DNA from: Candidatus Gugararchaeum adminiculabundum
GTDB taxonomy: Archaea > Micrarchaeota > Micrarchaeia > Burarchaeales > Gugararchaeaceae
Assembly (NCBI GenBank): GCA_902384795.1
Contig: CABMDC010000021.1
Coordinates: forward strand, 1 to 59,292
Reading direction: 5' to 3'
DNA length: 59,292 nt
Positions 1 to 59,292 of this stretch are shown here, piece after piece. Within the stretch, counting starts at the first letter, position 1. Each line of letters begins with the position of its first letter. The notes under the pieces are model-generated. The model worked only from the letters and a program-made list of their open reading frames with translations. It ran no database searches and had not been told where the DNA came from. A program made the translations under genes and the position numbers.

Positions 1-1054
1 AAATCAGAAAGTACCCCCCGCGTCCTGGGGATCTCCCCCCATAAACAAAATTCAGCACTTGGCCAGAAAAAAGAAACACCCCGGTGATTATGAAAAAAGC
101 CAGGAGAAAGCCATAGTTCATAGTTCTTAAGAAAATTTTCCTGCTCCTTTCCTCATTTTCCTGCGCATAAGCCGGAACAAGAACTCTGTTTGAAAAAAGA
201 TTGAGCATCCCAAATGCATTGGCCCAGAGCATCGCAATCTTATAGGAAGCCACCTGTGGCAGAGTTGTGAACGCGCCAATTATGATCACGTCCACCCATT
301 GGGTCAGAAGAGTCGAAATGCCCAGTACCGACCCAAATTTCATGTATTTTTTTAATTCAGTCAAATCAACTTTCACCAGAGGTTTCTTTTCCTGGCCCAC
401 CTCTTTTCCGACCAATCCAAACAATGGGAACGTGACCAAAATCAATGCTGCAAGCATTCCCGCGATAATCGTGAGAAAATCTTTGGCTCCAAAAACAAAC
501 ACTACTGCCAGCGGGATAAGGACCCTAAGTGTTTGATAGGTAACTGCAAGAAGAAACGAAACTTTTGCTTTTTTCAATGTCGTCATCACTATATCGAAAA
601 AACTGTACAGTGACAAAAATAAGACAAAGGCCGAGCCCACTTTCAACCCCGCCGCAAGGGCCGGGTTATGGTAAATGGCAATCGCCAGGACGTCCGAGCA
701 CAGCAAAAGGAGTGCAGAAGCAACGATTGTCAAAACAAGTTTCCATCGGAAAATAGCGGCATAGTAAGCGTGCAATTCTCCTTTTTTGATGCTAAGGGGG
801 AGAATTCTTTGGGCAGCTGTGTTTATCCCAAAATCCCCAAAAAAAGCCCAGATGTTCAGCGCTGCCAGCAATATTGACAAAATCCCGAACTGCGCAGGTT
901 CCAAAATCTTGGGAAATACCAGTGCAAAGACCACTCCTGCAACAAACGTCACAGTCTGGATCCCTACCCCATAAAAGTTCTCTTTAAGAAGATGGGAATG
1001 CCAATGCTTGCCCCGGACAGCCGGTTCCGCCGTTTCCTCTTCTTCGCAATCCAT
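1..1054 (-). CDS. Polysaccharide/oligosaccharide flippase (Wzx/RfbX-like), 3' end outside window
   Basis: Reading the minus strand from an ATG at 1054 gives about 351 uninterrupted residues that run off the left edge, so the C-terminus is missing. The N-terminus is short, acidic and cytoplasmic (MDCEEEETAEP), followed by a chain of hydrophobic helices separated by short charged loops, with the early motif FPKILEPAQFGIL typical of the MATE-related polysaccharide transporters that flip lipid-linked glycans across the membrane. The start overlaps the stop of the upstream epimerase gene by one base (TGATG), which implies translational coupling. Context in a glycan cluster supports the role. The exact substrate cannot be read from sequence. 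The plus-strand ORFs here are shadows. Confidence 0.8.
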   Translation of the reverse strand, partial: MDCEEEETAEPAVRGKHWHSHLLKENFYGVGIQTVTFVAGVVFALVFPKILEPAQFGILSILLAALNIWAFFGDFGINTAAQRILPLSIKKGELHAYYAAIFRWKLVLTIVASALLLLCSDVLAIAIYHNPALAAGLKVGSAFVLFLSLYSFFDIVMTTLKKAKVSFLLAVTYQTLRVLIPLAVVFVFGAKDFLTIIAGMLAALILVTFPLFGLVGKEVGQEKKPLVKVDLTELKKYMKFGSVLGISTLLTQWVDVIIIGAFTTLPQVASYKIAMLWANAFGMLNLFSNRVLVPAYAQENEERSRKIFLRTMNYGFLLAFFIITGVFLFSGQVLNFVYGGRSPGRGGYFLI

Positions 1055-1968
1055 CAAAACGACCCTAGCACTTTTTGCAATCCCTCATCCAATCCGGTCT
1101 TAGCCGAGAAACCCAAAGCCTTTTTTGCGAGCTTCGCATCCGCAGCGCTCTTTTTTATGTCGCCTTTTCTTTCCTTTGCATGGGTCACTCCGGATTTTGA
1201 GCCAGCTGCGGCAATGATTTTCTCCGCCAGCTCGTTTATGGAAATAGCTTTCCCGCTCGCCACATTCAGGGTTCCGCAATAGCCCGACTTGGCCGCGAGC
1301 AGGTTCGCATCCGCCACGTCCCCCACATAAATGAAATCGCGCGTTTGTGTTCCATCCCCGAAAATTGTGAGCGGCTTTCCTTTTTTCGCAGCAGCAGCGA
1401 ATTTCGGTATCACCGCAGCATATTCAGAATCGGGATTCTGCCTCGGCCCGTAAACATTGAAATACCTGAGCGCAATCGTTGAAATCCCGTACTGCTTTTT
1501 GAAAACCTGGCAATAGTTCTCTGCCACAAGCTTGGAAACCCCATAGGGCGAAATCGGATCGGCTTGCGCGCTCTCCGACGCAATTCCCTCCAACTCCCCG
1601 TACACCGCAGAGCTTGATGAGAATACAAAGCGCTTCACTCCCCCCTCTTTTGCAGCGGAAAGCACGTTCAGCGTCCCCCTGGCGTTCACCTCGTTGCACC
1701 TTTCCGGGTCTGCCACGCTCTCTGTTGCCGATACAAACGCGGCATTATGAAAAACAAGCTCGCATCCAGAAACCGCTTTCTTCACTGTTTCCTCGTCCAG
1801 AATGCTTCCTTCAATCACCTTTATTTTGCCCGCCGATTCCTCCAAATTTTCCCTCTTGCCAGTGGAGAAATCATCAAGCACAGCCACCGTAAACCCCTGC
1901 CCGGCTAGCCTGTCCACAAGGTGCGAGCCTATGAATCCCGCTCCTCCCGTAACCAGCGCTTTTGGCAT
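1054..1968 (-). CDS. NAD-dependent nucleotide-sugar epimerase/dehydratase (GalE-like extended SDR)
   Basis: A 304-residue extended short-chain dehydrogenase. The Rossmann motif TGGAGFIGS is at residues 7-15, an SSSS catalytic segment at 117-120 (FSSSSAVYG) and the YxxxK pair at Y142/K146 (YGVSK). Length and motifs fit UDP-glucose/UDP-GlcNAc 4-epimerases, which interconvert gluco and galacto sugars via a transient 4-keto NADH state. Dehydratases of the same family cannot be fully excluded, although the lack of a Glu before the Tyr-Lys pair favours an epimerase. It is translationally coupled to the flippase gene downstream and divergent from the dehydrogenase at 2024, so it belongs to the surface-glycan cluster. 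Confidence 0.85.
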   Translation of the reverse strand: MPKALVTGGAGFIGSHLVDRLAGQGFTVAVLDDFSTGKRENLEESAGKIKVIEGSILDEETVKKAVSGCELVFHNAAFVSATESVADPERCNEVNARGTLNVLSAAKEGGVKRFVFSSSSAVYGELEGIASESAQADPISPYGVSKLVAENYCQVFKKQYGISTIALRYFNVYGPRQNPDSEYAAVIPKFAAAAKKGKPLTIFGDGTQTRDFIYVGDVADANLLAAKSGYCGTLNVASGKAISINELAEKIIAAAGSKSGVTHAKERKGDIKKSAADAKLAKKALGFSAKTGLDEGLQKVLGSF

Positions 1969-1978
1969 GCGAATAAAT

Positions 1979-2002
1979 GGGCAGTTATACTTAAAGAAGC
2001 TT
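1979..2002 (+). promoter_or_regulatory. Duplicated promoter element, copy 1
   Basis: The 24 nt here consist of GGGCAGTTATA, then C, then TTAAAGAAGCTT. They match 4964-4987 at 23 of 24 positions. The TATACTTAAAG core looks like an archaeal TATA box and lies 22 nt before the ATG of the dehydrogenase gene at 2024. The same interval separates the divergent epimerase gene (start 1968), so it may serve both directions. Confidence 0.6.
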
Positions 2003-2023
2003 GCCGATAAATACTAGGATTGC

Positions 2024-3331
2024 ATGAAAAAAATCGGCGTAATAGGAATGGGCTATGTGGGCATACCGGTTGCGCTAGCTTTTGCCGATGCCGGCATCAA
2101 AACAGTGGGCATAGACATTTCTGCGGACAGGGTTTCCCAGCTAAACAAAGGGGTTTACCCCTTGGAAGGAGAGGAACCGGGCATCGCAGACCTGCTCAAA
2201 AAAGTACAGAAAAAAGGCAACTTTTCAGCTTCATCCGACTATTCCGAGTTGAAGGATGCCGACTGCATACTCATTTGCGTGCAGACTCCGCTCAAGGAAA
2301 ACAAAGAACCAGACCACACTTATCTGAAATCCGCGCTGGAATCAGTTTCACGCATTCTTCAAAAAGGCACGCTTGTTTCCATCGAATCCACCATCGCCCC
2401 GTTAACAACTCAAACAGTTGCGCTTCCAATTTTAGAGCGCGGTTCAGGCATGAAAGCCGGAACAGATTTCTATTTGGTCCACTGCCCTGAGCGCGTGACC
2501 CCTGGCAAGCTCCTGCACAATTTGCGCAAAATGAGCCGCATAGTCGGCGGAATCAATGACGCCAGCACGAAAAAGGCGCTGGAGTTTTACGCAAAAATAG
2601 TCGAGGCAGAGCTCCATCCAAGCGATGCGCTTTCAGCGGAAATCACCAAAACAGCGGAGAACTCCTACCGCGACATGGAAATAGCGTTTGCCAACGAGCT
2701 CGCGCTCATCTGCGAGCAGCTCGGAGTCGATGCATTCAAAATCCGCGACCTGGTGAACACCTGCCCCTTTCGCTATGTGCATTTGCCTGGCATCGGTGTC
2801 GGCGGCCATTGCATTCCCAAGGACAGCTGGCTTCTCATGTACGGGGTCAAGGGAAAAACTCCCACGCCGCTGCTCAAAACAGTGCGCGAAATAAATGATT
2901 CCATGCCAGCGCACACAGCGTCGCTCGTTGCCGCAGTGCTCGCCAAAAAGGGAAAGGAAGTGAAAAATTCCAAAATCGCAATCCTTGGCTTCAGCTATCT
3001 CCCTGATTCCGATGACACGCGCAGTACGCCCGCGCGCGTGCTTTACAAATTTCTCAAGCAGGCCGGTGCCTCGCTCGCGGTTTTCGATCCCTTTGTGCAC
3101 CAGGATTCGGAAGTGAAATTATCAAAGACACTTGAGGAGGCGGTTTCCGGCTCCGACTGCATCATTCTGGCAACAGCGCACACTTCATTCAAATCACTCA
3201 ACTCCGCCAGCGAACTGAAGCGCATCAGGCAGCTCCTGCGCACGCCATGCTTGGTTGACGGCCGCAACCTGTTTGACAAAAAGCTCGCGCAAGAGGCAGG
3301 CTATGCGTTTACCGGAGTCGGAAAGGGCTAA
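2024..3331 (+). CDS. UDP-N-acetyl-D-mannosaminuronate-type nucleotide-sugar dehydrogenase (WecC/WbpA-like)
   Basis: A 435-residue member of the UDP-glucose/GDP-mannose dehydrogenase family, which oxidises the C6 hydroxyl of a UDP-sugar to a uronate in two NAD-dependent steps. The N-terminal NAD motif GMGYVG is at 8-13. The active-site Cys is C263 in GVGGHCIPKDSW, with the HCIPKD form typical of the WecC/WbpA branch acting on UDP-HexNAc. The C-terminal domain shows the usual DDTRSTPA segment. It begins at ATG 2024 just after a TATA-like element. Followed on the same strand by oxidoreductase and acetyltransferase genes, so it probably supplies a UDP-HexNAc uronate for surface glycan synthesis. 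Confidence 0.88.
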   Translation: MKKIGVIGMGYVGIPVALAFADAGIKTVGIDISADRVSQLNKGVYPLEGEEPGIADLLKKVQKKGNFSASSDYSELKDADCILICVQTPLKENKEPDHTYLKSALESVSRILQKGTLVSIESTIAPLTTQTVALPILERGSGMKAGTDFYLVHCPERVTPGKLLHNLRKMSRIVGGINDASTKKALEFYAKIVEAELHPSDALSAEITKTAENSYRDMEIAFANELALICEQLGVDAFKIRDLVNTCPFRYVHLPGIGVGGHCIPKDSWLLMYGVKGKTPTPLLKTVREINDSMPAHTASLVAAVLAKKGKEVKNSKIAILGFSYLPDSDDTRSTPARVLYKFLKQAGASLAVFDPFVHQDSEVKLSKTLEEAVSGSDCIILATAHTSFKSLNSASELKRIRQLLRTPCLVDGRNLFDKKLAQEAGYAFTGVGKG

Positions 3332-3408
3332 GGCACAGATCCAAAAAGCAAAGGCAGAAAGCCATTAAATTTAAGTCACCCAAATACCATCAATTTACGA
3401 GGCATTTC

Positions 3409-4353
3409 ATGGACAAGCTGAAACTGGGAGTAATCGGCGTGGGCGCCATGGGCCAGCACCATGCGCGTGTTTACAGCGAATTCCCGGATGTGGAACTGGT
3501 CGGCGTATCCGACGCCGACGCCGCCCGCGCAGAGGGCATCGCCTCCTCCTACCGAACCAAATTTTTTAAGGACGCAAACGAACTCCTGGCAAAAGTTGAC
3601 GCGGTCAGCATAGCCGTTCCGACAACCCTCCACAAAAAACTCGCGCTCGAGGCTTTCAAAAAAGGCAAGAGCGCTCTCATTGAAAAGCCCATTGCCAGCA
3701 GCCTGACTGATGCGGATGAAATGATCAAGGCGGCAAAGGGCGTAACATTCATGGTGGGGCACATAGAGCGCTTCAACCCCGCTGTTGCCGAGCTCCGCAA
3801 AATCATGGCCAAGGAGCAAATCATAAGGCTGGAAGCAAGGAGGTTCGGCCCTTTCATGCCCCGCGCCACAAATGTCGACGTGGTGCTTGATTTGATGATC
3901 CATGACATAGACGTTGCGCGCTGCCTTTTCAATTCCGAGCCATCGAAAATCCAGGCAATCGGAGGCAAGGCATTCTCAGACAAATTGGACTACGCAACAG
4001 CCATTATGAAATTCGGAGAAACCGATGCAGTGCTTTCAGCCAATCGAATAACCCAAAAGAAAATCCGCGAACTGGAAGTCACCAGCAAAAAAGAATTCCT
4101 CCAGCTCGACTACCTGAACCAGACGCTGGACATAAACCGCTCCTCGGTTCCCGAGTTCATTACCCAGCGCGGAAACGTGACCTACAAGCACCAGAATGTC
4201 GTTGAAAAAATCGATGTTCCCAAGTCCGAGCCATTGAAGCTCGAGCTCCGCGCGTTTGTTGATTCCGTGCGCTCAGGAACGGAGCCCCAGGTGAGCGGGG
4301 AAGAGGGAAAGAAAAATTTGCAGGTAGCGTTTGACATTCTGAAAAAAATATAA
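3409..4353 (+). CDS. Gfo/Idh/MocA-family oxidoreductase (possible UDP-HexNAcA 3-dehydrogenase, WbpB/WlbA-like)
   Basis: A 314-residue two-domain oxidoreductase. The nucleotide-binding motif GVGAMG is at 10-15 and the family EKP motif at 92-94. The later MIHDIDVARCL segment lies in the substrate domain. In bacterial amino-sugar pathways, homologues oxidise C3 of UDP-GlcNAc uronate before transamination and acetylation. Its position between a uronate-forming dehydrogenase and an N-acetyltransferase fits that pathway, but the substrate is inferred from context. The TATA-like TTAAATTTAAG at 3365-3375 suggests its own promoter with a leader of about a dozen bases. Confidence 0.8.
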   Translation: MDKLKLGVIGVGAMGQHHARVYSEFPDVELVGVSDADAARAEGIASSYRTKFFKDANELLAKVDAVSIAVPTTLHKKLALEAFKKGKSALIEKPIASSLTDADEMIKAAKGVTFMVGHIERFNPAVAELRKIMAKEQIIRLEARRFGPFMPRATNVDVVLDLMIHDIDVARCLFNSEPSKIQAIGGKAFSDKLDYATAIMKFGETDAVLSANRITQKKIRELEVTSKKEFLQLDYLNQTLDINRSSVPEFITQRGNVTYKHQNVVEKIDVPKSEPLKLELRAFVDSVRSGTEPQVSGEEGKKNLQVAFDILKKI

Positions 4354-4390
4354 AAAATCAACCAATAAATTTGCTGAAGAGATGATACCC

Positions 4391-4975
4391 ATGGCACAAA
4401 GAAAAAACATTATCATCGGAAAAGGAACCAAGATTGCTGAAAATGTGACACTTGGCGAAGGGAATGAGGAAAAGCTCGAGATTGGCGAGAACTGCCTCAT
4501 CCGTTCCCTCACCATCATTTACGGTGATGTTACCATTGGAAACAATGTGAAAACCGGGCACAATGTGCTGATTAGGGAAAAAACGAAAATAGGCAACAAC
4601 TGCCTCATTGGCACTGGCACCATAATCGACGGCACAGTGACCATTGGCAACAATGTGATCGTCCAGAGCGGAGTCTACATCCCCCGCGATTGTATTATCG
4701 AAGACAACGTATTCCTCGGCCCGATGTGCGTTTTAACAAATGACAAATATCCTCCCCAGCCCAAGCTGCAAGGAGTCACAATCAAAAAGAACGCCAGCAT
4801 AGGAGCTAATGCAACCCTTCTTCCAGGTGTCATCATAGGCGAAAACGCCATGGTTGGTGCAGCGAGCGTGGTCACCAAAAACGTGCCCCCGGGAGTTGTT
4901 GTCATCGGCTCGCCTGCCAAGGAATACTGCAAAAGAAAAGACCTGGGAAAGGACATGAGCAAGGGGCAGTTATAA
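4391..4975 (+). CDS. Hexapeptide-repeat N-acetyltransferase (WbpD/WlbB-like)
   Basis: About 194 residues built almost entirely of left-handed beta-helix hexapeptide turns (IGNNV, IGNNC, IGENA). A segment reading LGPMCVLTNDKYPPQP is typical of the sugar-nucleotide N-acetyltransferases that acetylate a 3-amino group of UDP-GlcNAc3N uronate using acetyl-CoA. A second in-frame ATG lies at 4382. I chose 4391 because the TATA-like AATAAATT at about 4361-4368 would put transcription at that ATG. It follows the Gfo/Idh gene by under 40 nt. Its C-terminal codons overlap the copy-2 promoter element of the next gene. Confidence 0.85.
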   Translation: MAQRKNIIIGKGTKIAENVTLGEGNEEKLEIGENCLIRSLTIIYGDVTIGNNVKTGHNVLIREKTKIGNNCLIGTGTIIDGTVTIGNNVIVQSGVYIPRDCIIEDNVFLGPMCVLTNDKYPPQPKLQGVTIKKNASIGANATLLPGVIIGENAMVGAASVVTKNVPPGVVVIGSPAKEYCKRKDLGKDMSKGQL

Positions 4976-4987
4976 TTAAAGAAGCTT
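4964..4987 (+). promoter_or_regulatory. Duplicated promoter element, copy 2
   Basis: The sequence is GGGCAGTTATA, then A, then TTAAAGAAGCTT, 23 of 24 identical to copy 1 at 1979-2002. It overlaps the stop codon of the acetyltransferase gene and ends 19 nt before the ATG of the glycosyltransferase gene at 5007. TATAATTAAAG is a credible TATA box. Both copies sit before glycan genes, which suggests shared control or a past duplication. Confidence 0.6.
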
Positions 4988-5006
4988 ACAGGCATATCAT
5001 ATTCTT

Positions 5007-6110
5007 ATGAAAATCGCACAGGTTGTGCATACTTTTCCTCCGGAAACCGGGGGCATAGAAAACCATGCCTACTATCTGTCAGTGGAGCTGGCAAAGCAGG
5101 GGCATGAGGTTACTGTTTACACTTCCCGGGCAAAGGGCGCAAAGGGGAAAGAGGCAACCAATGGCATCAGGATTGTGCGCGCCTGGTCCCTTCCTTTCCT
5201 AAATTTCTCATCGGTCCGCATTTCACCGACCCTGATTTTCCATCTCCTCCGCTCGGATGCCGAAGTTTTCCACTCCCACGGCTATGGCTCGCTTCACCCG
5301 CTCATCGCCTCCATTGCCGCGTTCCTGAAACGAAAGCCCTTTGTTTTCACTTTCCATGGCTATCCCCAGATGAAAGGAAGGGCCAAAACTTTGCAGAAAA
5401 TTTACAAGCGATTGATCGCCCCGATTTTTCTGCGCATAGCAAAGCACATGATCAGCGTCGCCGATGCCACGATTGACGATTTCCGCGACGAGGTCGACAT
5501 CAGGAAAGTCACCACCATCGCGAACGGGGTGGAATTCGACGTGTTCAAATGCCCGCCGCTCCAGGGGCAGGTGATTTCCTACATCGGCAGGCTCGACGAG
5601 TACAAAGGCATCGATGTTCTGGTTTCAGCATTCTCGCGCGTGAAAAAACAGTTCCCTGACGCCAAGCTGCGCATCATTGGAAAGGACGAGGGAATACGCA
5701 AGGATTTGGAGCGCTATGCAAAAGAGCTCGGGGTCGAGGCAGAATTCACCGAAGCCAAGCGCGAGGAAATGCCTGCCTATTATTCCAGCTCCGCAGTAAT
5801 TGTTCTCCCCAGCCGATACGAGGGGCTTTCCCTAGTTTTGCTGGAATCCATCGCCAGCGAGCGCCCGATTTTCACGACCAAGGTGGGGGCATCCCCCCGC
5901 GTTCTCAGGCGCGTACTTGGGGGCGAAGGAAAAACTTATCTCTTTGACACTGAAAAGGAATTGGTGGAGAAAATTTCAGACGTGCTTTCCAACCCGGAGA
6001 AATACCGGCAGATCGCAGCCAAGGGCCGCGAAGGCGCGATGAAGGAATATTCCTGGACCAAGGCTGCTGAGAAAACAATAGAAGTTTACAACAAGGTTTT
6101 GGGCAGGTAA
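5007..6110 (+). CDS. Glycosyltransferase family 4 (GT-B fold)
   Basis: A 367-residue retaining GT-B glycosyltransferase. The N-terminal domain opens with VVHTFPPETGGIENH, the glycine-rich acceptor-side loop of GT4 enzymes. The C-terminal donor domain contains YIGRLDEYKGIDVL and the EX7E element in YEGLSLVLLESI, which contacts the nucleotide sugar. Such enzymes add hexoses or HexNAc residues to lipid-linked glycans at the cytoplasmic face. Donor and acceptor are not predictable here. The gene follows the acetyltransferase on the same strand and has its own promoter element at 4964-4987. The downstream methyltransferase gene converges on it. Confidence 0.87.
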   Translation: MKIAQVVHTFPPETGGIENHAYYLSVELAKQGHEVTVYTSRAKGAKGKEATNGIRIVRAWSLPFLNFSSVRISPTLIFHLLRSDAEVFHSHGYGSLHPLIASIAAFLKRKPFVFTFHGYPQMKGRAKTLQKIYKRLIAPIFLRIAKHMISVADATIDDFRDEVDIRKVTTIANGVEFDVFKCPPLQGQVISYIGRLDEYKGIDVLVSAFSRVKKQFPDAKLRIIGKDEGIRKDLERYAKELGVEAEFTEAKREEMPAYYSSSAVIVLPSRYEGLSLVLLESIASERPIFTTKVGASPRVLRRVLGGEGKTYLFDTEKELVEKISDVLSNPEKYRQIAAKGREGAMKEYSWTKAAEKTIEVYNKVLGR

Positions 6111-6129
6111 TAAGTAGGTGTTATTCATT

Positions 6130-6840
6130 CTATTTTTCCGGTTTCTTTACCTGGAATATCAGCGACTGCCCCCTGCGCAAAGCAAGCGGCTTGCTGACGC
6201 AGTGTTTTACGTGCTGAAACCCAATGCGGTTCAAAAGGCGGTAGAGCGTAAGTTTGTCCCAGCAATATATATGGTCAGCTTCAGTTCCGGTGTCGCGCAT
6301 TTCCCTTTCTATATACTCCAAGTTCTGTTTCCTGACATTAAGGGAAATATTCGTAATCCCGAGTGCCGACGGGGTCGAGAGTATCAGGCTGCCTCCCGGC
6401 TTAAGCAAGCCAAAGATGGCCCTTAGAAAATCCACCGGATTTTCCACGTGTTCGAGAACTTCAAGGAAAAGTATGCAATCAAAGGAGTTTTTTTCCAAAG
6501 GGCAGTTCAGTATATTCATTTTGTAATAGCTTATGTTCGGCAATTTATCATACCTGTTTGCCCCTTCTATGAAATCATCGCTTATGTCAATCCCAACAAT
6601 TTTTGTTGATGGGTATTTCTGGGCAATGTAATAACAGAACAATCCAACTCCGCAGCCCACATCTAGGATTCTGTCCCCCTTCTTCGGCTGTATCATCCTA
6701 AGGGTTATCGATGCCCTGTCTGGAAAAAGGCTCCATCCAGAAATCCCATCAAAGAATTTTTTCCTGCTTTCAAGTATATACTTTTCAGTTTCTTCCTCAG
6801 TCAGCTGTTTTTTGTCTATCAAATAAGTTTTTCCGGCCAT
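6130..6840 (-). CDS. Class I SAM-dependent methyltransferase (UbiG-like)
   Basis: The core motif DVGCGVGLFCYYIA (SAM-binding motif I) is followed by VGIDIS (acidic residue contacting the ribose) and FLEVLEHVENP, the post-II motif of UbiG/Methyltransf_11 enzymes. An upstream ATG at 6882 is in frame. I prefer 6840 (MAGKTYL, 236 aa), because a TATA-like run at about 6884-6892 on the minus strand would place the transcript start inside the longer version. The gene is embedded in the glycan cluster and convergent with the GT4 gene, so it may methylate a sugar. The substrate is unknown. Confidence 0.75.
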   Translation of the reverse strand: MAGKTYLIDKKQLTEEETEKYILESRKKFFDGISGWSLFPDRASITLRMIQPKKGDRILDVGCGVGLFCYYIAQKYPSTKIVGIDISDDFIEGANRYDKLPNISYYKMNILNCPLEKNSFDCILFLEVLEHVENPVDFLRAIFGLLKPGGSLILSTPSALGITNISLNVRKQNLEYIEREMRDTGTEADHIYCWDKLTLYRLLNRIGFQHVKHCVSKPLALRRGQSLIFQVKKPEK

Positions 6841-6916
6841 AGCACCACATTTTCCAGGTTTTCTATAATTGCAAGTGCACACTTAAAAAGTCTTAAGATT
6901 GCCGGCAAGTACTAAA

Positions 6917-6924
6917 CTATAAAT
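6917..6924 (+). promoter_or_regulatory. TATA box for the gene at 6949
   Basis: CTATAAAT is centred 28 nt before ATG 6949, the spacing expected for a leaderless archaeal transcript. Confidence 0.5.
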
Positions 6925-6948
6925 GTTCAGCCGCAGAAGAATCTGCAG

Positions 6949-7293
6949 ATGCCTATGCTTAAAAAATTCAGGGATTTTTTCATTGAGCAGCACTACCGTT
7001 TCCAGCTGGGGATGCAATTTCTGATTTTCGTGAATTTCGCCCTGCTGGTAATCACTGCCAGCGACAAGCTGAAAAAAGTGCTGCCCATTGACTACACCGG
7101 CGAACTTGTGCTCCTTTCCATTCTCCTTGCGTTTTTAGGCGCCTGGCTCTTCGGCCTGATTCTTGAGAAATTCGTGAAATACCCCCAACAGCAGGAGCGC
7201 GCCGCGGTTGACCGCAGCCCGAACTGGCAGGCAACGCACCAAAAATTGGACACAATAATAGAGAGGCTTGACAAACTTGAAAGGAAGAAATGA
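6949..7293 (+). CDS. Small two-helix membrane protein with C-terminal coiled coil, unknown function
   Basis: A 114-residue protein I do not recognise. There is a basic/aromatic N-terminus (KKFRDFFIEQHYRFQL), a hydrophobic helix at about 20-37, a second at about 52-72, then a hydrophilic tail ending in a short heptad-like segment (LDTIIERLDKLERKK). Both ends are probably cytoplasmic. Its 3' end overlaps the phosphohexomutase reading frame, suggesting co-transcription. It could be a small scaffold or a DUF1003-like two-TM protein, but the evidence is only topology. Confidence 0.65.
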   Translation: MPMLKKFRDFFIEQHYRFQLGMQFLIFVNFALLVITASDKLKKVLPIDYTGELVLLSILLAFLGAWLFGLILEKFVKYPQQQERAAVDRSPNWQATHQKLDTIIERLDKLERKK

Positions 7294-8665
7294 CGAAAAC
7301 GTTCCAACTGCAAAATTGTTCGGCACCAATGGCATACGCGCCAAACTGGACGTGCTTAATCCCGACCTGGCTCTTTGCGCTTCCAAGGGATTTGCAACCT
7401 ATGTGAATTGCGGAAAAATCCTTGTTTGCAGGGACATGCGCTTGACTGGTGAAATGCTCGAATCCGCGGTCATCTCAGGTCTAATCTCTTCCGGAGCCGC
7501 TGTCATCAAGCTCGGCATAACTCCCGCTCCAACCGCACAACTAGCAATCAAAAAACTCAGTGCAAACGGCTGCATCAATATCACCGCATCGCACAACCCG
7601 CCAGAATGGAACGCGCTCAAATTCTATGATTCCAAAACAGTTTCCATTTCGCGCGAGCGCGGGGCGCAAATAGAGGCAATAATGAATTCCGGCAAATTCA
7701 AATCCGCTGATTGGAGTTCAATAGGAAAAATCTCCTCCTATGAAAATGCCTGCAGCGACCATGCCCGCGCAATTTTGAATTTCATCAACCTGGTAAAAAT
7801 CAAGAAAGCAAAAAAGAAAGTCATTATCGATTACGGCAATGGAACCGGAAGCCTGGTCATGCCCCTGGTTTTCGCCCAATTCGGCTGGGAAACCATTCCG
7901 CTGAACTCCCAGCTTGACGGTACATTCCCTGGCAGGCCCAGCGAGCCAACCGAGGCGAACCTTTCAACCCTCATTTCCCAGGTGAAATCCCAGCGCGCAG
8001 ATTTGGGAATCGCATTTGACGGGGATGCCGACCGCGTGATTTTCATAGACGAGAAAGGCACGTTCATTTTCGGGGACAAAACGTTTGCGCTCTGTGTGAA
8101 AAATAAGCTTGCGCAAACAGGCGCAAAAGGAGGCTCAGTTGTCACCACTGTTGCAACCAGCCGCGCTGTTGAGGACATTGCAAAGGAGAACGGCGCAAAA
8201 ATGGTTTACACAAAAGTGGGCGAGCCCTATCTCGCAGAGGCAATGGCATCCTCCTCCATAACCATCGGCGGAGAAGAGGTGGGCGGAGTCATCTGGCCAG
8301 AGCTTCACTTAGGAAAAGACGGCCTTTCCACGGCAGCCAAGATTTGCGAGCATGTTTCCGAAGCCCCGCTTTCCTCGCTCATTGCCCAGCTTCCGCAATA
8401 CTACAATTCCAAAACCAAAATCGAATGCGCCCCGAAGCAGAAAGCCGAAATAATTGCAAAAATATCAGATGCTGCAAAAAAGGAAAAGGGCGCGAAGAAA
8501 GTTACCACCATTGATGGAATTCGCGTTGATTTCGCAGACTCCTGGGTGATAATCCGCGCCAGCGGAACAGAGAACTATGTGCGCGTTTTCGCAGAGGCAA
8601 AGAGCGAAAAGGAAGCAAAGGAGCTCACTGATTTTTGGAAAGAAAAGTGCACCCAACTACTCTAA
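7268..8665 (+). CDS. Phosphohexomutase (phosphoglucomutase/phosphomannomutase/phosphoglucosamine mutase family)
   Basis: About 465 residues with all hallmarks of alpha-D-phosphohexomutases: N-terminal KLFGTNGIR, the phosphoserine loop TASHNP (S108), the metal loop DGDADR (251-256), the sugar-specificity loop GGEEVGG, and the phosphate-binding RASGTENYVRV near the C-terminus. It interconverts hexose 6- and 1-phosphates, feeding the nucleotidyltransferase that follows. The start is uncertain: the frame has no upstream ATG, and TTG at 7268 or 7277 overlaps the 3' end of the previous gene. Homology begins at about residue 16. Substrate (Glc, Man or GlcN) cannot be decided. Confidence 0.9.
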   Translation: MTNLKGRNDENVPTAKLFGTNGIRAKLDVLNPDLALCASKGFATYVNCGKILVCRDMRLTGEMLESAVISGLISSGAAVIKLGITPAPTAQLAIKKLSANGCINITASHNPPEWNALKFYDSKTVSISRERGAQIEAIMNSGKFKSADWSSIGKISSYENACSDHARAILNFINLVKIKKAKKKVIIDYGNGTGSLVMPLVFAQFGWETIPLNSQLDGTFPGRPSEPTEANLSTLISQVKSQRADLGIAFDGDADRVIFIDEKGTFIFGDKTFALCVKNKLAQTGAKGGSVVTTVATSRAVEDIAKENGAKMVYTKVGEPYLAEAMASSSITIGGEEVGGVIWPELHLGKDGLSTAAKICEHVSEAPLSSLIAQLPQYYNSKTKIECAPKQKAEIIAKISDAAKKEKGAKKVTTIDGIRVDFADSWVIIRASGTENYVRVFAEAKSEKEAKELTDFWKEKCTQLL

Positions 8666-8687
8666 CTACTCTAATAGCATGGGCAAA

Positions 8688-8695
8688 TTTTTAAA
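8688..8695 (+). promoter_or_regulatory. TATA box for the nucleotidyltransferase gene
   Basis: TTTTTAAA is centred about 28 nt before ATG 8720, consistent with a leaderless transcript. Confidence 0.5.
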
Positions 8696-8719
8696 CAACC
8701 TCCACCAAACCATTCTCCT

Positions 8720-9421
8720 ATGGTAAAAGCATTCATCCTGTGCGGAGGCAAAGGCACGCGTTTACGCCCCTATACCTACGAAGCCCCAAAGCCCATGCTT
8801 CTCCTGGGAAAAAAGCCGATTCTCCAGTACGTAGTAGAGAACATGAAGAACAGCGGCATCACCGAGTTGATTTTTACAGTAGGCTACATGAGGGAAAAAA
8901 TCATGGACTATTTCGGGAACGGCTCGAAATTCGGGGTGAAAATCACCTATCTGGAAGACAACGAGGAGCTGAACACGGCCGGTTCTGTGCTCGCAGGCAA
9001 AAATCTTATCTCAGAAACATTCATCGTGGCCATGGGCGACCACCTTACAAAAATTGACCTAAAGAAAATGCTGGAATTCCACCGAAAAAACAAGGCGATT
9101 GGCACCATCGCGCTCCAGAAGCAGTCAACGCACATTGATTTCGGGGTTGTGAAAACCGAGGGGGAAAGAGTGACAGGATTTGAGGAAAAGCCAGTTCTCA
9201 CCCACCTGATAAACACCGGCATCTATGTTTTCGAGCCTGAGATTTTCTCGCAAATAAAGGAAAAGGACGATTTTGCCAAGGACATTTTCCCGCGCCTGCT
9301 AAATGAAAAGAAGAAACTTAACGGCTTTGTTTTCGGGGAATACTGGATGGACATAGGCAAAAAAGAGGTCTATGAGGAAATCGCCGACTTGGTTTCCAAA
9401 AACAAGTTCCCCCATCTCTGA
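8720..9421 (+). CDS. Sugar-1-phosphate nucleotidyltransferase
   Basis: A 233-residue NTP_transferase-family enzyme: the nucleotide-binding signature CGGKGTRLRPYT at 8-19, PKPMLLLGKKP at about 24-34, and a later GFEEKP motif. It activates a sugar 1-phosphate with an NTP to form an NDP-sugar and pyrophosphate. It lacks the C-terminal left-handed beta-helix of bifunctional GlmU-like enzymes, so it is a minimal catalytic domain. It directly follows the phosphohexomutase, and the two probably act in sequence. Glucose-1-P and mannose-1-P are both possible substrates. Confidence 0.87.
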   Translation: MVKAFILCGGKGTRLRPYTYEAPKPMLLLGKKPILQYVVENMKNSGITELIFTVGYMREKIMDYFGNGSKFGVKITYLEDNEELNTAGSVLAGKNLISETFIVAMGDHLTKIDLKKMLEFHRKNKAIGTIALQKQSTHIDFGVVKTEGERVTGFEEKPVLTHLINTGIYVFEPEIFSQIKEKDDFAKDIFPRLLNEKKKLNGFVFGEYWMDIGKKEVYEEIADLVSKNKFPHL

Positions 9422-9439
9422 TTCTAATTTTCGGGCCCC

Positions 9440-10456
9440 TCACACATACAGACTGGCAATCGCCAGCAGCCCGCAAAACAGCTGGAACCCGAGCAAAATC
9501 AGCACCAGCCCGACTTCCGTGGGCCTGAACTTCTTCATAATCAGATGGGTAAGCGACTGGGTCTGCCCTTCGTAATGCAGCCTGTTCCCTTTCGGGGTTG
9601 CGAAATTCTCCGCCTGGAAAAATCCCCTTGCCTTCAGGAAGAACTCGATTATCTGCGGAATGAGCACAATCACGCCAACTTTCTCAATATTCCCTATCAC
9701 CACCGCGGAAACAACCATGGCGCCAAGCATGTAAGTGGTTATGTTCCCCGGGAAAACTTTTGCAGGATGCCAGTTGAAAAACAGGAACCCGATGCACGCT
9801 CCAAGCATGGAAACCAGCAATAGCGACGCCTCCACCGTGCCTGGCGAATGCGCGTGGGAAATGAACAGCGCTGCAAGAAGCGTTGCGCAGATTATCACTC
9901 CACTCCCAGTTTCCAGCCCATTGAACCCGCCAAGCAGGTTAATCAGGTTCGAGCACGCGATGACCGCGATTGGTATGAGCACCAGGGCGTAGACATTCAG
10001 CGAGAATACTCCCAACACCGGCAGGGTCGTGGTCCCTAAATTGAAATTCACCAGCCCAATTAGCGGCAATTCCATGGTGGTCGTTCCTGCCTTTACCACC
10101 ATGAGCGGAAGCGCGGCAATCGCCGGCAGCACCACCCGGTACAAGTCCCTGATTTTCAGCACGTCATCAACGAATCCCAGGAAGGCAATGAGCACAACCG
10201 TAAGCACGGCCGCGAGCGCAATCCCGATATTCTGCTGGGAGTGCAGCTGCATTGCAAGCAGGGCCGCGAGCACGAATCCGAGCGCGATTGAAATCCCGCC
10301 AAACCTCGGGACCTGGGGCCTCCCCTCCTTGTTCATGTCCGGCCCTGTGAAGCTCATGTTCTTGAGTTTCCTAATCAGGAACGGAGTCAGGAATAGCACT
10401 GTGGCAAAAGACACAATGAACGAAATAACCATCGTATACTCAAACGGAGTGTTCAT
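9440..10456 (-). CDS. Polyprenyl-phosphate HexNAc-1-phosphate transferase (AglH/WecA/MraY family)
   Basis: A 338-residue polytopic membrane enzyme with about ten hydrophobic helices. Signature loops are present: KEGRPQVPRFGGISI, the metal/catalytic GFVDDVLKIRD, NLINLLGGFNGLETG and the HPAKVFPGN segment. The family transfers a phospho-sugar from a UDP-sugar to dolichol or polyprenyl phosphate, the first membrane step of N-glycan, O-antigen or peptidoglycan assembly. In archaea the relevant member is AglH. It converges with the nucleotidyltransferase gene and lies immediately downstream of the STT3-like gene on the same strand, so first and last membrane steps may be co-transcribed. Confidence 0.85.
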   Translation of the reverse strand: MNTPFEYTMVISFIVSFATVLFLTPFLIRKLKNMSFTGPDMNKEGRPQVPRFGGISIALGFVLAALLAMQLHSQQNIGIALAAVLTVVLIAFLGFVDDVLKIRDLYRVVLPAIAALPLMVVKAGTTTMELPLIGLVNFNLGTTTLPVLGVFSLNVYALVLIPIAVIACSNLINLLGGFNGLETGSGVIICATLLAALFISHAHSPGTVEASLLLVSMLGACIGFLFFNWHPAKVFPGNITTYMLGAMVVSAVVIGNIEKVGVIVLIPQIIEFFLKARGFFQAENFATPKGNRLHYEGQTQSLTHLIMKKFRPTEVGLVLILLGFQLFCGLLAIASLYV

Positions 10457-10529
10457 GTTTTCGTTTCCCCCTCGCCTAATGTTCTTTCACTTTTAGTTGC
10501 GCCTGCAACTCCCTTTGCTTCATTCTAAC

Positions 10530-12416
10530 CTAATCAACTTTAAATATCCTAACCGGCCCTGTGCCCCCGTAAACCTGTGTAAGCCCGGGAACCTCGCCGA
10601 AATATATCCTGAACAGGTTCGAGTTATAGCTGTCATAGGGATAAACTGCCCGGTTATCCGGTGAAGTATAATTTCCATTGGCAGGGTCTTGCAGGAATCT
10701 CACTCTTCCAAAGGTGACCGAGCCTGCCATGCTCCATCCCGCCCCGTTCCAATCGGCAAGGAACGCATCGCCGTTGGGGAGCAGCCCATTAATGCTGTTT
10801 CCCTGCATATCGACCTGCATCCACAGTGTTCTTCCATTTCCCGAAGACTGGAAAACAGCGTACGCCTTGCTCTGGCTTGCGTCATAATAGGAGTGCTGCC
10901 TAAAAACAAAGCTGTCAATCCTGTTTTCCTTATCCCCTGCCACTGTTGCCAGCTCGTCAAAATTGTCCAGATAGCCGATATCCAGCGCCACATAGGAAAC
11001 CCCTCTTTCCTTGAGATAACCCACCGAGCTGTTCGAAATCCAGAAATGCGCAATTTCACTGTCATTCGCAAACTGCTCCATGCCTGTCAAATATTCCATT
11101 GCGTTTCCCCTTCCAAAAGCAGCGCCAACGCTTCCCTGGGGGGAATTTGCTTTCAAATAATCAAAGGCCAGCAGAAGCTGGGGGCTCAATTCATTGGGGA
11201 CGCCCACCTGCAAATCTCCCAGCGCAACCAAAAGCGGCGCGCCCACCTCAACGTTTCCTATTCCGGAAACGAGCGCAGGCAAAATTACCGAGGAAACCAG
11301 CAGCACTCCGGCAAAGCCCAGGGCGGCTTTTTTCACAAATCCGCTGTTCTCCTTGTAAATATACTGGATTGAAAGAATTCCGATTCCGAGGAAAGCGCCC
11401 ACAAGCACCGCCCTATTCATTCCTGCGAACGATACCAGCGCAGCGCTCGCAATAAAGAATGTTGGAAGTGCGAGCTCAAGCATGCTGCTTTTCTGCTCCT
11501 CCTTTCTCCCAAGCGCGAAATCAAATCCGAACGCGGCCGCAATCGCAAGGCCCGGAAGCGCGGCAAAGGGAACTGTCAGAATCAGGCACAAAGACAGGAT
11601 TCCCAGCCCCAGCGCAAACACGTCCTTCTTTTCCCTGTTGAGCGCAAGCACCACGATTCCCATCCCGGCGCATGCCGCAATCGCGGAAATCCCCGGGATC
11701 GCAGCCATCACCGGATCAATAATTTTTGGCATGCTGAATGGCGATGAGGCGAAAGCATAGGCTCCGGCCCCAAGCAGGCAAACCGCGGCGATTGCGGAGT
11801 TCGCTATTTTCTCCTTTTCAGAAACCGCTGTCCAAACCAACTGCGCCACTCCTGCCACTGCGAGCGCCAGCGCAAAAATCTGCATCTGGCTGCTGATCGC
11901 AGCCGCGCCTGCAATGAACACCAATGATAGAACAGAGAACAGGGCCGCCAAGGGCAGTTTTTCGCTGTTCATTGCCGCAAACGCAAGCGACGCCCCGATA
12001 ATCCCGGTGCTGACCATGAACGAATCCGGGGTGAACACTCCTGCAACTGCAATGAAAACAAGAAGCGGCACACAGGCAAGCATCAGGCCCGAGGCCGCGG
12101 AAACAGCCTGCGAAAACCTCGCCCTCATGCATGCATAGAAAATCAGGATTGCCAGCGAAGCATAGATGAGCGCCGCATATTTCAGGAATTTCGTGAGGTC
12201 CATTGAAGAGAAGGCGCTCCTGTAGATTTTCGCCACCATATCCGGGAAAAATCCCTGGTGTTCGCCTGCGATTGATTTTTTCACCTGCAGCGCATATTGG
12301 TAGGAATCAGCGGTCAGTGTGCTTCTCGGCGCATAGGAATAGCTGGCAACCGTAAACACCAGCAGCAGTACAATCAGCACTGCGTCCAATTTCTTGCCTG
12401 AAAAATCAAAACCCAT
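10530..12416 (-). CDS. Divergent STT3/AglB-like multi-pass membrane protein
   Basis: About 628 residues: some 12-13 hydrophobic helices, then a soluble C-terminal domain from about residue 425. The first extracellular loop has a TADSYQYAL segment resembling the STT3 loop Asp motif. The C-terminal domain reads like AglB (FDYLKANSPQGSV, then GVSYVALDIGY, ending in VYGGTGPVRIFKVD). The WWDYG acceptor-recognition motif is absent, replaced by a stretch around AAFGRGNAMEY. I chose ATG 12416 over an in-frame 12497 because a GGTGA site lies just upstream and the longer form would run into the HMG-CoA reductase gene. It could be an unusual oligosaccharyltransferase or a GT-C enzyme with another acceptor. 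Confidence 0.6.
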   Translation of the reverse strand: MGFDFSGKKLDAVLIVLLLVFTVASYSYAPRSTLTADSYQYALQVKKSIAGEHQGFFPDMVAKIYRSAFSSMDLTKFLKYAALIYASLAILIFYACMRARFSQAVSAASGLMLACVPLLVFIAVAGVFTPDSFMVSTGIIGASLAFAAMNSEKLPLAALFSVLSLVFIAGAAAISSQMQIFALALAVAGVAQLVWTAVSEKEKIANSAIAAVCLLGAGAYAFASSPFSMPKIIDPVMAAIPGISAIAACAGMGIVVLALNREKKDVFALGLGILSLCLILTVPFAALPGLAIAAAFGFDFALGRKEEQKSSMLELALPTFFIASAALVSFAGMNRAVLVGAFLGIGILSIQYIYKENSGFVKKAALGFAGVLLVSSVILPALVSGIGNVEVGAPLLVALGDLQVGVPNELSPQLLLAFDYLKANSPQGSVGAAFGRGNAMEYLTGMEQFANDSEIAHFWISNSSVGYLKERGVSYVALDIGYLDNFDELATVAGDKENRIDSFVFRQHSYYDASQSKAYAVFQSSGNGRTLWMQVDMQGNSINGLLPNGDAFLADWNGAGWSMAGSVTFGRVRFLQDPANGNYTSPDNRAVYPYDSYNSNLFRIYFGEVPGLTQVYGGTGPVRIFKVD

Positions 12417-12438
12417 ACATTCACCCGTAATTAATTTA

Positions 12439-13725
12439 CTATTTTTTTCCCCTTGCCAATGAAATATGTGAATCAGCAAGTTCAAATTCCCGCGCAAGCG
12501 TGCAAATCAGGTTAATCTCCTGGGCTGCCACGGCGGCTGCGATTATTTCGGCCAGCTTTTTCGCATTCTCTCCCGGCTTTTTCCCAGGGCCGGCGCATCC
12601 CAGCATTTCCAATGCCTCGCGCGCAGTGCCGAACCCCATTCCACCCCCAATCGTTCCCACTTCCAGGCAGAACAGGGTGATTGAGAATTCCAGCGCTTTT
12701 CCCGCATCCTTGCATTCCACCATGCAGGACGAGCTTTCAACCACCTGTGCCAAATCCTGCCCAGTTGCCGCGAACAGCGCTGCCACTGCATTCGCTGCGT
12801 TTGAATTATAGCCGCCAATATTCGTTCCCGCAAGCTTGCTCCCTTCCACATTTTTTATCAGGTTCACTTTTTCCACGGCAGCAGGGGCAATTCCGTAAAT
12901 TTCCTTTAGCACAGCAGCAGGCACGCTCGCTTTCAGCTCAACGGTTTTCCCCCTTCCCAGCTGGATGTTAATCAGATTCGCTTTTTTGTCAACGCACATA
13001 TTTCCTGAAAGCGCAATCAGTTTCGCGCCTATTCCCTTTCCTCCAATCAATTCCAAAAACTTTTTCACCGAAGCAGCGGTATATTTAGTGACCGAATTCA
13101 TACCCATTGAATCTCCGGTGAAGAAAACATGCCTTAGCCACACATGTCTCCCGCTTTCAAAAACCTGGATGTCCAGCATCTTGGAAACAGTGGCCCCTTC
13201 TTCCGCGGCTTTCTTCATCTCCCCGTAAATTTTCCCCTTTTCCTTGATTTCTTTCACAGCCTCGCCCGCTTCCTTCTCACTGGCAAATTCAATCACCGGC
13301 GCTCGCGTCATGCAATCTCTTGTAATTTTGGTTTTCACTCCGCCAGCCCTATTCAGGCAGGCGATTCCGCGGTTCATGCCCGCAATCAGCGCCGCCTCAT
13401 TGGTTGCGGCTGGAATGTAAAATTCGCCCTTTGCATACTCGCCGTCAATTTTCGCAGGGCCTGCAAATCCCATGGGAATTATCGCGCCCCCGATTTTCTG
13501 TTCAATCCCAGATGTCATTTTCTTGCTGTCAGAAGTCGAGATATATGCGCTCCGAATCCCGGAAATTTTCACTTTCAATTTTTTCTCAATAAACTCGGCC
13601 CGTATCTCGGCTGCTTTTCTGCACGCGCTTTCCCAGTCTTTCAACTCGGCGAACAGCGCTTCCTCTAGCTTGTATGCCTTAATCTCGCCTTTTTCAAATG
13701 CAGTTTTAACCGACTCAACAGTCAT
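12439..13725 (-). CDS. hmgA: 3-hydroxy-3-methylglutaryl-CoA reductase (class I)
   Basis: A 428-residue class I HMG-CoA reductase, which reduces HMG-CoA to mevalonate with two NADPH for archaeal isoprenoid lipids. Catalytic residues are visible: E110 in AATNEAAL, D205 in GDSMGMNSVTK, the Lys of CVDKKANL (247-248) and the C-terminal His of ADSHISL (about 420). The conserved KNVEGSKLAG and ATGQDLAQVVES blocks and GTIGGGMGFGTA are all present. It lies just upstream of the STT3-like gene on the same strand (22-nt gap), so the two may be co-transcribed, linking lipid-carrier and glycan synthesis. Confidence 0.95.
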   Translation of the reverse strand: MTVESVKTAFEKGEIKAYKLEEALFAELKDWESACRKAAEIRAEFIEKKLKVKISGIRSAYISTSDSKKMTSGIEQKIGGAIIPMGFAGPAKIDGEYAKGEFYIPAATNEAALIAGMNRGIACLNRAGGVKTKITRDCMTRAPVIEFASEKEAGEAVKEIKEKGKIYGEMKKAAEEGATVSKMLDIQVFESGRHVWLRHVFFTGDSMGMNSVTKYTAASVKKFLELIGGKGIGAKLIALSGNMCVDKKANLINIQLGRGKTVELKASVPAAVLKEIYGIAPAAVEKVNLIKNVEGSKLAGTNIGGYNSNAANAVAALFAATGQDLAQVVESSSCMVECKDAGKALEFSITLFCLEVGTIGGGMGFGTAREALEMLGCAGPGKKPGENAKKLAEIIAAAVAAQEINLICTLAREFELADSHISLARGKK

Positions 13726-13857
13726 AGCAAAAACCTAGCCCGCACGATTGGCTATAAGTTCGAAGTAGAATATATTATAGGTTACTCCTTAGTCGCCCGC
13801 CAAACCCCCCGGTCCCTTCTGTCATTCTTATTAACCTTATTTTCCCATCATACCATC

Positions 13858-14781
13858 ATGAACGACAGTGGTTATGGTAAAGTTTTCACCCGTGGCAAAG
13901 CCCCGCCAGGCTCCGACGAGACTAAGCTGCTTAAGCCAACGGGTTCGCCATTTGGGCCAGGCGGAAGCCAATCCGACAAAGCGCTCGAGCTCGCATTCAG
14001 CAGAATGGCAGCCCCTGAAAAGACAGCATTTACCGAGATATGCCTGCATGACAAACTACCCAAAGATGTTGCAAGTGAGCTGGGATGCTCGTCCTCCTAT
14101 GCATACAATCTCTCACAGAAAGGCATGCGAAGGGTTTACGCTGCAAAAGGGACTCTCGCTTTAGCAGAAAAAAGAAAGCAAAAAGTGCCACGCGCCCTCC
14201 CTAAAATCTCACCTGAAAAAACCCTGCAAAAGGCGCTTGAAATAGCGCGTGAAATCTGGTTCGGTGTCAATGAAAAATCAGCGCAGGCGATTCTTGGGCG
14301 CGCCCAGGATACGATGAGCGGCCTCGCAATCCGCATTTTTGAATTGAACTCCTCTGCATGGTCAACCGGGGAAATTTCACAAGAAGTCAAACGCACCCCT
14401 ACCATGGTCTCCTACTACCTTCGCCAGGCGGAATTGAAAATTCGCACAGCAACGCTGCAGGCAAAAAAAGCCGAGGAAAACAAGCCGCAGCCTGCCGGAG
14501 CCCCAACCTTGCTTGACGCGGAAACATTCGCAGCGCTTGACCATGAGAAAATAAGGAAATTGTGCGGAAGGAATCTCAGCGAAGAAGACCTGAAACGCGT
14601 CCTTGGGTCCGCCCTGGAAAACATGAAAGAAAAGGAGAGGATCATTTTTCTAAGGAAATATTCGGGCGCCACCACAAAGGAAATCATCGATGATTCAGGC
14701 TATTTGCTGCGCGAAATCAACGCCCGTTTTATGAAGGCCAACACCAAAGTGCGCGTTGCCTTGTTCGAGCTAATGAAGTGA
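13858..14781 (+). CDS. Protein with three sigma-70 region 4-like helix-turn-helix modules
   Basis: A 307-residue protein of unknown function. Three modules of similar layout can be read. Module 1 (about 40-100) has MAAPEKTAFTEICLHDKLPKDVASELG then SSSYAYNL. Module 2 (about 122-200) has STGEISQEVKRTPTMVSYYLRQAELKIR. Module 3 (about 240-305) has MKEKERIIFLRKYSGATTKEI and ends with AREL-like helices. Each looks like the ER.i..lr...g.s..EIA pattern of sigma region 4 or LuxR-type helix-turn-helix domains. Archaea do not use sigma factors, so a DNA-binding regulator or kinetoplastid-like adaptor role is only a guess. Promoter-like TTATTAACC lies about 28 nt before the ATG. No close family name is recognised. 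Confidence 0.65.
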   Translation: MNDSGYGKVFTRGKAPPGSDETKLLKPTGSPFGPGGSQSDKALELAFSRMAAPEKTAFTEICLHDKLPKDVASELGCSSSYAYNLSQKGMRRVYAAKGTLALAEKRKQKVPRALPKISPEKTLQKALEIAREIWFGVNEKSAQAILGRAQDTMSGLAIRIFELNSSAWSTGEISQEVKRTPTMVSYYLRQAELKIRTATLQAKKAEENKPQPAGAPTLLDAETFAALDHEKIRKLCGRNLSEEDLKRVLGSALENMKEKERIIFLRKYSGATTKEIIDDSGYLLREINARFMKANTKVRVALFELMK

Positions 14782-14821
14782 AGCAAAAATCAGAGCGCTT
14801 CCGCTAAGTTTTGAAAAGTAT

Positions 14822-14936
14822 ATCAGCGACAATGCGTGTTCCCGCTGTGAAAGCAGTACAGACAACATCGTGAGCATGCTTAGCTTCCGAGTTCGAAATG
14901 GGATCGGGCGTTTCCATACTCCTATGGTCGCTGACG
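14822..14936 (-). rRNA. rrf: 5S ribosomal RNA
   Basis: The minus strand folds with terminal helix TCAGCGAC (14934-14927) pairing GTCGCTGA (14830-14823). The conserved loop block GATCCCATTTCGAACTCGG and the following AAGCTAAGC are present. Length is about 113 nt. It stands alone: no 16S or 23S rRNA is in this window. A TTTAAA box centred 25 nt upstream (14958-14963) fits an RNA start at about 14936 and is shared with the divergent PAC2 gene. Ends are estimated to a few bases. Confidence 0.93.
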
Positions 14937-14957
14937 TATTATATATGGGGAATAGAC

Positions 14958-14963
14958 TTTAAA
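14958..14963. promoter_or_regulatory. Palindromic TTTAAA box between 5S rRNA and PAC2 gene
   Basis: TTTAAA reads the same on both strands and is centred about 25 nt from the 5S RNA 5' end and 28 nt from ATG 14989. It can act as TATA box in both directions. Confidence 0.55.
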
Positions 14964-14988
14964 TAGCTTAGCCAGCCACATTACCTCC

Positions 14989-15729
14989 ATGGTAACAAAA
15001 GTTGAAATCGTTGAATCCGCGCCCTACGACCTTAAAGGCCCCAGATTAATCGAGGGCTTCCCGGGCATCGGGCTCGTCGGCACCATCGCGGCCAGCTATC
15101 TAGTTGAAAAGCTCCAGATGGAGCAGCTGGGCTACATCACATCCGAAAAATTCCCCGCCCTGGCAGCGATTCATGACTATGTCCCGCTTCACCCGGCAAG
15201 GATTTACAAATCCAAGAAATACAACCTGCTTGTCCTTTTCTCCGAGTTCATAGTCCCGCTCGCAACCGTTTACCCGCTTTCAACCGAAATCCTGAAGTGG
15301 AGCAAGGCCAAGGGAGTCAGCGAAATCCACTCCCTGGGCGGAATCAATTTGAAAAAAGGCAGCAGAGAAACATTCGGCATCGCAAGCACGCCTGACATGG
15401 TAAAGCGATTGGAAAAAGCGGAAGTGAAAACAATAAAGGAAGGCGCGACAACCGGGGTTTCCGGCATCCTGCTCGCGGAATGCGCAACGCAGAAATTCCC
15501 GGCCTCTTCAATTCTCGCCCAGAGCAATACCAGCTACATGGATCCGGGCGCTGCGGCGCGCGCGCTTGCCTGCCTTTCTGCAGTAATCGGGCTTGAGATA
15601 AACACCAACGAGCTCGCGGCCGAAGCCAAACTGATCGAAGGGAAAATGAAGGACATAATCCAGAACGCGCAGGATTCGCACACCCAGCACTACAAGGCAG
15701 CGGAATCCCTCGGCGCCATGTACGGCTAA
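14989..15729 (+). CDS. PAC2 family protein (proteasome assembly chaperone-like)
   Basis: A 246-residue member of the archaeal PAC2/DUF75 family. The N-terminal EGFPGIGLVGTIAASYL and the following LGYITSEKFPALAAIHD are characteristic. The core has the GGINLKKG turn, and the C-terminus is a helical segment (EAKLIEGKMKDIIQ). Eukaryotic relatives act as 20S proteasome assembly chaperones. Archaeal members are annotated as ATP-grasp- or proteasome-associated but poorly characterised. The start is set by a TATA box 28 nt upstream. The ICMT-like gene follows with its own promoter. Confidence 0.88.
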   Translation: MVTKVEIVESAPYDLKGPRLIEGFPGIGLVGTIAASYLVEKLQMEQLGYITSEKFPALAAIHDYVPLHPARIYKSKKYNLLVLFSEFIVPLATVYPLSTEILKWSKAKGVSEIHSLGGINLKKGSRETFGIASTPDMVKRLEKAEVKTIKEGATTGVSGILLAECATQKFPASSILAQSNTSYMDPGAAARALACLSAVIGLEINTNELAAEAKLIEGKMKDIIQNAQDSHTQHYKAAESLGAMYG

Positions 15730-15739
15730 ACTTTAAATC
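15730..15739 (+). promoter_or_regulatory. TATA box for the ICMT-like gene
   Basis: ACTTTAAATC is centred about 25 nt before ATG 15760 and starts right after the PAC2 stop codon, implying separate, leaderless transcription. Confidence 0.5.
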
Positions 15740-15759
15740 CCGGAACACATTATACTCCC

Positions 15760-16434
15760 ATGGCAAATTTGGCATTGCTCAAAAAAATCGTGCTCGCTTT
15801 CACACTAGTGCCAATAATTCTCGCACTAATGTTTTTTCTCCCGGCCGGCACCCTGGACTACTGGCAGGCCTGGGCCTATTGCGCAGTTCTTTTCATTCCC
15901 ATGATTTTTGTCATCGCCTACTTCCTGAAATACGACCAGGCGCTTTTGGAAAGAAGAATGATGTACAAGGAAAAGGAAGCAAAACAAAAATCCATCATAA
16001 AAATGTCCTACATTTTTTTCATCTTCGGTTTTCTGCTCCCGGGATTTGACCACCGCTATGGCTGGTCGCATATTCCTCCAGAAATTTCCATTGCAGCAGA
16101 TGTTTTCATCTTCCTCGGCTACATGTTAATTTTCCTCACCTTCAAGGAAAACAGCTATGCCTCGCGCATCATACAAGTTGAAAAAAATCAGAAGGTGATT
16201 TCCACCGGCCCCTACGCGATTGTGCGCCACCCCATGTACGTTGGCGCGCTTGCCATGTGGGTTCTTTCTCCAATCGCGCTCGGTTCCCTAATCGCGTTCA
16301 TCCTGTTCCTTCCGGTCATTGCAATAATCATCCTTCGAATTTTCAATGAAGAAGATTTGCTGAGAAAACAATTGCCGGGCTACAACGAATATTGCCAGAA
16401 AGTCAGATATCGATTAATTCCGTTCGTTTGGTAA
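15760..16434 (+). CDS. Isoprenylcysteine carboxyl methyltransferase (ICMT)/PEMT-like membrane methyltransferase
   Basis: A 224-residue integral membrane protein with about five hydrophobic helices. Its C-terminal signature STGPYAIVRHPMYVGAL followed by an EE pair and a YxxYxxKVRYRLIPF ending is the SAM-binding and active-site region of the ICMT/phospholipid methyltransferase superfamily. Prokaryotic members methylate isoprenoid lipids, phospholipids or sterol-like substrates; which one applies here cannot be told. The last codons overlap the 3' end of the convergent signal peptidase gene by about 20 nt. Confidence 0.82.
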   Translation: MANLALLKKIVLAFTLVPIILALMFFLPAGTLDYWQAWAYCAVLFIPMIFVIAYFLKYDQALLERRMMYKEKEAKQKSIIKMSYIFFIFGFLLPGFDHRYGWSHIPPEISIAADVFIFLGYMLIFLTFKENSYASRIIQVEKNQKVISTGPYAIVRHPMYVGALAMWVLSPIALGSLIAFILFLPVIAIIILRIFNEEDLLRKQLPGYNEYCQKVRYRLIPFVW

Positions 16435-16992
16435 ACCTTCCGCAGCAGCGCGCTTCCTTTCCCGCACCGGCTGGAGCATATAGTCAACCGCAAGCAATGC
16501 AATGCCAGCAATCGCTGCTACGTCGGCAACATTGAAGTTTTTGAAGAGCTTGTCAAGAAGCGGCAGCTTGAATGTGAGAAAATCTGTAACCGCCCCGGTT
16601 GATGTCCGCTCAAGGAAGTTGGCCAATCCTCCTGAGGCGAAAAGCGCGAAGCCAAGATTCGAGGCGAATGTTTTCGGTTTGTAATAGCACCAATACAGTC
16701 CCCCTATTACGGCAAGGCCAACTCCCGGAATATAGGGTTTGATCTGCGCCGGAATATTCGCAAGAAGGTTATGAGCAAAAGCAGTATTCTGATAATTGGT
16801 CAGCGAAAACCATTTTGTGACAGGTTTCTCAGCTCCAATGGAGATGCTCGCATTTACTGCTTTCTTGGTCATGCGGTCAAACACAATGACTGCAACCGGA
16901 ACTAGCGCCAGGGTTATTTTTTCCACATGGCGCTGGAAAAAGGAGTTTTGCAGCTGCTCCCGCGCGCTCTGGCTTAACCCTTGTTTATACAT
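16414..16992 (-). CDS. lspA: Lipoprotein signal peptidase II-like protein (LspA family)
   Basis: A 192-residue four-helix membrane protein with LspA landmarks in order: FDRMTKKAV (D39, the D-x-x-TK motif), NTAF at 69-72 in place of N-x-G-x-A-F, SGGLANFLERT (120-130), VTDFL (136-139) and FNVAD (153-157). In bacteria the two catalytic aspartates lie in the N-x-x-D-R and FNxAD motifs. Here FNVAD keeps D157, but the first is Glu (E128, NFLER). The family cleaves lipoprotein signal peptides before the lipidated Cys. Most archaea lack it, so transfer from bacteria is likely. A lipobox protein is encoded at 46789-47349. It has a longer N-terminus than bacterial LspA. Confidence 0.82.
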   Translation of the reverse strand: MYKQGLSQSAREQLQNSFFQRHVEKITLALVPVAVIVFDRMTKKAVNASISIGAEKPVTKWFSLTNYQNTAFAHNLLANIPAQIKPYIPGVGLAVIGGLYWCYYKPKTFASNLGFALFASGGLANFLERTSTGAVTDFLTFKLPLLDKLFKNFNVADVAAIAGIALLAVDYMLQPVRERKRAAAEGLPNERN

Positions 16993-17042
16993 GTTATTTA
17001 TTATGGTTATTCATGTATATAAAGCTTTCCCAAAAATGAGAA

Positions 17043-17127
17043 TGCAGGGGGCAGGATTTGAACCTGCGGAGGCCTAAGCCATAGGATCTTAAGTCCTACC
17101 CGTTTGACCAAGCTCTGGAACCCCTGC
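17043..17127 (-). tRNA. tRNA-Leu (anticodon UAA)
   Basis: The minus strand gives acceptor stem GCAGGGG pairing CCCCTGC with discriminator A, a D arm containing TTGGT, anticodon stem TAGGA/TCCTA enclosing loop CTTAAGA (anticodon TAA), a long variable arm typical of leucine, and T arm GCAGG-TTCAAAT-CCTGC. It is 85 nt with no intron and no encoded CCA. A TATA-like run at about 17184-17194 lies upstream. Confidence 0.95.
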
Positions 17128-17207
17128 AACCCCTACTCTCCCTTACGGGATTTTCATAGGGACGTAGCTAATCATTACTCATGGCGAATATTAAACAGTT
17201 TTCTAGC

Positions 17208-17930
17208 CTACTCCTTTTGCGCAAAAGTCAAGTATGCAGTATGAGTCAATCCAGTATTCTCCGGCCTGAACCCCTGCTCGCGCACCAGATATTCGCGCAC
17301 AATGCATTCAATGGTGAAAACATTCCTGAAGCCGGCGGCATTGCATGCTTTTGCAAACCGCTGCACCTGCTCCGCATGCGGCAAATAGCCCACAACAAAC
17401 CCGCCTGATTTCAGCGCGCCCGCTGCATGCACAACAACTTTATCAGAATCCGCCAAATCGAGCGTAATCAAATCAACTTCTTTTTCCTCGATTCCCTTGA
17501 AAATGTCCGCGTGCTTTATTTTCACATTTTTCAATTCGGCCCTTTTCACATTCGCCTTTGCCAGCTCGACAAAATCCTCGCGCCATTCATAGCTCACAAC
17601 CTTTTTGCAGATGTTCCCAAGCAAAACCGCCAGCCATCCGGAACCGGCTCCAGCGTCGACAGCAAGCGACTTTTTGGTGATTCCAGTGAGCGCGACAATC
17701 ATCCCAAAATCCTTGGGAAGGATGACCTGCGGCCCCCTTTTCAGTCGTTTTAACAGAGGAGAAAAAAGCATGGAGCTATTTGGCATAAGGTTCTTTATAA
17801 CTCGCACGCAGCCCTTTGCACAGCAAATACCACACTTCTGTTGCCTTTGGTCAACATCCGTGATTTTGGTTATTTTACACTTTTTGCAACTTTCCAGGGT
17901 TTGCCAATTTTCCCAACCCGTCATTTTCAA
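17208..17930 (-). CDS. tRNA (adenine-58-N1) methyltransferase-like protein (Trm61/TrmI family) with Cys-rich N-terminus
   Basis: A 240-residue protein. The Trm61/GCD14 signature LKRGPQVILPKD is at about 62-73, then the SAM motif AVDAGAGSGWLA and VSYEWREDF, so it belongs to enzymes that methylate N1 of adenine in the tRNA T-loop. The usual N-terminal beta-barrel domain of about 70 residues is missing. Instead the first 45 residues hold six cysteines, C15-x2-C18 and C33-x2-C36 plus C37 and C41, a zinc-ribbon-like pattern. An alternative is another Rossmann methyltransferase such as a CbiT-like enzyme, but the RGPQ block argues for Trm61. It lies next to a tRNA gene. Confidence 0.72.
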   Translation of the reverse strand: MKMTGWENWQTLESCKKCKITKITDVDQRQQKCGICCAKGCVRVIKNLMPNSSMLFSPLLKRLKRGPQVILPKDFGMIVALTGITKKSLAVDAGAGSGWLAVLLGNICKKVVSYEWREDFVELAKANVKRAELKNVKIKHADIFKGIEEKEVDLITLDLADSDKVVVHAAGALKSGGFVVGYLPHAEQVQRFAKACNAAGFRNVFTIECIVREYLVREQGFRPENTGLTHTAYLTFAQKE

Positions 17931-18032
17931 TTTTTCTGCAAAATATTTTCTACGAGGGAAAAAACATAGTTTTATTAGTCCGCACTGCGCATCTCTAAAT
18001 TAATGAAAACATCAAAAAACACAAAAAAACAC

Positions 18033-18049
18033 AATGTTTATAAAACATT
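18033..18049. promoter_or_regulatory. Perfect inverted repeat, possible operator
   Basis: AATGTTT-ATA-AAACATT, seven-base arms around three bases, lies in the 240-nt gap between the divergent methyltransferase (start 17930) and the repeat protein (start 18171). It overlaps a TATA-like TTTATAAAA. Its position suits a regulator-binding site, possibly for the repeat protein itself. Confidence 0.4.
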
Positions 18050-18091
18050 TATGACCAATAAGTGCAACAAAAGGTTTTTATAGAAGCAGCC

Positions 18092-18099
18092 TTATAAAT
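18092..18099 (+). promoter_or_regulatory. TATA box for the gene at 18171
   Basis: TTATAAAT would direct a transcript start near 18121, leaving a leader of about 50 nt that begins with the hairpin at 18122-18156. Confidence 0.5.
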
Positions 18100-18121
18100 A
18101 TACTAGTAGTTAATGGATAAT

Positions 18122-18156
18122 GAACCATCACGACCCATTTCCATGGGACGTGGTTC
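18122..18156 (+). promoter_or_regulatory. Leader hairpin upstream of the repeat protein
   Basis: GAACCA pairs TGGTTC, then after a three-base bulge CG pairs CG, and CCCAT pairs ATGGG around a TTCC loop. It fills most of the predicted 5' leader and ends 14 nt before the ATG, next to a GGGGATG ribosome-binding-like site. A role in translational control or mRNA stability is inferred. Confidence 0.45.
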
Positions 18157-18170
18157 GGGGATGAAACCCT

Positions 18171-18872
18171 ATGAAAATTGATGAAATTATAAGCAAAGTT
18201 GAAGCTCATAACGAGAAGGTGCTAAAGAAAGGGCGCAAGGTAGAGGAAGGAAAACTCTATTCCAAAATTGGCGAAGTAGTCAATGCCGCCCAGGCACTTC
18301 ACGACAGCGAGCAGCTCGAGAGGAAAGACCTCAAGAGGCTTGGTCTGCTCTCGCTGGATGAAGCCCACGGTGAACTCACCAAACGCGGAGTACCTATTTC
18401 CTTCCGTGCGTTCGGCGGCCGTGTGGAGAGAAAAACTATTCACTCTGCCAAGATCGGCGGAAAACGTGTTATCCCGAAAGTGGTTATCGACGATTTGGCA
18501 ACCCTGCATTCCAAGTATTACGGGGTGCGCGGAGCCTACGACGAGCTCAAGAAGCACGTGGATATCACCTATCGCGCTTTCATCGGGCGTATCGAGAAGA
18601 GATCTGTTCCTTCGGTCAAAATCGGAACCCAGAGATGGATTCCCAAGGCCGTTATTGAGGGTCTGGTACAGCTCCAAAAGGGCTATTATGACGTTTCTGA
18701 GGCAGTTGACGTGCTCCACGGAAAGGGCATTTCAATCAAGAGGAATGCCTTCGAGAGAAGGCTCGACAGGGGCAGGATTTCGCACAAGAAGTTCGGCGGG
18801 CGCAGGATGATCGCCAAGGACGTGCTGAATGGCCTTGTTTCCCAGGAACTCGAGAGACGAAACAGGGTTTAA
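18171..18872 (+). CDS. Three-repeat, basic HTH-like protein of unknown function
   Basis: A 233-residue basic protein. From about residue 57 it contains three tandem units of about 55 residues. Each has a helix, a short I-x-x-RAF turn, (G)R-(V/I/L)-(E/D)-(K/R), a lysine/glycine hairpin (KIGGKRVIPK, KIGTQRWIPK, KFGGRRMIAK), then a helix with V(I/L). This layout recalls winged helix-turn-helix domains of the MerR/excisionase type, so nucleic-acid binding is likely but not shown. The N-terminal 55 residues are helical and charged. It has its own TATA box, a leader hairpin and an upstream dyad, suggesting regulated expression. I do not recognise a named family. Confidence 0.68.
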   Translation: MKIDEIISKVEAHNEKVLKKGRKVEEGKLYSKIGEVVNAAQALHDSEQLERKDLKRLGLLSLDEAHGELTKRGVPISFRAFGGRVERKTIHSAKIGGKRVIPKVVIDDLATLHSKYYGVRGAYDELKKHVDITYRAFIGRIEKRSVPSVKIGTQRWIPKAVIEGLVQLQKGYYDVSEAVDVLHGKGISIKRNAFERRLDRGRISHKKFGGRRMIAKDVLNGLVSQELERRNRV

Positions 18873-18954
18873 GCCCAATTTGCTTCTTTTTTAGTTTTTT
18901 CAACCAGTAGCGAAGGCCAGTTAATCTCGTTAAAATCAGTCCTAACTCTAATCT

Positions 18955-20292
18955 CTAGTTCATCCCCGGCATGTTGAACTTTCCGCCCTTCATCATACCC
19001 TCTAATTTCTTCCTAAATCCTCTGTCTTTCTTGAACTTGCCGAGCATCTTTTCCACTCTCTCAAACTGGGTCAAAAATTCCTTCACATCCTCAGCCCTGG
19101 CCCCGCTCCCGGCCGCAATCCTGTCCATCCTTGACCTGCTTTTCCGGATGAGCGAAGCATCCTCCTTCTCAGCCGCAGTCATGGAGTTGATCATTGCCTC
19201 GTATTTCTTGAGCTTCTTCTCGCTCTGGTTCAGCATATCCTGGGGCAAATCATGGGCTCCCAGCATCGAGAATACGCCCTTCAAAGGTCCGAGCTTTTTA
19301 GCAGCCTTTAACTGGTCATAGAACAGCTTTATGGTGAACTTCTCCTGCATAAGGTCCTTTTCGCTTAATTTCTCCTCTTCAGCAATTTTCTTCACTTTTC
19401 CCATCAAAGCCTCAAGGTCCGGGAATCCCAGCAAATTTCCAACAAACCTCTTGGCATCAAACGCCTGCAATTCGTCCATTTTTTCCCCGGTTCCAATGAA
19501 TGCCACTGGCACTTTTGCCACATGCACAGCAGAGAGCGCTCCTCCTCCCTTCCCGCTCCCATCAATTTTTGTGATTATTACTCCTGTCAATTTCACTGCC
19601 TCGTCAAACTGCTTAGCTTGCTTTCCTGCCACCTGCCCCAAATCCGCGCTCACCACTAAATATTTCTCATCAGGCTTGAACTCGGCATTAATCTCGCGCA
19701 ATTGTTTCACCAGCTCCTCGTCAAACGCGCTTCTTCCGGCTGAGTCCAAAATAATGACATCATTCTGCTCCTGCAATTTCCTAATTCCATTCTTGCAAAT
19801 CTGGTGCGCATTCTTGTTCTCCTTTTCCCCGTAGAAATTCGCGCCTGATTTTTCAGCTAGAGTTCGCAATTGCTCATAGGCAGCAGGCCTGTCAGTGTCG
19901 CAGCAAATCAATCCCACAGAAAGCCCTTTCCCCTTGTAAAAATGCGCCAGCTTTCCAATAGTAGTAGTTTTCCCGCTTCCATACAACCCAAGCAAAAGAA
20001 TCCTCTGCTTCCCCAATTTCGGCTCGAATCTCTCGCCAAGGAATTGCGCCAGCTCGTCATAGACAACCTTGACCACATGCTCTTTTACGCTCGTTCCCCT
20101 GAGCTGCTTGGTATCCAGCGCTTTCACTTCAATTCGTTTGGTGAGCTCGAAAACCAGCTTCACATCCACGTCATTGGAAATGAGCGTGCGCTGGAGTTCC
20201 TTTACCAGCTCCTTCACTGCCTTTTCGTCTATAATAGCAGCGCCGGTGATTTTTGCCAGGGCGGTCCTCAGCCCCTTTCCCAGGTCCACCAT
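18955..20292 (-). CDS. srp54: Signal recognition particle subunit SRP54
   Basis: A 445-residue SRP GTPase that binds signal sequences and 7S RNA and targets ribosomes to the membrane via FtsY. The N domain leads to the G domain with P-loop LGLYGSGKTTT, CCDTDRPAA, DSAGRS (G3) and TKIDGSGKGGG (G4 and following loop). The methionine-rich M domain at the C-terminus contains the RNA-binding SRSRMDRIAAGSG and ends with MMKGGKFNMPGMN. Length is normal. Its receptor gene ftsY is 4 kb away at 24176. The gene is divergent from the tRNA-Ile. Confidence 0.97.
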   Translation of the reverse strand: MVDLGKGLRTALAKITGAAIIDEKAVKELVKELQRTLISNDVDVKLVFELTKRIEVKALDTKQLRGTSVKEHVVKVVYDELAQFLGERFEPKLGKQRILLLGLYGSGKTTTIGKLAHFYKGKGLSVGLICCDTDRPAAYEQLRTLAEKSGANFYGEKENKNAHQICKNGIRKLQEQNDVIILDSAGRSAFDEELVKQLREINAEFKPDEKYLVVSADLGQVAGKQAKQFDEAVKLTGVIITKIDGSGKGGGALSAVHVAKVPVAFIGTGEKMDELQAFDAKRFVGNLLGFPDLEALMGKVKKIAEEEKLSEKDLMQEKFTIKLFYDQLKAAKKLGPLKGVFSMLGAHDLPQDMLNQSEKKLKKYEAMINSMTAAEKEDASLIRKSRSRMDRIAAGSGARAEDVKEFLTQFERVEKMLGKFKKDRGFRKKLEGMMKGGKFNMPGMN

Positions 20293-20404
20293 ACACTGGT
20301 TTTCGAACCCAAAAGATAAAAGCCAAAACCTTTCGGGCGAGCCTGAATTTGTATTTAATTCTTGTGTACTAAAATCTATTCAGTGGGCCCGTAGCTCAGC
20401 CTGG

Positions 20405-20451
20405 TGAACTTTTAGCAAAAAGTTCAAACAAACCGCTAAATTTTCGGGCAA
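20405..20451 (+). other. Intron 1 of tRNA-Ile, in the D loop
   Basis: The 47-nt insert contains an 8-bp hairpin (GAACTTTT/AAAAGTTC). Exon GCCT can pair intron GGGC to form the central helix, with bulges GGT and AAT cut after the second base. The boundary is ambiguous by one T. Confidence 0.7.
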
Positions 20452-20469
20452 TAGAGCGGCAGTCTTATA

Positions 20470-20516
20470 TGACGGCGCGCGTACGCGCGCGTTGCTAACA
20501 GCTAAGGTGCTGAGAA
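20470..20516 (+). other. Intron 2 of tRNA-Ile, at canonical position 37/38
   Basis: A 47-nt insert with a GC-rich palindrome (GCGCGCGTACGCGCGC) forming its own stem. The bulge-helix-bulge with helix CTTA/TGAG defines both cuts. Confidence 0.78.
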
Positions 20517-20657
20517 AGCTGTAGGTCGCGAGTCCAAATCTCGCCGGGCCCACTTCTAGTTTTTAAAAAACGGAAAAAGCACGGGAAAACTTAAATACGA
20601 AATATCCCGCCCGCAAACCCCGTTCCCCTTTTTAATTTGCAATGCGAATCATTACCC

Positions 20658-20984
20658 ATGGCTCCAAGCAGGGAACGCTCCAAGCGCCCGGACAAGCTGA
20701 TGCAGCTCCTCCGCGAGCGCGTGGACATTCTTCACAAACTGGCGCGGGAATGCGTGAAAACCAACCCCCAGCGGGCGAAGCGCTATGTCTCCCTCGCCCG
20801 AAAGCTGTGCACCAGGTACAACCTCCGCCTCCCAAAAGACTTAAAAAGAAGTTTCTGTAAAAAGTGTTATACAATCTGGATTCCAGGCTATAACCTGAAC
20901 GTCAGGATTCGTTCTAAAGAAAAACTCGCGGAGTATTCGTGCTCCTGCGGGGCAATTTTTAGATTTCCAATAAAAAAGAGCTAG
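20658..20984 (+). CDS. rnp4: RNase P protein subunit Rpr2/Rpp21-like (RNP4)
   Basis: A basic protein of about 108 residues. An N-terminal helical region (ERVDILHKLARECVK) is followed by RYVSLARKLCTRYNLRLP and a zinc ribbon with FCKKC and a YSCSCG pair. This is the layout of archaeal Rpr2/Rpp21, which partners Rpp29 to help the RNase P RNA remove tRNA 5' leaders. An in-frame ATG at 20637 exists; I prefer 20658 (MAPSRER), where homology-like sequence starts. It heads a run of co-oriented translation genes and lies just after a tRNA gene. A TATA-like ACTTAAATAC is at about 20588-20597. Confidence 0.88.
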   Translation: MAPSRERSKRPDKLMQLLRERVDILHKLARECVKTNPQRAKRYVSLARKLCTRYNLRLPKDLKRSFCKKCYTIWIPGYNLNVRIRSKEKLAEYSCSCGAIFRFPIKKS

Positions 20985-20996
20985 GGTGCGTTATCT

Positions 20997-21425
20997 ATGA
21001 CCACAGTATTCGATGTAAAACCAAATGATCTATTAAAAGTAGCCGCGGTAAAGCTGCGCGAGATCGGGCTTCCCGAGCCGGCCTATGTCAAATTAGTAAA
21101 GACAGGCCCGCAGGCTGACCGTGCGCCATCGCAGCCAGACTTCTGGTACATCCGCTGCGCCTCGCTCCTGCGCCAGGTATATGTCAATGAGGGCCAGGGA
21201 GTCGGAGTCGCACGCCTAAGGACCCACTATGGCGGAAGGCAGAACAACGGTTCGGCTTCCGAGCACCACAGGGATTCGGGCGGCTCAATAATCCGCAGGG
21301 GTTTCCAGGCGCTGGAAAAACTCGGGCTGGTTGAGCACAAGAAAACCGGAAGAATAATCACTGCCAAGGGAAAGAAGCTGCTCGATTCAGCGGCCCAGGA
21401 AGCGGCCAAGGGCAAGGCAGCGTAA
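20997..21425 (+). CDS. rps19e: Ribosomal protein S19e
   Basis: A 142-residue small-subunit protein found in archaea and eukaryotes. Conserved S19e segments are the early VKPNDLLKVAAVKL, the central PDFWYIRCASLLRQVY, LRTHYGGRQNNG and the C-terminal IIRRGFQALEKLGLVEH. The C-terminal extension is alanine/lysine-rich. It starts 13 nt after rnp4 behind a GGTG site and is followed by pdcd5, a gene order conserved in many archaea. Confidence 0.97.
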   Translation: MTTVFDVKPNDLLKVAAVKLREIGLPEPAYVKLVKTGPQADRAPSQPDFWYIRCASLLRQVYVNEGQGVGVARLRTHYGGRQNNGSASEHHRDSGGSIIRRGFQALEKLGLVEHKKTGRIITAKGKKLLDSAAQEAAKGKAA

Positions 21426-21468
21426 GTTTCGCAATTCATTTGCGCATTCGCATTTCACGGGCGTTCGC

Positions 21469-21774
21469 ATGGACATGGAAGAACTGAGACGAAGGCGCAT
21501 GCAGCAAATCTCGGAAATGAGGCAACAGCAGCAACAGGAGGAACAGAAAAGGAACGCCATGCTCCAAACCCTGGAGCCGGATGCCTATGAGCGCCTGATG
21601 AACGTGCGCATAGCAAACGAGGATTTGTACAACCAGGTGGTTTCCACCATCGTTTACCTCATGAGGCAGGGAAATCTCAAGGGAAAGATAAGCAACGAGC
21701 AACTGAAGAAGGTTCTCGGGCAACTGAGCGCTTCGGGCGCAAAGGATTCAAAGATTGAATTCAAGCGGAAATAA
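21469..21774 (+). CDS. PDCD5-family DNA-binding protein
   Basis: A 101-residue protein with the N-terminal basic helix RRRRMQQISEM, a glutamine-rich stretch, and the compact core LEPDAYERLMNVRIANEDL and KISNEQLKKVLGQL typical of archaeal homologues of eukaryotic PDCD5/TFAR19. Its exact role in archaea is unsettled; double-stranded DNA binding is reported for relatives. It sits in its usual place between rps19e and rpl39e. A second ATG six bases downstream is also possible. Confidence 0.93.
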   Translation: MDMEELRRRRMQQISEMRQQQQQEEQKRNAMLQTLEPDAYERLMNVRIANEDLYNQVVSTIVYLMRQGNLKGKISNEQLKKVLGQLSASGAKDSKIEFKRK

Positions 21775-21815
21775 ATGAACGAAGCGAATGAAATGAACAT
21801 TGACGGGTGTTATTT

Positions 21816-21980
21816 ATGGGAAGCAGAAAATCACAGGCAAAAAAGGAAGTAATCTCCAAGAAGCTCAAGCAGAACAGGAGAATCCCGATTTTCGTTATTG
21901 CGAAAACAAACAGAAAGGTCACGCAGAATTCGGAGCGCAGGAACTGGCGCACGAAGAAGCTGAATATTGACGTTGATTAG
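21816..21980 (+). CDS. rpl39e: Ribosomal protein L39e
   Basis: A 54-residue, very basic protein reading MGSRKSQAKKEVI with the later IPIFVIAKTNRKVT and the conserved RRNWRTKKLNID end. L39e lines the ribosomal exit tunnel in archaea and eukaryotes. Family length is about 50 residues. It lies between pdcd5 and rpl31e, as in other archaea. Confidence 0.95.
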   Translation: MGSRKSQAKKEVISKKLKQNRRIPIFVIAKTNRKVTQNSERRNWRTKKLNIDVD

Positions 21981-22038
21981 ATAGTTTTAAGTTGAACAAA
22001 GCAGTTGAATTAAACGAATGAAAAATCAGGTGAACCCT

Positions 22039-22416
22039 ATGGCAGAAACTGAAAGAGTCTACACAATCCCGCTTGCAAAAACCTATGAAAAGCACGCAAG
22101 GAACAGGAGGGCGCTCTACGCAGTCAAATTCGTGCGCGCATTCCTCGCCCGCCACATGAAAGTGGCGCTGGACGAAGTGAAGATTTCCACGGCAGTCAAC
22201 CACGCTATTTTTGCCCGCGGAATCAAGGCGCCTCCGCGCAGGATAAAGCTCATGGCTTCCAAGGACAAGGTAGGCATGGTGCTGGCGCAGCTTTTGGAAG
22301 AAAAAGAGCCCAAGAAGGAAGACAAGAAAAAGGAAGCCAAAAAGGAAAAGCCAAAGGCAGCTCCGGCAAAAGAGGAAAAAAAGGAGAAAAAGTCCACGGC
22401 GCCTGAGAAGGCCTAA
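22039..22416 (+). CDS. rpl31e: Ribosomal protein L31e
   Basis: A protein of about 125 residues. ERVYTIPLAKTYE and the basic KHARNRRALYAVKFVRAFLA belong to the L31e fold near the tunnel exit. The family core ends near residue 85. A further tail of about 35 residues is nearly all Lys, Glu, Ala and Pro, which is longer than usual. ATG 22039 follows an AGGTGA site with proper spacing, so it is preferred over the in-frame ATG at 22018. Confidence 0.94.
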   Translation: MAETERVYTIPLAKTYEKHARNRRALYAVKFVRAFLARHMKVALDEVKISTAVNHAIFARGIKAPPRRIKLMASKDKVGMVLAQLLEEKEPKKEDKKKEAKKEKPKAAPAKEEKKEKKSTAPEKA

Positions 22417-22424
22417 GTGAGCCC

Positions 22425-23096
22425 ATGTTTTCCGCTTCTGCAACCAATGCAGGCAATCCCTTTATCGGCATGTACGCCTGCTCCAATAATTCCATAACCC
22501 TAGCTCCAAGGTACCTTCAGCCAAAATTTGAGGATGCGCTCAAGGTGCTTGGCACAAAAGTGATCCGCACTTCGGTATTCGATTCCGATCTCCTGGGAAT
22601 TTTCTGCGTAATGAATGAGAACGGGATTGCTCTTTCCGAGCTGGTTTCTTCGAGCGAATTGAAGCAGATAAAATCCCAGGCATCCGATCTCAACGTTACT
22701 ATCATAAGGGGAAGGTTCACGGCGCTCGGGAACAACGTGGCAGCCAATTCCCATGGCGCAATCGCAAACCCCGAGTTCTCCACCGGCGAGATAAAGAAAA
22801 TCTCCGACGCGCTGGGAGTGGAAGTTGTCCAGCTCGAGGTTGCCAAGCACAAGACAGTGGGCAGTGCAGTCATCGCAACTGAAAAGGGATTCATGGCGCA
22901 CAATGACGTTGAAGATGACGAGCTGAAGAAGTTGGAGAAAATCTTCAAGGTTGACGGAGGAATCGGCACCTGCAACATGGGCGTCTCCTACCCGCGAATA
23001 AGCCTGATCGCCAACTCCGAGGGCTTTATTTACGGGGCAAACACCAGCGGTTTTGAAACCTCGAGAATCGTGGAGGCATTGGGCTTCCTGGAATGA
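22425..23096 (+). CDS. eif6: Translation initiation factor aIF6
   Basis: A 223-residue ribosome anti-association factor that binds the large subunit near L23/L24 and keeps subunits apart. The pentein-fold repeats are visible, including GNPFIGMYACSNN near the start, LGNNVAANSHGAIANPEF, and GTCNMGVSYPRISLIANSEG. Length matches the family. It starts 8 nt after rpl31e and its end overlaps an ATG of the next frame (GAATGA). Confidence 0.97.
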   Translation: MFSASATNAGNPFIGMYACSNNSITLAPRYLQPKFEDALKVLGTKVIRTSVFDSDLLGIFCVMNENGIALSELVSSSELKQIKSQASDLNVTIIRGRFTALGNNVAANSHGAIANPEFSTGEIKKISDALGVEVVQLEVAKHKTVGSAVIATEKGFMAHNDVEDDELKKLEKIFKVDGGIGTCNMGVSYPRISLIANSEGFIYGANTSGFETSRIVEALGFLE

Positions 23097-23113
23097 AGAA
23101 CAAAGTGATGAAC

Positions 23114-23521
23114 ATGGCAGAAGAAAAAAAGGCTGAAGTGAAAGTGGCAGAAGAAAAAAAGGTTGAAATAAAATTAGAGGGAAAACCAACCATAACCTAC
23201 GATGATTTTTCAAAAGTTGATTTGCGCGTTGCATTAATTAAAAGTGCGGAAAAGGTTCCCAATGCAGACAAGCTGCTCAAACTGGAAATTGACGCAGGCG
23301 ATGCAACCGGCCCGCGCCAACTCGTTGCGGGAATAGCCACAAGCTATTCGCCTGAGCAGCTCATAGGAAAGAAAATCATTCTAGTGGCGAATCTCGCCCC
23401 AAGGAAAATCCGGGGGCTCGAATCCCAGGGAATGCTTCTGGCAGCAGACGCCGAAGGGGGACCTGTGCTTTTAACGATTGACGCGCAAAAAGATGTTCCA
23501 CAAGGGACAAAAATCATGTGA
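23114..23521 (+). CDS. tRNA-binding OB-fold protein (MetRS C-terminal domain/Trbp111/EMAP-II type)
   Basis: About 135 residues. A 30-residue Lys/Glu N-terminal tail precedes the OB domain: YDDFSKVDLRVALI, VPNADKLLKLEID, the GIATSYSPEQLIGK strand and ANLAPRKIRGLESQGMLL. This is the structure-specific tRNA-binding domain found at the C-terminus of methionyl-tRNA synthetase or as a free dimer. No catalytic domain is attached. It lies between eif6 and rplX, where I would normally expect the two to be adjacent. In-frame ATGs at 23093 and 23108 are alternative starts. It may act in trans with MetRS. Confidence 0.88.
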   Translation: MAEEKKAEVKVAEEKKVEIKLEGKPTITYDDFSKVDLRVALIKSAEKVPNADKLLKLEIDAGDATGPRQLVAGIATSYSPEQLIGKKIILVANLAPRKIRGLESQGMLLAADAEGGPVLLTIDAQKDVPQGTKIM

Positions 23522-23548
23522 AGTTTAGCATTAATTGAGGTGAATACA

Positions 23549-23725
23549 ATGGCAAAATTCGTTTTGACCGGGCAGGTAAAACTCGGCGCAAAAACCAGGA
23601 AATTCGAAAAGGAAATAGACGCCCTGAACGAGAACCTTGCAAAGGAAAGGCTCTACAGCGTGTTCGGCAGCGTTTACCGCGTAAAGCGCGCCAGGATAAA
23701 GATCGATTCGGTGCAAAAAGCCTAG
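23549..23725 (+). CDS. rplX: Ribosomal protein L18ae (LX)
   Basis: A 58-residue protein reading FVLTGQVKLGAKTRKFEKEI followed by KERLYSVFGSVYRVKRARI, the archaeal LX/L18ae fold, half the length of eukaryotic L18a. The start at 23549 is set by GAGGTGA seven nt upstream. It is followed directly by pfdA, the standard archaeal order. Confidence 0.95.
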   Translation: MAKFVLTGQVKLGAKTRKFEKEIDALNENLAKERLYSVFGSVYRVKRARIKIDSVQKA

Positions 23726-23733
23726 GTGAAAAC

Positions 23734-24159
23734 ATGGTCCAAGAAGAACGGGAAGAGCTAATGAGACTCGCCTATGAGGCGCAGGCGCTACAGCAGCAGC
23801 TTCAGGCGGTTTCCCAGCAGGTTTCCATGCTCCAGGCAAGTTCCAACGAGATAAGCAATGCCATCACAGGGCTCAAGAACCTGAAGAACGCGTCCAATTC
23901 CCTCATTCCAATCGGTTCGGGAATTTACCTCAAGGCAATCCAGGTCGACGCATCCAAGGTCCTGCTTCACGCAGGCTCGGAGGTATACACCGAAACAAGC
24001 GTGGAAGAGGCAGTGAAAATCCTGCAGGAAAGATTGACTGCCAATGAAAAGCTCAAGGACCGCATGCGCAACGGGGCCAATGAAATCTCCGGCAGGCTAA
24101 AGGCCATTGATGATAGCGCAAGGCAAATGATGAAAGGTATGAAAGAAGAACAAGAATAA
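23734..24159 (+). CDS. pfdA: Prefoldin alpha subunit
   Basis: A 141-residue coiled-coil protein: an N-terminal helix (RLAYEAQALQQQLQAVSQQ), a beta-hairpin core with LIPIGSGIYLKAI and VLLHAGSEVYTETSVEEA, and a C-terminal helix. Two alpha and four beta subunits form a jellyfish-shaped chaperone handing unfolded protein to the thermosome, whose gene is at the right end of this window. GGTGA lies before ATG 23734. It precedes ftsY. Confidence 0.94.
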   Translation: MVQEEREELMRLAYEAQALQQQLQAVSQQVSMLQASSNEISNAITGLKNLKNASNSLIPIGSGIYLKAIQVDASKVLLHAGSEVYTETSVEEAVKILQERLTANEKLKDRMRNGANEISGRLKAIDDSARQMMKGMKEEQE

Positions 24160-24175
24160 CGGAAGTTGTTTGGGA

Positions 24176-25141
24176 ATGTTCGACCTGCTTAAAAAGAAAG
24201 TTTCTAGTTTTGTCAATTCAATAACCAACAAAGCAGAGGAAAAAATAGACCTAAATCTCTCCCTTGAAACCAAGGCAAAGGCGATTTTTTCCAATGAAAT
24301 CGAATTAAAGGAGAAAGATGTCGACGACCTATTGGAAAACCTGGAAATGTCGCTCCTGGAATCAGACGTTGCCTATGAAGTTTCCCAGGAAATGGTAGGT
24401 GAATTGAAAGGCAAGCTGGTTGGCGCGAAATTCCACAAGGGAAAAGTCAAGGACGAAGTGAAAAATCTCCTGAAAAGCGAACTGGAATCCGCGCTGAATG
24501 TGGAATCAAAAACTCTGCTGGAATTGGTCAAATCCTCGCCCCAGCCATTCGTCATTCTTTTCCTAGGGCCCAACGGCGCAGGCAAAACAACGACCATAGC
24601 AAAACTTTCGGTTTTCCTTTCATCTCACGGCTTAAGCTCAGTAATCGCAGCCAGCGACACTTTCCGCGCCGCAGCAATTGAGCAAATCATGGAGCATGGA
24701 AAGAAAACCAATACAAGAGTGATAAAGCACGATTATGGCGCGGATCCGGCTGCAGTTGCCTTTGACGCAATTAATGCAGCCAAGGCCAGCAAAGCGGCAG
24801 TGGTTCTCATAGACACGGCTGGCCGCCAGGACACCAACCTGAATTTAATTGAAGAAATGAAAAAAATCAATCGCGTAGTCAAGCCAAGCTTGAAAATTTT
24901 CATAGGAGAATCCATCGCCGGAAATGCGCTTCTGGATCAGATTAGCAAATTCAATGAGGCAATAAAAGTGGACGCAGTGATTCTCACAAAAATGGACTGC
25001 GATGCAAAAGGCGGAAGCTCGTTTTCCATAACCAAGGGCGCCAAAATTCCAATTCTCTTTGTTGGGTTAGGGCAAAAATACGAGGATCTGACTCCGTTCA
25101 AGCCAAGCCTAATTGTGGATGCAATTTTCGGCAATAATTAG
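24176..25141 (+). CDS. ftsY: Signal recognition particle receptor FtsY
   Basis: A 321-residue SRP-receptor GTPase. A short N-terminal helix is followed by the NG domain with LFLGPNGAGKTTTIAKL, ASDTFRAAAIEQ, DTAGRQDTN, TKMDCDAKGGS and the final FVGLGQKYEDL. It forms a heterodimer with SRP54 at the membrane. No long acidic A domain is present, as in other archaea. ATG 24176 is preferred over the upstream TTG at 24170. It closes the operon that began at rnp4. Confidence 0.97.
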   Translation: MFDLLKKKVSSFVNSITNKAEEKIDLNLSLETKAKAIFSNEIELKEKDVDDLLENLEMSLLESDVAYEVSQEMVGELKGKLVGAKFHKGKVKDEVKNLLKSELESALNVESKTLLELVKSSPQPFVILFLGPNGAGKTTTIAKLSVFLSSHGLSSVIAASDTFRAAAIEQIMEHGKKTNTRVIKHDYGADPAAVAFDAINAAKASKAAVVLIDTAGRQDTNLNLIEEMKKINRVVKPSLKIFIGESIAGNALLDQISKFNEAIKVDAVILTKMDCDAKGGSSFSITKGAKIPILFVGLGQKYEDLTPFKPSLIVDAIFGNN

Positions 25142-25150
25142 CTGCTAATT

Positions 25151-26824
25151 TTACGCTTTTAATGTTAAGCGGCCAGCTCTGCCTGTCTGGTTCGGCTTTG
25201 CCAGTTTCATTTGGCGCACCATCTCCGAGTCAATAGCCGGAGAGAAAAGAAGCCTGCATATTTCATTGGAAAGCAACCTTCCCTTTTCAGTGAAGCGCAG
25301 AGTCCAACCTGTCTTTCCATCGTCTTTATTTTTTGCAAATTCCAAATAGCCTGTTTTTATTAGTCGAACTATCTTTTTGCGATAACCAAGTATCTCACTC
25401 ATCACTGAAGTATAATACTCGTCGGATTTGTTCCCAAAAACAAAATAATTGACAAAACTTGGCCACATCAGACCTTTTTTCTCCCTCGCTGTAAATGCGA
25501 GATCCCCTGATTTCAAGTTTGCAATAAAATCTGAAACAAAAATATCCATCGGCGCATGGATTCTTCCCTTTATTCTGGGCAATTGCCCGCGCTCAAGCGC
25601 TTCCATGTACGCATTAATATCCGAAGTATTCCTAGAGAAGGCATCAACATTCGGAGCGTTCCTAGTGAAGACTCCGGTTTCCAATTGTCTTTTTGTGGGC
25701 ATCAGCATAGCAAATGGAAACATTCCACTCAGCAATTCAAGCTTCCCCCCAGATTGGCAAAAGAAATGAGAGTAAGCAGATGCGCCTAATCCAAGCATAT
25801 CCTCATGCATCCCGCTTCTAACTTTTTTGAACGCGTCTTCTGCATCTACGTTGTTTTTAAGGTAAAATCTATGGCCATCTTTTGTTACATAACCAAGTTT
25901 TTCAAGCGTTCTTATAATGAGCACCCTGGAGGTTAGCACCTCTTTCTCCAAAGGCAGTCTCTCTTCAAAATCTGGCAATTGCCTGAGCCATGCGTGCTCT
26001 GAAAGCCTCATATCATACCATGTTATCGACTCTGGTTTTAGCTTGGCAATAAGTTCAAGGTCTTTGGCAACATCCTCAATTTTCTGGTCCAACAAGCCAA
26101 GCATGAAATCAAGGTTTATTGTTTTAATTCCTTTTTCTCTTGCAAGCTCAACTGATTTTATGACATCCTCTGAAGTGTAATAGCTTCTCCCAACCTGTTT
26201 CAGCAAATTATGGTTAGAGGACTGAACCCCAATATTCAGTCTGTCCAATCCATAATGTATAAGTATATCCAGTTTCTCTTCTCCTTCAGCTCCTGCAAGT
26301 ATCAGAGGATTTGATTCAGAACAAACGCCAATCTTTTTCCTTCCTATATCAAATCTCTGACGGATAAAGTCCATCAAGTCTCCAAGTTGCGCTGCGGAAA
26401 GAAATGCCGGTGTTCCTCCTCCTATGTAAATCGAAACAATCTCTTTCTTAGCATTGTACACCTGCGGGGCGTATAGGGCAATTTCCATTTTCAATGCATC
26501 GAGATACCGTTCCACTTCCTCCGGACTTGGGTTTGGTCTGCTGACATAGCTGCAATAGCCACATTTTGTCATGCAAAAAGGAATGTGAATGTAAAGGTTC
26601 AGTTCTTTTTTTCCGTTATTAAAAATAGAAAAAACTTTTTCGTGTGTAATTTCTCCCAATACTTCAAAAGGAGTCGAAGTGACTGGCGTATGCGTGCCTC
26701 CAAAATCAGTTCTTGACAGGACTAAGCCAAAAGGCCGTTTAGAATCTAGATTATAGGACTCATAAATGGCCCTTGCTTCCCCTATCATTACCGATGGGTT
26801 TTGAAAATCCAAGCCTTCGTCCAT
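25151..26824 (-). CDS. Radical SAM protein of the HemN/HutW-like family
   Basis: A 557-residue radical SAM enzyme. The [4Fe-4S] motif CMTKCGYC is at C84/C88/C91, after LYIHIPF, and IYIGGGTPAFL follows, both characteristic of coproporphyrinogen-III-dehydrogenase-like proteins. A C-terminal HemN-type region with a winged-helix-like domain (TGWTLRFTEKGRLLSNEI) follows. Since no haem biosynthesis gene is visible here, a function in haem synthesis is not safe to assume; many archaeal relatives have other roles such as haem chaperoning or degradation. The N-terminal 75 residues are an extension. It converges with ftsY. Confidence 0.83.
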   Translation of the reverse strand: MDEGLDFQNPSVMIGEARAIYESYNLDSKRPFGLVLSRTDFGGTHTPVTSTPFEVLGEITHEKVFSIFNNGKKELNLYIHIPFCMTKCGYCSYVSRPNPSPEEVERYLDALKMEIALYAPQVYNAKKEIVSIYIGGGTPAFLSAAQLGDLMDFIRQRFDIGRKKIGVCSESNPLILAGAEGEEKLDILIHYGLDRLNIGVQSSNHNLLKQVGRSYYTSEDVIKSVELAREKGIKTINLDFMLGLLDQKIEDVAKDLELIAKLKPESITWYDMRLSEHAWLRQLPDFEERLPLEKEVLTSRVLIIRTLEKLGYVTKDGHRFYLKNNVDAEDAFKKVRSGMHEDMLGLGASAYSHFFCQSGGKLELLSGMFPFAMLMPTKRQLETGVFTRNAPNVDAFSRNTSDINAYMEALERGQLPRIKGRIHAPMDIFVSDFIANLKSGDLAFTAREKKGLMWPSFVNYFVFGNKSDEYYTSVMSEILGYRKKIVRLIKTGYLEFAKNKDDGKTGWTLRFTEKGRLLSNEICRLLFSPAIDSEMVRQMKLAKPNQTGRAGRLTLKA

Positions 26825-26903
26825 ATATCTATACTTTTAGCGACAGCCTCTTAAAAAACTTCCGGTCCTTCAACTGCCTTGTTGCGACTGTTAGCCAGAA
26901 AGT

Positions 26904-26911
26904 CTTATATA
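26904..26911 (+). promoter_or_regulatory. TATA box for the histidine phosphatase gene
   Basis: CTTATATA is centred 26 nt before ATG 26934, a leaderless arrangement. Confidence 0.5.
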
Positions 26912-26933
26912 CGTTTTAACACTTAATATAACC

Positions 26934-27839
26934 ATGACCAGGACAGACCCGCCTAACAGGATAACACTGCTCGTTGCACGGCACGCCGAAGTTTCTCGGA
27001 CTACCAAGCCCAATGGCCATTGCCTGATTGGCGGCGCACAGGGCAATACTCATCTCAGAGGTTTCACGCTAGGCAAAGGTCTGGACTCAAGCGTAAGGCG
27101 CGAAATCGCTGCAAAGGGCGCAGAGCTGGCAAAAAAACATCCATTAGTTGATGCGGTTTACACTGGCGGCCTTTTCAGGGGAATTGAAACTGCCGAATGC
27201 TTAATAGAAGGCTACAATCTTGCCGGCGCAAAAATAACGACCGGCAACCAGCTCTCACCGGAACAGCCTCAGGCGGATGTGAGGATAACTGAGCGTGATT
27301 ATGGCCCTGTTTTCTCCAGTGTCATGCACGGCATATTCGATGACGATCTTTTTCTCACTGTGGCACCTGCCAGGGGATGGCTTGACGGAATAAGCATTGA
27401 TGTTCTGAAAAATCTTTTCCCAGAGGACTGCAAACGAATCAATAGCAGCGATGTGCTCGATTATTTGAAAGCGATAATAACTCCAGACGGAAAGGGCGTT
27501 AAGAAGATTGGGGCGTTAATCGCCCATTCAAATCTCGAGGCGGCCGGAATTGAATCAGATCAGCGGATAGAAAACCGCCTCTTCGATTTCGAGAATTCGG
27601 TGCTCAATGTTCATGTGCCAGGTTCTACAATACTCCTGGTTACCCACCGCGACACGATTAGTGTATGGTTAAACAAGGTTTCAAAGGATTCTAGTGGCAG
27701 ATATACCTGCGAAACACGTGCCGCGCTTCAGGCATGGGATGCAGCATATACAGAAAAAAAGATCGGCAATTACCGTGCGCTTGATTTTGTCGGCAATTTT
27801 GCCATTGAATTAAGCTATGGTTCCAGAGCAGCCGGCTAA
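26934..27839 (+). CDS. Histidine phosphatase (phosphoglycerate mutase-like) superfamily protein
   Basis: A 301-residue protein with the phosphohistidine motif VARHAEV (R16, H17), the second Arg block VYTGGLFRGIETAE, an acidic proton-donor region ITERDYG and the second His in LLVTHRDTI. These are the four catalytic landmarks of the superfamily, although the usual RHG is RHA here. The middle contains an insertion of about 100 residues of unknown role. Substrate cannot be deduced. It is divergent from the radical SAM gene and convergent with the reductase gene. Confidence 0.8.
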   Translation: MTRTDPPNRITLLVARHAEVSRTTKPNGHCLIGGAQGNTHLRGFTLGKGLDSSVRREIAAKGAELAKKHPLVDAVYTGGLFRGIETAECLIEGYNLAGAKITTGNQLSPEQPQADVRITERDYGPVFSSVMHGIFDDDLFLTVAPARGWLDGISIDVLKNLFPEDCKRINSSDVLDYLKAIITPDGKGVKKIGALIAHSNLEAAGIESDQRIENRLFDFENSVLNVHVPGSTILLVTHRDTISVWLNKVSKDSSGRYTCETRAALQAWDAAYTEKKIGNYRALDFVGNFAIELSYGSRAAG

Positions 27840-27844
27840 TTTCT

Positions 27845-29029
27845 TTACCATCCGTAAAATTCAGCCTGCGAATACTTGAAAGCAAACAAGGCAGTCAAAG
27901 CCCCTTTTGTCAGCAAACTAGGTCTAGCAATCAATTTCAGCCCAATTTTCAGTTTCTCCCTATTCCCCATCCCGCCCCTGGAAAAAGTCTGCGGCAATAT
28001 GGAGCTAACATAATCCAGTTCAGAATCGCTCAACCTGTACAGCGCTTCCTTCCCCCTAATCAATTTGGAATAGGCAGGAAACTCTTTCTTCCATTTCATT
28101 TCATATCCGCTCAACGCCCTCTTACTAATGTCCCCTTTTCCAATTGCTTCACCCGCGGTTTCAGCAGCCATTCTTCCGCTCATGAGCGAAAGCGAAGTCC
28201 CTCCTTCAAACAACGGAGATGTGAAGCCAGCCGCATCCCCCACTAACAAAAGCCCGTCGTCGTATGTGCGCGCCATAGGCCCGCTTTCAGGAATCGGCCC
28301 TCCGAAAGTCTTTGCAATTCTCTTCGCCTGCCATCCTTTTTGCTTCACAAACTCATCCAGGAAACCCTTGGCTTTGCTCATCTCATTGGTCACCAATCCA
28401 ACGTTCGCCCTTCCCCCTGATTTGGGAATCATCCAAAGATATCCGTGCGGTGCAAGCCTTGGCCAGATGTAGAAATCCAAATATCCCTCGCGTGGAATTC
28501 CCTCAATCAGATACTGCAATCCGGTCACTGTTTTGATTTTTGGATTAAGCTCCAAAAAGCGCGAGGCAACGGAAGCAGGCCCGCTGGCATCAATTACAAT
28601 TTTTGCCTCATATTCGCCTGCATTGGTTTTCACTTTCCAGGTTTTCGCATTTGCATCTCCATTAGCATTTCGCACTATTCCGCTCACTCTATTTTCCAAT
28701 TTAATCTCACACCCGTTTTTCTGCGCCTCATCCGCAATGAACTGCTCAAACAAATGCTTTTCCAGCACATAGCCGTTTTCACCAAGCACATTGGTCCCGC
28801 CCGAGGGGAAAATCACCTTCACCCCTTTCACCCTTTCACTAATCACTTTTTGCGGCAATTCCAGGCCAAGCCTTTGCGCGCCAATCTCGCTCAAACACTC
28901 GCCGCAGTGCACCGGCTCTCCAATGGTTTTGTGCTCTTCCAAAATCGCGGTTTTCAGCCCTGCCTTGGCGGCATGAAGCCCGGCGCTTGCGCCAGCAGGC
29001 CCTGACCCAATAATCACAACATCATACAT
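27845..29029 (-). CDS. Geranylgeranyl reductase family FAD-dependent oxidoreductase
   Basis: About 394 residues: the FAD-binding IIGSGPAGASAGLHAA near the N-terminus, HCGECLSEIG, and the second dinucleotide motif LLVGDAAGFTSPLFEGG. The family saturates the double bonds of digeranylgeranylglycerophospholipids, giving archaeal membranes their phytanyl chains. I chose ATG 29029 (MYDVVIIG), because the longer frame to 29173 is a low-complexity GC-rich translation of the hairpin element at 29067-29168. That element may lie in its 5' leader. The gene converges with the histidine phosphatase gene. Confidence 0.9.
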   Translation of the reverse strand: MYDVVIIGSGPAGASAGLHAAKAGLKTAILEEHKTIGEPVHCGECLSEIGAQRLGLELPQKVISERVKGVKVIFPSGGTNVLGENGYVLEKHLFEQFIADEAQKNGCEIKLENRVSGIVRNANGDANAKTWKVKTNAGEYEAKIVIDASGPASVASRFLELNPKIKTVTGLQYLIEGIPREGYLDFYIWPRLAPHGYLWMIPKSGGRANVGLVTNEMSKAKGFLDEFVKQKGWQAKRIAKTFGGPIPESGPMARTYDDGLLLVGDAAGFTSPLFEGGTSLSLMSGRMAAETAGEAIGKGDISKRALSGYEMKWKKEFPAYSKLIRGKEALYRLSDSELDYVSSILPQTFSRGGMGNREKLKIGLKLIARPSLLTKGALTALFAFKYSQAEFYGW

Positions 29030-29066
29030 AACGCTCGCTCCAAAATTCAGGTATCCACAAACCAAC

Positions 29067-29168
29067 AAAGCGATGCGCCGCGGTGCTTGCAGCTCGACTG
29101 CAAGCAGTCGCGCCCCGAGGCGCGACCAGCCGCTCGAGCGGCTGCCGCCCATTGGCGGCATCGCTTTT
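29067..29168. repeat. Multi-hairpin inverted-repeat element
   Basis: An outer 10-bp stem (AAAGCGATGC at 29067-29076 with GCATCGCTTT at 29158-29167) encloses four adjacent hairpins: GCTTGCAG/CTGCAAGC (29085-29105), GTCGCGCC/GGCGCGAC (29107-29126), CAGCCGC/GCGGCTG (29127-29144) and CCGCC/GGCGG (29145-29158). It lies between the divergent reductase and the orphan gene at 29236. No second copy was seen in the window. It could be a structured leader RNA or a small mobile inverted-repeat element. Confidence 0.7.
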
Positions 29169-29235
29169 GTCATATCTTGTATATCCGAAATTAGCCCGGC
29201 TCACAATTAAATATGTTCCAGCCAATTGGTTAAGC

Positions 29236-30303
29236 ATGGAAAACTTGGACCAGAAGCCGCAAAGGACCGAGCCTCATAAGCCCCTATCCCAGCAGGCAAA
29301 GCCGTTTTTCCAAGCCCTAAGCCAGCCCCTTCCAGGATTAACCGGCCTTGACCTAATCTACCCGAAATTTCCCCAGTTCGGGTTCGCGTCCGCTTCCATT
29401 AACACCTATGCGAGCTTTTTCCAGCAAATGGACGCCGAGCTCATGAGCGCAATGATTTACGCCAGAATCAGGGAAATGCAGGACACCTCTTTCGAAGAAC
29501 AGATGCGCGTGCAGCAGCTCGTTTTTCAGCCCTCCACTCAGGCAATGCGCGAAAAGGATTTCCTCCCCAAGGACAAGAAAGGAGGAGGCATGGCAATGCG
29601 CGCAGTGCAGAATGAAATAAATCTCATGGCTCGCGAGGGAATCGGCGATTCCTGGCTCGCAAACCAGCGAAACTTGCGCGTCACCTGCTCCTCGTTCATG
29701 GAAGCAACAAAAGCCAATATGAATTCACTCAGCAACCCCTATGGCACCTTCCTGCTTTCCGCCGAAGTCACCAGAAGCGGCGAATCCCTGGCAAAGCTGA
29801 ATACAAAGGCAATGCAGGCAATGGTCAAAATCCAGCAACAGTATTTCAAGGACCAGGCCCAGGGGATTCCCTGCATGCGCCTGATTTCCTCGCGCGAAGC
29901 CCTTGCCCTTTATTTCCAGGAAAACCCAGGCCAATACCAAAAAGTCCTGGGCGAGTTTCTCAAGCTTCCAGCCTCCGCACTCTCCCGGTTCTCAGAAAAC
30001 GACCTGAAGGCAGAGCTGCTGCGCAAGGGCAGGAACAGGCCAGATTATCTGGCGACCCAGGTGAAGAAGGCGCTTTACCGGCTCATTGGAAAGGGCAAGG
30101 CCAAGGAAACAAAAAGTGCAATCTCCGCCAGAATTGACAATGATTCCGGCTGCATTCTCATCCAGCCAAACGAAGGAATTGGAAAAGAGCCGCTGCTGAA
30201 CGCATTCAAAAAACTCGCTTCAAAAAACCAGCAAAAGAAAACTAGGAAGAAAAAGCCGCAAGAAACTCCTGCTCAAGAAAGTGCAGCTTGCCTGGGACAA
30301 TAA
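29236..30303 (+). CDS. Hypothetical protein, mostly alpha-helical, unknown
   Basis: A 355-residue protein I do not recognise. It has no signal peptide or membrane segment. The N-terminal 45 residues are Gln/Pro-rich, the middle is helical with many Met and Gln, and the C-terminus is strongly basic (KKTRKKKPQ). A frame extension upstream to 29083 translates only the hairpin element, so ATG 29236 is chosen. A TATA-like ATTAAATAT at about 29205-29213 supports it. The last 62 nt overlap the convergent dphB gene. Nucleic-acid binding is a guess from the basic tail. Confidence 0.68.
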   Translation: MENLDQKPQRTEPHKPLSQQAKPFFQALSQPLPGLTGLDLIYPKFPQFGFASASINTYASFFQQMDAELMSAMIYARIREMQDTSFEEQMRVQQLVFQPSTQAMREKDFLPKDKKGGGMAMRAVQNEINLMAREGIGDSWLANQRNLRVTCSSFMEATKANMNSLSNPYGTFLLSAEVTRSGESLAKLNTKAMQAMVKIQQQYFKDQAQGIPCMRLISSREALALYFQENPGQYQKVLGEFLKLPASALSRFSENDLKAELLRKGRNRPDYLATQVKKALYRLIGKGKAKETKSAISARIDNDSGCILIQPNEGIGKEPLLNAFKKLASKNQQKKTRKKKPQETPAQESAACLGQ

Positions 30304-31009
30304 TGCAGAAAGGCGGCTCCCCCATTTTCGCTCCCTTCACATTTTTCATCAGTTTTCCAATCTCCCCAAAAGAAACCTTCTGCTCCTCGCCCCCGATTCT
30401 GGAAAGCAGCACAATTTCGGTTTTCTCAGAGAACACTTTGCCCTTTTTGGCTTTTTCCATTTCCAGCAAAAGCTCCAGCGCCTGCTTTGCTTCCATGGGT
30501 TTTCCCTCTACAATATCCAGCAAAACCATTGTATGCAAGCCACGGTCAAAATTCTCCCTGATCGCATCATAGGTGCTGGTCGGTCTGTATTTTTCGCTCC
30601 AGGAAACCAGTGTGGTCGTTCTGCCAAATTTGTAAATCTGCAATCCAGCAGCCCCAATCGCTGCAGTGATTATCGAAGTCCCATGAATAACTTTCGTTTC
30701 CAAGCCAGCTTTTCTGCACGAGAGCAAAAGCGAAACATGGGTAGTTGCCATCATGGCATCCCCTGGCACAATCAGTGCAGTGTCCCCTTTTTTGGCAGCA
30801 GCCACAATCTCCTTTTCCTCCTCAACTCTTTCCCTAGGCAAATAGACAATTTTCTTTCCTGTCAATTTTGAAATTTCCAAAATTGTCCCTTCTTCCATCC
30901 TGTTGGTATAGGTTTCAGCAAAAACAGTTTCGCATTTTTTAATCGCCTCAATAGCCTGGAGGCTCGCGCTTTTTTCATTCCACAATCCAATGCCGATCAG
31001 ATAGAACAT
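30242..31009 (-). CDS. dphB: Diphthine synthase
   Basis: A 255-residue SAM-dependent tetrapyrrole-methylase-fold enzyme that adds methyl groups to the 3-amino-3-carboxypropyl-histidine of elongation factor 2. MFYLIGIGLWNEKSASLQAI, the VFAETYTN segment, LIVPGDAMMATTH and VIHGTSIITAAIGAAGLQIYKFGRTTTL are diagnostic. Length matches the family. Its partner dph2 is at 37736, so two steps of diphthamide synthesis are encoded in the window. Its 3' end overlaps the convergent gene at 29236-30303. Confidence 0.96.
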   Translation of the reverse strand: MFYLIGIGLWNEKSASLQAIEAIKKCETVFAETYTNRMEEGTILEISKLTGKKIVYLPRERVEEEKEIVAAAKKGDTALIVPGDAMMATTHVSLLLSCRKAGLETKVIHGTSIITAAIGAAGLQIYKFGRTTTLVSWSEKYRPTSTYDAIRENFDRGLHTMVLLDIVEGKPMEAKQALELLLEMEKAKKGKVFSEKTEIVLLSRIGGEEQKVSFGEIGKLMKNVKGAKMGEPPFCIIVPGKLHFLEQEFLAAFSS

Positions 31010-31041
31010 GCAAACACCTTCTCCGCAATCCAGCCATCAAC

Positions 31042-31905
31042 CTATACTCCACACAGCATTCTCAGCACATCTCTCATCCCTGGCGCAAGCCCGAATATGA
31101 ACAGCAGCAATAGGATGTAATTCTTCTCCTGCCTTTTGGCATCATCCTTTTCAATCACAAAAACAGCGGCAGAGGAGAACAGCACTTTAACCAGGAAAAA
31201 CAATGCAAAGCCAATGGCGGTTTTTCCCAGAAGGTCTGAAACCACGTGCTGCTCAAAATAACTCCTGCCAGTCACCTTGCTGAAGATGTCAATAATCACC
31301 CAGGTGGCTGCGCCGTCCAGCGCATGGGCAAAAACAACTACCGAGGAAAACGGCTCGATTCCAATCAGCTTGCTGGCGAAATACGCAGCCAGCCCGACGA
31401 TTCCCGCAATCCCGAGAATCATCAGCGCAAAGCTCCAGTAGGTGAAAAGCGGAATCAGTATGATGAAATGGAAAGCCCAGAGCACCAATCCGATTCCAGG
31501 GAAAATCTCCTCTTTTTTCAGCACCCGCGAAAGCGCGAGCGAGCCAAACAGCAAAGCGGCCGTAAGGAAATACACCCCTGGGGTAACCGTGAAATAGCCA
31601 TAATCCCAGATGTGCGAATTCACCACAATTCCAGTCAGCCCGAAAAGATCACCGGTGTGGTTCTGCAAAACTCCGGAATCAATGGAATCGGTCACCACCC
31701 TCATGGTTGAGCCGAGGAGGATGAACGGCAGCACCTGGAGGAAGAACTTCTGGTCGATTTTCACCTTGTACTTCTCAAACCCCTTGTAGATGATGAAGGC
31801 GAATGCGAGCGCTATTACCGCGTAAATCAGGGTATTTACCGGGTTATAGCCCACCCTGTCCCAAATGGGCTTCACGAAATAATCGTTGAAAAAATCGCCT
31901 GCCAT
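31042..31905 (-). CDS. DUF63 family integral membrane protein
   Basis: About 287 residues with eight or so hydrophobic helices. The segments DRVGYNPVNTLIYAVIAL near the N-terminus, LGSTMRVVTDS, TPGVYFLTA and FAHALDGAATW are typical of the euryarchaeal DUF63 family, whose function is unknown. An in-frame ATG at 31926 adds seven residues. I prefer 31905 (MAGDFFND), which sits about 25 nt from the TATA-like run at 31930-31938 on the minus strand. It lies just downstream of dphB's start and may be separately transcribed. Confidence 0.85.
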   Translation of the reverse strand: MAGDFFNDYFVKPIWDRVGYNPVNTLIYAVIALAFAFIIYKGFEKYKVKIDQKFFLQVLPFILLGSTMRVVTDSIDSGVLQNHTGDLFGLTGIVVNSHIWDYGYFTVTPGVYFLTAALLFGSLALSRVLKKEEIFPGIGLVLWAFHFIILIPLFTYWSFALMILGIAGIVGLAAYFASKLIGIEPFSSVVVFAHALDGAATWVIIDIFSKVTGRSYFEQHVVSDLLGKTAIGFALFFLVKVLFSSAAVFVIEKDDAKRQEKNYILLLLFIFGLAPGMRDVLRMLCGV

Positions 31906-31945
31906 CGGGTTTAAATTTGCAAGCATAGCAATAAATAGAATAGCG

Positions 31946-32009
31946 GCTGCCCCTGGGCGAAGGGCAGCTAGATTGCCACTCTCCTAGGGCGTTTATGCCG
32001 GCAGAGAGT
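31946..32009. repeat. Two adjacent inverted repeats in the intergenic region
   Basis: GCTGCCC (31946-31952) pairs GGGCAGC (31962-31968), and ACTCTC (31978-31983) pairs GAGAGT (32004-32009). They lie between the divergent DUF63 gene and the orphan gene at 32085. On either strand they could form a two-stem RNA. Function unknown. Confidence 0.45.
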
Positions 32010-32055
32010 TATAATTTATGTCTCTTAGTGGGGATACCTTTATAAAGGTTAAATG

Positions 32056-32063
32056 TTATAAAT
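32056..32063 (+). promoter_or_regulatory. TATA box for the orphan gene at 32085
   Basis: TTATAAAT is centred 26 nt before ATG 32085, fitting a leaderless mRNA. Confidence 0.55.
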
Positions 32064-32084
32064 AATGTAACAAGGTGTATACTT

Positions 32085-33770
32085 ATGGCTCCACCCATGC
32101 AACCTATGTCAAAGGTAAGTCCGAGGTTTACAAGCGATACCCCTACTATAGTCTGGCCCCAAATCGCAGCCGTGGTTTCGGGCAAAGGAAAAGTCAGCCC
32201 AGACAAGTTGAACGAATTCTGCGCCCGGCTCCACACAATGCTCAATCAGTATGGAGGGGTAGACTTCTTCACCTCCAAAGTTCTGGGTTATGTAGAATCC
32301 GGCCAATGCGTTGACAAAGAATATGCACTCGACGTAGTCAACCGTGTCATTGATATCAGCTTCAGGCAGCTCACCGCTCTTGCCAGTTCAAGGAATAATG
32401 TGGCGCCAGAGCGCTACAGCGAAGCCCTGTTTACCATTGGCAAAGAGGCCCTTCTCCAGCATCTCAAGCCAGTTCTTATTAAAAACGACACCAGCGCTCC
32501 CAGCACAATACAAAACTGGATTAAGAAAAAAACAGGCATCGTCCGCGCTGACGGAAAATTGTTTGACAATCTTTTCAACGCGTGCCTGGAGCACCGCCCT
32601 GACCTGGACCTGTGCGCGGAATACGCGCTCTACTATGCCAAAACAGTCAAGACAATAGCACAATCGGAAAGTGAAATCAAAGACGCAATGGATGCAGCCG
32701 GGCCAAAATTCCTTTTCCCTTCAAACGAGATCGTAATGGGCAGGATGTCCTCACACGAATGCGCCTATCTCATATCCCAGCTCGACCCTGGCGCTGCCAC
32801 CAACACTCCGGCGGAAAAAGCAGAGAGGCAATTCCTCGCGCCAGTCTTCCGCATGTTCCTGGAAAAAATCAAATCCAAGATAGAGGCAACCAAGCATGAA
32901 AATACAAGGCTTCTGAAGATGCGCCGCGCTATTCTGGAAGACCTTGCCAAGAACATTGTAGAAAGGACCGAAGGCAGGTACTTCAGCAAAACAGACGAAG
33001 CCACGATTGCGGCCTTTTCCAAAAGGATAGAATACAAGCAGAATCCCCTGTACGATGAAATAGTCGATTACCTGTCTGACCTGGGCCTGGGCTACAGGCC
33101 TTTATGCCAGGATCATAGCATTTATCTGAATCTAAAAGAGTTCGTTCTTCCTCTGGATGGGAATGAAATAACCGTGTCTATCCCCTATCTAAAAGGCAGA
33201 ACCGACCTGATTTTTACATTACTCATCAGCGCTCCGCCCCTGGCAAAAGGCCCGACACACGGATCCTTCAGGACTTTGGCAGGAGATGCAACCGGGCAAT
33301 TTTGGACCACAACTCCTGAAATCGGCTCTGATGGCAAAAAAATCGTCCCTGATCAAAAAATCGGAATAAGCGAACCAACCGTATTTACCGTTAAAGTCGA
33401 TGTTCTGGATCAGAATCGCCGCATAGTCAAATCCAATATAACTGAAACCATCATCGTTCTGCCCAGGGGCGAGACAGAACTGAGAATCCCGGACAGCAAG
33501 TTCATCCCGATTTTGCTGGAATTTGTGGCAGCAGGAAAAATAACCGCAGAATACGCTGCCAAGGCAATAGATGAATACGGGGACAGGATTGGCAAAAATA
33601 GTTCGGAATTCCATTCCATTGCAGGCGCTTTGGTAATGGGAGACCCGGATAACACCTATTATTCATTGGTCGGACCTTCCATCTGGGCAAACATGAAAAC
33701 CGAGAATATCCGCCTGCCGAACCTTGCGTCAGACTCCGGTAGCCCTGCCACCGAAACCATCCGCCGCTAA
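32085..33770 (+). CDS. Large hypothetical protein, unknown function
   Basis: A 561-residue soluble protein with no signal peptide, transmembrane helix or motif I recognise. The first 340 residues read as alpha-helical with many Lys/Glu (KLNEFCARLHTMLNQ and similar). A beta-rich part follows at about 345-470 (LNLKEFVLPLDGNEITV, FTVKVDVLDQNRRIV), then a short helical end. Codon use is like that of its neighbours. It has its own promoter and a T-rich terminator-like stretch after the stop. It is unrelated by eye to adjacent genes. Note that it is transcribed alone. Confidence 0.7.
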   Translation: MAPPMQPMSKVSPRFTSDTPTIVWPQIAAVVSGKGKVSPDKLNEFCARLHTMLNQYGGVDFFTSKVLGYVESGQCVDKEYALDVVNRVIDISFRQLTALASSRNNVAPERYSEALFTIGKEALLQHLKPVLIKNDTSAPSTIQNWIKKKTGIVRADGKLFDNLFNACLEHRPDLDLCAEYALYYAKTVKTIAQSESEIKDAMDAAGPKFLFPSNEIVMGRMSSHECAYLISQLDPGAATNTPAEKAERQFLAPVFRMFLEKIKSKIEATKHENTRLLKMRRAILEDLAKNIVERTEGRYFSKTDEATIAAFSKRIEYKQNPLYDEIVDYLSDLGLGYRPLCQDHSIYLNLKEFVLPLDGNEITVSIPYLKGRTDLIFTLLISAPPLAKGPTHGSFRTLAGDATGQFWTTTPEIGSDGKKIVPDQKIGISEPTVFTVKVDVLDQNRRIVKSNITETIIVLPRGETELRIPDSKFIPILLEFVAAGKITAEYAAKAIDEYGDRIGKNSSEFHSIAGALVMGDPDNTYYSLVGPSIWANMKTENIRLPNLASDSGSPATETIRR

Positions 33771-33800
33771 TTCAGTTTTTCAATTCTTTTTTCTTTCATT
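33771..33800 (+). terminator. T-rich transcription terminator-like run
   Basis: Just after the stop codon, two T-runs (CAGTTTTTCAATTC then TTTTTTC) are followed by further T-rich sequence, as in archaeal intrinsic termination. Confidence 0.4.
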
Positions 33801-33947
33801 CATTTTTCCATATACCTAATTTTTCCCAGTCTTTTCCCAGCTTCTTTTCCAGCCCAGTCTACTCTCCCGCCTTTCTCCCTAGTTAATTTAATATACTCCT
33901 AAGATGAAGCTTAATTTATACCGGAAGCAGCCCAGGAGGTGCGTCAG

Positions 33948-36356
33948 ATGAAGAATATTTTATGGTTTTCAGAGCTCTCAAAGGACAACATCCCAGAAGT
34001 AGGGGGAAAAGGCGCGAACCTGGGCGAAATGACGCAGGCCAAGTTTCCCATCCCCCCCGGTTTCGTAGTTACCGCCGGCGCCTATTACAAGTTCATCAAT
34101 TCCACCGGAGTAAGGGAGTTCATAGCAGAGCAGACCAGGGGCCTGAACATCGAGGATACCCGGCGCCTCAATGAAGTCGCAGAAGCGATTAAGGACAAAA
34201 TTCTCAATTCCCCCATGCCCAAGGACGTTCACGCTGACGTGGTGGAAAGTTACAACCGCCTATGCGGAGTGATATTTCCCAGCAACGAGGCTCAAAAGAA
34301 ATTCGTTGCAATCCGCTCATCGGCCACAGCAGAGGATTTGCCAGAAGCATCCTTTGCCGGGCAGCAGGAAACATACCTGAATGTTCGAGGCGGAGAAGAG
34401 GTTGCGCACGCAGTCCAGAAATGCTGGGCTTCGCTATTCGGCGCAAGAGCAATTTACTACAGGCAAGAACAGGGATTCGACCACCTCAAGGTAGGGCTCG
34501 CCGCAGTGGTTCAGGAAATGGTGCAGAGCGAACGCTCAGGAGTCATGTTCTCCGTGAATCCGGTCACGAAAAATTACGACCACATAGATATTGAAGCGGC
34601 CTATGGATTGGGCGAAGTGGTGGTTTCAGGTTCAGTGACCCCGGACACCTATATAGTTGACAAGAACACCATGGAAATAGTCAGCAAGACAATTTCAAAA
34701 CAGACCTGGATGACAACCAAAGTGAACAATGAAAACAAGAATATCGACATAAAACCGGATTTGCAGGAAAAGCAAAAGCTCACTGACCAAGAAATCATCG
34801 AGCTCGCAAAAGTCGGCTACAGGATTGAAAAGCATTACGGGAAACCACAAGATATGGAGTTCGCGTTTGCGCGGGGCAAGCTGTACATAGTGCAGAGCCG
34901 CCCGATCACAACCCTCAAGATGGCCTCATTCCAAAAATCAACTGAAAAATCCGAGAGCGCGGGCGCGGAACCCGAAAAAGGGAAACCGTCCTCGCAGGCA
35001 AAAATTCTGGTAAAGGGAGTTTCGGCTTCCCCTGGAGTCGCTTCAGGAAAAGTGCGCTTCATCCCAACGCCCAAGGACATCGAGAAAATGGGCACAGGCG
35101 AAATCCTCGTGACAACGATGACAACGCCTGATTTCGTTCCGGCAATGAAAAAGGCATGCGCCATAGTGACCGATGAGGGCGGCGCAACGGCCCATGCGGC
35201 AATCGTTTCCCGCGAGCTCGGAATCCCGTGCATAGTGGGTACGCGCGATGCCACCAAGAAATTGAAAGAAGGAATGACCATCACTGTCGATGCCTCGCGC
35301 GGAGTTGTTTACGAGGGGATAATCGACCTGGGGCAATCTGCCAAAAAGGAGCAGGCCCCGGTTTCACTGGGCTCATCCATCAGCGAATACGAAATCACCG
35401 GCACAAAAATTTACGTGAACCTGGCAGAGGTCGAGCAGGCGCAGAGGGTTTCCCGGCTGCCGGTTGACGGGGTCGGATTGCTCAGGGCGGAATTCATGGT
35501 CGCGGCAATCGGCGAGCACCCGAGGAAAATGATTGAAGAGGGAAGGCAGCAGGAATACGTGGACAAGCTGGCGGAAGGCCTGCGCGAATTCGCGTCCGCA
35601 TTCTTCCCGCGCCCGATAATCTATCGGGCAACGGATTTCAAGAGCAACGAATATCGCAACCTCAAGGGCGGGGAAAAGTACGAGCCCCAGGAATCCAACC
35701 CAATGATGGGATTCAGGGGATGCGGCAGGTATATCACACACTCCGATTCCTTCAAGCTGGAACTGATGGCAATCAAGAAAGTGCGCGAGGATTTCGGGCT
35801 GAAGAATCTACACCTGATGATTCCATTCGTGCGCAGGATCGGCGAGCTGCGCGGAGTTAAGGACATCCTGCGCGAGGTCGGCATTTACCGCACCAGGGAT
35901 TTCAAATTATTCATAATGGTTGAAGTTCCGAGCACAGTAATTTTGATTGACAAATTCTGCGAAGAGGGAATCGACGGAGTTTCGATTGGAAGCAATGACC
36001 TCACCCAGCTCACGCTGGGAATCGACCGGGACAATGCCGGGCTGGCAGTGGGATTTGACGAGAGAAACGAAGCCATACTGCGCTGCATCAAGCATGTGAT
36101 CAAGACATGCAATGCGCACGGAGTGACAACCAGCATCTGCGGCCAGGCGCCATCGGTCTACCCTGAATTCGCAGAAAAGCTGGTCGAATTCGGCATCAAC
36201 TCAATTTCCGTAAACCCGGACGTAATCCTCCAAACAAGGAGAATAGTCGCCTCTGCTGAAAAGAAAGTAATGCTGAAGAGGCTGGCAAAGCTCGCTGGCG
36301 AGGACAAGGAAGCCGATTGGGGAACAGAGCCCAGGATGCCGGGCATAGAAGTGTAG
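33948..36356 (+). CDS. ppsA: Phosphoenolpyruvate synthase
   Basis: About 802 residues with the three expected domains. The N-terminal ATP-grasp part begins VGGKGANLGEM and includes FAVRSSATAEDLPEASFAGQ-like sequence. The mobile phosphohistidine domain has GGATAHAAIVSRELG with catalytic His416. The C-terminal PEP/pyruvate TIM barrel includes VDGVGLLRAEFM and MVEVPS, ending with SICGQ. It converts pyruvate, ATP and water to PEP, AMP and Pi for gluconeogenesis (or the reverse in some archaea). The real start is ATG 33948; AGGAGGTG at 33934-33941 is the ribosome-binding site and overlaps an in-frame GTG at 33939. It is transcribed alone. Confidence 0.97.
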   Translation: MKNILWFSELSKDNIPEVGGKGANLGEMTQAKFPIPPGFVVTAGAYYKFINSTGVREFIAEQTRGLNIEDTRRLNEVAEAIKDKILNSPMPKDVHADVVESYNRLCGVIFPSNEAQKKFVAIRSSATAEDLPEASFAGQQETYLNVRGGEEVAHAVQKCWASLFGARAIYYRQEQGFDHLKVGLAAVVQEMVQSERSGVMFSVNPVTKNYDHIDIEAAYGLGEVVVSGSVTPDTYIVDKNTMEIVSKTISKQTWMTTKVNNENKNIDIKPDLQEKQKLTDQEIIELAKVGYRIEKHYGKPQDMEFAFARGKLYIVQSRPITTLKMASFQKSTEKSESAGAEPEKGKPSSQAKILVKGVSASPGVASGKVRFIPTPKDIEKMGTGEILVTTMTTPDFVPAMKKACAIVTDEGGATAHAAIVSRELGIPCIVGTRDATKKLKEGMTITVDASRGVVYEGIIDLGQSAKKEQAPVSLGSSISEYEITGTKIYVNLAEVEQAQRVSRLPVDGVGLLRAEFMVAAIGEHPRKMIEEGRQQEYVDKLAEGLREFASAFFPRPIIYRATDFKSNEYRNLKGGEKYEPQESNPMMGFRGCGRYITHSDSFKLELMAIKKVREDFGLKNLHLMIPFVRRIGELRGVKDILREVGIYRTRDFKLFIMVEVPSTVILIDKFCEEGIDGVSIGSNDLTQLTLGIDRDNAGLAVGFDERNEAILRCIKHVIKTCNAHGVTTSICGQAPSVYPEFAEKLVEFGINSISVNPDVILQTRRIVASAEKKVMLKRLAKLAGEDKEADWGTEPRMPGIEV

Positions 36357-36379
36357 CAGCTAGGGTATCTCCCAATAAC

Positions 36380-37630
36380 TTATGCGGCAGCCTCTTTTTT
36401 TGGTGTTATCCTCCCCAGCCTATTCTGCTTCCCCTCCTGCGGAAGAACGACATACCCCTCGGGCAAATCCAGTTCCCTTGGCTTTCCGAAAACTTCATTC
36501 ATCGTTTTTATGAACAATTCGATAAATTGAACATCCGCCACTTCACCGTTCTTTGGCATGCGTTCCAGGAGCTTATCCAGGACCTCACGAAGCTTGCCTG
36601 CGACAGGCGAATCTTTGGAGAAGCCAAGCTGATTTTCTATCTGCGCGTTAAGATTCAGGATTATTTCATCCCGAGATTTCGAATCCTGCCTGCCTTTGAG
36701 AAATTCTTTGATCTGCTGCGCGAAGTCATTCAGATTATAATTAGTATAAAAATTCCGGTCTTCCCGCTTTTCAACAGTGTGTAGTTTTGGCTTTGCTCCG
36801 TCCTCCCCATAATCGGCGCGAATCCAAGACATAACTGCTAGGGCGAACGGCGTATTGCCGTCCCCCATCATTCCCTCGCGCATCCCTGCCGCTTCCTCAC
36901 CCTCGAGCCTATTAAGGATTTTCCACGAGGTGTAAAAATCACGCGCTCCCAGTTTCCAGACAACATCCGCAAGATTTGGCGTACCCCTTTCCCGCTCACT
37001 TTCAGGAACTTTGCCGAATTTTTTGCCCTTTATCTTCATGGGCAGGAGAAAAACAGATGTCAGCGCAGGATCCATTTCGTGCAAATCATACAGTTTTTTG
37101 CTCTCGGAAAGCGCATGCGTGCCTTCGTGCACCCCCATGTTCACTCCATGCAGAAGGTAATCCGTTGGTTCCAGATTGGTGTATAGGTATGCGAGTGGTG
37201 TCACTGCCACCCATTGATGCTTGTAAAAGCCCTGACCGCGCTCGGTTATCTGCTTTGGCACGATGTCCTCTCCTGGTGCGTACTTGTCCGCCACATACCT
37301 TACTCCGAGCCAGGCGCCAAAGAGTGTCATAAACCGATTCTCCGGTTTTTCCCCAGGAGGATTCACGATTTGGCAGAGCGCAACATTCCCCTCCCCCAGG
37401 TCCTTTACAAATGCAGGCAAAAGCTGGCTTTCGTTTTGCTTCACCCACGCAAGAAACGGCAAAAGGCGCTTCTCTATCTCCGGATTAGCGGAATCCTTGC
37501 CATAGTACTCTCTAAATTTTTTTTCAAGACAGGCATAAACTCCAGCGCGTTTGATTTCTTTGACAAAGCCTAATTCCATTGAGCTCTGTTTAGGCGAAGC
37601 CTGCCCTATCATCCCTTCATTTGATGCCAT
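36380..37630 (-). CDS. Putative HExxH metallopeptidase-like protein, unknown family
   Basis: A 416-residue soluble protein without a family I recognise. The segment GVNMGVHEGTHALSES contains HEGTH (H168, E169, H172), the zinc-binding HExxH of gluzincin and related peptidases. A second acidic stretch YDLHEMD follows about ten residues later and could supply the third ligand. Before it lies an aromatic helix (PLAYLYTNLEPTDYLLHG). The remainder is helical. The assignment rests on this motif only and chance is possible, as HExxH is short. It converges with ppsA and is divergent from dph2. Confidence 0.6.
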   Translation of the reverse strand: MASNEGMIGQASPKQSSMELGFVKEIKRAGVYACLEKKFREYYGKDSANPEIEKRLLPFLAWVKQNESQLLPAFVKDLGEGNVALCQIVNPPGEKPENRFMTLFGAWLGVRYVADKYAPGEDIVPKQITERGQGFYKHQWVAVTPLAYLYTNLEPTDYLLHGVNMGVHEGTHALSESKKLYDLHEMDPALTSVFLLPMKIKGKKFGKVPESERERGTPNLADVVWKLGARDFYTSWKILNRLEGEEAAGMREGMMGDGNTPFALAVMSWIRADYGEDGAKPKLHTVEKREDRNFYTNYNLNDFAQQIKEFLKGRQDSKSRDEIILNLNAQIENQLGFSKDSPVAGKLREVLDKLLERMPKNGEVADVQFIELFIKTMNEVFGKPRELDLPEGYVVLPQEGKQNRLGRITPKKEAAA

Positions 37631-37735
37631 GGAGTTTATTTATGGCAAAAGAGGTACATAAATCTATTCGATAACGCCACTGCAATGGCCTCTAGCCTAT
37701 CACAATTTTAACCCTTAATCCCCCTAATTTAACCC

Positions 37736-38635
37736 ATGCGCATCCTTCTTCAGTTCCCGGAAGGGCTTAAGCAAATCGCCCTAGGCGAAGCCAAAAAGCT
37801 CGAAAAGCAGGGCCACGATGTTTTCATCTCAGGTTCTCCCTGCTACGGCGCCTGCGACCTGGCGCTGGACGAGGCAAGATGGATCAAAGCGGACAAAATA
37901 ATACACTTCGGCCACAGCAAATTCGCTGAATTCGAAACCTGGGGGATCAAGGTGGAATACAATCATTACCCGGTAACCGCCAAATTGGATTCCATAAAAA
38001 AAGCACTGAAAAGCGAGCTAAAGGATTACAAAAAAATCGGCCTCGCCACAACTGTGCAGCATCTGCACCAATTAAAGGAAATCAAGAAAATTCTCGAGGC
38101 TGCAGGAAAACAAGTTTTCGTCGGAAAAGGCGGCCATCTCCAGGAAGAGGGGCAGGTGCTCGGCTGCGATGCAGGCGCAATAAAATCCATTGATTCAAAG
38201 GTTGACGCCATCCTATATTTCGGTGCAGGTCTATTCCACCCACTTGGAATGGACACGGCAAAGCCTCTCCTCCAGGTCAACCCCTACTCGGGGAAAATCA
38301 CCTGGCTTACGGCTGAAATTGAAAAGGAGCTAAGGCGCAGAAAAGGCGCTCTCCTGAAAGCCAGCGAAGCAAACAGCTTTGCCATCCTGGTTTCCACCAA
38401 ACCGGGCCAGTTCAATATCGTAGCAGCCGAATCATGCAAGAAAAAACTGGAAGCAAAAAACAGGAGCGCGGCAATCATTGTCTGCAACGAGCTCTCATCC
38501 CTTTCTCTTCAGAATTTCCTGAAATTCGACGCCTATATCAGCACCGCCTGCCCGCGCTTGCAGGATGATTCAGAGCTATTCCAAAAGCCGGTTATAAACT
38601 GGACCGAGCTAGGTAAATTATTGGAACTTCTTTAG
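37736..38635 (+). CDS. dph2: 2-(3-amino-3-carboxypropyl)histidine synthase (diphthamide synthesis Dph2)
   Basis: A 299-residue radical enzyme that uses a [4Fe-4S] cluster and SAM to transfer 3-amino-3-carboxypropyl to the target histidine of elongation factor 2. Cysteines are in three expected places: SPCYGACDLA near the N-terminus (C36 or C40), LGCDAG (about 144) and TACPRL (about 275). Start 37736 is about 26 nt after a TTTTAACC-type box, so the mRNA is probably leaderless. The next enzyme of the pathway, dphB, is at 30242. Confidence 0.94.
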   Translation: MRILLQFPEGLKQIALGEAKKLEKQGHDVFISGSPCYGACDLALDEARWIKADKIIHFGHSKFAEFETWGIKVEYNHYPVTAKLDSIKKALKSELKDYKKIGLATTVQHLHQLKEIKKILEAAGKQVFVGKGGHLQEEGQVLGCDAGAIKSIDSKVDAILYFGAGLFHPLGMDTAKPLLQVNPYSGKITWLTAEIEKELRRRKGALLKASEANSFAILVSTKPGQFNIVAAESCKKKLEAKNRSAAIIVCNELSSLSLQNFLKFDAYISTACPRLQDDSELFQKPVINWTELGKLLELL

Positions 38636-38646
38636 ACCGATTCTCT

Positions 38647-39114
38647 TCAGCGGACGAACTGTATTTCAATATGCCCTTTGACATCAAAAGCCTTGGGCAA
38701 ATCCAGGCTCGATCTCAGGTACCATCTGACCGGATAAACCTTTGGACCCATATGTCCCAAAATAGAGCCAAGAATCCCCCCGGGTTTCGCAGATGGCTGC
38801 GGCAGCCATTGTTCAATCGCACTGGCAGGCGGTGCGAGTTCAAATTCATATTCCGAAGTCGTATACATTCCGGATCCTTTAACCACTTTCTTTAATTCAT
38901 AAACAGTTTCAGTTTCCTTGCTGCTGGACCTGTGCCCTCTAGTCGTAGTTGTGTGGGTCTGGACCTGCTCGCCCACCAGCGCAATTCTCAGTTCCCTTGC
39001 ATTTTTCTGGGAATTTAATTTCAGCAGGAGTTTTCCTTTAATCGGCTCGCCAGGCGCATAGGTGGTTTTAGGCAGTTCAATTTTGACGTTCCCTTCAAAC
39101 AGTCCAAGCACCAT
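38647..39114 (-). CDS. Arrestin-fold domain protein
   Basis: A 155-residue protein reading KIELPKTTYAPGEPIKGKLLLKL at the start (in two strands), then RELRIALVGEQVQT and a long variable loop with several Ser/Thr, ending KAFDVKGHIEIQFVR. This is the beta-sandwich of arrestin N-terminal/Spo0M-like domains. It is one domain rather than the usual two. Function in archaea is unknown. It lies downstream of pyrH on the same strand, with a gap of about 50 nt, and converges with dph2. Confidence 0.75.
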   Translation of the reverse strand: MVLGLFEGNVKIELPKTTYAPGEPIKGKLLLKLNSQKNARELRIALVGEQVQTHTTTTRGHRSSSKETETVYELKKVVKGSGMYTTSEYEFELAPPASAIEQWLPQPSAKPGGILGSILGHMGPKVYPVRWYLRSSLDLPKAFDVKGHIEIQFVR

Positions 39115-39163
39115 GCAAATCAGCCTCCCGCGTTCTTCGTTCTTTCATCCCTGCTCTTCGCTC

Positions 39164-39850
39164 CTATTTCACGATAGTTCCCGAATGCTTCTCCCCGTTA
39201 ATCGCCTTTTCCACATCCTTCAAATTTTTTCCATTCACAAAATGGGTTTCAATCTTGCTCCTGGCAATCAGCTTGCAGGCCATGACATCGAATACAAAGT
39301 TGGTGCCCGCTTTCCTCTGGTCGCTTCGGTTCGCAAGCTCAACCAGCTGGTCAAAGCTCATGGCATCATATTTTTTCGCCTTGGGGTTCTCCTTTGGATT
39401 GGAGTCATAAATCCCGTCAACATTCGAGAGATTAATCACTCTCTTGGCCCTCAATTTTTCAGCCAGCAAAACCGCATCAGTGTCAGTTGTAATCCCCGGA
39501 ATAGTGCCGCCCATTACTATGAATTTGACTTTCTCATTGCACGCAACCTCGCCTGCTTTTTCAAAATCATTCATCACCGTGGGGTATGCCTCTTTCCCGA
39601 GTGCGGCAATCAAAAGGCGGGCATTCTGCTTGGTTGAGATCACTGCCGTCTCATCCGCCTCAAACTCATTCCCCTTCAGGTCCCTGACGGCTTTGGCGTA
39701 ATGCCTTGCCACTTTCCCGCCCCCACAAACCAGCCCGAACCTATAGGGCATCTTCTTGAGCAGCGAGGCGATTTTCTCCAGAAAATCCGTGTCAGGCTCG
39801 CCTGGGTTGATGAGGGAGCCCCCTATGGATAATACTACGAACTCTACCAT
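39164..39850 (-). CDS. pyrH: UMP kinase, archaeal type
   Basis: A 228-residue amino-acid-kinase-fold enzyme converting UMP to UDP with ATP. VVLSIGGSLINP at the N-terminus, the nucleotide loop LVCGGGKVARHY, the middle VMGGTIPGITTDTDA and late NLSNVDGIYDSNPKENPKAKK agree with archaeal PyrH, which is shorter than bacterial versions and not UTP-regulated in the same manner. It is divergent from the translin gene, sharing a 40-nt promoter region. Confidence 0.94.
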   Translation of the reverse strand: MVEFVVLSIGGSLINPGEPDTDFLEKIASLLKKMPYRFGLVCGGGKVARHYAKAVRDLKGNEFEADETAVISTKQNARLLIAALGKEAYPTVMNDFEKAGEVACNEKVKFIVMGGTIPGITTDTDAVLLAEKLRAKRVINLSNVDGIYDSNPKENPKAKKYDAMSFDQLVELANRSDQRKAGTNFVFDVMACKLIARSKIETHFVNGKNLKDVEKAINGEKHSGTIVK

Positions 39851-39859
39851 AACCCTACT

Positions 39860-39867
39860 CTTTAAAT
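39860..39867 (+). promoter_or_regulatory. TATA box for the translin-family gene
   Basis: CTTTAAAT is centred 27 nt before ATG 39891. It overlaps the divergent pyrH start region. Confidence 0.5.
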
Positions 39868-39890
39868 CATTTCTTTATAAAACATTTCAT

Positions 39891-40460
39891 ATGGGAGGGA
39901 ACAAGCTAGCCAAGGCAGTTGACGAGCTGATCGAGGAGCTCAGGGAACGCGAGGGCGAGCAGGACAAGATGCTCCCAAAAACAAGGGAAATCGTGCGCGA
40001 GTGCAGCCTGGCAATCAGGGCAATCCACTCGGCTGAAATTTCCAAGTCCAAGGAGCACCTGAAAAAAGCAGACTCGCTTCTCGCGGAATGCAGGAAAACC
40101 AAGAACTTCGAATACCTGCTGGAACAGCCGCTCCAGGAAATCTGCGAAGCCAAAACCCTGCTCGCAATCGTCGAGAGAAAGGAGCTCCCAACATTCAAGG
40201 ATTTGAACATGAATTTCAATGTTTACCTGCTCGGCCTGTGCGACCTCATCGGCGAATTGAGGAGGCACATGCTCGAGAATCTCAGGAAAGAGAAGAAGGA
40301 AGAGGCGGAGTATTTTTTCGCCAAGATGAACGAAATCTACGACGCCCTGCTTCCCATAAGGTTCTCGAACTCGCTTTTGCCAGGCTTTAGGAAAAAGCAG
40401 GATGTGGCAAGGATGCAGGTTGAGCAGGCAAGAAGCGAAATAACGCGCTCAAGGCATTAA
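39891..40460 (+). CDS. Translin family protein
   Basis: A 189-residue, all-helical protein: LAKAVDELIEELRERE, then VRECSLAIRAIHSAE, a central YLLGLCDLIGELRRHMLENL and an C-terminal EIYDALLPIRFSNSLLPGFRKKQDVARMQVE. This final block (PxxFSNxxLPGxRKKxDVAR) is the translin/TRAX signature. Eukaryotic relatives form octamers that bind RNA and have nuclease activity in TRAX. The archaeal function is probably RNA processing. The start is ATG 39891; the longer frame overlaps pyrH and is rejected. A short gap leads to the aminotransferase gene. Confidence 0.92.
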   Translation: MGGNKLAKAVDELIEELREREGEQDKMLPKTREIVRECSLAIRAIHSAEISKSKEHLKKADSLLAECRKTKNFEYLLEQPLQEICEAKTLLAIVERKELPTFKDLNMNFNVYLLGLCDLIGELRRHMLENLRKEKKEEAEYFFAKMNEIYDALLPIRFSNSLLPGFRKKQDVARMQVEQARSEITRSRH

Positions 40461-40489
40461 CACCGACAGCAAGAAAGGAGGAGATATGA

Positions 40490-41557
40490 ATGGTATTATT
40501 GACACCAGGACCGGTTTACCTGTCCGACGAAATACGAGTGGCGCAGGCCAATGAAATGATTTCCCACAGGTGCAAGGAATTTGACGAGCTCCACATGTGG
40601 ATAATCAACAATCTAAAAAAGAATTTCAATGCAGAAGAGGCTTACGTAATCACCGGCTCAGGCTCATTGGGAGTTGAAACAATCATCTGCAATGCAGTGA
40701 ACAAGCAGGAAACAATGCTCTGCCTGACAAACGGCGATTTCGGCGACAGGTTTGCGAAAGTTGCAGGCATCTACGCAGGCAAAGTAATCACCGAAACTCT
40801 CCCGTGGAACCAGGGCTGGAATCTGGAAAGGGCAAAGCCAAAGATAGACGCAGCCCATGCGGCAGGCGCCAAGGTATTCGGCATGGTTTACAACGAGACT
40901 TCCACCGGAGTGACAAACAAGGCCGGTGAAATCTGCAAGTACGCAAAAAGCAAGGGAATGCTCACAGTGATTGATGCGGTTTCAGCCTGGGCTGGTATTG
41001 AATTGGACATGAAGGCAATGGCAATCGATTTCACCACCACGGGTTCGCAAAAGGCAATCGCAGCGCCCCCAGGGCTGGCGATGATCGGAGTAAGCGCGGA
41101 CGGAGTGAAAAAATACTCTTCGCAAATTCCTCCTACCTATTACAACAACATGAACACCATGAAAAAATTCATGGAAAAGAAACAGACCCCCTACACACCC
41201 GCAGTCTCGCTATTCTTCGGGCTAAAGGCAGCGCTCGAGCGCATGGAGCGCGACGGAGGCTATTCCGCAAATGTGAAGCGCCACGCAGAGGCGGCGCAAT
41301 ACGCCAGGGAACAGGCGCAAAAGCTCGGGCTCAAACTATTCGCAGAAGACGGGTTCAGGTCCAATACAGTTCTGGCAATTGAAACCGACAAGTACGACCT
41401 CATCTTCAAAACCCTGAGGGACAAGTACAATATCCACATCGGGGGAGGGCAAGGGCAATTGAAAGGCAAAGTGATTCGCCCCTGCCACATTGGCAATTTC
41501 AAGAAGCAGGACCTGGACCTGCTGTTCGCAGCGCTCAGGGAAATCCTGCAGCAGTAA
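40490..41557 (+). CDS. Class V aminotransferase (serine-pyruvate/alanine-glyoxylate type)
   Basis: A 355-residue PLP enzyme. LTPGPVYLSDEI opens the protein, TGSGSLGVE binds the cofactor phosphate, D162 in VIDAVSA contacts the pyridine nitrogen and K188 in TGSQKAIAAPPG forms the Schiff base. Members swap amino groups among serine, alanine, glyoxylate or, in methanogens, phosphohydroxypyruvate. Its place before a SerA-like dehydrogenase and seryl-tRNA synthetase suggests a phosphoserine aminotransferase role, though substrate is inferred. A GGAGGAGAT site lies just upstream of the ATG. Confidence 0.93.
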   Translation: MVLLTPGPVYLSDEIRVAQANEMISHRCKEFDELHMWIINNLKKNFNAEEAYVITGSGSLGVETIICNAVNKQETMLCLTNGDFGDRFAKVAGIYAGKVITETLPWNQGWNLERAKPKIDAAHAAGAKVFGMVYNETSTGVTNKAGEICKYAKSKGMLTVIDAVSAWAGIELDMKAMAIDFTTTGSQKAIAAPPGLAMIGVSADGVKKYSSQIPPTYYNNMNTMKKFMEKKQTPYTPAVSLFFGLKAALERMERDGGYSANVKRHAEAAQYAREQAQKLGLKLFAEDGFRSNTVLAIETDKYDLIFKTLRDKYNIHIGGGQGQLKGKVIRPCHIGNFKKQDLDLLFAALREILQQ

Positions 41558-41591
41558 AGCAAATTGAATATTCAAAAATGAGGTGTTATGT

Positions 41592-42470
41592 ATGGCAAGA
41601 AAAATCGTAATCGCGGACAACATGGAGGACGAGGTAGTCGCCGAAATAAAGAAACTAGGCGATGTCACCTACAAGCCTGCCAATCTGATGGAAGCAGTAA
41701 AGGACGCGGAAATTATCGTCGTAAGAAGCGCAACCAAAGTGACCAAGGAAGTGATCGCAGGCGCTCCAAAACTAAAGGCAGTTGCAAGAGCCGGTGTGGG
41801 AATTGACAACATTGATTCAGTGGCATGCAAGGCAAGGGGGATCCAGGTGATCAACACTCCGGGCGCAAGCACCAACGCAGTTGCAGAGCTAACCATCGGA
41901 CTCATAATCGCGGCAAGCAGGAAAATCGGCAAAGCCTACCTGCAGATGAAAAACGGAGTCTGGGACAAGAAAGCACTCGTAGGAAACGAAATCCAAGGAA
42001 AAACACTGGGAATAGTGGGCTATGGAAGAATTGGCAAGGCAGTCGCAGAAAAAGCAAGGGCACTCGGCATGAATGTCATCGCCTTTGATCCGTTTGCAAG
42101 AAGCGACCAGCACACGAAAATTGTTGACATTGACACGCTTTTGCACCAGAGCGACGTGATCTCAATCCACAGCATTCTTACGCCAGAGACGCGCAACCTG
42201 TTCAACAAGGCCAGCATAGAAAAAATGAAAACAGGCGCAATCATAGTGAACGTTGCACGCGGTGAAATAGTTGACGAGGACGCGCTCTACGATGCGCTCA
42301 AGAGCGGCAAAGTAAAGGCAGCGGCACTGGATGTCACTGCCAACGAGCCCTACAAGGGAAAGCTATTGGAGCTTGACAACGTGGTTTTCTCCTCGCACAT
42401 CGGAGGAAACACCATGGAAGCGCAATTGAAAATCGGATCCGAGCTTGTGCAAAGACTAAGGGAGCTTTGA
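41592..42470 (+). CDS. serA: D-3-phosphoglycerate dehydrogenase-like 2-hydroxyacid dehydrogenase
   Basis: About 292 residues of the D-isomer 2-hydroxyacid dehydrogenase family. ARAGVGIDNID, the Rossmann motif GIVGYGRIGKAV, VNVARGEIVDE and the catalytic SSHIGGNT His are all present. It ends after the catalytic core, so it lacks the C-terminal ACT regulatory domain that many SerA enzymes have. ATG 41592 is chosen because GAGGTG at 41580-41585 gives proper spacing. It sits between the class V aminotransferase and serS (9 nt from the latter), which supports serine synthesis as its role. Confidence 0.9.
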   Translation: MARKIVIADNMEDEVVAEIKKLGDVTYKPANLMEAVKDAEIIVVRSATKVTKEVIAGAPKLKAVARAGVGIDNIDSVACKARGIQVINTPGASTNAVAELTIGLIIAASRKIGKAYLQMKNGVWDKKALVGNEIQGKTLGIVGYGRIGKAVAEKARALGMNVIAFDPFARSDQHTKIVDIDTLLHQSDVISIHSILTPETRNLFNKASIEKMKTGAIIVNVARGEIVDEDALYDALKSGKVKAAALDVTANEPYKGKLLELDNVVFSSHIGGNTMEAQLKIGSELVQRLREL

Positions 42471-42479
42471 GGCGAAAAA

Positions 42480-43757
42480 ATGCTTGATTTGAAATTTGTA
42501 AGAACAGAGCCGGAAAAGGTGCGCGAAGCTTTGCGCGCGCGGCTAGCGGACGAAAAACATCTGGATGCACTGCTGAAACTGGATGTAGAGTGGAGGAAAA
42601 TCAAGCAGCAGGCGGATGACCTGCGCTCTGAGAAAAACAAAGTCTCAATGCAGATTGCAGAGCTAAAAAAAGCCAAAAAGGAAAAAGAAGCCCACAAGGC
42701 GATAAAGGACAGCGCTGATTTTTCCAAGGAAATTGAAAAGCTTGAAGCAAAAACAACTGAGCTGGAAGACAAGATGCGCGACATCCTTCTGAACCTTCCG
42801 AACATCCCCCATGAAAGCACTCCCCTGGGCAAATCTGCCGAGGATAATCCGATTGTGCGCACAGTGGGCAAGCCCACAAAGATTGCAAACCCGAAATCGC
42901 ACCACGAACTGGGCGAGGAGCTCGGATTAATCGATTTTGAGCGCGGCTCAAAAGTTGCTGGCCACAGGTTCGTTTATTTGAAAGGAGACGCGGCAAAGCT
43001 GGAGCGCGCGCTCATTTCATTCATGCTTGACAATGCAAGGGAACGCGGCTACACTGAACTGGCGCCTCCGCTTTTGGTCACAACCAAGGCAATGACTGGC
43101 ACTGGCCAGCTTCCGAAATTCGACGAAGAACTCTACAAAGTCGAGCGCGATGGGCTATGGCTCATTCCAACCAGCGAGGTTCCATTGGTTGACTATCACA
43201 TGGACGAAATTTTAGAAGAAGACCAGCTCCCGCAATATTTGACAGCTTACACTCCCTGCTTCAGAAGGGAAGCAGGCGCCTATGGAAAAGACATCAAGGG
43301 AATCCTCAGGCAACACCAGTTCAACAAAATTGAATTGGTGAAATTCACAACCCCTGAAACCAGCTACCAAGAGCTGGAAAAGCTGGTTCTCGACGCAGAA
43401 GAGGTGCTGAAGAAACTCGAGCTTCCATACAGAGTCATTTCCCTTTGCACTGCAGACATTGGCTTTGCAGCTGCGAAAACCTATGACATTGAAGTATGGC
43501 TCCCGAGCCAGAACACTTACAGGGAAATTTCCTCCTGCTCCAATTGCAGTGATTTCCAGTCCAGGCGCGCAAACATCCGCGTCAGGAGAAAGGGCAAGCT
43601 TGAATTCCCGCACACATTAAACGGAAGCGGGATTGCCGTGGGCAGGACGTTAATCGCAATAATGGAGAATTACCAGCAGCCTGACGGCTCAATCAGAATA
43701 CCAAAGGCTTTGCAGAAATATTTCGGCAAGGACAAAATAGAGGCGAAAAAGAAATAA
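42480..43757 (+). CDS. serS: Seryl-tRNA synthetase
   Basis: A 425-residue class II synthetase of the ordinary (not methanogen-type) form. An N-terminal tRNA-binding helical hairpin of about 100 residues (LDLKFVRTEPEKVREAL, EKNKVSMQIAELKKAKK) precedes the catalytic core with TSEVPLVDYH, FRREAGAYGKDIKGILRQHQF (motif 2) and NGSGIAVGRTLIAIMENYQ (motif 3). It charges tRNA-Ser, the final user of the product of the two upstream genes. Confidence 0.97.
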   Translation: MLDLKFVRTEPEKVREALRARLADEKHLDALLKLDVEWRKIKQQADDLRSEKNKVSMQIAELKKAKKEKEAHKAIKDSADFSKEIEKLEAKTTELEDKMRDILLNLPNIPHESTPLGKSAEDNPIVRTVGKPTKIANPKSHHELGEELGLIDFERGSKVAGHRFVYLKGDAAKLERALISFMLDNARERGYTELAPPLLVTTKAMTGTGQLPKFDEELYKVERDGLWLIPTSEVPLVDYHMDEILEEDQLPQYLTAYTPCFRREAGAYGKDIKGILRQHQFNKIELVKFTTPETSYQELEKLVLDAEEVLKKLELPYRVISLCTADIGFAAAKTYDIEVWLPSQNTYREISSCSNCSDFQSRRANIRVRRKGKLEFPHTLNGSGIAVGRTLIAIMENYQQPDGSIRIPKALQKYFGKDKIEAKKK

Positions 43758-43786
43758 TAACTAGAACTAACGGGCAAAAAGCCAGT

Positions 43787-44884
43787 TTATGTTTTTTCCG
43801 GGCCATAGACGTTCACTGTAACTCCGGAAAGCCTGCCTATTTCTTCGCCCACTTTTTCCAGCGCTGCCTTTTCTCCTTCAGGAACTCCTTCTCCGAGCAA
43901 AACCTGAACTCTTTGGATTCCCAGTTCCGCAAGCCCGTAAACAATCGAAATTCTTGTTCTCTGGCTGAGTGCCAGTTCAGCCCCCGCCTCCCTGTTTTCA
44001 AACTGCGCGCTTACCCCGAACATTCTTCCGGGCACCTTGCACGCGGTTGCATCCATCCTGGACATAATCGCAAGAACAGCCGGTTTCTGCCCTGCCAAAA
44101 GTTCCGGCCCAAGCTTCTGCTCTTCAATGTTTATCCTGTCCCTGACTTCCAAATGTTCTAAATCGCTGTAATAAATTTCCAATTCTCCTGTTTCAAAATT
44201 TGAGTTCGCGCACACGACCTTGGCCATCCTCTCTTTTGCCCTGGTTATCGCCCCATACTGTTTGATCAAGTGTATCGCCGGATCCCCTATAATGTTGCTG
44301 ATTTTTCCAATTCCCCCCAGGAAAGTGCCCAAATCAATTCCAATCGCAGCCGCCTTTTTTCCTATGCTTTCCAAATGTTCCTCAACTTCAGACGCCCCGC
44401 ACGGGCATGCGCCGCTCCCATGACCAATCACATAAACCATGGCCGCATCATCGGATATCGTCCCTGGAAAATCAGCAATAGCGCCTGCATTCAGCCTCAT
44501 TTCCAAAAACAAGTTGCGGGCATTTTCAGGAACGCCCAGTTTTGCGTAAAACGTTTGCAGTGTATTTTGGTTGAAGTTTCGGTCTTTGAATTCCTCGCGC
44601 TCATAGGTTTCCATTCCCAGGTCTACCAGTGTTTGCTCGGATTCCATCACCAGCTGGGAAAGATACATTGCCATTGCGTTTTTTCCGCTAAGCAGCCTGC
44701 TGTCCGAACATGAGATAACGACAATTTTCTTCAAATCCTGGAGAATCCTCTGCCTCGCAGCTTCCTGTTTCTCTACAAAACCAGCAGGCCCTTCTGGCTT
44801 CAAAATAGTCGCCCTGGCAAAAGCCTCCCGCAGGGCAGTGTTCCTGTCAATACGCCGTATTCCTTGTATGTCCCGTATCTCCAT
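43787..44884 (-). CDS. Divergent beta-carbonic anhydrase-like protein, unknown function
   Basis: A 365-residue protein with an unfamiliar sequence that nevertheless has beta-carbonic-anhydrase-like signatures. CSDSRL (C59, D61, R63) matches the C-x-D-x-R zinc-ligand/dyad motif. NAGAIADFPG (132-141) resembles the following RNAGNIAD block. VIGHGSGACPCGAS (H155, C160, C162) resembles GHxxCGA with two extra residues. The C-terminal half (about 200 residues) has no match I recognise. A standard enzyme is encoded directly across the divergent promoter region. Ribosome-binding GGTGGGG precedes the ATG. The role could be carbonic anhydrase, a zinc sensor or something else. Confidence 0.65.
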   Translation of the reverse strand: MEIRDIQGIRRIDRNTALREAFARATILKPEGPAGFVEKQEAARQRILQDLKKIVVISCSDSRLLSGKNAMAMYLSQLVMESEQTLVDLGMETYEREEFKDRNFNQNTLQTFYAKLGVPENARNLFLEMRLNAGAIADFPGTISDDAAMVYVIGHGSGACPCGASEVEEHLESIGKKAAAIGIDLGTFLGGIGKISNIIGDPAIHLIKQYGAITRAKERMAKVVCANSNFETGELEIYYSDLEHLEVRDRINIEEQKLGPELLAGQKPAVLAIMSRMDATACKVPGRMFGVSAQFENREAGAELALSQRTRISIVYGLAELGIQRVQVLLGEGVPEGEKAALEKVGEEIGRLSGVTVNVYGPEKT

Positions 44885-44983
44885 TTCCCCACCTATACAA
44901 TAATACCTTTTCTAACACATAATTTGTCTCTCAAAGTATTTAACCCTTGGCAGCCAAAATTAGCTTAGAAAGGTGGGATTTCT

Positions 44984-45520
44984 ATGGCATCATCTCTCGA
45001 CAGACTAATGGAAGGCAACAGGAAATTCGTTGCCGGAAAGAACACGGAACTGATGGCAAAACTAGCCAAGGGCCAGCAGCCCTATGCAGCCGTGCTCACC
45101 TGCGCCGACTCGCGCGTTTCACCGGAAATCATCTTTGGCGGAAAAGGGTTGGGCGAAATTTTCGTAGTGCGCAATGCAGGCAATATAGCAGATCCAATCG
45201 CACTCGGTTCAATCGAATACGCGGTTGAGCACCTGCACGCCCCTTTGGTTTTAGTGCTCGGGCACGAGAGCTGCGGAGCAGTCGCAGCTACCTGCGCAGG
45301 CGGCCACGCTCCCTCGCACATTGCGGCAGTGGTAAAGGCGATCGCGCCATCCGCGCAAAAGGCGGGCAACAATGTGCCAAAAGCTGTTGAAGAAAATGTG
45401 CGCACCCAGGTCGAGGCAGTGAAAAAAAGCCCAATCGTTTCGCATCTTATGCACGAGGGAAAAGTGGAAGTGCGCGGCGCAGTCTATTCCTTGGCAACAG
45501 GAGAAGTAAAGCTCATCTGA
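44984..45520 (+). CDS. Beta-carbonic anhydrase
   Basis: A 178-residue zinc enzyme interconverting CO2 and bicarbonate. C40/D42/R44 of LTCADSRVSPE and H94/C97 of LGHESCGAV are the zinc and catalytic residues, with RNAGNIADPIALGSIEYAV between them. Length is standard. Promoter TATTTAACC is at about 44937-44945, with AGGTGGGA before the ATG. It is divergent from the gene at 43787 and directly precedes prf1. Confidence 0.95.
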   Translation: MASSLDRLMEGNRKFVAGKNTELMAKLAKGQQPYAAVLTCADSRVSPEIIFGGKGLGEIFVVRNAGNIADPIALGSIEYAVEHLHAPLVLVLGHESCGAVAATCAGGHAPSHIAAVVKAIAPSAQKAGNNVPKAVEENVRTQVEAVKKSPIVSHLMHEGKVEVRGAVYSLATGEVKLI

Positions 45521-45562
45521 CCAATCAGGTTAATTAACGGAGTTAGCGTTAGCTCTTAAAAG

Positions 45563-46774
45563 GTGCTGAAAATCGAGGGAAAAAGCAAGCTGAAATACGA
45601 ACTGAAAAAGAAGCTCAAATTGCTCAAGGGCTTCCGGGGCAGTGGAACCGAGATGATTTCCGTTTACATCCCGCCTGGCTCGGCGATTTTCGAAATGAGC
45701 AACAAGCTGAAGGAGGAATACGGCCAGGCATCCAATATCAAGAGCAAAAGCACGCGCAAAAATGTCATGGATGCATTGGATAAAATCATCAACTACCTTA
45801 AGATTTTCAAATCAACCCCGGAAAACGGAATTGCGATTTTCTGCGGAAACGTGAGCGAGCGCGAAGGCAGGCCCGACACCCAGCTTTTCTCCATTGTCCC
45901 TCACGAGCCGCTCAAGACGCAGCTCTATAGATGCGATTCCACATTTTTCCTCGAGCCGCTCGAATCCCTGATCGAGGCAAAGGATTCCTTTGGCCTGGTA
46001 GTAATGGATGGGCGCGAAGCAACGCTCGCGATTCTCAAGGGCAAAAACATCAGCATTGTGAAGCGCTTGAATTCGACCGCGCATGCAAAGGTGCGCAAAG
46101 GAGGGCAATCCGCCAGAAGGTACGAGCGCCTGATTGAGGAAGCAATTGAGAAATATTATATCCGCGTCGGCGAAGCCATGGACACCTATTTCCTTGCTTC
46201 CGGACTAAAGGGCATAATCGTCGGCGGGCCAGGGCCTGCAAAGGACAATTTTTTCAAGGCAGCCCCCTGGAACTACCAATTCAAAATTTTAGGGGTCGTG
46301 GACACAGGCTACACCGATGAATATGGCATCCAGGAACTGCTGGAAAAGGCATCCGATATTATGGCCAAGCAGGAAGCCACACTGGAGCGCGAGCTGGTGC
46401 AAAAGTTCATACGCGAGGTTGTGCGCGAAGGGCTTGCGACCTATGGCTACAAGCAGGTGAAGGAGGCGCTGGAGCAGAAGAAAGTCAGCCTGCTCCTGGT
46501 TTCAGACGGGCTGGAGCTGAGCGCCATAAAGGCGCAATGCCCCAAATGCGGGCAGGAAAAGGAACTGGTCCACCTGAAAGGGAACCCGCTTCCAGCATGC
46601 TCCTGCGGCTCGACCATGATGAACATAAAGGAGGAAGCCGATGCGCTTGACATTCTTACTAAAATGGCCGCTGACCAGGGAGTTGAAGTGGAATCAGTTT
46701 CCAACGACACGCCGGATGGCCACCAGTTCCTGCAGAGCTTCTATGGGCTGGGCGCGTTCCTCAGGTACAAATAA
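45563..46774 (+). CDS. prf1: Peptide chain release factor aRF1
   Basis: A 403-residue class I release factor. The stop-codon-recognition NIKS motif is at 58-61 (NIKSKSTRKN) and the catalytic GGQ at about 180 (KVRKGGQSARRY). The C-terminal aL30e-like domain contains the CPKCGQ and ACSCGS zinc cysteines and ends with GLGAFLRYK. Release factors read all three stops and trigger peptidyl-tRNA hydrolysis. The reading frame begins at a GTG (45563) which overlaps the AGGTG-like ribosome-binding region; no ATG lies upstream in frame. Confidence 0.96.
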   Translation: MLKIEGKSKLKYELKKKLKLLKGFRGSGTEMISVYIPPGSAIFEMSNKLKEEYGQASNIKSKSTRKNVMDALDKIINYLKIFKSTPENGIAIFCGNVSEREGRPDTQLFSIVPHEPLKTQLYRCDSTFFLEPLESLIEAKDSFGLVVMDGREATLAILKGKNISIVKRLNSTAHAKVRKGGQSARRYERLIEEAIEKYYIRVGEAMDTYFLASGLKGIIVGGPGPAKDNFFKAAPWNYQFKILGVVDTGYTDEYGIQELLEKASDIMAKQEATLERELVQKFIREVVREGLATYGYKQVKEALEQKKVSLLLVSDGLELSAIKAQCPKCGQEKELVHLKGNPLPACSCGSTMMNIKEEADALDILTKMAADQGVEVESVSNDTPDGHQFLQSFYGLGAFLRYK

Positions 46775-46788
46775 TCCACTTTCCCAGT

Positions 46789-47349
46789 TTAAATCTTAGG
46801 CGGGACATCTTTTGGCACAACATTTATCTCGCATGTTCCATTGTATGCCCCGTTGACTGAAATTGTTGCGCTGGAATTTCCAAAACTGGTTTTTATATCC
46901 CCATACACGAAAATAAATTTGAAATCCGCATTCATGCTGTTTTCGCAGTCCGCTACGGTCTCATTCAGAGCAGTATCCCCATGAATGCATCTGTTCCCCT
47001 CGTAGGCGTAGTTGCTCACGTTTTTCCCTGCGCTTCCCATGCTCTTGGCAACCTCCGCCGCGCATTTTATTATCGCAGCGTTTCCCGCAGAATTGGAGTT
47101 TCGCAGATCCATCACAACCGCCACAGTTGACGCATTAATCAAGGCGCTTTCAAAGTCAGCAGGAACATCATTCCTCACGTCATAGGCTGGCTCAGGAGGA
47201 ACAACAACCGGCGGAGTGGAATTATTCATGCCATTGCCGTTCGTCCCATTCGCAACCGTTGAATTTTTCCCCTCGCCAGCCCCCTGGTTCGCGCATCCGT
47301 AAAGCAAAAAAATTCCAATAATAAAAATAGCAAAAAGTATTTTTTTCAT
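46789..47349 (-). CDS. Secreted lipoprotein with four-Cys domain, unknown function
   Basis: A 186-residue protein. The signal sequence (MKKILFAIFIIGIFLLYG) ends in LLYGC, a lipobox with the Cys at residue 19, so it is likely a lipid-anchored protein. A low-complexity Asn/Gly/Thr/Pro linker of about 35 residues follows. The remaining domain (about 60-186) has four cysteines spaced 25, 14 and 38 residues apart and resembles the extracellular C-terminal domain of the adjacent 691-residue protein. It is directly downstream of that gene and lies near an archaeal LspA-like gene (16414) that could process it. Confidence 0.78.
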   Translation of the reverse strand: MKKILFAIFIIGIFLLYGCANQGAGEGKNSTVANGTNGNGMNNSTPPVVVPPEPAYDVRNDVPADFESALINASTVAVVMDLRNSNSAGNAAIIKCAAEVAKSMGSAGKNVSNYAYEGNRCIHGDTALNETVADCENSMNADFKFIFVYGDIKTSFGNSSATISVNGAYNGTCEINVVPKDVPPKI

Positions 47350-47387
47350 GTCCCATCACCTTTGTATTTATTCCGATTACTCGGCAT

Positions 47388-49463
47388 CTATCCCGTAGCC
47401 GCCGCATCTGCCGGGGCCTCGCTTCTTATGAGCTCTGCAATCTGGCATTCATCATAGAACGCCTTATCCCCGCCCAGTTCGGCACGTTCCTCGTATATGC
47501 TGAAGAATTGCGCATAGGGAGTATCCGCCGACTTCAGTGTGAACACTGCCGCACTAAGGTCAGTTACGCACTCATCCAACGAAGTTCCATCCGGCAGGCA
47601 AAGCCCGTCAGCATCAATCAACTGCTCGGTAACATCCTTGCCCTGGCTTTCCAGAGCATCCTTCAGCTGTTTTCCACAGGCTTTGAGGCTCGCCGGCCCG
47701 CTGTCATCCTCTAAAATTATCACCGTTGGAATCGCCTGCAAATCAGCGGAGAAGTCGCTAAGCGTAGTCATTCCCCCGCGCTGCTTGATGAAGTGGTACG
47801 CCGCATAGGACGGAATCACAACAAGCAGGCTGATTACAATGAAAATCGCCCCGAATTTCAATGCGCCTGACCTGCTGAGCACTCTTTTTTTCAGTATAAC
47901 TGCAGCCAGGACCATCCCTACCATCATCATTGTCAAAATTGCCGTGTCTGCAATTGCAATCATCAATGGTGGAATGAGCGGAGCAATGGTTTTTTTGGAG
48001 CTGTAAGTCACCGGGGTAACCTTGCCTACAATGCCAATGCTGTTGTCAACCATGCTCTTTGCCAAAGTGCCTGCAAAGCTTGAAACGCCTGCAGTCGGCC
48101 CCTCTGCGACCAGCGCTTTTGCCTCAGCGTCTATCCCATTCAGCTCTACGGTGATGTTTTCCAGCACCGCGGGGTCATAGGGCGCAGCGTTTTTAATCTC
48201 CTCAAAACTCGTTTCCAGTTCAACAACTTTCGCATTTCTGCCGTCGTTTTCATTGATATTCCATCTTGCCGCCACCACTGATCTCGAAGCTTCAGCGTAT
48301 GCCTGCTCAAATTCACCTGTTTTGCCTTCAATTTCAGCGAGCTGCAGGCTTAGGGCGGTTGAAGCGGAGTTAAATGATGCAAGCGCTTCCCCTGCTTTTG
48401 TGAAATTATTGGAATCAATGGCAGTTTTCATGTCGTCAGAATTTTTCTTCACTGCATTGATTTTCGCCTCCAGGTTCGAACTGGTGAATTTTGTGGTTAT
48501 CTTTGCCGCCCTGTTCAGCAATTCTGTTTTTTTTGCAAGCACTTTGTTGTATTGCTCGGTGTAAACCGCGGCATTGGCCAGATTTTCCTTATGTGCCAGC
48601 CTCAGTGCAGTGTTTGAAACAAAATTATTCACGGTCGCATCAAAATTTCCAATCGCAGAAATTCTCGGTTTCAACGCTGCAATCGCCCTGGTCGCATTTC
48701 CGATAGCGTCAAGCCCTACTGGAACCTGCGCGCAATACTGGTAACAGTCAGGGCAACCAGCGGCCCCTTCTCCAGAACTTATCGGATCGCGCAACTTATT
48801 TTTCCTAAGGTGCACAGCCGATTTATTATAATCCGAAACCGCTTTTTCAAGAATCGGGAACTGCGTCCCAACATTGTCAAAGCCAATCGCCTCAATGGCA
48901 ACTAACGCGTCATTGAGATGAATATTCAAATCTTTGGTGTCTTTGGAGAAATCAACCGCCGCAGTTACGAAGTCAGGCCCGATCGAGTCCATGGCCGGCT
49001 TGCACAGGCTGTAGCTTCTCATGCATGACATTTCGCATTCAGCGTTTGTTTCGCAGGGATAGAGATCCTGCACCAATGCCTGCCTGCAGCTGCTTTCCAC
49101 TCCCTGCCCGTATACTATTGATTCCCTGCTGTCATTCGCTTTTTGCAGCGCAGTTTCTATGGCATCCAATTCCGCCTCTTTCGGATAATAGGACTCGACA
49201 TAATACTGTTTTACGATTCCGCCAATAGTCGCGCTGTCATTGACTATCCTGTCGCCCGTGATATTGACCAGGAACGTATCCTCGCCCCCGATTTTGACCC
49301 ATTGATAAACTCCGGCATAGGTGCCATTGGTTATGTTTATCTCAGAAATTGCGATGTCCCCCGGGTTCTCCCCTGTTTGGAGATAGATGGACGGGTCCAA
49401 TGCAAAAACAAAAGGCACAGCTGCCAGCAGCAGCACGAATAGGGCGATATAAATATTTTTCAT
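47388..49463 (-). CDS. Secreted/membrane protein with coiled coils, two TM helices and four-Cys C-terminal domain
   Basis: A 691-residue protein. Signal peptide 1-21 (ending PFVFA), then an ectodomain with a Cys-rich part (CRQALVQDLYPC, ECEMSCMRSYSLC, CPDCYQYC) and long helical coiled-coil-like sequence to about 490. Two hydrophobic helices at about 505-530 and 545-570 form a hairpin with the basic loop KKRVLSRSGALK, so both large domains face outside. The C-terminal domain has four cysteines spaced 26, 10 and 41 apart, like the lipoprotein encoded next. No family recognised. Envelope role is inferred from topology and from the S-layer gene upstream. Confidence 0.78.
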   Translation of the reverse strand: MKNIYIALFVLLLAAVPFVFALDPSIYLQTGENPGDIAISEINITNGTYAGVYQWVKIGGEDTFLVNITGDRIVNDSATIGGIVKQYYVESYYPKEAELDAIETALQKANDSRESIVYGQGVESSCRQALVQDLYPCETNAECEMSCMRSYSLCKPAMDSIGPDFVTAAVDFSKDTKDLNIHLNDALVAIEAIGFDNVGTQFPILEKAVSDYNKSAVHLRKNKLRDPISSGEGAAGCPDCYQYCAQVPVGLDAIGNATRAIAALKPRISAIGNFDATVNNFVSNTALRLAHKENLANAAVYTEQYNKVLAKKTELLNRAAKITTKFTSSNLEAKINAVKKNSDDMKTAIDSNNFTKAGEALASFNSASTALSLQLAEIEGKTGEFEQAYAEASRSVVAARWNINENDGRNAKVVELETSFEEIKNAAPYDPAVLENITVELNGIDAEAKALVAEGPTAGVSSFAGTLAKSMVDNSIGIVGKVTPVTYSSKKTIAPLIPPLMIAIADTAILTMMMVGMVLAAVILKKRVLSRSGALKFGAIFIVISLLVVIPSYAAYHFIKQRGGMTTLSDFSADLQAIPTVIILEDDSGPASLKACGKQLKDALESQGKDVTEQLIDADGLCLPDGTSLDECVTDLSAAVFTLKSADTPYAQFFSIYEERAELGGDKAFYDECQIAELIRSEAPADAAATG

Positions 49464-49561
49464 GGTAACTAATTTGCCCTCAAGCGTTTAAAAACCTAGC
49501 TTTGGGTTAAATCCACGGGTGAGCAATCACAGCTCTCATCCCGCTCGTGCTAATAAAACAA

Positions 49562-49618
49562 AAAAATGAGATAAAAAAAGAAAAATAAAAAATAAGGGAA
49601 GAGGGTCTTTCGACCCTC
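49562..49618 (-). terminator. Intrinsic terminator after the S-layer gene
   Basis: On the minus strand the hairpin GAGGGTC-GAAA-GACCCTC (49618-49601) is followed directly by a T-rich run of about 36 nt. It lies 20 nt after the S-layer stop codon and would insulate the highly expressed S-layer transcript from the downstream 691-residue gene. Confidence 0.75.
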
Positions 49619-49638
49619 AGTTGGATTTAACTTGGCGC

Positions 49639-52236
49639 TTACTTCAGTTCGGCTATGAACTGTGCAGCTGCCTTTGTTGTGTCGTCCGAAGTCTTTCCTG
49701 CGACAACGATAACGTTGCCGTACTTCTTGACAACTACCGGGGTTGCTTCCCAGTCAACAGGTGTATCTCCGGTTGCAATCGCAGCCTTGGAGATCTCGTT
49801 TGCCTTGTCGCCTCCGACTGAAATCAATGTTCCAGTCTTCTCAGCGTTGGCATCGAGGACCACTAGGTCACCGGTCAGCTGGTAAGGAACTGAAGCAGTT
49901 ACGGAGTCAGATTCCTGGCCGTTGCCAGAAACTTTCGCCTTAACGCCTTCCTTGCCGGTTGCCTGGCAGGTTATTCCTGCACCAGTTGCGTCAACAGAGC
50001 AGCTTCCGACTGTCTCGGTAATGGATGTGGCCTTTATGATCACTCCACCCTGCAAAGTTCTTGATTCGCCTTCCTTCAAGGTTACCTGGGTGGCATCAGT
50101 TGCCATGCCCTCCTTGGTCCTCAGGTAGAAGTTTCCAGAGCCAATCTTCTTGGCTGCATCGAAACTCCAACCCGTCGAGTCGATATCATAGACCTTTGTT
50201 CCGCGCTCAGTCATGTACGTGGCGTCAACACCAGTAGGCATCGTTACTGAAAATCCTGCCGGGCCACCTGCTATTGCAGCAGTGTAGTTTATCGCATTGG
50301 ATGTTGAAGACGTGGTGCTTGTGGTGAATTTGTACTTGCTTGATATGTTGTACAAAAGCACGGCAAACTTGTCAACAGCCCTTGTGGTGCTGTTGTATCC
50401 CGCATCTTCAATCGCCCCAACCTCGAATCCACCGGTTATACTGTTATTGTTGACGTAGAGCACTCCTCCGTTTGCAGCGCTCTGGTCATCACCAATTCCA
50501 GCAAACTTTACGGTAACCTGGGTCTTGAGCGCGTTTATGTATGTCGCGCTGGTTGCATTGTACCAGCAGGATGCCCCGCTTGGCTTGTAATACAACGACA
50601 ATATCTTGTTTCCCATATCACCCTTCAGGTTGACATAGAAGGTGTTAACCATAAATCCTTCTATTTCAAACGAGTCCTTGGTCTTTGCGCTCACCTGGAG
50701 CAGTTGCTGTCCAGTCAAATCCTGAGTGTCTGCTGTTTCACAGGACTGTCCACTGGATACTTTCAGGTCAGCTGCGTTGTCCACGGTATAGGTGACAAGG
50801 TTGTAGTCTGCATCCGCCAGGTCAACTCCACCGAATTCAAGCTGGAAAACAACGGGGTCACCAACGATATCCAAGGTGTCTCCCTTCTGCATCTTTGCAG
50901 TGTTGGCGTCGTTTATCAGCAAGATTTCTCTCAAGTGGTCTGTTTGGTTGGCAGCTGCTGTGTAGCCTTTGTCTCTCCAGCCAATGCTCACGTCCCAGTC
51001 GGCGTTCTTGTCGTTGTCAATTGTGTCACCGCTGGTCAGGGTAATCTCCTGGGAGTACAGTGCAATCTCGGCCCACTTTGAATTCAAAGTGTAACCTGGT
51101 TGTGTCGTGTACACCTTTATTTTGAGATTAGTTCCATCCGTTGCTGTCCAGGAATAGGTTGTTCCAGGGTCAACTTTGTCTTCTTTCAGCTTCACTCCGT
51201 TTGCATCGTAGATTTCGATAGCAGCCGGGTGGACATTGGTTGCGCCTTCTGCCAAACCAATATCTGCAAGCCTCACGCTGTAAGCGCCGCTTGAGAGGTT
51301 CTCACCAATGTGAAGAACTCTGTATGCGCCCTCTTTTGCAAGGCTGACTGTTGATCCGGGGTCATAGAGAGTGCCCGTTCCTCCCGTGCTGGCGCCAGTG
51401 TTGACGCTCATGCCGGAGATGATCCAGTCTTCACCAAGGAATTTTACGCTCACACGGTGTCTGTCAGTCCTGTCATTGTTGCTTGCGCACTGGGTGTAGT
51501 CATTGCCTGCACCATTTGCGAGAGCCGTACAGAACGGAATACCGTAGGAGTCCTGGGTGAACTCAGCCCTGTATGCGAGTTTCATGCTCTTGGCAATCAG
51601 GGTGTCAAGTGTCTCGTCGTACTGCACTTGTCCGCGAAGCCATATGGACTGCTCCTCTGTATAGGACTTTCCTGAATAGGTGTCCCTTACTGTCGCACTT
51701 GCAATTGGCGTAAATGCGGTTCCAGAGATCTTGAGCGTGTCCTGTGCTGCCCATGGGCTCACATCAGTCACTGTTGACTGATACTGGTCTTCCGAACCAG
51801 AGTTGATCCTGTTGTTCAACTTCTTGTCGATGTAATCGTTGATCGACGGCTTGAAGTTGTACGCACCAGTTACAACGCCTGGCAGAGTTACGTCAAGCTG
51901 TACTTGCTCGTTGGAAATAGTTGGTGTGCAAGTTACGCTTCCGCCTGTGCTTGTGCCTTCAACTTTCTGGCAGCTTACGCCATCCAGTCCCTTTGCCACT
52001 GCAGTGTAGGTTGACCCGCTCTTGAAAGCAAGGTTACCAATTCTCGCAGCGATGTTTGCCGCAGCAACTCCGTCGCTGGCAGCCGCATTGGCACCCACAA
52101 CTACTTTTACCTGTGGGGCACCTGCATCGTTAGTTATGGGTACATCCTGCCAATAGGCCGCGCCTACGACGGAAGCACCGAGCATAACTGCGCCTGCAGC
52201 CAATGCCGCGATTTTCTTCACGCTTATTTTTTTCAA
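49639..52236 (-). CDS. S-layer protein
   Basis: An 865-residue secreted protein with N-terminal signal MKKISVKKIAALAAGAVMLG ending about residue 26. The mature start VPKVKVVVGANAAASDGVAAAN-like segment (here VKVVVGANAAASD) and the C-terminal NVIVVAGKTSDDTTKAA match methanococcal-type archaeal S-layer proteins, which form the paracrystalline cell wall. The protein is Thr/Ser/Asp-rich with many possible N-glycosylation sequons, low in Lys. It starts at TTG 52236, behind GAGGTGG, with no upstream in-frame ATG in range. A leader of about 150 nt with hairpins and a strong TATA box precede it. Confidence 0.9.
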   Translation of the reverse strand: MKKISVKKIAALAAGAVMLGASVVGAAYWQDVPITNDAGAPQVKVVVGANAAASDGVAAANIAARIGNLAFKSGSTYTAVAKGLDGVSCQKVEGTSTGGSVTCTPTISNEQVQLDVTLPGVVTGAYNFKPSINDYIDKKLNNRINSGSEDQYQSTVTDVSPWAAQDTLKISGTAFTPIASATVRDTYSGKSYTEEQSIWLRGQVQYDETLDTLIAKSMKLAYRAEFTQDSYGIPFCTALANGAGNDYTQCASNNDRTDRHRVSVKFLGEDWIISGMSVNTGASTGGTGTLYDPGSTVSLAKEGAYRVLHIGENLSSGAYSVRLADIGLAEGATNVHPAAIEIYDANGVKLKEDKVDPGTTYSWTATDGTNLKIKVYTTQPGYTLNSKWAEIALYSQEITLTSGDTIDNDKNADWDVSIGWRDKGYTAAANQTDHLREILLINDANTAKMQKGDTLDIVGDPVVFQLEFGGVDLADADYNLVTYTVDNAADLKVSSGQSCETADTQDLTGQQLLQVSAKTKDSFEIEGFMVNTFYVNLKGDMGNKILSLYYKPSGASCWYNATSATYINALKTQVTVKFAGIGDDQSAANGGVLYVNNNSITGGFEVGAIEDAGYNSTTRAVDKFAVLLYNISSKYKFTTSTTSSTSNAINYTAAIAGGPAGFSVTMPTGVDATYMTERGTKVYDIDSTGWSFDAAKKIGSGNFYLRTKEGMATDATQVTLKEGESRTLQGGVIIKATSITETVGSCSVDATGAGITCQATGKEGVKAKVSGNGQESDSVTASVPYQLTGDLVVLDANAEKTGTLISVGGDKANEISKAAIATGDTPVDWEATPVVVKKYGNVIVVAGKTSDDTTKAAAQFIAELK

Positions 52237-52260
52237 TTAAACCACCTCATGGTTTTTACT

Positions 52261-52302
52261 GTCGCCAAAAGTTGGGCATATCTACAATAATTACTTGGCG
52301 AC
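52261..52302 (-). promoter_or_regulatory. Leader hairpin of the S-layer mRNA
   Basis: GTCGCCAA (52261-52268) and TTGGCGAC (52295-52302) pair perfectly, extendable with AGT/ACT after a bulge. The loop is 26 nt. It lies upstream of the GAGGTGG site by about 12 nt, inside the predicted 5' leader. Confidence 0.55.
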
Positions 52303-52356
52303 GATTTTTTTATGCCCATACATGCGCACATACGTGTGCATGCTCCTCCCCGATAT

Positions 52357-52373
52357 GCGAGATATACTCTCGC
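52357..52373 (-). promoter_or_regulatory. Second leader hairpin of the S-layer mRNA
   Basis: GCGAGA and TCTCGC pair around five bases (TATAC on the plus strand), close to the predicted transcript start at about 52386. A stem at the 5' end could protect a long-lived mRNA. Confidence 0.45.
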
Positions 52374-52409
52374 CTATCTAAGGATTCATTAGGGTTAATT
52401 TTGATTTAG

Positions 52410-52417
52410 TATTTAAA
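52410..52417 (-). promoter_or_regulatory. TATA box of the S-layer gene
   Basis: TTTAAATA on the minus strand. It predicts an RNA start near 52386 and a leader of about 150 nt, unlike the leaderless genes elsewhere in the window. Confidence 0.5.
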
Positions 52418-52420
52418 GAT

Positions 52421-52660
52421 TTCGTATCCATACCAAATCTGATTTATAAATCCGAGTTTAATCTACGCTTTTTGGCGAAAGCTTACTTCGTCATGTGGCG
52501 TTTTTTCTCTCGAAAATTTGTCTTTAACCCCATGTATCAGAGTGCAAGAACCTAGGTCCGCACCCTTTCTACTATATAGTATTAGCAAGTCAAGCATATA
52601 AGGATATCCGTCATCTGTCAAACATGACCACAAGAGAGTTTTGCTTTCCGCCCGCAGTTC
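52421..52660. other. Intergenic region, no gene found
   Basis: This stretch between the S-layer promoter and the NFACT-R stop is AT-rich with a second TATA-like palindrome (GATTTATAAATC at 52441-52452) and a dyad TACTATATAGTA at about 52571-52582. I see no ORF, tRNA or clear box C/D motifs. It may hold further upstream promoter elements of the S-layer gene. Confidence 0.4.
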
Positions 52661-52662
52661 AT

Positions 52663-53454
52663 TTACTTTTTCAGCGAGCTATCCCCGGATGGAATAAGCG
52701 CCATCACCTCGTCCACGTGCACGCCCAAAGTTTTGGCAATCATTTTTCCCATCTCGGCCTTTCCTTTGCTCCCTGCAACCAGCTCGACCTTTTTTTCAAA
52801 CTCATGCTTCTTCAGCACCGGTTCGGCATAGGCGATTCCTTCGCGCACTCCGATGGCGATCCCCAGCGGCGTTGTCTTGAACCATTCCCTTTCGCCAATA
52901 ATCCCGAACGCCCCCTTGCCAATGAATCCGCCCTGGGCATGTTTTGTCAATTGATTTTTCTTCACCGCATAAACATCAACCGCAGGAACGCGCGCCTTCC
53001 ATGCCTTGGAATAGCTGGCAGCGAACTGCGCTGTCTCTTTTTTGTCCTGGGCGTTCGCGCCTCCTTCTCCTTCCTTTACCCCGTTCTTCAGCACGGTCGC
53101 GGGCGCGCCCTGGATATCCGCATGGAAGAACAAATCATTCTCCTCCAAATAACGGGAGTAAATCAAGTCATTCTGGCTCGCATCCTTTCCGGCGATCACC
53201 AGAAGCCCACGGGAAGTTTTGAACCAGTGGAATTTCTCATACCATTCAAGCTCCCGTTTCACTTTCATGGTTTTCTTTTCAGCCTTTTCCTTTTTCTCTT
53301 CGGCTCCCTTCTTCTCCAGTTCCCTGAGCTCCTTTTTGCTTTCCTCAACCGCAATCCTCGCGCCCTCGATTTTCCCCTTCATCTTCTTCGCCCGGTCGTA
53401 ATACTCGGCAGCATTGGCATTCACATCTTTTGAAGGGTCAAGAACGATTTTCAT
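52663..53454 (-). CDS. Stand-alone NFACT-R domain protein (C-terminal half of Rqc2/NEMF/RqcH)
   Basis: A 263-residue protein matching the second half of Rqc2/FbpA-type proteins: IVLDPSKDVNANAAEYYDRAKK, a charged coiled coil (about 40-75), then the NFACT-R (DUF814) domain with FHWFKTSRGLLVIAGKDASQN, ENDLFFHADIQGAPATV and AFGIIGEREWFKTTPLG. Full-length versions (about 600-700 aa) bind stalled large ribosomal subunits and recruit Ala-tRNA. The N-terminal NFACT-N and HhH parts are absent here, and no remnant lies in the 41 nt upstream. It may work with a separately encoded half. Confidence 0.87.
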   Translation of the reverse strand: MKIVLDPSKDVNANAAEYYDRAKKMKGKIEGARIAVEESKKELRELEKKGAEEKKEKAEKKTMKVKRELEWYEKFHWFKTSRGLLVIAGKDASQNDLIYSRYLEENDLFFHADIQGAPATVLKNGVKEGEGGANAQDKKETAQFAASYSKAWKARVPAVDVYAVKKNQLTKHAQGGFIGKGAFGIIGEREWFKTTPLGIAIGVREGIAYAEPVLKKHEFEKKVELVAGSKGKAEMGKMIAKTLGVHVDEVMALIPSGDSSLKK

Positions 53455-53495
53455 AAATATCAGAAAAGTTAGCAGCGCGGCTATTTATTATTCTA

Positions 53496-56400
53496 TTATT
53501 TGATCCGTTTTATGTACTTCGGCTCATCCGGTTTTTCCGGCTCCTTTTTCACCAAAAACAAGTAGGCAGCCGCCGCGAGCAGGAATATGCTCACTGATGC
53601 AATGGCCACGAGCTTCAGGTCCATCTCCTGCTTCGGCTTTGGCATCAGGGAATTGGAAAGGGACAACACCCTGTCGCTCAGGCTCAGGGAATCAACCATC
53701 CTCCCGTCATCATAGGCTTTTTGCGCGCGGCCCTGCACCCCCTCCAGGTCGTCAATGGTTTTTTGCCCCCCTGCGTCATCCTTGCCTATTTTATTCTTCA
53801 GTTCGTTCAGCGCCACCTGGGCGACATTAATCGCGCTCGCAGCGCTGTCATTCAGAAGCTTAAGCTCTCCTTCCAGTTCCAGTACCGTCTGATCCAGGCT
53901 TCCCATGCTCTTCAGTTCGCTTGCGATCAGGGCCGAGTTCCCGGCCAAAAATTCCGTCTTGTTGAACTCGCCCTCTATCAGTTTCTGCTTAAGCACTACA
54001 ATCGACTCCTCGGCTCCCTTTAGCGCGGAATTTTTCGCAGCCAGTTTTTTCGCGGAATAGGAATGCGCGTCAATGTTCTTTTCAGTGAATGCGGCCGCCT
54101 TTTGCAGGAAGTCCAGCAGCTCCTTTCCCCTGGCCAGGCTCACCTCCCCGTCCGCCACCCGGTCCGTTATACTATTATACACCAGTTCCGCCTTTCCTCC
54201 TATCGTTTCATCCATTTTGGAAATTTTCCCGGCCGCTTCCTCAATCATCTTGACCGATTCATTGAGCTCCTGCCGGGTGGCGGCCCCCTTCGCATCCTCA
54301 ACCAGCCGCTCAATTTCCGAGAAATCAATTCCCTGCTCTTCGCTTCCTGCAATCAGCTGCAGCTTCAGCCATTCGGTTTTCTGCCTGTTCAGCAGGTTCT
54401 CGACCGAATCAATCCTTTCAAAAACAGAAGCGGATTCAATCCCCTCCAGCCTGCTATCCTCCTCCATTGCCTTGGAAACATAGGCTTTCGCTTTTTCATA
54501 GTCCCCGTCTGCAAAATAGCGTTCGGCCTTATCCAAAAGCTCGCGCGCACTCGTGGCAGCAGGGCCGATTTTCGCATCCGCCTGGCCGATCATCTCCCTC
54601 ACATAATTCATCTGCTCCGCATTGGCAGGGCTGTTAGCCGCAATCAGCCCGTCCCTGATTCCAATCAGCTGCTGCACTGCTTCCGCGCTTCTCTTCTCCC
54701 CTATCAGTATCTCCGCGGAATCGATTTTCCCCTCATAGGAATTTCCCGCCGGCAGGTTCGCTTCCAATGCCTTTGCCTCCTCCAGCAGGACTCTTGCAAA
54801 GCTTTCCATGTCATTCACGTCATAGCTCAGTTCGTACTCCTCGGTCACCCCCCGCAGCAGGACCGGGATTTTGAATCTCACAAAAAGAATGCCGCTGTTT
54901 ACCTCCGGTGCAAACCCTGTGAATTCAGAATTTTTCTTCCTGGCCAAATCAAAGTTCTGGCAGGTCCCGTTGATTGGCACTATAATATTCACCGTAACAT
55001 TCTCCAAATCTATTCCCGCATCATTCTCCACTTCAATATTCATCCGTATGCGCGCCTTCCCGCCCCCCAAATCGCTGGCTTCCAGAAGCTCCTGCCTGAT
55101 TGTGAACGGGTCGAGCGTGACCGCCCTCATCCTAACTTCGCTTTTCCCAATTCCCACCCCGCTCAATTCCACCGCGATTTTCCCGTCGCCAGCCACGGCG
55201 TCCGTTTCCATCCCGTTGTAATAGGCTTCCAGGGAATCAATCCTTCCCGGCCAGGGAATCATCGCCCGGGCGTTTTCCATTTCCCCTGTGCTCGCAATCG
55301 TCACAGCCAATTCAATCTGCATCCTTTCTTCGCCAAGCTCCAGGACATTCTTTTTCACCTGGCCTGAAACAGAAAGCGGGGCCGTTTCAGTCCTGAATTT
55401 CACATAATACTCACTGTTCGCGGAAACGTTCCAGAATCTCAGGGCAATGGAATTCTGCCCCTCCCCGCTGCTGTCAATAATCTCCGCTATCTCCGGGCTC
55501 TTCCCTGCCACGTCGCCCCCGTCCACCCCTAGGGGAACTTTCACTTTTACAACAATCACCGCGCCTCCGGAATACAAATCAAAATCATTTTCCAATTTCA
55601 GCGTGAACGAGGCGTTCACCAGCTTCCCGGTTTCAGGAACACCCTCGTAAATTACCGGAGAATACCGGGAGCCCTGCTTCAGTTCCTTTGCCAAAAGATT
55701 CCCAATTTCCACATCATAGATTTTCGCAGCCTGGTCATAGGTGCTTTCTATCAAATTGAATTTTCCAAGCGCTTTTTCAGGCGCGAATTGTTCATCAACA
55801 ACATACTGCTCATAGGAATTCATTCCGTCCGCAATGCCCCTTATTTTCGCATCCTCGGGATTGGCGCGCAAAAGTTCCCCCATCGCAAGCCTGAGCCTCC
55901 CCCGCTCCTCATCCAAATAGCCGTATCTCTCTTCTGCGGCGGAATACAATTCCCGGGCAACAAGCCCCGCGTCCCTGCGCACCGCCTGCTGGGTGTACGC
56001 ATCATCGGGGTTTGCTTCTGAAATGGCGATTAATTCAACAAGCCTTTCATCCGCCTGCTTCACATCCAGCCCGTCCACGTCTGCTTTGCGTATGGTTCCA
56101 TTCAAATCGCCCAGGGAAATTTTAGTTTCTTCAAACAGATTCGCAAGCACTATCCTATCCTTGCTCACCAGCTCCTCCGCCTCCTTGCTATAGGCAATGG
56201 ATTCCGAGCAGGCGATAATCCTTTTTCCATAGGATTTTTCCAGAGTCGCATAATCCAGCCTTTCAGCAGCCAGGTCAATTTTCTCCCTTGCTTCCTTCAG
56301 CAAATCACTCTCAGCCCCGGTGCCGCTCACCTGGGAGTTTACGATCCCTTTTGCGGCCGCAAGCTTGCTGCCGGCCTGCCTCTCGGCATTGTCAGCCATA

Positions 56401-57680
56401 ATTTCGGCAGCATCCTTCGCATCTTTCAAAAGGGTTTCAGCCCTGTGCGCCCTGTTCACCGAATCATCCAATTCCTTGAGCGCGACCGCGTAATAGTCAT
56501 TCAAATCTTTCCTGTCAGCAATCCTCTTCGCTTCTTTCAACAAATAGGAAGCGCCCGAATCAATCCCATTGTCAGCGACCAGCGCCTCCGCTTCCAGCAC
56601 CTTATCCCTTGGGTTCCCGGCTCCGGCGCTTGAGGAATAGCCCGATTCCCCGGGCGCAAGGAAAGCCGCATACCTCTCATCAATCCGCTCAAGCAGATGG
56701 AATTCCGAATCAGCCTTGGTTTCATTGCGGATTCTTTCGATTTCACTCTGGGTGAAAAAATACGAAGTAGTGTACTCATCTTCCATTTTCTGCAGCGCGC
56801 TGTTCGCCTTTTTCCGTGCCCTTAGCAAATCAAGGTAGAGATTATCCTCGCTCCCGACCGCATTGCCAATCGCATTTTTGAAATCCGCATCAGTGATTGA
56901 ATATTTGTCCGGCTGCTGGAAGTGCAGCTGAATTTTTTCAGTGCTGTTGTATACGCGCGCATAGCGCATCCCAAGCGTTCCATAGGAGTAGAACTGGTTC
57001 ACATCCTCCTTGAATTCCCCAAAAACACGCAGCTCATCAACCAGTTCAGTATAATCTTTTTTCGCCCCCCCGCTGTAGGTGTCATTGTCCGCCCCTGCCT
57101 GTTCCAGCAGTTCCATTTCTTTTGCAAACCCGTTCCGCGCAGCGTTAATCGCCTTGTCGCTTTGTTCCAGCGCAACGGCTGATTTTTCCAACGCCTCTAG
57201 CAATTTAGGCTTGTAAATATAGTTATACGCCGCAGTTGCTCCCGCGCCCCCTCCGGCTACTGCGCCAACCGGTCCACCCAAAATACCCCCTAACAATCCA
57301 CCTGTTCCAGTAATGAATACGGCCCCCACGGTCTCAATATTCAGGCCAACGCCGCCTTTTCCCTTTACATCCTTAACTTTCTGCAAGGCCGTAGCCGCTT
57401 CGCCCAGCTTCCCGATTCCCGGTGCGGTTTCCCCTGACGAAACAAGCTCCTCGGAAACAATTATCGCCTTCACATTATCCGGCTCAATGAGGACCTCGTC
57501 AATCCAAGGTCCGTTCACCTGCGCATCCATCTGCGCTTTGTCCACCACCCAATCCCCGTTCCAGTAGCGCTGGAAATATTCCGGCAGGGCCGGGAGCGAA
57601 GCTGAAGTTTCAGCAGCAAAAATTGTGGAGCAGATTAGGCACACAAAGAAGAACGCTTTTAGCCAAGCATGCTCTCCCAC
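53496..57680 (-). CDS. Giant membrane-anchored extracellular coiled-coil protein, unknown function
   Basis: A 1394-residue protein. An N-terminal signal peptide is at about 1-22. A glycine-rich hydrophobic stretch (GGLLGGILGGPVGAVAGGGAGA) lies at about 118-140. Extended helical heptad-like regions cover about 150-680 and 1000-1340, with many Glu/Lys/Ala. A beta-rich part at about 690-960 has repeated strand-turn patterns (ASFTLKLENDFD, RMNIEVENDAGI) like Ig or DUF11-type modules. A C-terminal membrane helix (VAIASVSIFLLAAAAYLFLV) with a basic tail anchors it. No family name recognised. It is an envelope or cell-contact candidate. The plus-strand ORFs inside it are shadows. Confidence 0.8.
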   Translation of the reverse strand: MGEHAWLKAFFFVCLICSTIFAAETSASLPALPEYFQRYWNGDWVVDKAQMDAQVNGPWIDEVLIEPDNVKAIIVSEELVSSGETAPGIGKLGEAATALQKVKDVKGKGGVGLNIETVGAVFITGTGGLLGGILGGPVGAVAGGGAGATAAYNYIYKPKLLEALEKSAVALEQSDKAINAARNGFAKEMELLEQAGADNDTYSGGAKKDYTELVDELRVFGEFKEDVNQFYSYGTLGMRYARVYNSTEKIQLHFQQPDKYSITDADFKNAIGNAVGSEDNLYLDLLRARKKANSALQKMEDEYTTSYFFTQSEIERIRNETKADSEFHLLERIDERYAAFLAPGESGYSSSAGAGNPRDKVLEAEALVADNGIDSGASYLLKEAKRIADRKDLNDYYAVALKELDDSVNRAHRAETLLKDAKDAAEIMADNAERQAGSKLAAAKGIVNSQVSGTGAESDLLKEAREKIDLAAERLDYATLEKSYGKRIIACSESIAYSKEAEELVSKDRIVLANLFEETKISLGDLNGTIRKADVDGLDVKQADERLVELIAISEANPDDAYTQQAVRRDAGLVARELYSAAEERYGYLDEERGRLRLAMGELLRANPEDAKIRGIADGMNSYEQYVVDEQFAPEKALGKFNLIESTYDQAAKIYDVEIGNLLAKELKQGSRYSPVIYEGVPETGKLVNASFTLKLENDFDLYSGGAVIVVKVKVPLGVDGGDVAGKSPEIAEIIDSSGEGQNSIALRFWNVSANSEYYVKFRTETAPLSVSGQVKKNVLELGEERMQIELAVTIASTGEMENARAMIPWPGRIDSLEAYYNGMETDAVAGDGKIAVELSGVGIGKSEVRMRAVTLDPFTIRQELLEASDLGGGKARIRMNIEVENDAGIDLENVTVNIIVPINGTCQNFDLARKKNSEFTGFAPEVNSGILFVRFKIPVLLRGVTEEYELSYDVNDMESFARVLLEEAKALEANLPAGNSYEGKIDSAEILIGEKRSAEAVQQLIGIRDGLIAANSPANAEQMNYVREMIGQADAKIGPAATSARELLDKAERYFADGDYEKAKAYVSKAMEEDSRLEGIESASVFERIDSVENLLNRQKTEWLKLQLIAGSEEQGIDFSEIERLVEDAKGAATRQELNESVKMIEEAAGKISKMDETIGGKAELVYNSITDRVADGEVSLARGKELLDFLQKAAAFTEKNIDAHSYSAKKLAAKNSALKGAEESIVVLKQKLIEGEFNKTEFLAGNSALIASELKSMGSLDQTVLELEGELKLLNDSAASAINVAQVALNELKNKIGKDDAGGQKTIDDLEGVQGRAQKAYDDGRMVDSLSLSDRVLSLSNSLMPKPKQEMDLKLVAIASVSIFLLAAAAYLFLVKKEPEKPDEPKYIKRIK

Positions 57681-57885
57681 GGTTTTACTTTCTGTAATAA
57701 GTCCTATATATTATATTGCATTCTCGTCGTCACCCCGCAACCTATTTATACTTTGTTGCACATATATCATGTGAAATTGCAGTGCGAGTTTTTAGCATGG
57801 TTTTCATGGAAATTCATTCCATCAATCACATTGTCGCACATTCGATTTCACGCAATTTAAAGCAAACATTTACGGAGGGATTTGA
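57681..57885 (+). promoter_or_regulatory. Thermosome promoter region
   Basis: This gap of about 200 nt separates the divergent giant gene and the thermosome gene. Two TATA-like boxes face the thermosome: CTATTTATAC (57742-57751) and CAATTTAAAG (57853-57862). GGAGGGA at 57874-57880 is a ribosome-binding site for ATG 57886, which fits the upstream box better. Confidence 0.45.
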
Positions 57886-59292
57886 ATGAACAAGGGAAAT
57901 CTAGAAGGACAGCCGATTCTGGTTCTGCCAGAGGGCTCGAACAGGCTTTTGGGCAGGGACGCCCAGAGGACAAACATAGCAGTGGCATTCGCCGTGGCGA
58001 GCGCCATCCGCACAACACTCGGCCCCAGGGGAATGGATAAAATGCTGGTATCCGAGCTCGGAGACATTGTGATCACAAACGATGGTGCAACCATTCTTCA
58101 GGAAATGAACGTGGAGCACCCGGCTGCAAAAATCATGGTTGAAATCGCAAAAACACAGGACAAGGAAGTGGGCGACGGCACAACCACAGCGGTTCTTCTT
58201 GCAGGCACACTGCTCAAAAAGGCAGGAGAACTTTTGGACCAGGACATTCACCCAAGCACAATAATCAACGGCTATAATTTGGCTGCCAAGGAATGCGGAA
58301 AAATCCTGAACACCATTTCAACAAAAATTTCCCTGAGTGACACGGAAACCCTTGAAAGGATTGCAAGCATTTCCATGGGCTCCAAATCCGTGGGCGTAGG
58401 AGATTCCAAGGACGCGCTCGCAAAGCTCGTGGTAAAGGCGGTTTCCCAGGTCGCGGAAAACAAGAACGGGAAAATTTCCGTGGACGCTGATTTCATAAAA
58501 CTGGAAAAGAAGTCAGGCGGGGATATCGGAGACACCACACTAATCCAAGGCGTTTTAGTGGACAAGGAAATAGTCCACACCGGAATGCCCAAGAAAGTGG
58601 AGAAGGCGAAAATCGCCTTGATCGATTCCGCGCTCGAAATCGAGAAGACGGAAATCGATGCCAAGATTGAAATCACGAGCCCTGACCAGATGCAGGCGTT
58701 CCTCGCTCAGGAGGAAAAAATGCTCAAGGACATGGTCGAGAAAATCGAAAAGTCCGGTGCAAATGTCATCTTCTGCCAAAAGGGAATCGATGACATGGCG
58801 CAGCATTATCTTAGCACCAAGAAAATCGTTGCAGTCCGAAGAGTGAAGAAGAGCGACATGGAAAAATTGGCACGAGCAACAGGCGCAAGCATAGCCACTT
58901 CGCTGGATGATTTGAACGAGAAGCAGCTCGGGTTCGCAGGCGTAGTTGAGGAAAAGAAAGTCGCAGGCGAGCAGATGGTTTTTGTGGAAAACTGCAAAGA
59001 CCCGAAGAGCGTGACAATTTTCATCCGCGCCTCGACCGAGCACGTGGTCAACGAGGGAGAAAGGGCAATCACCGATGCCATTGGCGCGGTGCGCAGCGCG
59101 CTCGAAGAGGGCACCTACGTAACCGGCGGGGGAAGCACTGAAATCGAAGTTGCAGCGCATCTCCAGCAGTACGCAATAAAGATCGGGGGCCGCGAGCAGC
59201 TCGCAATCCAGGCATTCGCAGAAGCCATTGAATCGGTTCCAAGGACTCTCGCAGAAAGCACTGGAATGGACGCCATTGACACACTTGTTGAT
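57886..59292 (+). CDS. thsA: Thermosome (group II chaperonin) subunit, 3' end outside window
   Basis: About 469 residues visible, running off the right edge. The N-terminus is [20 protein letters not shown]-like, followed by [24 protein letters not shown], the ATP-phosphate motif [13 protein letters not shown] and the apical and hinge domains with [19 protein letters not shown] and [14 protein letters not shown]. It forms a double-ring ATP-driven folding chamber in the cytosol and works with prefoldin (pfdA at 23734). Start ATG 57886 follows GGAGGGA. About 70-80 residues should remain outside the window. Confidence 0.97.

Follow-up and report, generated by a model that had tools for sequence, protein, structure and literature searches.

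A tRNA-Ile(UAU) gene with two small introns and the apparent replacement of the agmatidine route of AUA decoding in Micrarchaeota

Most archaea read the AUA codon with an agmatidine-modified tRNA-Ile2(CAU) made by TiaS. Here, we ask how AUA is read in a Micrarchaeota genome in which an earlier note, made from the DNA letters, had pointed to a tRNA-Ile gene with a UAU anticodon and two inserts. The window, i.e., the whole stretch of DNA that was analyzed (59,292 nt), is an entire contig of a 1.47-Mb, 26-contig MAG that is 93% complete and whose SRP54 has its closest matches among Micrarchaeota records (77%, 61%, and 58% identity in the parts that aligned). AUA accounts for 266 of the 1,182 Ile codons (22%) in 47 ORFs of the window and is present in 46 of these ORFs; therefore, a reader of this codon is needed.

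A tRNA-Ile(UAU) gene with two introns

Based on the cloverleaf, intron mapping, and covariance models, the precursor is encoded on the forward strand at 20385 to 20552. Exon 1 (20385 to 20404) contains the 5' strand of the acceptor stem, T8-A9, the 5' strand of the D stem, and the D loop up to G19. It is followed by intron 1 (20405 to 20451; 47 nt), which lies in the D loop at about position 19/20. Exon 2 (20452 to 20469) contains the end of the D loop, the 3' strand of the D stem, the 5' strand of the anticodon stem, and C32 to A37, with the anticodon TAT (UAU) at 20466 to 20468; CTTATA is shared by 51 genes, the present one among them. Intron 2 (20470 to 20516; 47 nt) is located at the canonical 37/38 site after A37, and exon 3 (20517 to 20552) extends from A38 through the 3' strand of the anticodon stem, the variable region, the T arm, and the 3' strand of the acceptor stem to A73, while CCA is not encoded. 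On the same strand, a TATA-like A+T-rich stretch at 20350 to 20359, approximately 26 to 35 nt upstream of the mature 5' end, is a candidate promoter, and a T run at 20560 to 20564 is a candidate termination signal; both were read from the sequence.

Removal of the two introns leaves a 74-nt molecule, GGGCCCGTAGCTCAGCCTGGTAGAGCGGCAGTCTTATAAGCTGTAGGTCGCGAGTCCAAATCTCGCCGGGCCCA, that ARAGORN identified as tRNA-Ile(tat) and that has a full, clean cloverleaf with a computed folding energy of −31.4 kcal/mol. A14, G18-G19, T33, A37, and A73 are all present; the anticodon stem contains two G.U pairs, and C replaces the usual U at position 55 of the T loop, as is also the case in the tRNA-Trp of the same genome. 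The gene is single-copy in the genome.

ARAGORN did not call the gene at 20385 to 20552 on unspliced DNA, and the Rfam tRNA model missed it at the gathering score and returned only a sub-threshold piece of 17.5 bits, in both cases because of the D-loop intron. Since these two tools miss multi-intron genes, we used custom covariance models and anticodon-arm patterns. Models R1 and R2 include the present sequence, and their scores for this gene are therefore circular, while R3 was built from the spliced tRNA-Ile(UAU) of 13 relatives with the present sequence left out. R3 matched 20385 to 20552 end to end (69.3 bits; E value of 1.5e-16) and assigned one insertion exactly to the D loop and the other to the site following A37; its second-best match was the tRNA-Leu at 17043 to 17127 (29.7 bits). 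The E value argues that the match is not due to chance. In the 13 spliced homologues, all stem cells were paired (100%), and changes compensated on both sides were observed at eight pairs, three of which are in the anticodon stem. We conclude that 20385 to 20552 is a real tRNA-Ile(UAU) gene of an ultrasmall archaeon, with two small introns, as the earlier note had described it, with the coordinates exact and with a well-formed tRNA carrying the loop CTTATAA once the inserts are removed.

Splice sites and the splicing endonuclease

At both introns, a 4-bp helix is located between 3-nt bulges, as expected for bulge-helix-bulge (BHB) sites. The D-loop site has the central helix GCCT/GGGC, the bulges GGT and AAT, and the inner pairs GAA/TTC, and is near the strict motif with one A.A mismatch adjoining the D stem. 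At the 37/38 site, the helix CTTA/TGAG is flanked by the bulges TAT and AAA, and these elements agree with the previous description of this site as textbook, but the inner helix is weak and almost missing, which does not. The unconstrained minimum-energy fold lacks the anticodon-loop motif, and imposing this motif on the precursor without the D intron raises the energy by 6.4 kcal/mol.

The genome contains a single ORF of 400 codons for a splicing endonuclease, which aligns over its full length with the ARMAN-2 epsilon2 enzyme 4fz2 (E value of 3.8e-128). In this alignment, the triad Y236/H251/K282 and the loop residues Y160/K161 are intact (numbering as in PMC6379350 and PMC12397907). The protein thus has the features of an epsilon2 enzyme, i.e., a three-unit protein of about 390 to 400 aa with the catalytic triad and the ASL Tyr-Lys. 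Based on the gene sequences, the precursor is predicted to be spliced by this enzyme. The pre-tRNA-Ile(UAU) of ARMAN-2 ("Ca. Micrarchaeum acidiphilum") has been used as a splicing substrate (PMC12397907); it is like the present precursor in phylum, isotype, and anticodon, and its intron is cut by an endonuclease of the same epsilon2 type. The present gene differs by the second intron in the D loop, in a comparison made without alignment to the full ARMAN-2 precursor. tRNAs with more than one intron have been described for ARMAN-1 and ARMAN-2 (PMC4033280), and non-canonical tRNA introns are known at positions such as 20/21 (PMC4090602). Thus, both an intron-containing tRNA-Ile(UAU) and multi-intron tRNAs are already known in Micrarchaeota.

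Could this locus be a tRNA-like pseudogene or a chance fold, or be spliced at other points to give a different anticodon? The score under the Rfam gathering threshold is what a pseudogene or chance fold would have in its favor; this reading is scarcely credible given the E value obtained with the independent R3 model, the orthologous genes in 50 other genomes, and a precursor fold that is better than those of 199 of 200 shuffled sequences. Other splice points are suggested by a possible one-base slide at each intron boundary and by a free fold that prefers other pairings in intron 2. However, every equivalent choice of boundaries yields the identical spliced product, BHB symmetry favors the boundaries given above, and the loop CTTATAA is seen directly in seven homologues that have no intron, and we therefore regard a different anticodon as very improbable.

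AUA decoding in the genome and the phylum

In addition to tRNA-Ile(UAU), the genome encodes an Ile tRNA with a GAU anticodon and two CAU tRNAs, which we assigned by sequence features as elongator and initiator Met tRNAs; a search with R2 at E values up to 10 found no further CAU tRNA in this 93% complete MAG. Using the FLD domain of TiaS (PF08489), we found no match in any of 301 Micrarchaeota genomes, including the present one and the 96 good ones, nor in any of the 60 near relatives, while the same search was positive in four of four control archaea. Both observations that, according to the earlier note, would speak against its reading, i.e., a tiaS gene and a CAU Ile tRNA in the same genome, were thus looked for and not found. 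The lysidine (TilS) route was considered because a PP-loop protein of the genome matches the TilS domain with 73 bits. This score is below the TilS cut-off, and none of 41 genomes searched had a TilS match above the curated cut-off. The same protein scores 214 bits to NcsA and 183 to TtuA and is above the cut-off of TIGR00269. Judged by these scores, it is a thiolation enzyme of the NcsA/TtuA type, and we rejected the lysidine route.

Reading candidates one by one, we identified tRNA-Ile(UAU) in 51 of 60 related genomes, the present one included. The exact anticodon-arm pattern RGAGCRNNNGTCTTATA was present in 247 of the 301 Micrarchaeota genomes and in 85 of the 96 good ones, while a reversed control pattern gave only rare matches. 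Neither model nor pattern detected the gene in the remaining nine relatives (G002, G008, G024, G029, G031, G033, G034, G049, and G055); since several of these genomes are good (G031 and G049), the gene may contain extra introns or be split there, or AUA may have a different reader. Surveys from 2018 and 2021 placed tRNA-Ile(UAU) in few reduced lineages and listed two archaea (PMC6000648, PMC8450103). The statement that this tRNA occurs in only a few reduced lineages, which the earlier note repeated, is out of date in view of these counts and the published ARMAN-2 case. In a literature search that covered only a minority of subscription journals, we found no papers that name both TiaS and DPANN.

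These data support that nearly the whole phylum appears to read AUA with an encoded UAU anticodon and, as judged from gene content, that the TiaS/agmatidine tRNA-Ile2(CAU) route appears to be absent from Micrarchaeota and to have been replaced wholesale. This route does the same job in most archaea, the reading of AUA as Ile, but its enzyme and its tRNA were not found here, and the anticodon is UAU rather than CAU. As in the present genome, Nanoarchaeum equitans and Korarchaeum cryptofilum have an encoded UAU in place of the CAU-Ile2 tRNA, and in the latter, the UAU gene has one intron and the GAU gene has none (PMC6000648, PMC8450103). The present gene differs from both in having two introns and in belonging to a trait that is phylum-wide.

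The main alternative is a second, undetected tRNA-Ile2(CAU) that is modified by an enzyme other than TiaS, with the UAU gene auxiliary or decaying. Because the MAG is 93% complete, such a tRNA could have been missed, tRNAs with several introns escape searches, and the PP-loop protein with its match to the TilS domain could be taken as a candidate modifier. On the other hand, this protein is thiolation-like by its scores, TiaS is missing from all 301 genomes, the UAU gene shows conservation and compensatory changes in its stems, and the search for a further CAU tRNA was negative; we consider this alternative improbable.

We therefore favor, with high confidence, the explanation that the single-copy tRNA-Ile(UAU) decodes AUA directly, that its BHB introns in the D loop and at 37/38 are cut by the epsilon2 endonuclease, and that the TiaS route is apparently gone from the phylum. 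Gene structure, conservation, spliced fold, the endonuclease gene, and the negative TiaS search were all observed. In the proposed sequence of events, the ARMAN-2-type enzyme of the genome would cut the precursor at both BHB sites, the exons would be joined, and Ile-tRNA synthetase would charge the spliced tRNA, which would then read AUA, while the GAU tRNA would read AUU and AUC; a modification of U34 or a feature of the ribosome would stop UAU from misreading AUG.

Introns of the isoleucine tRNAs and the problem of U34

Introns in tRNA-Ile(UAU) vary in site among the relatives. Intron 2 has counterparts at 37/38 in the phylum, with an intron at this site in 43 of 50 readable genes, this one included. 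D-loop introns are present in this gene in four genomes (the present one, G019, G058, and G026) and are known from three families besides the present one; those of the present genome, G019, and G058 share the same site and the same GGGCAA end. Given these families and the precedents cited above, the D-loop intron does not make the gene as strange as had been suggested. T-arm introns occur in tRNA-Ile(UAU) of at least 13 genomes. One relative (G026; near 60388 of contig C3) combines all three sites, its tRNA-Ile(UAU) being interrupted in the D, anticodon, and T loops. The tRNA-Ile(UAU) of the red alga Cyanidioschyzon merolae has introns in the D, anticodon, and T arms (PMC9602550); it thus shares the isotype and the D-arm and anticodon-loop introns with the present gene, and all three introns with that of G026, but is from a eukaryote, unlike the present archaeon.

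Elsewhere in the genome, the T loop of tRNA-Lys(CUU) (contig C22, 300 to 800) and the variable region of tRNA-Gly(UCC) (contig C4, 71650 to 72100) each contain an intron, and non-canonical introns are thus common in this genome. The initiator tRNA-Met (contig C22, 2200 to 2650, at about 150 to 255) has an apparent D-arm insert, TGATCC..GGGTAGCC, that would need splicing. In addition, several Micrarchaeota families share a repeated element, CCTTTTCTTTCCCGAAAGAAAAGG..CCAAAAGAAAG, that lies within the introns of a number of different tRNAs, with copies in L034 (275), L041 (the tRNA-Ile(GAU) locus; 124), L179, L184, L189, L210, and L222 and one that was not placed (L005, 1635). Transposition of tRNA introns is known in Thermoproteales, and the repeat suggests that introns may have transposed here as well.

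Of the 44 genomes in which both Ile tRNAs were readable, 24 had the 37/38 intron only in the UAU tRNA and 2 only in the GAU tRNA; 14 had it in both tRNAs, and 4 lacked it in both. Seven of these cases (G000, G016, G017, G032, G045, G051, and G058) were settled by eye, either because the variable-region rule of the script was too strict or because the gene had been found earlier. Of the two Ile tRNAs, the UAU one has thus retained the intron next to the anticodon far more frequently (sign test on 24 versus 2, 1e-5, with genomes that are not independent and with introns also in other tRNAs). The 37/38 introns of tRNA-Ile(UAU) start with YGRC in about 38 of 40 cases from ten families, and A[C/T]A is found at intron positions 15 to 17 in 29 of 40, also from ten families, while most other offsets gave 0 to 6 and offset 13 gave 18. 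The intron at 20470 to 20516 has the YGRC start and lacks A[C/T]A. We considered whether A[C/T]A might mark an H/ACA-like guide; some of the introns measure only 27 nt, less than a typical guide RNA requires.

Yeast tRNA-Ile(UAU) acquires pseudouridines at positions 34 and 36 only if its precursor contains the intron; when the intron is missing, U34 becomes ncm5U (PMC9602550, PMC4090602). cnm5U is expected to read AUG too (PMC8879553). By analogy, the micrarchaeal 37/38 intron might act in recognition or timing and thereby determine how U34 (or U36) is modified in the precursor, such that UAU pairs with AUA but not with AUG; it would then be an archaeal counterpart of the intron-dependent pseudouridylation of yeast. 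The bias for the UAU tRNA and the shared YGRC and A[C/T]A support this idea, which we put forward as a speculative and rather unlikely one.

The AUA/AUG split of the genetic code is usually protected by a modified C34. Micrarchaeota, which apparently rely on an encoded UAU, offer many natural cases in which to ask how U34 avoids AUG, and AUA still makes up 22% of the Ile codons in the window despite the apparent loss of the modified-C34 route. What appears to be new here is the generalization to the phylum, with TiaS in 0 of 301 genomes and the UAU arm in 247 of 301 extending surveys that listed only two archaea; the apparent wholesale replacement of the agmatidine route was less expected. The intron bias makes it testable whether an intron controls the modification of U34 in these archaea as it does in yeast.

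Follow-up and report, generated by a model that had tools for sequence, protein, structure and literature searches.

Background

Several kinds of dispersed or recombining DNA, REP/BIME palindromes and integron attC sites among them, fold as single strands. The element described here resembles them in that respect, and differs from them in architecture.

Closer relatives are found among insertion sequences and MITEs. In IS903B, which belongs to the IS5 family, the ends read GGCTTTGTTGAATAAATC and the direct repeat is 9 bp long (PMC10569121). The likeness of our element to IS903, IS903B and archaeal insertion sequences of the IS5 family extends to ends of the form GGCTYTGTWGAA-, a 9-bp duplication and an IS5-type DDE transposase (PMC10569121); unlike them, it has no transposase gene of its own, and it carries a cloverleaf. 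A well-described prokaryotic MITE, QMITE2 of Coxiella, has repeats of 7-9 bp and a strongly folded transcript (PMC10969869). As in such MITEs, the family studied here is short, non-coding, multicopy and intergenic, with terminal repeats, a target duplication and a strong predicted fold. MITEs are typically AT-rich (review PMC10969869), whereas the present interior is GC-rich, contains a multibranch junction and hairpins that are hypervariable yet paired, and often outlives the ends.

A third point of comparison is the hairpin itself. Perfect stems are documented to arise and to be preserved by template switching (PMC8794818), and the hairpins that it maintains in RNA genes keep these stems through multi-base paired changes, as ours do. 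Those hairpins pass through G-U intermediates; the present element, in contrast, is a mobile DNA in which G·T pairs are very few.

The window, that is, the whole stretch of 59,292 nucleotides analysed, contains a block of stacked inverted repeats. We argue, with a probability of roughly 0.82, that this block is an old copy of a MITE of the IS5/IS903 kind that has lost its ends, and that the symmetry of its interior comes mainly from arm correction at the level of DNA.

A cloverleaf in a divergent intergenic region

The block sits in the divergent intergenic region between two genes: a geranylgeranyl reductase-like FAD protein (27845..29029, - strand; Pfam GGR_cat and DAO), whose start lies 37 nt from the core, and a gene at 29236..30303 on the + strand. 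The latter and the ORF at 26934-27839 (+), both beside the block region, have no Pfam match, and Rfam has no match at the block.

The cloverleaf core of this MITE-like element extends over 29067..29167. Its + strand orientation is the best-scoring one with two covariance models of the family (cmsearch), the first, R1, built from three copies and the second, R2, from 26: R1 gives 103.6 bits on the + strand and 46.2 on the - strand, and R2 gives 98.8 and 50.5. The conserved orientation is thus opposite to that of the reductase.

Read on the + strand, the core begins with the 5' arm of an outer stem, AAAGCGATGC (29067..29076), a perfect inverted repeat of the 3' arm GCATCGCTTT (29158..29167). Next come GCC (29077..29079), paired with GGC at 29154-29156, and GCGG (29080..29083), which pairs with CCGC at 29145-29148 and closes the junction; GCC lies within the conserved motif GCCGCGG, and the junction-closing cells are paired in 99% of cases among 26 copies. 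Three hairpins follow: H1 (29084..29106), a perfect 9-bp stem with a CTCGA tip; H2 (29107..29126), a perfect 8-bp stem with a CCGA tip; and H3 (29127..29144), a perfect 7-bp stem with a TCGA tip, which is also a perfect palindrome of 18 nt. The segment CCGC-CCATT-GGC (29145..29156) then provides the 3' side of the junction, a 5-nt bulge and the GGC step; its motif CCGCCAATTGGC is conserved in sister copies.

The stacked repeats that the first-pass annotation had reported are all located by this description. It had also counted four hairpins within the outer stem: the outer stem and three of them stand, and the fourth does not. This ‘fourth hairpin’, TGCCGCC-CATT-GGCGGCA (29143-29160), competes with the GCGG/CCGC and GCC/GGC pairings, and the minimum-energy fold of the block forms the latter around the CCATT bulge. 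Relatives keep these pairings as well, and one copy in genome G003, CCGCCAATTGGCAG, is unable to form the fourth hairpin. Since this hairpin is only an alternative fold, lost in relatives, the block is best described as a four-way junction with three hairpins.

A dispersed family

A nucleotide search (BLASTN) of the block against its own genome, G000, proposed as a check in the first-pass annotation, returns no other copy. The covariance search proposed with it reveals about 15 places in that genome, copies in relatives, and massive covariation. Between genomes, blastn finds an 84% match, at an unrelated locus, in another family of the same order. The motif GCCGCGG...CCGCCAATTGGC is common to three such copies, whose hairpins are wholly different yet paired.

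With R1, we find about 15 copies in G000, and, in three further genomes of its order, about 12 (G006), 6 (G001) and 2 (G003, where a third is found only with R2); eleven genomes from two other families of the order yield no copies with R1. Applied to the 295 sampled genomes of the class, R2 finds copies in six, the new ones being G081 (9 copies) and G093 (2 copies). Both models were trained on the family itself and their E-values are rough; the copies of G081 and G093, which are outside the training set, score up to 91 bits. The six genomes span five families of the class: in its cloverleaf form, the family turned up solely in one archaeal class, and there in a few scattered genomes (6/295 sampled). 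The copies are in nearly all cases intergenic, and have no coding capacity. Such a patchy distribution, with a different locus each time, indicates mobility, and there is good support for placing the element in a mobile family.

Some copies carry additional structures. In G081, extra hairpins lie within or beside the arms of the cloverleaf (L140:3104-3192, L134, L135:1-160 and L137:1-160), and two contigs of this genome start at the identical point inside such a hairpin. Seven other copies (L072, L075, L078, L084, L085, L089 and L093:570-654) have a second module on the 3' side, made of GCGCA-linked A/T-rich hairpins. The pattern GCCGCGG-N-CCGCCAATTGGC also turns up in 13 viral contigs, by chance, as the matching fold is absent from them.

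Terminal repeats and target duplications

Complete copies measure 145-319 bp from end to end. They are bounded by the inverted repeats GGCTCTGTAGAAA...TTTCTACAGAGCC and flanked by target duplications of 8-9 bp: GAGAACAA/GAGAACAA in G006:C41, TCGAAAACT/TCGAAAACT in G003:C7, GATAAATCT/GATAAATCT at L134 in G081, and AAAGCAAC/AAAGCAAC in G006:C62. Among 48 copies, 13 have both ends (with at most 3 mismatches), 14 have one, and 21 have none. The duplication of 8-9 bp is perfect at L078/L096, L081, L093 and L134, and near-perfect at L133, L138, L139 and L144.

The family thus has the features of a MITE: terminal inverted repeats, target duplications, and short, non-coding, multicopy and intergenic copies. 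At the window copy, the first two were looked for and neither was found, and it is by its core that this copy would be assigned to the family.

When the contigs of 84,980 species are scanned for pairs of such ends spaced as in a MITE, 29 loci emerge, all archaeal, many of them with perfect 9-bp duplications. They belong to Micrarchaeota, Woesearchaeota, one unclassified DPANN genome, Methanoregula and Methanofollis, so that one IS5-type transposon end links DPANN archaea with methanogens; no viral contig matches the terminal-repeat pattern. In the Woesearchaeal and methanogen elements, R2 detects no cloverleaf and the interiors differ, so these elements and the Micrarchaeal ones share only their ends. 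In the literature searched, no paper contains GGCTCTGTAGAAA and none deals with cloverleaf MITEs; the cloverleaf interior appears to be undescribed so far.

The 2.4-Mb draft genome of Methanofollis sp. STE_20 (G311) contains 274 exact GGCTCTGTAGAAA ends. Many of them form foldback elements of 230-320 bp (e.g. L177, L178), a very heavy MITE load. Other pairs of terminal repeats in this genome are 0.9-1.4 kb apart; no transposase lies inside.

A transposase with matching ends

The Woesearchaeote that holds the MITE at L158 also contains an 883-bp element (L189) with ends GGCTCAGTAGAAA / GGCTCTGTAGAAA, which encodes a 270-aa DDE_Tnp_1 protein (Pfam, 3e-11). This transposase is closest to IS5 models; its match to NCBIfam IS5_2, at 2.7e-34, scores 118.9 bits, under the 140-bit cut-off. 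A second case is plasmid pMETHO01 of Methanomethylovorans hollandica, where an element of about 1.0 kb between GGCTCTGTAGAAA and GGCTTTGTAGAAA, with a 7/9 duplication CAAAATTCG/GTAAATTCG, encodes a relative that RefSeq names IS5 family transposase. No viral relatives of the transposase were found.

Two marks of an IS903-like element are present: ends of the form GGCT-TGT-GAA with a 9-bp duplication, and an IS5-family transposase between such ends. Because the same ends bound small archaeal elements and IS5-family transposase genes, we classify the family as MITEs of the IS5/IS903 type. The fallback suggestion of the first-pass annotation, a miniature element, is borne out by the copies elsewhere, their terminal repeats and target duplications, and the transposase with the same ends.

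In the genome of the window and in the other cloverleaf genomes, which are draft assemblies and may miss genes, the search for a transposase bounded by these ends was negative; mobilisation would thus occur in trans. Four other candidates were rejected. Transposases of the IS6/IS240 and ISL3 groups have similar ends, and their domains occur in 0/16 (PF13610) and 0/20 (PF01610) of the element-bearing genomes tested; the PF13737 transposase is present only as a broken relic, without such ends; and an IS5-like transposase with a SWIM zinc finger (G000, G001, G006), considered as a partner of the RAYT type, occurs in 68/295 class genomes, without these ends. The genes for the latter (L186:1423-2658 in G000:C12, L184 and L185) have the SWIM-type zinc finger at the N-terminus, with one intact copy per genome. 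Across the 68 genomes they are often fragments, and no terminal repeats were recognised.

The history that we propose is the following. An IS5-type DDE transposase acting in trans would recognise the ends and insert the element mostly near gene starts. After insertion, the ends would decay while the interior persists. Paired changes in the arms would come mainly from template switching or hairpin-templated repair, and whole hairpins would also be exchanged between copies. Selection for a DNA hairpin or cruciform may add to this; selection on a transcript would not be the main cause.

Paired change: DNA or RNA

Among 26 copies, double changes occur at 43 of the 44 pairs, and pairing holds in 95.5% of the alignment cells, compared to 67.6% in shuffles (0/500 as good) and about 30-49% in slid controls; since the copies are related, these cells are not independent events. 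By base-pair covariation alone, the family would pass as a structured RNA with near-certainty. It is the scarcity of wobble pairs, together with the terminal repeats, that says mobile DNA.

According to the common view, an RNA under selection passes through G·U (PMC8794818). For a palindrome kept as DNA, no such passage is expected. In 43 copies, the inner pairs comprise 1320 Watson-Crick pairs, 16 G·T, 9 A·C and 31 others, and the excess of G·T over A·C is not significant (p = 0.23). A strand-symmetric stem finder gives 1002 Watson-Crick pairs and 19 mismatches, of which 1 is G·T and 4 are A·C. That G·T is hardly commoner than A·C points to the maintenance of palindromes at the level of DNA rather than RNA. 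As copies diverge, two-sided differences climb from 2% to 45%, while one-sided differences stay constant at about 8-10% per pair; arm asymmetry is therefore transient. Young copies of G081 that are otherwise similar differ in H2 and H3, the two arms of each hairpin having changed at once. It is thus likely, but not proven, that arm symmetry is kept by DNA-level maintenance.

Selection could also act on the folded DNA as such. One version of this idea is that the core is a functional single-stranded or cruciform site, with a role in recombination, in nucleoid organisation or as the target of a structure-specific transposase, the terminal repeats being a secondary acquisition. The arms, which use Watson-Crick pairs only, the conserved bulge and junction, the YCGA-type tips (exactly TCGA in 43/129), and the perfect cores retained by copies without ends would all suit such a site. 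We nevertheless hold it unlikely: no dedicated protein was found, the distribution of the element is not followed by any transposase family tested, and arm correction alone could produce the symmetry. Another version keeps the mobile DNA and gives it a self-correcting cloverleaf, in which hairpins are replaced, swapped or added and arm symmetry is always restored; the folded DNA would itself be functional, in transposition or for a structure-specific host factor, and would persist after the loss of the ends. This version is tentative and also rather unlikely. The perfect core of copies without terminal repeats might also point to a function for the host.

With an old MITE whose arms are mainly corrected at the DNA level, the preferred reading, the family becomes a natural test case of how much ‘RNA covariation’ template switching of DNA can produce. 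It also marks recently active small transposons in archaea hardly studied for such elements.

Gene context

The first-pass annotation had suggested that the block could be a regulatory RNA in the 5' leader of the reductase mRNA, a reading to be abandoned if the block were absent from close relatives, showed no covariation and were covered by no transcript. As to absence and covariation, only half of this is borne out: the covariation is massive, without a convincing G·U excess, and the sister copies lie elsewhere. In a broader form, the family would be a cis-regulatory leader RNA, or a regulatory RNA spread by a transposon, that controls the downstream gene. Besides the strong covariation, the element is directed at the downstream gene in 28 of the 37 copies for which one was called (p = 0.003), and transcription must cover some copies: L014, for instance, is located between thiD/thiN and a TATA-like box. 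However, tandem contexts alone give 14 versus 8 (p = 0.29), G·T at 16 versus A·C at 9 shows little tolerance of wobble, there is no match in Rfam, and the copy in the window runs antisense to the reductase gene. At L069 and L070, a TATA-like box seen by eye lies between element and gene; such boxes, again read by eye, stand variably before or after the element, and sister copies are on either strand.

The neighbours are also unrelated, rather than leaders of related genes in which the element has a constant place: they include thiD/thiN and, recognised by eye, enolase-, PCNA-, LysW-, LemA- and agmatinase-like genes. Because neighbour functions, orientation and promoter position vary, the leader-RNA reading is unsupported at the reductase, and we consider it improbable for the family. 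A simple gene finder places 14 copies in tandem in the same sense, 12 in divergent regions, 8 in tandem antisense and 0/34 in convergent ones, counts that are approximate since, at the window copy, the real divergent gene escaped it. Such a context is easier to reconcile with insertion close to gene starts than with a leader RNA.

As for a stacking of palindromes by chance in GC-rich intergenic DNA, which commonly holds short hairpins, it is already refuted, with matches to the family at E 1e-14 to 1e-20 in other genomes and with a fold that reaches -72.6 kcal/mol as RNA (z -5.1; 0/200 dinucleotide shuffles equal the block) and z -7.8 with DNA parameters (0/200 shuffles as good), in agreement with the initial impression that the repeats are well above chance.

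In a Micrarchaeota draft genome, G003, contig C7 encodes a sigma-70-type factor (L005:385-1425, - strand; Pfam regions 2 and 4). It is probably not a contamination, because its neighbour is a GMP synthase subunit of archaeal type and the contig also carries two cloverleaf elements.
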